The notes under the pieces are model-generated. The model saw only the letters and a program-made list of their open reading frames with translations. It did no database searches and was not told the DNA's origin. A stretch of DNA of 15,552 bases. Origin: Proteiniphilum sp. (lineage in GTDB: Bacteria; Bacteroidota; Bacteroidia; Bacteroidales; Dysgonomonadaceae). The translations under genes and the position numbers were made by a program. The DNA is taken from contig JAISZV010000117.1 of NCBI GenBank assembly GCA_031284475.1, forward strand, positions 1-15,552, written 5' to 3'. Positions 1-15,552 of this stretch are shown piece by piece; position 1 is the stretch's first letter; each line of letters starts with the position of its first letter.

Positions 1-1
1 T

Positions 2-898
2 AAGAACCGTAATCGTATTCTTTGTGAAAAAACCAGGAGTGTTTACTATCACTTTATGAACAAAAAATTTATTCCGTTCCTCAAGGATAATACTATCAAA
101 ACATTCGAAAAAATAGACCATCCGATTATAGCAAACTTTCAGGATTATCTCCTTGCACAAGGGGTAAAACCGCAGACCATTAACCGTTATATGAGCAGCG
201 TTAATGCGGTTTTTAACCGGTTACTTATAACCGGTGTTATTAAAGAAAATCCCTTTGACCGGGTTAAATCGTTGAAGATGGGAGCCAAGAGTACCGATAT
301 ACGGGGCTGCCATGACATCGATAAAATGCGGGGAGTGTTTAATACGCAATGGGATGATGCTCTGTCTTACCTGCTTTGCCTTATGATTTACTCTACCGGC
401 ATGAGAAATTCGGAAATAGAAAAAGTCAGGGTAAATGATATTATTGCATTAGAGGGTATACGGTTTGTAGACATAAAAGAAAGCAAGTCTAAAAACGGCA
501 TAAGGCTTGTCCCACTCCATAATTTTGTTTATCGGAAAATACAGCGATATATAAAACAAACAAACAAGCAGGGGGAACATTATATTTTTTCCGTCCACGG
601 CGGCCCGAATCAATCTACCGACTATAATAAAGCCAATAGCCTTTTGGCAAAGCAATTGAACGTATCAGAGGATGAATTGAAAAAACAAAACATAACCTTT
701 TATAGTGGCCGGCATTTTTGGAAAACTCTCATGAATAGGGAGGGTCTAGGGGATGATATAGAAGAATTCTTTATGGGGCATAAGGTTTCCGGGGACGTTT
801 CAAAGATTTATAATCACAAAGATAAACAAGGTAAAGATAAACTCCTCGAAAAAGCAAAAGAAGCCTTTGCTATGCTTGACCAAAAACTATTCGCTTAG
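2..898 (+). CDS. int: Tyrosine-recombinase phage integrase, 5' end probably outside the window
   Basis: Site-specific recombinase that would integrate and excise the phage. Counting from the ATG at 56, an N-terminal helical core-binding region (residues 1-65) is followed by the catalytic domain: box I Arg at 117 (TGMRNSE), the beta-hairpin Lys near 144-146 (KSKNG), a box II region FYSGRHFWK with Arg219, His242 in MGHK, and the nucleophile Tyr252 in IYNH. The box II position that is normally His (HxxR) is Tyr here. The frame stays open from base 2 to the ATG at 56, and the residues encoded there look like continuing protein. No ribosome binding site lies at a good distance from that ATG, so I take the gene to start left of the window. 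It converges with the repressor gene. The family call is firm; the true start is not visible. Confidence 0.9.
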   Translation, partial: KNRNRILCEKTRSVYYHFMNKKFIPFLKDNTIKTFEKIDHPIIANFQDYLLAQGVKPQTINRYMSSVNAVFNRLLITGVIKENPFDRVKSLKMGAKSTDIRGCHDIDKMRGVFNTQWDDALSYLLCLMIYSTGMRNSEIEKVRVNDIIALEGIRFVDIKESKSKNGIRLVPLHNFVYRKIQRYIKQTNKQGEHYIFSVHGGPNQSTDYNKANSLLAKQLNVSEDELKKQNITFYSGRHFWKTLMNREGLGDDIEEFFMGHKVSGDVSKIYNHKDKQGKDKLLEKAKEAFAMLDQKLFA

Positions 899-953
899 GT
901 TTTGTCTTTGTCAGACACGATGGAGAAAGCTTTATAGGATTGGTGCGGTAAGG

Positions 954-1280
954 CTATGGGTCTCTATACTTCCGATTCCACGCATCGACAATGATCATAA
1001 TTTGCCCCTTGTCATATTTTGACAACCGTCGGTAACCATCTAGTAACCTTTGTTCATCATCGGTAAGTTTGATGCGTTCCTCTGTTGCGCCGTTCACAAG
1101 ATATTCAACCGTGGTGTGTAATAGCTTTGCTATATCCACAACTTCCCGTGCATCCGGGTAGGTCTGCCGCAATAACCAGTTCTTGAACGTGCCAAAGGGG
1201 ATTTTGAGTCTGCGAGCCACCTCCTCATGGGTAAGATCGCGGTCTTTTATGGTGTCTTTGAGCCGATCCCAAAAGTTCAT
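954..1280 (-). CDS. CI-like XRE-family helix-turn-helix repressor
   Basis: DNA-binding repressor of 108 aa, likely to maintain lysogeny. Residues 5-60 form an XRE/Cro-CI helix-turn-helix: a short helix (WDRLKDTIKDRD), then LTHEEVARRLKIPFGTFKNWL as the two-helix reader, then a further helix ending in VEYLVNG. The C-terminal 45 residues are helical and charged, too short for a LexA/CI-type autoproteolytic domain, so an SOS self-cleavage mechanism is not evident. The start at 1280 is chosen over the upstream in-frame ATG at 1334 because GGAGG lies four bases before it. It lies between the integrase (convergent) and a divergent gene at 1502, the usual place of a phage immunity repressor. The upstream region holds three similar 16-bp sites that may be its operators. 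Confidence 0.85.
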   Translation of the reverse strand: MNFWDRLKDTIKDRDLTHEEVARRLKIPFGTFKNWLLRQTYPDAREVVDIAKLLHTTVEYLVNGATEERIKLTDDEQRLLDGYRRLSKYDKGQIMIIVDAWNRKYRDP

Positions 1281-1327
1281 ATATCCTCCGAAAGTATGGT
1301 AAAAATGATTATTTTGGGGTGAAAAAT

Positions 1328-1406
1328 GGCTCAATTATGGGCCTAGTATTGTTTATATGACTCATGTTTGGGCTTTATCGCCCTCCAAAAGTCTCATATT
1401 TGGTAG
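1328..1406. promoter_or_regulatory. Three operator-like 16-bp sites in the divergent repressor region
   Basis: Three related sites occur at 1328-1343 (GGCTCAATTATGGGCC), 1359-1374 (GACTCATGTTTGGGCT) and 1391-1406 (GTCTCATATTTGGTAG). Their centres are 31 and 32 bp apart, about three helical turns. Nine of the 16 positions are the same in all three: G1, CTCA at 3-6, T9, T11 and GG at 12-13. The first site is close to palindromic (GGCTCA against TGGGCC). They lie between the repressor start (1280) and the divergent gene (1502), where a phage repressor would bind to control both directions. The sites are seen in the sequence; binding by the adjacent repressor is inference. Confidence 0.5.
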
Positions 1407-1452
1407 CTACATGGGGTGCTCTCTTGCATAAAAGGGTCGGAGGGCGTATATT

Positions 1453-1481
1453 TTGAGAGTTCGTCAATACGATCACATAGA
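1453..1481 (+). promoter_or_regulatory. Possible weak sigma70 promoter for the 1502 gene
   Basis: TTGAGA (1453-1458) and CATAGA (1476-1481) are separated by 17 bases. The -10 match is poor. Its place just upstream of the 1502 gene and downstream of the operator-like sites is the main support. Confidence 0.25.
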
Positions 1482-1501
1482 GCGGGATTTGGAGTCGGAC
1501 G

Positions 1502-2263
1502 ATGAAAGCCATAAAGAATGAATACGAAGAGGGGACGCTTGTCCCTAATCGTTTTGAGAGAACGTATTTAACCTTCATTGAGGACTTTTCGCGGCGGGAT
1601 GTTTTAGCCGATGAGATCTTTGAAGCCCTTAAATCAAAAGATATAGGAAAGATAGAAGTATCTATGGTCTCCCTTGCCAATAGCATAAGGACAAATATCT
1701 TGCTTATCGGCCTTACCTGTCTGATTGTCGAGCGTGAGAATATCTACAAGAAGGCAGGGTATCATTCCTATATCGAGTATAGTCAGACCCTGCTTGAAAA
1801 ACTCCACATGTCTAACCAGAGTTTGAGCGATGCAAAGATCATCATGGGAGCTTACATCGACCATTACCAGGGTCTACAAAAATATAACTTCCGGCTTGAG
1901 CGGAACGCTCATAAGTTACGGTACATTGACGAAGCTATAGCAAACCATAGGGACCTCGATGAAGTGTATAACCGGGCAGCCCAGTCAACCTACCGTGAGT
2001 TTGTGGACTGGGCGCGTTGTTCCAATAAAAAGGCCCTCTCCCCGCCCATACCGAAGGTGAAGATCAAGAACGGTAAGATAGTGGTTGACGGCAAGAAGTA
2101 TGAGGACCTGCCCGATGTTCTCAAGAAGACCATAGAACAGGATTTGACCGCAATCTACGCAATCCGCGCCGAGGGCAATGAGCCGTATATCGTGGACACC
2201 TACGGACGCGGTGAGCAACGGGCTATAGATGCTTTTCTCAAAAAGTACCGGGCTAAAAAATAA
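1502..2263 (+). CDS. Unrecognised 253-aa phage early protein
   Basis: I do not recognise this protein. It has 253 residues with no signal peptide. The first 160 residues are mostly helical; a hydrophobic stretch around 65-76 (NILLIGLTCLIV) sits inside what looks like a soluble helical domain rather than a clear membrane segment. A middle section (KKAGYHSYIEYSQTLLEKLHMS) has the look of a small helical DNA-associated domain, but I cannot name a family. Residues 180-205 are basic and proline-rich (PPIPKVKIKNGKIVVDGKKY). The ATG at 1502 has GGAG about 8 bases upstream. As the first rightward gene after the operator-like region it occupies the position of an early lytic gene, and may be repressor-controlled. 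Confidence 0.7.
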   Translation: MKAIKNEYEEGTLVPNRFERTYLTFIEDFSRRDVLADEIFEALKSKDIGKIEVSMVSLANSIRTNILLIGLTCLIVERENIYKKAGYHSYIEYSQTLLEKLHMSNQSLSDAKIIMGAYIDHYQGLQKYNFRLERNAHKLRYIDEAIANHRDLDEVYNRAAQSTYREFVDWARCSNKKALSPPIPKVKIKNGKIVVDGKKYEDLPDVLKKTIEQDLTAIYAIRAEGNEPYIVDTYGRGEQRAIDAFLKKYRAKK

Positions 2264-2301
2264 GGATGGTACAAAAAAACACGATTTTCTCAAAAAACCT
2301 T

Positions 2302-2330
2302 TTGCTTTAATTATACCGCTACGGTATAAT
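2302..2330 (+). promoter_or_regulatory. Promoter of the J-domain/excisionase unit
   Basis: A perfect -10 TATAAT lies at 2325-2330. Seventeen bases upstream is TTGCTT (2302-2307), a weak -35. The predicted start of transcription is only a few bases before the AGGAGG ribosome binding site at about 2341-2346, giving a very short leader. The promoter lies across the palindrome at 2307-2333, so a factor binding there would block it. Confidence 0.5.
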
Positions 2331-2333
2331 TAA
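2307..2333. repeat. Perfect 12-bp inverted repeat, probable operator
   Basis: TTAATTATACCG (2307-2318) and CGGTATAATTAA (2322-2333) are exact inverse complements around the three bases CTA. The right arm contains the TATAAT -10 box. No T-run follows, so a terminator is unlikely. It reads best as the operator of a dimeric regulator controlling the genes at 2354 and 3118. The protein that binds is unknown; the small HTH protein encoded at 3118 is one candidate. Confidence 0.6.
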
Positions 2334-2353
2334 GAATGTCAGGAGGAAAGTAA

Positions 2354-3118
2354 ATGACCTACTGTAAGCAAATCGAAACATTGGACGGCTTGAAATCGGA
2401 GTATCGAAAATTGGCTATGGAAAATCACCCCGATATAGGTGGCTCCGTAGAAGCTATGCAGGAAATCAACCGGCAATTTGAAACCATGTTCCACATCTTG
2501 AACATCACCGCCCCGGCACCGGAGAAAGCAGAAACCGCCTCCGGTTTCCGACGCGAATTCTACACCCAAAGTGGGTGGGCCGGGTCCCGGTCCCGGTATA
2601 ATACCGGCCTTTCGCTCAAGGAAATTGCGAAAATAGTCCGCGATTATATCAAAGATGTGTACCCTACCTGGAAATTTAGCGTTACCACTCATTACGCTTC
2701 CATGTGTAGAGAACTATCGGTCAACCTCATGGAAACTCCGGTCGATATTTTTGACAAAGACAGGATGCAGAAAGCCGCCGAAAACGCAACGTGGAAACGG
2801 CATTATCAGAAAGAGGATGAAGTCCTTGCGCACTTTCGTAAAATGGCCTATGAAGAAGGCTATATTCAAAACTGGAATAGGTGGACAGATGATTCCGATC
2901 TGTTCACCGACTACGCCCGTAAAGTCCTGGATGATGTACATGATCTAGTAGAATCCTACAACATGAGGGATTGCGATGCTCAAATCGACTATTTCAACGT
3001 AAACTTCTATACCAGTTTCAATATCGGAAGATGGGATCGCCCGCTGCGTATTGTTCCCCGGATGGCACGGATAACAACCAAAAAAGTCGATAATAGATTG
3101 AAAAGAGTCTCGAGTTAA
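2354..3118 (+). CDS. J-domain-like and LPD29-like phage protein
   Basis: A 254-aa cytoplasmic protein of unknown exact role. Residues 8-50 resemble a short DnaJ J-domain: helix EYRKLAMENHPD with the HPD motif at 25-27 followed by a second helix (AMQEINRQFETMF). Residues 88-132 (LKEIAKIVRDYIKDVYPTWK and onward) resemble the large polyvalent-protein-associated domain LPD29, a family I know from phage and plasmid proteins. The C-terminal half is acidic and aromatic without a known motif. A J-domain suggests recruitment of a host Hsp70 (DnaK), but no second Hsp70 partner is encoded here. The start has an AGGAGG site at good spacing. The stop TAA overlaps the next ATG (TAATG), so the two genes are translationally coupled. 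Confidence 0.7.
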   Translation: MTYCKQIETLDGLKSEYRKLAMENHPDIGGSVEAMQEINRQFETMFHILNITAPAPEKAETASGFRREFYTQSGWAGSRSRYNTGLSLKEIAKIVRDYIKDVYPTWKFSVTTHYASMCRELSVNLMETPVDIFDKDRMQKAAENATWKRHYQKEDEVLAHFRKMAYEEGYIQNWNRWTDDSDLFTDYARKVLDDVHDLVESYNMRDCDAQIDYFNVNFYTSFNIGRWDRPLRIVPRMARITTKKVDNRLKRVSS

Positions 3119-3327
3119 TGGAAGGGTCGAAAAGGTACACCGTGAATGAGGTAGCGGCAACATGTAACTGTGCCCCGCGAACGGCCCGGAAATGGGCGCA
3201 GGGGCATAATGTTTTTTATATCGGAGAAGGCAACCGTAAAGAATACCGATTTACCGATGCGGACATCGAGCGTTTCCGGGAGCGGCCCCTCCCCGGTCGG
3301 CGGTGGTATAAAGACACCGAAAATTGA
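3118..3327 (+). CDS. Small MerR/excisionase-type helix-turn-helix protein
   Basis: A 69-aa DNA-binding protein. The sequence RYTVNEVAATCNCAPRTARK followed by WAQG, an aromatic turn (VFYIGEGNRKEYRF) and TDADIERFRER is the pattern of a MerR-like winged helix-turn-helix used by phage excisionases and small AlpA/Xis-type regulators. Its size suits an excisionase or directionality factor. It is coupled to the preceding gene by a one-base overlap and controlled from the palindromic promoter at 2302-2333. The integrase is encoded about 2.2 kb away on the same strand, consistent with but not proof of an Xis role; a transcriptional regulator is the alternative. Confidence 0.7.
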   Translation: MEGSKRYTVNEVAATCNCAPRTARKWAQGHNVFYIGEGNRKEYRFTDADIERFRERPLPGRRWYKDTEN

Positions 3328-3393
3328 TTTTGATAAGGCAGTACGACGATTGCCCGGCTCGTTCAATGGCTGCCAGCCGGACGCGCCAGCGGC

Positions 3394-3882
3394 TTAAAAC
3401 GGAAGCACCTTAAAGAACCGTAAAACCTTGAAAGCCACGAAAAGTAGGGCGACCGATACCGCCGTTATCACGATTGCCAAAAGTGTGTTACGTTGGTAGA
3501 CCAGCTTTTCATTCTTCGATTCCAGTATTCCGATGCACGTATCTTTCTGCGAAATCGTCTGGGACGCGGCGATCTCGTATTCGTTGAAGGAGAGCGTCAA
3601 TTTCTGGTTCGCTTCCCGCTCTTGCTGCAATAGCTGATTCAAGTTCTCCGATTGCAGCCGCGAGTTCGCCGCTCTCTCGTTCAATCTCGTAGCTTGCGTC
3701 TTCAATTCGTTGACCTGTGATAGCCAGTTCTGCCTCTCCGCTTCTAATTGCTTCTTGTATGCCTCGATAATCTGAAGTTCGCTCTCCGAAATTAGAAACC
3801 ACGGCCCGGCGTCCTGTGCTGGTACCGACCAAGAGCAAGGCCAGAAAAAAACCAAAAAAATAAACAACAATTTTTTCCACAT
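3394..3882 (-). CDS. Exported coiled-coil protein with C-terminal membrane segment, spanin candidate
   Basis: A 162-aa protein. Residues 1-21 form a signal peptide (KK, then a hydrophobic core, ending VPAQDAG). Residues 30-115 are a long Gln/Asn/Glu-rich coiled coil, and residues 133-154 (LLAIVITAVSVALLFVAFKV) are a strong membrane helix with a basic tail. An exported N-terminus, periplasmic coiled coil and C-terminal anchor is the topology of a unimolecular spanin, which joins inner and outer membranes at lysis. Cys16 lies in the signal region, but the preceding FWP is a poor lipobox, so lipidation is doubtful. It follows the peptidase gene with a 13-bp gap and shares its DNA with the ORF at 3509-3892 in another frame. 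The signal sequence resembles that of the exported protein at 4821-5276. Confidence 0.65.
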   Translation of the reverse strand: MWKKLLFIFLVFFWPCSWSVPAQDAGPWFLISESELQIIEAYKKQLEAERQNWLSQVNELKTQATRLNERAANSRLQSENLNQLLQQEREANQKLTLSFNEYEIAASQTISQKDTCIGILESKNEKLVYQRNTLLAIVITAVSVALLFVAFKVLRFFKVLPF

Positions 3883-3892
3883 TCATCACCAC
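3509..3892 (-). CDS. Overlapping-frame ORF with N-terminal membrane helix and coiled coil, i-spanin-like
   Basis: A 127-aa ORF read in another frame over most of the gene at 3394-3882. Residues 7-23 (IVVYFFGFFLALLLVGT) form an N-terminal membrane helix; residues 45-105 are a charged Glu/Arg/Ala coiled coil (ELAITGQRIEDASYEIERES, then more of the same). This is the topology of an Rz-type inner-membrane spanin. The ORF can start at GTG 3892 or ATG 3886; both follow directly on the stop of the peptidase gene (TAA at 3896) and share the same weak GAGTGGTG ribosome binding site. Nested and overlapping frames are typical of Rz/Rz1 pairs. The protein-like content of both frames argues for dual coding, but one may be a chance shadow. 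Confidence 0.4.
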   Translation of the reverse strand: MVMNVEKIVVYFFGFFLALLLVGTSTGRRAVVSNFGERTSDYRGIQEAIRSGEAELAITGQRIEDASYEIERESGELAAAIGELESAIAARAGSEPEIDALLQRIRDRRVPDDFAERYVHRNTGIEE

Positions 3893-3895
3893 TCA

Positions 3896-4474
3896 TTATT
3901 GGTAAAAAAAGTGTCCCCACTTCATAGCTGAATCGCCAACCGGCTTAATCCAGTCTATGAACTTCTGGTAATCGACGCGGATGTCGTTACCGGAACCCCG
4001 CCAATCTTGCAGGGTGTTCCCGTAGGGATCATCCCAGATGACTATATCGGGCATCCCGATCCAGCTTTCCCCCATCCACACCGCACCGACCATACAAACG
4101 ATGTGGCCAAGGGGCTTTTCCTTTTTCCTGGGGAAGCCGGGGAAGGTTCCACTGATAACCACCGGGCGGCCCGCGAGAAGTTCCGCCAAAATGTCGCTGA
4201 TTTTCCTTGTCATGGAAAAGTCCGTAACCTTCCGGCCAATCCAGCGGTTAGTGTACTCCGAAAGAACAGCGTGGATGGTAGGGTCTTTGCCGTTTGCCTC
4301 CATAAAGACCCGCAGATTATCCTCCGGTTGCCGGTGTTCGCCGGGCGGGAAGGCAAACCTCATGTAGGAAAGAGCCATAACCATTGAAGTTACATTACAA
4401 CTACTCAAAGGATTTATGAGGTTGTTTCTCTGCGAAAAATTAACCTTGCCTTCGGATATATTGATTACTTTCAC
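3896..4474 (-). CDS. C39-like cysteine peptidase, endolysin candidate
   Basis: A 192-aa protein with the papain-like C39_2 pattern: Cys26 in NPLSSCNVTSMVMAL (the usual N-Y-x-x-C-G-P-T-S site), His124 in LGHIVCMVG, and Asp148 in IWDDPYGN. These would form the Cys-His-Asp triad. There is no signal peptide or membrane segment, so export would need a holin or other route. In a phage setting this fold is used to cut peptide cross-links of peptidoglycan. It lies between an exported membrane protein and two spanin-like ORFs, which supports a lysis role. The start is GTG at 4474, with AAGGGG six bases upstream. A protease acting on a protein is the alternative. Confidence 0.65.
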   Translation of the reverse strand: MKVINISEGKVNFSQRNNLINPLSSCNVTSMVMALSYMRFAFPPGEHRQPEDNLRVFMEANGKDPTIHAVLSEYTNRWIGRKVTDFSMTRKISDILAELLAGRPVVISGTFPGFPRKKEKPLGHIVCMVGAVWMGESWIGMPDIVIWDDPYGNTLQDWRGSGNDIRVDYQKFIDWIKPVGDSAMKWGHFFYQ

Positions 4475-4485
4475 GGCTTACCCCT

Positions 4486-4872
4486 TTAGCCTAGATTGGC
4501 AATGTATTTTTTGTTTTTGTCGATGCACTCCTGGACAATCCCGGTTCGGTGTTCGTCATTTTTGAAGCGGAGCGCATACCGATTGTATATCTCGATTTTG
4601 TCATCGCACGAGCTCTTGACGGCCTCCTTCACCCGGAGCAACCAGGTATCGACAATCCCGATCATGGTTTCTTTGACTTCATCCCATGTCGGCATTTTCG
4701 CTTCCACATCGAAGACTCGGGAATAGGCGTCAAGGTAACGGTCCTCAAACTGGGTGATTATGCGATCCCGATACCCCTTGTATCGGTCCGGCATAAGCTC
4801 TTTGGTGAAATGATTTTTTATCACCGACGCGGTAAGAATGAGTGAAAAATGAGCGGTGAGTGTTTCCTGCAA
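4486..4872 (-). CDS. Helical protein, probably the frame-shifted 3' part of the preceding gene
   Basis: A 128-aa helical, charged ORF without recognised family. It has only a TTG start (4872), no good ribosome binding site, and overlaps the preceding ORF by 52 bases. The next in-frame ATG (at Met27, MPDRYKG) would drop residues that look like real protein (LTAHFSLILTASVIKNHFTK). Joined to residue 135 of the upstream ORF by a -1 shift at GGC-TTT-TGC, the two would give one continuous helical protein of about 263 aa: exported N-terminus, membrane helix, then this domain. It could still be an independent gene translated by coupling. Confidence 0.55.
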   Translation of the reverse strand: MQETLTAHFSLILTASVIKNHFTKELMPDRYKGYRDRIITQFEDRYLDAYSRVFDVEAKMPTWDEVKETMIGIVDTWLLRVKEAVKSSCDDKIEIYNRYALRFKNDEHRTGIVQECIDKNKKYIANLG

Positions 4873-5276
4873 AAGCCTGATTTCAGGAAATTACGCAGCA
4901 CATTCATGGTATGCAATTCGGAGATCTGTGCAATTTCCTGTAACCGGGTGCGCAGGTTGTCGTCTATGTCGTGTATTTCGTCATCCATAAAATGCTGACA
5001 GCTTGCCATGTGATTGTACTGTTCATAGGCTTTTTTCGTTTCCTCCAGGATGTCGATGTTGCCTATCTTTTTGATTTTGAGCGTCTTAATCGCCCACACA
5101 CTACCGACAATCAAACCCGCCGCCGCCAAAAGCGCAAAAATGCAGATCGCCGCTAAATTAACAAACGGCATGGTCGAAGGATTAACGTCAACCCTTACGT
5201 TACTCCCTGCCTGTTGCGCCGGGACCGTAAAAACGACTGCGAAAATCAACATAACTATAAAAACAAACCTTTTCAT
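4821..5276 (-). CDS. Exported single-span membrane protein of the lysis region, possibly frame-shifted
   Basis: A 151-aa protein. Residues 1-21 are a signal peptide ending VPAQQAG; residues 38-65 (FVNLAAICIFALLAAAGLIV onward) are a membrane helix; residues 66-135 are charged and helical. The last 16 residues (CRKHSPLIFHSFLPRR) are unlike the rest and lie exactly where the next ORF in the -1 frame becomes protein-like, so this end is probably the product of a frameshift. A good ribosome binding site (AAGGAG, seven bases before the ATG) supports the start. It is the first gene after the DGR terminator/leader and heads the lysis-like module. A holin or lysis-regulating role is possible, but the topology is not that of a classical holin. 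Confidence 0.65.
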   Translation of the reverse strand: MKRFVFIVMLIFAVVFTVPAQQAGSNVRVDVNPSTMPFVNLAAICIFALLAAAGLIVGSVWAIKTLKIKKIGNIDILEETKKAYEQYNHMASCQHFMDDEIHDIDDNLRTRLQEIAQISELHTMNVLRNFLKSGFCRKHSPLIFHSFLPRR

Positions 5277-5310
5277 GTTACTTCTCCTTTAATGTTGTAT
5301 TCCAAAATAA

Positions 5311-5348
5311 AAAGGCCGGACAGTCCCGCTGGGGAATATCCGGCCTTT
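5311..5348 (-). terminator. Intrinsic terminator after the DGR reverse transcriptase, in the leader of the lysis genes
   Basis: AAAGGCCGGA (5311-5320) pairs perfectly with TCCGGCCTTT (5339-5348); the loop has an inner TCCC/GGGA pairing. On the - strand the stem is followed by TTATTTT, as expected for a terminator of the DGR transcript. It lies downstream of a possible promoter (5372-5400), so it may also act as an attenuator for the genes at 5276 and below. A related hairpin lies at 11652-11683. Confidence 0.75.
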
Positions 5349-5371
5349 GTTCAATGCAAGCGCCTATCCAC

Positions 5372-5400
5372 ACTATGACCTAAAGATGCCGCTTGTTCAA
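5372..5400 (-). promoter_or_regulatory. Possible sigma70 promoter of the lysis module leader
   Basis: On the - strand TTGAAC (5395-5400) and CATAGT (5372-5377) are 17 bases apart, each matching the consensus at 4 of 6 positions. The transcript would start near 5365, run through GGCGCTTGCATTGAACAA and meet the hairpin at 5311-5348 before the ATG at 5276. The arrangement repeats that at 11740-11768. Confidence 0.4.
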
Positions 5401-5406
5401 GTCCCT

Positions 5407-6441
5407 TCAATCACGTCTGAAAACTATCTTTTCAAGAACCGATTTTGTACTACGCCACCCCTGACAATGGCGGATATAACCGAGAAAACTCATCATACTC
5501 ATTTTTGCGTGTTCGAAAATATCCTGGTATTTCTTGTACATCTCCGGCATTTGCTTAAACCGTTTTTTCGCCCGCTTTATGGTAGACTTGCGGGGTTTGA
5601 TATAGGCGGCCCATATCCTGTACCCGCAAAAATCAATACCCTGTTTAGCCGGAAATATGCCGGTTTTCGGGTTTAAGTTCATTTTCAATGTATCGTGGAT
5701 ATAATTTTCGATTTTGCATAGAAGTTCAAAAAGATATGGTTTATCATGATGCAAAATTACAAAGTCATCCATGTAGCGGGCATAATATAACAGGTGATTA
5801 TCCTCTTTAATCCAGTGATCAAAGGGGCTTAAATCAATGTTAGCGAAAAGCTGGGAGGTCAGCGCCCCGATAGGTATACCTTTTCCATCTTGTACTGGAG
5901 ATTCGTAAGAACGAATTATACCATCGATCAAATTCATAACTTTTTCATCGCTGATGAAGCGTTGTAGTATTTTTTTTAATACGGCATGATCGACACTCGG
6001 GAAGAAACTTTTAATATCGCATTTTAAGACATAATACGTTCCCCATTTTCTTTGCGCTGCCCTCGCGCATTTTTGAACATGATCCACGGCGGCATTGGTT
6101 CCTTTTCCGCGTCGGCAAGCAAAGGTCTCAGAGATAAACCGGTTTTCAAAAATAGGCTCAATCACCTGACAGAGCGCATGATGAACAACACGGTCCCGAA
6201 AGGTCGGCGTGGAAATAAGCCGCTGTTTCGGCTCATGGACAATAAAGTGCCGGTAAGGTTGCGGCTTATAGGTATTCCAGATTAGTTCGTTTTGTAACGT
6301 AATGAGGTTTTCTTCGAGATTATTTTTAAACTTCAGCGATTCCCATCGGTAACGCTTACCGGTGGAAGCCGCTCTAAACGCATGATAAAGGTTTTCAAAA
6401 TCTATTACCTGTTCCCAAAGATGGGAAAAACTTTTAGGCAT
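5407..6441 (-). CDS. DGR-type reverse transcriptase
   Basis: Reverse transcriptase of a diversity-generating retroelement, which copies the TR RNA into cDNA with random bases opposite adenines. The 344 aa show RT motifs in order: KPQPYRHFIVHEPKQRLIS (fingers), RDRVVHHALCQVIEP, the first catalytic Asp142 in KCDIKSFFPSVDH, IPIGALTSQLFAN (191-197 IGALTSQ, the GxxxSQ form typical of DGR enzymes), YARYMDDFVIL with Asp225-Asp226, the NPKTG region and GIDFCGYRIW. There is no maturase or endonuclease domain, unlike group II intron enzymes. The start has GGAG eight bases upstream. It lies 197 bases downstream of TR on the same strand, and is followed by a terminator. No catalytic residue is missing, so it should be active. 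Confidence 0.95.
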   Translation of the reverse strand: MPKSFSHLWEQVIDFENLYHAFRAASTGKRYRWESLKFKNNLEENLITLQNELIWNTYKPQPYRHFIVHEPKQRLISTPTFRDRVVHHALCQVIEPIFENRFISETFACRRGKGTNAAVDHVQKCARAAQRKWGTYYVLKCDIKSFFPSVDHAVLKKILQRFISDEKVMNLIDGIIRSYESPVQDGKGIPIGALTSQLFANIDLSPFDHWIKEDNHLLYYARYMDDFVILHHDKPYLFELLCKIENYIHDTLKMNLNPKTGIFPAKQGIDFCGYRIWAAYIKPRKSTIKRAKKRFKQMPEMYKKYQDIFEHAKMSMMSFLGYIRHCQGWRSTKSVLEKIVFRRD

Positions 6442-6446
6442 ACCCG

Positions 6447-6611
6447 TTACTCCAAAAAAGCGGAGAAGGCGGCTTCCGGCAATATCACGGCAATACGATG
6501 TATTCCTACTTGTCGCCTACTCCTGTACATATTTTCCCTGCCGGTCTGCTTCTTAGGACCGACAAAGAAGGGATACGACTCCTTTTCCCCTCGGTACACT
6601 CGTCTTCCCAT
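6447..6611 (-). CDS. Possible 54-aa ORF between TR and the reverse transcriptase
   Basis: A short basic ORF (MGRRVYRGEKESYPFFV and onward) with a fair ribosome binding site, AGGAG nine bases before the ATG. Its stop overlaps the GGAG that serves the reverse transcriptase. I recognise no family. In DGRs this interval is the RNA spacer needed for cDNA priming, so the ORF may be accidental; it may instead couple translation to the reverse transcriptase. Confidence 0.2.
   Translation of the reverse strand: MGRRVYRGEKESYPFFVGPKKQTGRENMYRSRRQVGIHRIAVILPEAAFSAFLE
6536..6572 (-). ncRNA. Stem-loop in the TR 3' spacer RNA
   Basis: On the - strand GTCGGTC (6557-6563) pairs with GACCGGC (6540-6546) around a ten-base loop, and CCCT/AGGG (6569-6572 with 6536-6539) extends the stem past a one-sided bulge. 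It lies about 70-100 bases downstream of TR in the interval known, in the Bordetella phage DGR, to be needed for cDNA priming with the RT-Avd complex. The structure is read by eye; its function is inference. Confidence 0.4.
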
Positions 6612-6638
6612 GAGAATACGCTCCTGACTTAGAGGGAG

Positions 6639-6746
6639 AGCGGCCCGACAACCGATGTTGTTGTTCACGTTCGACCGGGCGTTGTTCAAATTCAGGGACG
6701 CCACGCCCGCGTTCGCGCCGTTGTTCCAGTTGCCACCCCGGATCGG
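6639..6746 (-). repeat. DGR template repeat (TR)
   Basis: Template repeat of 108 bp. Read on the - strand it holds eleven Asn codons (AAC or AAT), giving an adenine at most exposed positions. Its encoded pattern is PIRGGNWNNGANAG, then LNLNNARSNVNNNIGCRAA. It aligns without gaps to 7211-7318 with 14 mismatches, all at TR adenines, out of 24 adenines in TR. It lies between avd and the reverse transcriptase. The ORF that spans it (start at 6791) is best seen as the template rather than a protein gene. Confidence 0.95.
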
Positions 6747-6816
6747 CACACCAACCACTAAACAGCCATACCCCTTTATGTTACTTCGCATGTTAATATG
6801 TTCCTAACTTGACCCC

Positions 6817-7167
6817 TTATTGCCGGACGAATTTTAACCAGCCGCCCAACATGCGACCTACTTCGGTAACCACCATAGAGAAATTTTTATATTTCTCGAA
6901 CGGCACGAATTCCAATTCCATACCCATCCGAACCAAAAATTTCAATTCGGATAATTTCATATCTGCCTGTTGGAGCACGCGCGACTTTTCCGGCTTCGCC
7001 GGAACCACGCTTGCCCTTTCAAGCAACGTCCCTGCTTCCCAAAGGACGCACCGTATGTCGGAGGCAAGGCTATATTTTTCACTCCGGGGAAAATTCCGCA
7101 CAATTACATAAACATATTTCGCCATGTCCACGTATTTCTGCACAACCTTCATGCTATTTTCTACCAC
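6817..7167 (-). CDS. avd: DGR accessory variability determinant (Avd-like four-helix protein)
   Basis: A 116-aa, nearly all-helical basic protein of the Avd / S23 intervening-sequence-protein fold, which forms a pentameric barrel that binds the reverse transcriptase and the TR RNA and is needed for mutagenic cDNA synthesis in studied DGRs. Four helices can be seen: around 1-28 (VVQKYVDMAKYVYVIVRNFP), 32-55 (YSLASDIRCVLWEAGTLLER), 61-85 (SRVLQQADMKLSELKFLVRM) and 88-114 (FEKYKNFSMVVTEVGRMLGG). The length is typical. GTG at 7167 is preceded by GGAG eight bases upstream, so it is preferred over the ATG six codons in. It lies 31 bp downstream of the variable-protein stop and just upstream of TR, the standard DGR order. 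Confidence 0.88.
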   Translation of the reverse strand: MVENSMKVVQKYVDMAKYVYVIVRNFPRSEKYSLASDIRCVLWEAGTLLERASVVPAKPEKSRVLQQADMKLSELKFLVRMGMELEFVPFEKYKNFSMVVTEVGRMLGGWLKFVRQ

Positions 7168-7198
7168 GATCAGGTCTCCAGGTTTCAGGGAATCAGGA

Positions 7199-8173
7199 TC
7201 ACACTATAAAAGCGGCCCGACAACCGAAGCCGGTGTACACGTTCGACCGGGCGGTGCTCAAACTCAGGGACGCCACGCCCGCGCTCGCGCCGTCGGACCA
7301 GGCGCCACCCCGGATCGGAAAACGCTCACCTTCAGCGGTGATCCAGAACCCGCCCTTTGCCTGGCTGAAAATCGTCAATGGGGTATTGCCGCTAGTGATA
7401 TTCGGTACAATCATGGCTTGGGCAAGCTGTTTCTTTACCGCATCGCTCAAGGAGCCGAAAGTAGTGGCCATGGTCCGCCAGCCGCTTTCACTGGCAGACG
7501 ATGCGGGGAATATGACCTGTGCCCCTGTAGGATTCGGCCAGTTTGCCTCGGCAAGATTAAAATCGTTATCAACGGGCATGTATACCTTGCCGTCAACAAT
7601 TTTGAAACCGTCCTGCCATTCCCAAACATTACCGACTAAATCGGCGATACCGGCAATTGAATTGTCATGCCGCCACGATACCGGGCCGCTGCCACCGAGT
7701 GTTTTTGCCGTGGGATTGTCCGGCGCGGGGGTACCCGTTTCATAGGGGGCTGCATGGGATTTCAAGTAATTGGTATTACCCCTGGGCTGGAACCCATTTT
7801 TTAAGCACCAGAGGGCCACCGCCGCCCACTCCCAATTGGTCATTAGGTGGAAGCCAGGGCCGTTTGCGGTACAGGCGGCTTTTGCCTGGTCAAAATTGAT
7901 GCTGACCTTCGGGGAACATCCGGGAATGGAAATCGCGTACCCCTTCTCAAAAATCGCCTGATACGCCCCGATAAAGATTTCATTCTTTATCACGCCGTCC
8001 ACCACAAACGCCGGATGAACACCGGAACCCAAAGTAGGATCCAGGTCCTCCACATTGAACTTCGGTATGCGTACCATATACAAGGGATCGCCGTTCACAT
8101 TGTACTTGACGTATACCTTACCGCCCGTCGCGGCTAAAACCGCGTTAAATAACGTGTCCTTATTCAAGGCCAT
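7199..8173 (-). CDS. DGR variable protein, FGE/C-type-lectin fold, phage tail tip
   Basis: Target of the DGR, 324 aa. Residues 1-60 are a probable attachment region (KDTLFNAVLAATGGKVYVKY). Residues 65-321 have the formylglycine-generating-enzyme-like C-type lectin fold: FHLMTNWEWAAVALWCLKNG (108-127), PRGNTNY, GIADLVGNVWEWQDG (175-189) and the C-terminal GGFW through FPIRGGAW and GFGCRAAF. Residues 286-321 are encoded by the variable repeat; eleven of them differ from TR (A291, S293, D294, S297, S304, S306, T307, Y313, T314, G315, F316). No signal peptide or lipobox, which fits a virion protein rather than a surface lipoprotein such as treponemal TvpA. The start at 8173 (MALNK) has AGGAGG at good spacing; the ATG at 8197 does not. 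It follows tail genes, so it should be the receptor-binding tip. Confidence 0.92.
   Translation of the reverse strand: MALNKDTLFNAVLAATGGKVYVKYNVNGDPLYMVRIPKFNVEDLDPTLGSGVHPAFVVDGVIKNEIFIGAYQAIFEKGYAISIPGCSPKVSINFDQAKAACTANGPGFHLMTNWEWAAVALWCLKNGFQPRGNTNYLKSHAAPYETGTPAPDNPTAKTLGGSGPVSWRHDNSIAGIADLVGNVWEWQDGFKIVDGKVYMPVDNDFNLAEANWPNPTGAQVIFPASSASESGWRTMATTFGSLSDAVKKQLAQAMIVPNITSGNTPLTIFSQAKGGFWITAEGERFPIRGGAWSDGASAGVASLSLSTARSNVYTGFGCRAAFIV
7211..7318 (-). repeat. DGR variable repeat (VR) with IMH
   Basis: The 108-bp copy of TR at the 3' end of the variable-protein gene. On the coding strand, TR adenines are replaced by G at seven sites, C at four and T at three; non-adenine positions are all unchanged. 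The 17 bp nearest the stop codon (7211-7227) equal TR (6639-6655) and would act as the GC-rich initiation-of-mutagenic-homing (IMH) stretch. I see no clear hairpin just beyond VR. Confidence 0.95.
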
Positions 8174-8570
8174 TTTCTTCCTCCTGCATTGTTTCACCCC
8201 ACGTTTTATCCAGGGGCCACAGATTTAACACCACGGATTCCCCATCCAGAGGCACCGGCACCGTCTCCGTGTGTGTTGCCGGTAACTCCTCGACCTCCCC
8301 TATGCCGCTATGGGTCAATCCCTGCGGTGGCCCGTCAACCTCCACGGTTTGATAGTTCCGTGGGGGTATCACCACATCTGCGACATGCTCGCAACACGGC
8401 ATGAGACCGCGATGTACCCTGCCTTGACACCTTCCAAACGGGATTAGTACCTCTTGGTCGCCTTCCTCAAGGGCAAGGTCAATCGTTATACCCGCTATCG
8501 TGAGTATCGTACCGTCAATAGAGTAATCCCTAAAATGTTCACGGGCGGGATCAACTTGCTTAATTATCAT
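8160..8570 (-). CDS. Unrecognised 136-aa protein upstream of the DGR target
   Basis: I do not recognise this protein. It is soluble, acidic and proline-rich in the middle, with a predicted beta-rich N-terminal half (YSIDGTILTIAGITIDLALE) and no signal peptide. The start at 8570 (MIIKQVD) is preferred over 8612 because GGAGGG lies four bases before it, the same arrangement as at the fibre gene start 11628. Its 3' end overlaps the ribosome binding site and first codons of the variable protein by 14 bases, so the two are probably translationally coupled. Linking or assembly of the tail tip is a possible role suggested only by position. Confidence 0.7.
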   Translation of the reverse strand: MIIKQVDPAREHFRDYSIDGTILTIAGITIDLALEEGDQEVLIPFGRCQGRVHRGLMPCCEHVADVVIPPRNYQTVEVDGPPQGLTHSGIGEVEELPATHTETVPVPLDGESVVLNLWPLDKTWGETMQEEENGLE

Positions 8571-8584
8571 CGTACCCTCCGATA

Positions 8585-9670
8585 CTATAAAGTGGGCTTG
8601 AATACCGTCCATCGGACGCGGACAGCATCAAGGGTTCCTTCTGCTTTGAGGTTGAAGCCGTTTGCCGCCTTATTGTCGGCATGAATAATCGGCCACTGAT
8701 TATACCCTCCCTTGTAATCTAGAATTTCAAGCTGAACAGTGTATTCCGCATCCAACAGATTGAACGGCAGTGCAACCGAAACATAAGCAACGCTATTGAA
8801 TTGTACAGGATAGGCGGCTTCGACACGGCGGACATCGGTCATGGTTACGGCGTTAAGATAGGGATCGTTCTGGTAGCTGTTGCCAGCGGGAACACTGAAA
8901 CGATATAAGGCCATCCCGTTATCCGGTACAAGTCCGTCAAGCGGCGTACAGGCAAACCGGATACTGCCTGAATTGAAATAGAGGTAGGCATAACAGTAAC
9001 GCGTTACATTGCCGTAATTGTCCGGCACCAGCGCGGAATTCGGGAAAGCCGGACATACCGATTCCATACCGTTCATAAAAAATTTTCCGGCAAGCACTGA
9101 GATATTGCGCAAAGCCGTGGTACTCTTTTCAACGGTAATCCCCGCTATGACGCCCCGGTTGATAATCGTAGCGATTCCGGTTTGGATGCGCTGGTCAACC
9201 GTTTTTTTACTTTCCTGATGCGCCCTCCCGCCGAGGTCAAGCGCATAGGCGATCATATCAACGAATTCAGCCCGTTCATTGACCACAACCCACATGCCGT
9301 TTACCCATTCAAAATGGACGCTTTCATGGGCCCTCGCCGTGATACTCATGCTTGGGGATGAGGCGGATTTGACCGTTGCGTCCGAATTCGCGGAATTAAT
9401 CACGGCTACACGACAGCCGGTAAAAGCGGCATTGCCCAAGGTGAGGGTAATCCCACCCGCAACAATCTCAAAAACACTATGTGCCTGAATCTGCGTCGTC
9501 GTACTGGTTTCCGTTACGGTTTTGGGACGCTGGAAACCAAAGGGCGCAAGCACATTGTTATTGGCATCGCGGGGAGTTATCGATCCCGTAATCTTGGTAC
9601 CAAACGGCGGGGTATATCCCGAAAACCCGGGGACTTTAAGCGCGTTAAGCGTACAGTCAATGGTAGCCAT
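8585..9670 (-). CDS. Phage tail-fibre-like structural protein
   Basis: A 361-aa beta-rich protein with no signal peptide. Residues 65-135 (FEIVAGGITLTLGNAAFTGC, later HFEWVNGMWVVV) have the repeating strand pattern of phage fibre domains ending in an FxWVNGxW motif. The middle (residues 150-260) repeats short strand elements and aromatic-rich turns, and the last 90 residues resemble a globular fibre domain. The start at 9670 has AGGAG five bases upstream. It stands between the UGA-interrupted fibre frame and the 136-aa gene in an unbroken leftward series, so it is part of the same distal tail structure. I can name no precise family. Confidence 0.65.
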   Translation of the reverse strand: MATIDCTLNALKVPGFSGYTPPFGTKITGSITPRDANNNVLAPFGFQRPKTVTETSTTTQIQAHSVFEIVAGGITLTLGNAAFTGCRVAVINSANSDATVKSASSPSMSITARAHESVHFEWVNGMWVVVNERAEFVDMIAYALDLGGRAHQESKKTVDQRIQTGIATIINRGVIAGITVEKSTTALRNISVLAGKFFMNGMESVCPAFPNSALVPDNYGNVTRYCYAYLYFNSGSIRFACTPLDGLVPDNGMALYRFSVPAGNSYQNDPYLNAVTMTDVRRVEAAYPVQFNSVAYVSVALPFNLLDAEYTVQLEILDYKGGYNQWPIIHADNKAANGFNLKAEGTLDAVRVRWTVFKPTL

Positions 9671-10066
9671 ATAAGCTCCTTTTACGTGTTATATATGGCG
9701 GCTAAAACCGCCATTCTGAACTGCTCACCCTCAAACAGATTAGTCGCGATCCTATTGGGATTATCAAACATAAGGACCGCCCATTTTTGGGTATAATCCA
9801 ACCCCCCATAGGGGATGTGTGCCGTGGTATTACTGATAAATGAATCAAGGGCTAACGCGGTAAACCGGTCAATCGTCAATTCGTCAATGTTTACCGTGTC
9901 CCTGCCTTCATTTACTATCATATCGCTTTCCTCGCCCGTGGTTTGATAATGCTTGGTAACCTGAAATTGCATGTTGCCGATAAACAAAGCAAATTGCTGT
10001 TGCGTGGCAACAAGGGCGATATGTACCCAGGTGTTTGGGTATATTTCAATCGTGCTCAGGTCTATA

Positions 10067-10089
10067 ACTTCGCTCCCCTTGGGGGAAGT
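10067..10089 (-). promoter_or_regulatory. Possible stem-loop downstream of the second in-frame UGA
   Basis: On the - strand ACTTC (10085-10089) pairs with GAAGT (10067-10071) and CCC with GGG inside, around a CAAG loop and a three-base bulge. It starts nine bases after the UGA at 10099-10101, whose context is UGA-CUU. Confidence 0.3.
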
Positions 10090-10120
10090 GTGTTCAAGTC
10101 AGTTAGTGGTTATCTTTGCC

Positions 10121-10219
10121 GCGCTATAGGGAATATCGCCGGTTTCACCGACAGCGCTGTAGGGAATATCTCCCGTAGCACCAGCCGAACTGTATTCAAT
10201 ATCCTGCCCGCCGATCATA
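10121..10219 (-). repeat. Three-copy 33-bp tandem repeat
   Basis: Copies at 10121-10153 and 10154-10186 are close matches (GCGCTRTAGGGAATATC at the start of each); 10187-10219 is a degenerate third copy. They keep the reading frame and encode 11-residue units around TGDIPYSAVGE. The array lies about 20 bp from the second in-frame TGA. Slippage here could change domain length. Confidence 0.6.
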
Positions 10220-10394
10220 AAAATTAATGCTTCATTTCCCGGCGTTTTAAGATGTAGTACGACTATGTTGGAAACCACGGGAAGCCGCAGCCACCATTCA
10301 ACCGTTGTATCGGCGTTAGGGACTTTAGCTGAAATTGCAACATTCCCATACAGGGACTTTCCGGGATTTTCAAAAGGCGGCACATCGGACACGG

Positions 10395-10431
10395 CGGGAC
10401 TCAAATATATTTGTCCGTTTGAATCTTCCCG
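10395..10431 (-). promoter_or_regulatory. Possible stem-loop directly after the first in-frame UGA
   Basis: Directly after UGA, on the - strand, CGGGA pairs with TCCCG and TTCAAA with TTTGAG, separated by a three-base bulge (AGA) and closed by a 12-base loop. That is eleven pairs over 37 bases. The stop context is UGA-CGG. The loop lacks the GU-type bases of the known E. coli fdhF SECIS, so selenocysteine insertion is not supported. Confidence 0.35.
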
Positions 10432-11628
10432 TCAGACAAGAATCGGGACGGAGGTGTAACCCAGGGTACTAGTGGAAGTCTGATTTTGATTCTTAAAATC
10501 CGTATCAAAATGATAGACTTCACTCTGAGGAGAAATGAAGGGCAAGCCGACATCCCAGCGTTTTTCACGGCGGGCGGCGATCAAGGTGTTGGTCAGTGTA
10601 AGGTGTGTATCGGAGTAGACCTTGAGGGTTTTTATCCTGTCCCCGCCCCGATCTTCCGATAAAACAATTTCAGCCCATTGCCGATTTTTCCGACCATACG
10701 CCCGCCCATCGGCTGGGGCATCATGTACCATATCGGCTATGAGACCCTCTATTACTGCTATGGTATCGGAAAGGGAGGTAACCCTCGCCCGCCTGTACAT
10801 AATTTCTTTAACCAGGGAGGCAAAAAGACTGTCGGTTGCCGCGAATGTTTCATCACTGCCCAGCGTGTTATAGTTTTCGCCAAAGGGGACCGATGTACCG
10901 TTTACTTGATTCGCACCGATGCCAAAGTCTATGTTGTTTCTCTTGATAACGCTTTGCCCATGCGCTCCCGTGTGGGTATGTTCCTTCACAAATACCTGTT
11001 GTAATTCCTGCGAGGGAATAACCAGGAAGGTACGGGCTTTCTGCGTTGTCCATGCCGGATTTTCATTTCCCTGACGGATTGCCGTTACCTTATGGACATC
11101 GGAAGCGGCGATAACCGAAATACCCGGACGTACCACAAGTTCCGCCAGTTTCAGCCAGCCAGTGTCCGCTTCAGGCGCACCATCCGCCCCGGTCACCCCC
11201 TGCTTGACCTGATACTGGATAATCAATCGTTCTTTGGTGTTTACGTTAAAGAATTGTCCGGTTTCCGTATCAGGATTGTAAAACGCCCGGCGCTGATTAT
11301 CGTATGCCTCGAAAACACCCCGCGCCTGCACGGTATCAATGCGGGTATCTCCGGTAGGCAGCGTTATGGGAATCAGGGCGGTACGCTGTTTATTGTAAAT
11401 GGGAAGGTCAAGCAGTAACCCATTACCCCATAGTTTCTCGATATGGATTCCAACCGCCACCGTATCCGGCGTAATATCGCCGCCTACAAGATAATCAATA
11501 TCGGTCGATACCAGCATCCGATCCAATAGGGCGGCGTTCCGAATAATGCTCTCAAAGCCGTGTTGAAAATCGGTATTTTTCGTCATCTCGTGTTCATGCA
11601 CAAGCGCGGTTGTCATATCATGTGCCAC
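10432..11628 (-). CDS. Phage tail-fibre-like protein
   Basis: A 398-aa protein without signal peptide. The N-terminal 40 residues are helical (HEHEMTKNTDFQHGFESIIR). The middle is beta-rich and describes a fibre- or baseplate-attached structural protein (DIDYLVGGDITPDTVAVGIH, later VRPGISVIAASDVHKVTAIR). The section HTHTGAHGQSVIKRNNIDFG has a His-rich turn of the kind found in metal-binding fibre segments. The start is GTG at 11628 because GGAGGG lies four bases before it; the ORF itself is open to 11676 inside the terminator hairpin. It ends at TGA 10432, but the frame continues as LamG-like sequence, so this may be only the short form. It has its own strong promoter (11740-11768) and a leader terminator. 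Confidence 0.7.
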   Translation of the reverse strand: MAHDMTTALVHEHEMTKNTDFQHGFESIIRNAALLDRMLVSTDIDYLVGGDITPDTVAVGIHIEKLWGNGLLLDLPIYNKQRTALIPITLPTGDTRIDTVQARGVFEAYDNQRRAFYNPDTETGQFFNVNTKERLIIQYQVKQGVTGADGAPEADTGWLKLAELVVRPGISVIAASDVHKVTAIRQGNENPAWTTQKARTFLVIPSQELQQVFVKEHTHTGAHGQSVIKRNNIDFGIGANQVNGTSVPFGENYNTLGSDETFAATDSLFASLVKEIMYRRARVTSLSDTIAVIEGLIADMVHDAPADGRAYGRKNRQWAEIVLSEDRGGDRIKTLKVYSDTHLTLTNTLIAARREKRWDVGLPFISPQSEVYHFDTDFKNQNQTSTSTLGYTSVPILV

Positions 11629-11651
11629 AATACCCTCCGAAACCATAAAAA

Positions 11652-11683
11652 AGGCCGGACATGGGACTACCCACATCCGGCCT
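11652..11683 (-). terminator. Intrinsic terminator in the leader of the fibre gene
   Basis: On the - strand AGGCCGGATGTGGG pairs over 14 bases (two G-U) with CCCATGTCCGGCCT around the loop TAGT and is followed by a run of T, a strong intrinsic terminator. It lies between a consensus promoter and the GTG start at 11628, so it would stop transcription from that promoter unless relieved, and would end read-through from the upstream tail genes. A related hairpin is at 5311-5348. Confidence 0.85.
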
Positions 11684-11751
11684 GTTTGTCAGCGCCAACG
11701 CGCCTCAATGGGCGCAACTCATACCTATCTTACAGTTTAAGTATAGGTCTT
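11684..11751 (-). ncRNA. Structured leader RNA segments upstream of the terminator
   Basis: On the - strand two further hairpins can be drawn upstream of the terminator: ACCTATACTTA against TAAGATAGGT (with one bulged base), which overlaps the -10 region, and GCGCC against GGCGC around CATTGA. The second is followed by GGCGCTGACAAACAGGCCGG, which resembles the matching part of the leader at 5311-5365. It may be an attenuator; its inducer is unknown. Confidence 0.35.
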
Positions 11752-11768
11752 TGTCGTTTTTCCGTCAA
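11740..11768 (-). promoter_or_regulatory. Strong sigma70 promoter upstream of the fibre gene
   Basis: On the - strand TTGACG (11763-11768) and TATACT (11740-11745) are exactly 17 bases apart, each matching the consensus at 5 of 6 positions. It starts just before the stop of the upstream tail gene (11776) and would give a leader of about 105 bases before the GTG at 11628. Confidence 0.7.
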
Positions 11769-11775
11769 GTATCAT

Positions 11776-12861
11776 TCATGGTTCGGTCTCCGTTCTTTCC
11801 GCGAATTCCACAAAGGACTGTATTCCCCTCGGTCTCACCGCGTCCAACACGGACTTATACACCACGCCCTGTAGCGCCCCTTTACGCCCCACGATATATG
11901 AAGTGTCAAAATAACTTTCTTTGCTATAGTCAAGTCCGGGTATGGGATCAACCGTTCCCTTGCCGAGATGCAGCGTTTTATCTTCAAGGGCATACCCTTC
12001 ATACTGAATTACGATAGTGTATGATGGGTTTTTGGGTTTCAAGAAAAAACGCACATAATCAATATATGCCTCCCTGCCCCCGGTAGAAACAAACTTAATC
12101 TTTAGCTGCGCGGTTTCCGTGCTCAATACCACAAAGCAAAATGCGTCTCTCCAATCGTCATGTTCAAACCAGTTGGTAACCGGGGCCGTTTGCCAGGGAT
12201 TAGCCGTTTCATTCCATAGGACTTTTTCATCGGCGTTAAAATACTTCCCGCTTGAGTTCTGGATTATCACGCCACACTTACCTTTCAGAAAGAAATGCAG
12301 GGTGTATACGCCCGCCGAAACTTCGGTTAACGTTTGCAGACAGGATTGTCCCGATGCTCCATGGAAAGACAAACCGCGCTTTTTGGAAAATCGGGCATCG
12401 GCTGTATAAGCCGCGCCGTCCGCCACTATCCAATGTTCTTCTTCTTCAAAATCGCCGTTTTGTAGGAAACTCTCCTCATTGGTACTTTCACATACATAGG
12501 CATGGATGCCGCCAAAATAGGTCTCAAAAACATGCTCCATATTCGGACCGTTCCCCCAGATTTCATCACACGCCCGCTCGGTAAGCGCCCGCATCCGCCT
12601 TAATAATACCGCATCCGATTCTTCCAACTGCTTGCGTAACTTCGTGAATTGCTTCACGATCATTTCTAGACTTTCCTCTTCATGCTTCTTCACATCATCG
12701 GTGCGGGTATAATAATCAATAAATGCTACAAGTTCCGTTACTTCATTCGCGGTCGCCCCGTGGCCCTCATAATCGGAGAGGACCGCCTGAATAACCGGAT
12801 CCTTCTTGTTTATGCCGGTAGCGAGAAAATCAAGCAGATTTTGACCTTCATGCTCATTCAT
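11776..12861 (-). CDS. Phage tail protein with carbohydrate-binding-like domain
   Basis: A 361-aa protein. Residues 1-115 are helical (DFLATGINKKDPVIQAVLSD, then LTERACDEIWGNGPNMEHVF), like the tail proteins that follow baseplate J in contractile-tail phages. Residues 133-275 look like a galactose-binding-like jelly-roll (FLQNGDFEEEEHWIVADGAA, a long series of strands, IDYVRFFLKP), suited to binding a glycan on the host. The C-terminal 85 residues are a separate small domain. The start at 12861 (MNEHEG) is chosen because its ATG overlaps the TGA of the baseplate gene (ATGA); the ORF is also open from 12885. It is the last gene before the internal promoter and terminator. Confidence 0.7.
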   Translation of the reverse strand: MNEHEGQNLLDFLATGINKKDPVIQAVLSDYEGHGATANEVTELVAFIDYYTRTDDVKKHEEESLEMIVKQFTKLRKQLEESDAVLLRRMRALTERACDEIWGNGPNMEHVFETYFGGIHAYVCESTNEESFLQNGDFEEEEHWIVADGAAYTADARFSKKRGLSFHGASGQSCLQTLTEVSAGVYTLHFFLKGKCGVIIQNSSGKYFNADEKVLWNETANPWQTAPVTNWFEHDDWRDAFCFVVLSTETAQLKIKFVSTGGREAYIDYVRFFLKPKNPSYTIVIQYEGYALEDKTLHLGKGTVDPIPGLDYSKESYFDTSYIVGRKGALQGVVYKSVLDAVRPRGIQSFVEFAERTETEP

Positions 12862-13946
12862 GATCTCACCACCGTTACACTGCAACTTTGAAAGCGGGCT
12901 ATCTGATGCGTATTGATTCCCATATTCTCCTTATCGGGGATCTGAGCGTCCAGTATATATGACATCCGCCGCAACACCACAATTAAATCGGAAATTAAAA
13001 CGGATTGCCCAATTAAAAGCCCGTTGATAAACGTTTTGACCGCCTCGGTAACTTCGGAAATGACAACCGATTCTCCTCTGTCGTTAATCGCATCCTGCGT
13101 AACGGTAACGCGGATATTGAGACTTATCGGTATTTTTTCCGGCCTTACATACCGGATATGAATGCCGGGAGCGCGGTAACCGCCGTTTGTTTTTGTCCGG
13201 TTTCCGTCAATCTTTGCTTTTACCTGCGTTATCGCATCATCGGTCATTCCGCCTGATCCGTCCTCAAGATAAACGGTCATGTTCCATATATTATTAAGCG
13301 GGGGAAAATGCTCGTCAATTTGCAGGGACCGTACAAGGTGTGTTTCAGTGAGGGCAGACAAAAAACCGTAGCCGTTTGTTCTGGAGAGGCCAAGAATATA
13401 TTCGGTAAAACGGTTGATATACGCTCCCCAATCCTCACTATCAACGCCTCCCGTTGCCGACCCCGCGTTACTTACCGTTACTATATCGGATGGAAGGGCG
13501 CTCACAAGCGTTTTAATGCTTTGCGCTCCGACATTGTATTTTTCACCTATATCCTCCGCAACCGCCGATATTTCGCCTGAATCCTTTGCGCCGGAAACTA
13601 CCGAGCCTAATTCCGTGGTGATAAACTTTAGCCCCCCGGTAGCAACCGTGGTGCCTATCGGTATCGCCGTTTCATAGGAATAGGTTTTTGCCCGAGAAAA
13701 AGTGAGCTTTACCGATGCCTTCAGCCCTTCCTTCTTTTGAAAGCCAAAAACCGAATAAGGCAAGGCCCGCATAAATGAAGAAAATCCGACACGGCAGCGC
13801 ACATAAAGTAATGCCAGTTCCCGCGCCGTTGCTTCTATCTGTGATTCCAGCACCGCCCCATCGTTAAAATGGGTGAGCTTGTCCTGGTGAGCAATGATAT
13901 AATTTCTCATAGATTCCTGTATTTCGTTAAAGGATTTCGTTTGCAT
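12858..13946 (-). CDS. Baseplate J-like protein of a contractile tail
   Basis: A 362-aa protein of the baseplate J/gp6-wedge family. Visible hallmarks are the N-terminal helix with ATARELALLYVRCRVGFSSF, the strand PIGTTVATGGLKFITTELGS, repeated beta elements (GSATGGVDSEDWGAYINRF with the common GG-D-E pattern), TNGYGFLSALTET, and VYLEDGSGGMTDDAITQVKA followed by GIHIRYVRPEKIPISLNIRV. It forms the ring of baseplate wedges and indicates a contractile tail. The ATG at 13946 shares a base with the upstream stop (TAATG) and has GGAGGG four bases before it; its own stop overlaps the next start (ATGA). Confidence 0.85.
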   Translation of the reverse strand: MQTKSFNEIQESMRNYIIAHQDKLTHFNDGAVLESQIEATARELALLYVRCRVGFSSFMRALPYSVFGFQKKEGLKASVKLTFSRAKTYSYETAIPIGTTVATGGLKFITTELGSVVSGAKDSGEISAVAEDIGEKYNVGAQSIKTLVSALPSDIVTVSNAGSATGGVDSEDWGAYINRFTEYILGLSRTNGYGFLSALTETHLVRSLQIDEHFPPLNNIWNMTVYLEDGSGGMTDDAITQVKAKIDGNRTKTNGGYRAPGIHIRYVRPEKIPISLNIRVTVTQDAINDRGESVVISEVTEAVKTFINGLLIGQSVLISDLIVVLRRMSYILDAQIPDKENMGINTHQIARFQSCSVTVVRS

Positions 13947-15544
13947 TATGCCCTCCCTGTCGCACTGCCGCTTGAGTGGTTTATATCCGTGTAATCTACT
14001 GTTATATTCAGTCCGTCTCCTATGCCGGTAAACCTTATATTAGTAATTGCACTCACTCGCGGGTCCCTGCTTACGGTTAAATCAATCGAAGATATAATAT
14101 AGGCAACGCCTGCCGTTGAATCGCTGATATTGGTTCTTATTCCGTAGGCAACAAGCCTTATACGCCGGTTCACACTTTCACGTAACCTTAAAAGAATTGC
14201 CTGATTCAGGTTGTCGGTCCCGTCTGTAAGCATATAATCGCCGCTTGCCGATGGGACGGTATAGCCTTCATGGTTAAGATAAATGTCCCGCCCATAATTG
14301 TCCCGGTCCTCCGGACGTGAGAAAATCCGATTATAAGCGTGGCGGCCTGACGGTGTAAGTATCGGAATTCTTATCGTATCCCCCGGATTCAATGCATCTA
14401 TTGAAGCCACACCGTTATATATGGCGATATCAATCGCTCGGTCGGGGCTCCCATAAAACTGTGTCGCTAATGATTCAAGGGAGTCTGTAGATTTTAGGGT
14501 AACTTCCTCAAAGCCATAGGATAAAACAATACGTACTATATTTCCAGAACTTCCTGTGTTTCCTTCACTTCCATTGCTTATCCCTGTACTGCCGCTTCCG
14601 CTCCCTTCACTTCCACTACTTATCCCTGCGCCTGCACTTCCCTGCCCTGCATCTAGATTGGTCTCGCCTGCTGTTACCTCCGGCAGTTCGCTTGATTTCG
14701 ATGTTGCTACAATGGCGTTTGCGTTATCTTCAAGCCCCGCACACAAGTCAGCCCAGGTATCCTGATATTCGGTCCCGGTCATGTTGTACTCATCCAAAAC
14801 TTCTTGCGGAGCCCAATAGTCTGATTTGCCATAAGAAAGAATAGTATCCGATATAGTCTCAACAGACCTTAAAAGTTTTTTACCGGCGTTCATAAATTCA
14901 AGACCCAGATTCAAAACCTTTGTGGACACATCGCCGGGGATTTTTATGATTTCATTCGCGGTATCAATCATATTAGTAACGCCATCTATGTAGCCCATGA
15001 GAACATCGGTATAAGCATCTAAAATGGCGGCTACATCCCGGATACTTGCATTAAGGTCCTCCAAAAAGGCGTTAGCCTCGTTAATATACTTCAGGCCCTT
15101 TTTAAGCAACGCCACGCTTCCCTTGATCTTGTCAAGCGCCGCCCGTGCAAAGCCCAGTTTCGGCGCGAGTATGTTCTTCATGTTTTCACTGTCTTTCTCA
15201 AGATCGACAGCGGTAAACTCTATGCTGTATTTATAGGTAAACGGTCTGTCGGATGCCCGCCGTATCTTAAAATCTCCGGGGAATACGCGCCAATAATTTT
15301 TAATAGTGCCGACATCCGTGCCATCAGAGGATTGCCCCTTTAGGTAATTCATTTTCGATAGGTCGTAAAGCATTATCCTGGTTTCTTTTGTCCGGTAATC
15401 TCCTGTTTTGTATTTGTGGATTAGATTGCGTAAATAATATATTTCTTGCTCCCCGGTCATCCATTTGTCCGCGCCAGGGGCTTTAGGATTATAGATTTTT
15501 TTTAAGTCCTGGTTTATGGTAGAGCCGGAAAGCGATATTTTCAC
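13946..15544 (-). CDS. Tail hub/baseplate fusion protein with LysM-like and gp25-like domains
   Basis: A 532-aa protein. Residues 1-125 form a beta-rich tail-hub-like region (IMLYDLSKMNYLKG, then PFTYKYSIEFTAVDLEKD). Residues 125-285 are helical with weak coiled-coil character. Residues 286-336 are a Gly/Ser-rich linker (GSEGSGSGSTGISNGSEG). Residues 345-395 resemble a LysM peptidoglycan-binding domain (STDSLESLATQFYG, NPGDTIRIPI). Residues 420-515 resemble baseplate wedge gp25 (GDYMLTDGTDNLNQAILLRL, TAGVAYIISSIDLTVSRDP). The GTG start overlaps an upstream TGA (GTGA), so another gene ends here and lies beyond the window. Fusion of hub, LysM and gp25 in one chain is less usual; in many phages they are separate. 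Confidence 0.7.
   Translation of the reverse strand: MKISLSGSTINQDLKKIYNPKAPGADKWMTGEQEIYYLRNLIHKYKTGDYRTKETRIMLYDLSKMNYLKGQSSDGTDVGTIKNYWRVFPGDFKIRRASDRPFTYKYSIEFTAVDLEKDSENMKNILAPKLGFARAALDKIKGSVALLKKGLKYINEANAFLEDLNASIRDVAAILDAYTDVLMGYIDGVTNMIDTANEIIKIPGDVSTKVLNLGLEFMNAGKKLLRSVETISDTILSYGKSDYWAPQEVLDEYNMTGTEYQDTWADLCAGLEDNANAIVATSKSSELPEVTAGETNLDAGQGSAGAGISSGSEGSGSGSTGISNGSEGNTGSSGNIVRIVLSYGFEEVTLKSTDSLESLATQFYGSPDRAIDIAIYNGVASIDALNPGDTIRIPILTPSGRHAYNRIFSRPEDRDNYGRDIYLNHEGYTVPSASGDYMLTDGTDNLNQAILLRLRESVNRRIRLVAYGIRTNISDSTAGVAYIISSIDLTVSRDPRVSAITNIRFTGIGDGLNITVDYTDINHSSGSATGRA
14562..14628 (-). repeat. Direct repeats in the Gly/Ser linker
   Basis: Two 25-bp copies at 14562-14586 and 14604-14628 differ at three positions and lie 42 bp apart, so they keep the frame. 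They encode the repeated GISxGSEG units of the linker in the tail hub protein. Confidence 0.6.
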
Positions 15545-15552
15545 GGCATCCA

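Follow-up and report, generated by a model that had tools for sequence, protein, structure and literature searches.

Among the described systems closest to the locus analysed here, the DGR of the Bordetella phage BPP-1 (mtd-avd-TR-brt) has a target in the tail module that varies at its 3' end, and a hairpin after the VR. The hairpin or cruciform of DGR target sites is a cis element situated directly past the VR and built as an inverted repeat (PMC3240598). According to a 2026 paper (PMC12875486), the mechanism by which the cDNA enters the VR is incompletely understood. Other points of comparison are TaqVP, the DGR variable protein of a Thermus aquaticus prophage with nine variable positions (5vf4, PMC6328139), TvpA, a variable protein of Treponema denticola (2y3c), and the DGRs of Vibrio phage VHML, Bacillus phage BalMu-1 and Faecalibacterium phage Lagaffe. 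The window, i.e. the whole stretch of 15,552 nucleotides that was analysed, harbours a DGR with the same gene order as that of BPP-1, homologous RT and Avd proteins, and likewise a tail-module target varying at its 3' end (Table 1). As regards its protein parts and lectin-fold target, it is an ordinary DGR of an already-known kind. However, BPP-1 has a hairpin and no array after its VR, whereas in the window we found an array of YCTGR units and no hairpin. We consider it quite likely that this is a phage DGR of the BPP-1 kind in which the row of YCTGR units is a cis element at the 3' edge of the VR, with docking of the RT-Avd complex as its most likely mode of action.

Table 1. Features of the DGR and of its phage context in the window
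Feature	Position	Strand	Details
Tyrosine integrase (context: temperate phage)	2..898	+	phrog_1 5e-35
Phage repressor-like regulator	954..1334	-	phrog_8 2e-11
DGR reverse transcriptase (RT)	5407..6441	-	344 aa; motifs IGALTSQ and YMDD in ORF
Spacer (Sp) of template RNA, TR to RT	6442..6638	-	six-cassette alignment
TR	6639-6746	-	24 adenines; 11 AAY and 2 ATC codons; alignment with VR
IMH*-like 17-bp end, 3' of TR	6639-6655	-	identical to VR end
Avd	6817..7167	-	116 aa, intact ORF
YCTGR array	7170..7196	-	CTGA 7196, CTGA 7188, CTGG 7181, CTGA 7173 (C of each); spacing 8-7-8
Target gene	7199..8173	-	324 aa from likely ATG at 8173 (ORF tool gave GTG 8197); TaqVP-like C-type-lectin/FGE fold
VR	7211-7318	-	last codons of target gene; alignment with TR
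IMH-like 17-bp end, 3' of VR	7211-7227	-	identical to TR end
Baseplate J-like protein	12858..13946	-	PF04865 1e-19, phrog_6 3e-37
Baseplate-type protein	13946..15544	-	phrog_975 7e-8

The RT matches the PF00078 (7e-22) and phrog_1423 (3e-132) profiles, and its best sequence match in the PDB is 8ub7_A (5e-60), which we take to be the BPP-1 complex. Its motif 4 obeys the (I/V/L)GxxxSQ rule of the DGR clade, as given in PMC3521204, and in our RT tree the BPP-1 enzyme falls within the same larger clade. As for Avd, it matches NF033474 (3.5e-25, above the cut-off), PF22296 bAvd (1e-21) and phrog_3206 Avd (9e-24). Both ORFs are intact and both proteins belong to DGR families, in agreement with the original prediction. 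The spacer provides the structured template RNA expected downstream of the TR: its consensus fold over six sequences comprises 45 pairs, 10 of which show two-sided changes with pairing kept in at least one sequence. The window has no Rfam match at gathering scores. RT matches are present in 26 of the 61 relatives' genomes, the window's own included, with no close cassette among them, the best other RT being 39% identical. The DGR had also been called complete. RT, Avd, the TR/VR pair, template RNA and IMH are indeed present, but the term needs qualification, as a BPP-1-type hairpin was not found.

The TR and VR align without gaps over 108 bp, and all 14 mismatches fall on the 24 TR adenines (T on the plus strand, i.e. 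A on the coding strand), with no difference at the 84 other positions. The probability that 14 random mismatches would all land on those 24 of 108 positions is 1.4e-11. On the coding strand, the substitutions in the VR are seven A>G, four A>C and three A>T; they alter 11 codons and, in every case, the encoded residue. Past their common 17-bp 3' end (IMH at the VR, the related IMH* at the TR), the two sequences diverge. The gap-free alignment, the mismatches and their tally, the 11 altered residues and the shared IMH had all been predicted, and recomputation returned the same figures. A search of the assembly that the window comes from (G000, 78% complete) gave two matches to the TR at E <= 0.001, the TR itself and the VR, and no further VR copies.

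That the DGR has acted, as predicted, is well supported by the sequences, because non-adenine differences are absent (0/84) and because the VR tracks its own TR: at the non-adenine columns that distinguish the TRs of the window, L113 and L119, the VR agrees with its own TR 53 times, with another TR never and with neither once. The DGR may still be active, although these data speak for copying in the recent past and not for activity at present. Mismatches outside the adenines in other copies had been named as grounds for refutation. They do occur in some kin (2/85 in L113, 4/85 in L114, 8/85 in L112 and 15/83 in L037; L120 is absent from this comparison) and leave the window's own pattern untouched. 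We read them as drift, or as a swapped target in L037, since the last retrohoming. Such drift, together with the lack of a hairpin in the window and an origin in a MAG contig, whose phage may not be viable, would fit a frozen or decaying DGR copy rather than a working one. Nevertheless, the strict adenine pattern, the intact RT and Avd frames and the covarying spacer make this unlikely.

The target agrees with TaqVP both in its C-type-lectin fold and in the position of its variable residues. By our own reading of two alignments taken together, all nine variable positions of TaqVP map to adenine codons of the window TR. The host of TaqVP differs from that of the window. TvpA was not found by sequence from the window's target, and the targets of VHML, BalMu-1 and Lagaffe are homologous to it. 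The fold and the neighbouring tail-module genes bear out the predicted lectin-like target in a tail module, and by analogy with Mtd, receptor switching through VR change is likely. The prophage bearing this standard DGR was labelled Treponema-type.

The window lacks a target site of the BPP-1 type, i.e. a GC-rich hairpin or cruciform with a GRNA loop after the VR: there are no perfect stems of at least 6 in the 60 nt past the VR, nor of at least 7 in the 130 nt past it. The 31-bp gap between the target gene and avd contains four YCTGR units. Like the hairpin, they lie directly past the VR, but they are direct rather than inverted repeats. No other CTG chain of three or more units at a spacing of 7 or 8 occurs on the window's coding strand, and one of 200 whole-window shuffles contained at least four units. 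Part of the array coincides with the presumed ribosome-binding site of avd, the third unit providing a GGAG ahead of the GTG start.

Of 43 flanks of homologous targets, 28 carry at least three CTG units, 7 or 8 nt apart, past the target. These flanks were chosen by protein and come from the 39 loci, out of 48 in the target family, that have a target 3' end (nine loci have no usable end); all shares of flanks given here refer to them. In one set of 39 rows, L022, L025 and L118 were anchored on the end of the TR. The arrays comprise three to five units, mostly spaced 8-7-8-8 or 7-8-8, and their targets are 35% to 76% identical to the window's protein. The array is not universal in the target family, because 15 of the 43 flanks lack three units; L118, L122 and L123 are homologous targets without an array. 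When hairpins are scored as perfect stems of at least 7 only, 20 flanks have an array without a hairpin, eight have both, nine have a hairpin without an array, and six have neither. The hairpin of L113, a relative of the window, has a GAAA loop. At 7/8 spacing, VHML has two units and BalMu-1 and Lagaffe three each, fewer than the window; unlike the window, VHML and Lagaffe have hairpins in addition to these units. The RTs of the three phages lie inside the wider clade that contains the array.

The array lies after the VR and not after the TR. Among 61 TR/VR pairs, 53 CTGR links were found after the VR and none after the TR, against a background of 0.016 per 70-nt window; the two VRs of L029 show no link under strict CTGR and were counted only by CTG. 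After removal of redundancy, 33 of 37 flanks remained; in these, CTG tops all 3-mers in enrichment (129 vs 33 expected) and CTGA all 4-mers (75 vs 6.7 expected), and 81 CTG pairs lie at a distance of 7 or 8, with echoes at 15-16 and 23. Of the 23 stretches that a protein-blind scan of viral contigs returned for the 8-7-8-8 register, 10 lie at DGR target ends, vs 0 of 22 for the control 8-8-7-8, eight of these 22 being one sequence. The 7-8-8 register gave 16 of 20 stretches, at least nine of these 20 lying on contigs already in the locus set, and its control 8-8-7 two of seven. L158, a control-scan match, lies at a contig edge where no DGR gene was found; it has a run of seven CTGR units spaced by 7 or 8.

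Two broader identities were rejected. As a general DGR feature, the array is absent from the BPP-1, Bise and pYD38-B flanks, and among the TR/VR pairs with other target types any link occurs only in L038 and L086. As a Treponema genome repeat, the five-unit pattern is found in four of 295 genomes of the order (five places), and these five matches look like simple tandem repeats from their letters alone; the pattern is not in the window's genome, which has four units. The text, figures excluded, of the literature including PMC3240598, PMC12875486, PMC6199706 and PMC8144416, like that of PMC10743442, PMC3521204, PMC5006420, PMC4372165 and PMC4891356, makes no mention of such an array in its accessible part, and an earlier description is possible.

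Could the array be a translation feature, either supplying stops in several frames after the hypervariable gene or serving as the ribosome-binding region of the gene that follows? Many units are CTGA, the first unit forms or adjoins the stop codon in the ten stretches that the first scan located at DGRs, and the GGAG of the window would be in keeping with this. However, neither role requires the leading YC, units other than CTGA make up 54 of the 158 (in 48 flanks, eight chosen by a CTGR pattern scan, with L017, L023, L032, L118, L122 and L123 left out), and the array in L140 and L142, like the first array in L176 (the L018 contig), is about 1 kb from avd. We thus find this reading improbable.

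The array tracks the RT tree, as would a functionless leftover of common ancestry. In this quick tree with long branches, a state was given, by our own assignment, to 71 of 99 RTs (26 array, 5 partial, 40 none). Contrasting 'array or partial' with 'none' requires 3 changes vs 22.9 when the none label is shuffled, and the strict array label 7 vs 21.2. The loci are related, not independent; the RTs of L140/L147 and L142/L144 are identical or near-identical. Nevertheless, in the 48 flanks the Y and R of the units are kept (0.73 and 0.75 bits, with C, T and G fixed by the search), vs 0.02-0.22 bits in the middle linker columns, and the ordered register is maintained across divergent targets, making mere inheritance very improbable. 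Least probable of all is base pairing with the template RNA: the spacer directly after the TR contains AAGTCAGGAGC, with one TCAG, but no complementary CAG chain of more than two was found in the spacer or before the TR in 16 loci, which disfavours it.

By analogy with BPP-1, the RT-Avd complex would copy the template RNA, consisting of the TR and the structured spacer, making errors at adenines. The TaqVP-like gene would receive the resulting cDNA at its 3' end in place of the VR, with up to 13 residues changed. The sequence pattern, the parts and the fold are observed, and these steps are modelled on BPP-1. With respect to the array, its presence, register and location after the VR and not the TR are observed, from which we infer a role in retrohoming: in this DGR lineage the array probably acts in cis as an element of the target site, with units every 7 or 8 nt that would mark the 3' edge of that site. 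It is tempting to speculate that a ring-shaped RT-Avd complex reads the array as a single strand and docks there without a BPP-1 hairpin. Docking via the Avd pentamer is the mechanism that we tentatively favour, because Avd chains in the PDB come in fives (5 for one entry, 4dwl, and 45 for nine, the 8ub7 group) and because no chain in DGR flanks exceeds five units (43 flanks and 16 scan stretches at DGRs). The link between Avd and the array rests on this numerical coincidence. In its fullest form, the idea would be that DGR target sites have a second class of determinant: an ordered array of four or five YCTGR units beyond the IMH, to which the pentameric Avd ring binds in single-stranded form with one unit on each subunit, much as the TRAP 11-mer binds repeats of its RNA. 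Such a determinant would dock RT-Avd-RNA and could take the place of the hairpin; we regard this as possible but doubtful. BPP-1 has Avd and no array, which counts against an Avd-array link.

An ordered array after the VR and not the TR, in many members without a hairpin, gives mutagenesis a defined element to work on and is a candidate ligand of Avd. It would also aid VR calling in contigs without a TR and the building of portable target sites for laboratory diversification. As for L113, L114 and L120, they were left out of target alignment A1, as there is a stop codon in the stretch used. In L113 and L114 this stop precedes the start, and in L120 it falls about 20 codons inside the aligned part. 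On the contigs with two targets (L018, L029, L121, and L175/L180 on one contig), three or four CTG units follow each VR; the L175 and L180 targets are 45% identical as proteins, and the 45 nt after their VRs are identical.

The diversity-generating retroelement (DGR) in the window is itself a new member of an already known kind of element. What sets its lineage apart as a variant is a cis element that has apparently not been described so far, an array of YCTGR units lying 3' of the target gene. When the template repeat (TR) and the variable repeat (VR) were realigned by computer, the original prediction was borne out in full: 14 of 108 positions differ, all on the 24 coding-strand adenines (P = 1.4e-11 under random placement), as seven A>G, four A>C and three A>T substitutions from TR to VR. 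Codon comparison likewise returned 11 altered target residues, the number it had announced; they are 291, 293, 294, 297, 304, 306, 307, 313, 314, 315 and 316, counted from the ATG at 8173. The 13 adenine-bearing TR codons (11 AAY and two ATC) could theoretically encode about 1.4e14 protein variants. As also predicted, a DGR-type reverse transcriptase (RT) is present, whose top match is the RT of PDB 8ub7, together with an Avd protein that scores above the cut-off of the NCBIfam equivalog model for DGR Avd. On the coding strand, the order target, avd, TR, RT is the same as in Bordetella phage BPP-1.

Features of the window
Feature	Position	Strand	Remarks
Target gene	7199-8173	-	
VR	7211-7318	-	
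YCTGR array	between target stop (7201-7199) and avd start (7167)	-	CCTGA, CCTGA, CCTGG, CCTGA; spacing 8-7-8
avd	6817-7167	-	
TR	6639-6746	-	
TR-RT spacer	6442-6638	-	
RT	5407-6441	-	
Open frame around TR	6447-6791	-	114 codons
192-aa ORF	3896-4474	-	

The TR-RT spacer is conserved across six cassettes, and 10 of the 45 pairs of its predicted fold show two-sided changes that preserve pairing. An open frame starting upstream of the TR encloses it, maybe by chance. The window starts with the first base of its contig (C205), which belongs to a fragmented assembly of 363 contigs. As its genes include integrase, repressor, excisionase-like and baseplate genes, it represents a temperate tailed phage. 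The 192-aa ORF has a weak likeness to the endolysin family phrog_10051 (0.00098) and possibly serves in lysis.

The nearest cassettes found belong to Spirochaetia bacterium MS499-44 (loci L112, L113 and L114), to Treponema MAGs (L119 and others) and to a viral contig (L037), from which we infer a Treponema-type host; these MAGs are presumably of termite-gut origin. In the MS499-44 genome the three cassettes are related, sit on three separate contigs and show unequal non-adenine drift. Relative to the window, L037 is 78% identical in RT, 85% in Avd and 93% in TR but only 54% in target, and its cassette (5114-5793) seems to have had its target exchanged. In another locus, L120, the aligned part of the target gene has an in-frame stop after roughly 20 codons.

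Between 10/20 and 17/23 adenine sites are changed in the six cassettes. Non-adenine mismatches in other copies, which the original prediction had named as counting against it, occur in L113 (2/85), L114 (4/85), L112 (8/85) and L037 (15/83), and are absent from L119 (0/88) and the window (0/84). Wherever two TRs disagree at a non-adenine column, we scored whether each VR sides with its own TR, the other TR or neither. The result was 53:0:1 for the window, L113 and L119, 303:22:5 with L112 and L114 added, and 13:2:1 for the window against L037 alone. Since VRs side with their own TR, these alignments indicate that the VR is overwritten from the TR while target genes diverge (75% identity upstream of the VR between window and L113), and the claim that this DGR has acted stands.

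No other coding-strand CTG chain of at least three units at 7/8 spacing occurs in the window. No words are more enriched than CTG and CTGA in the 33 non-redundant members of a set of 37 flanks, where CTG-CTG distances peak at 7 and 8 nt, then at 15-16 and 23. When flanks of the target family were picked solely by protein, 28 of the 43 carried three to five units, 8 of them together with a hairpin and 20 lacking one; the other 15 comprise nine with a hairpin and six with neither. In the YCTGR consensus, drawn from 48 flanks of which 8 were pattern-chosen, Y carries 0.73 bits, R 0.75 bits and the middle linker columns little. Across 61 TR/VR pairs, which take in other DGR types, 53 CTGR links follow the VR versus none the TR.

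When viral contigs were scanned for CTGR at 8-7-8-8, 23 stretches came up, 10 of them at a DGR target's stop codon and many of the non-DGR ones simple repeats, whereas none of the 22 stretches in the control order 8-8-7-8 had a tblastn match to the window RT, Avd or target. The four-unit pattern 7-8-8 fell at DGR target ends in 16 of 20 stretches, against 2 of 7 at DGRs for the control order 8-8-7. As the stretches partly coincide with loci already collected, these scans gauge specificity more than independent discovery.

According to PMC3240598, efficient retrohoming in BPP-1 requires a hairpin/cruciform past the VR, and PMC12875486 describes residual activity in its absence. In the window, unlike in BPP-1, a search of 130 nt turned up no perfect stem of 7 or more. 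L113 and L114 have hairpins (GAAA and GTAT loops) between array units 1 and 2. Just 3' of the target, L113, L114 and L115 carry inverted repeats with unlike stems and loops at this identical point; in our reading, extruding most of the stem would give the array units a spacing of about 6 to 8 nt.

Two-target contigs have a chain of CTG units after both VRs and avd can lie about 1 kb away, which ties the array to the VR rather than to avd. In a quick tree of 71 RTs, 24 form a branch with support 99, made up of 22 array and two partial members, with BPP-1 outside. In this lineage the array very probably serves a function within the target site. More tentatively, it might be taken up as a single strand that winds around a ring of five-fold symmetry, for which Avd (on average five chains per PDB entry) would be the obvious candidate; we find this possible rather than likely. 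It would fit a 7-8 spacing unlike the DNA helical repeat, near-free linkers and units that stop at five. Examined flanks hold at most five units, with a possible exception in L158 (22-72), a stretch from the 8-8-7-8 control scan where seven CTGR units, spaced at 7/8, lie on the edge of a contig and in no recognised DGR. On one contig (IMGVR_UViG_3300025030_001282), loci L175 and L180 have targets 45% identical in protein followed by 45 identical nt; the agreement holds across 70 nt, the shared stretch being array plus hairpin.
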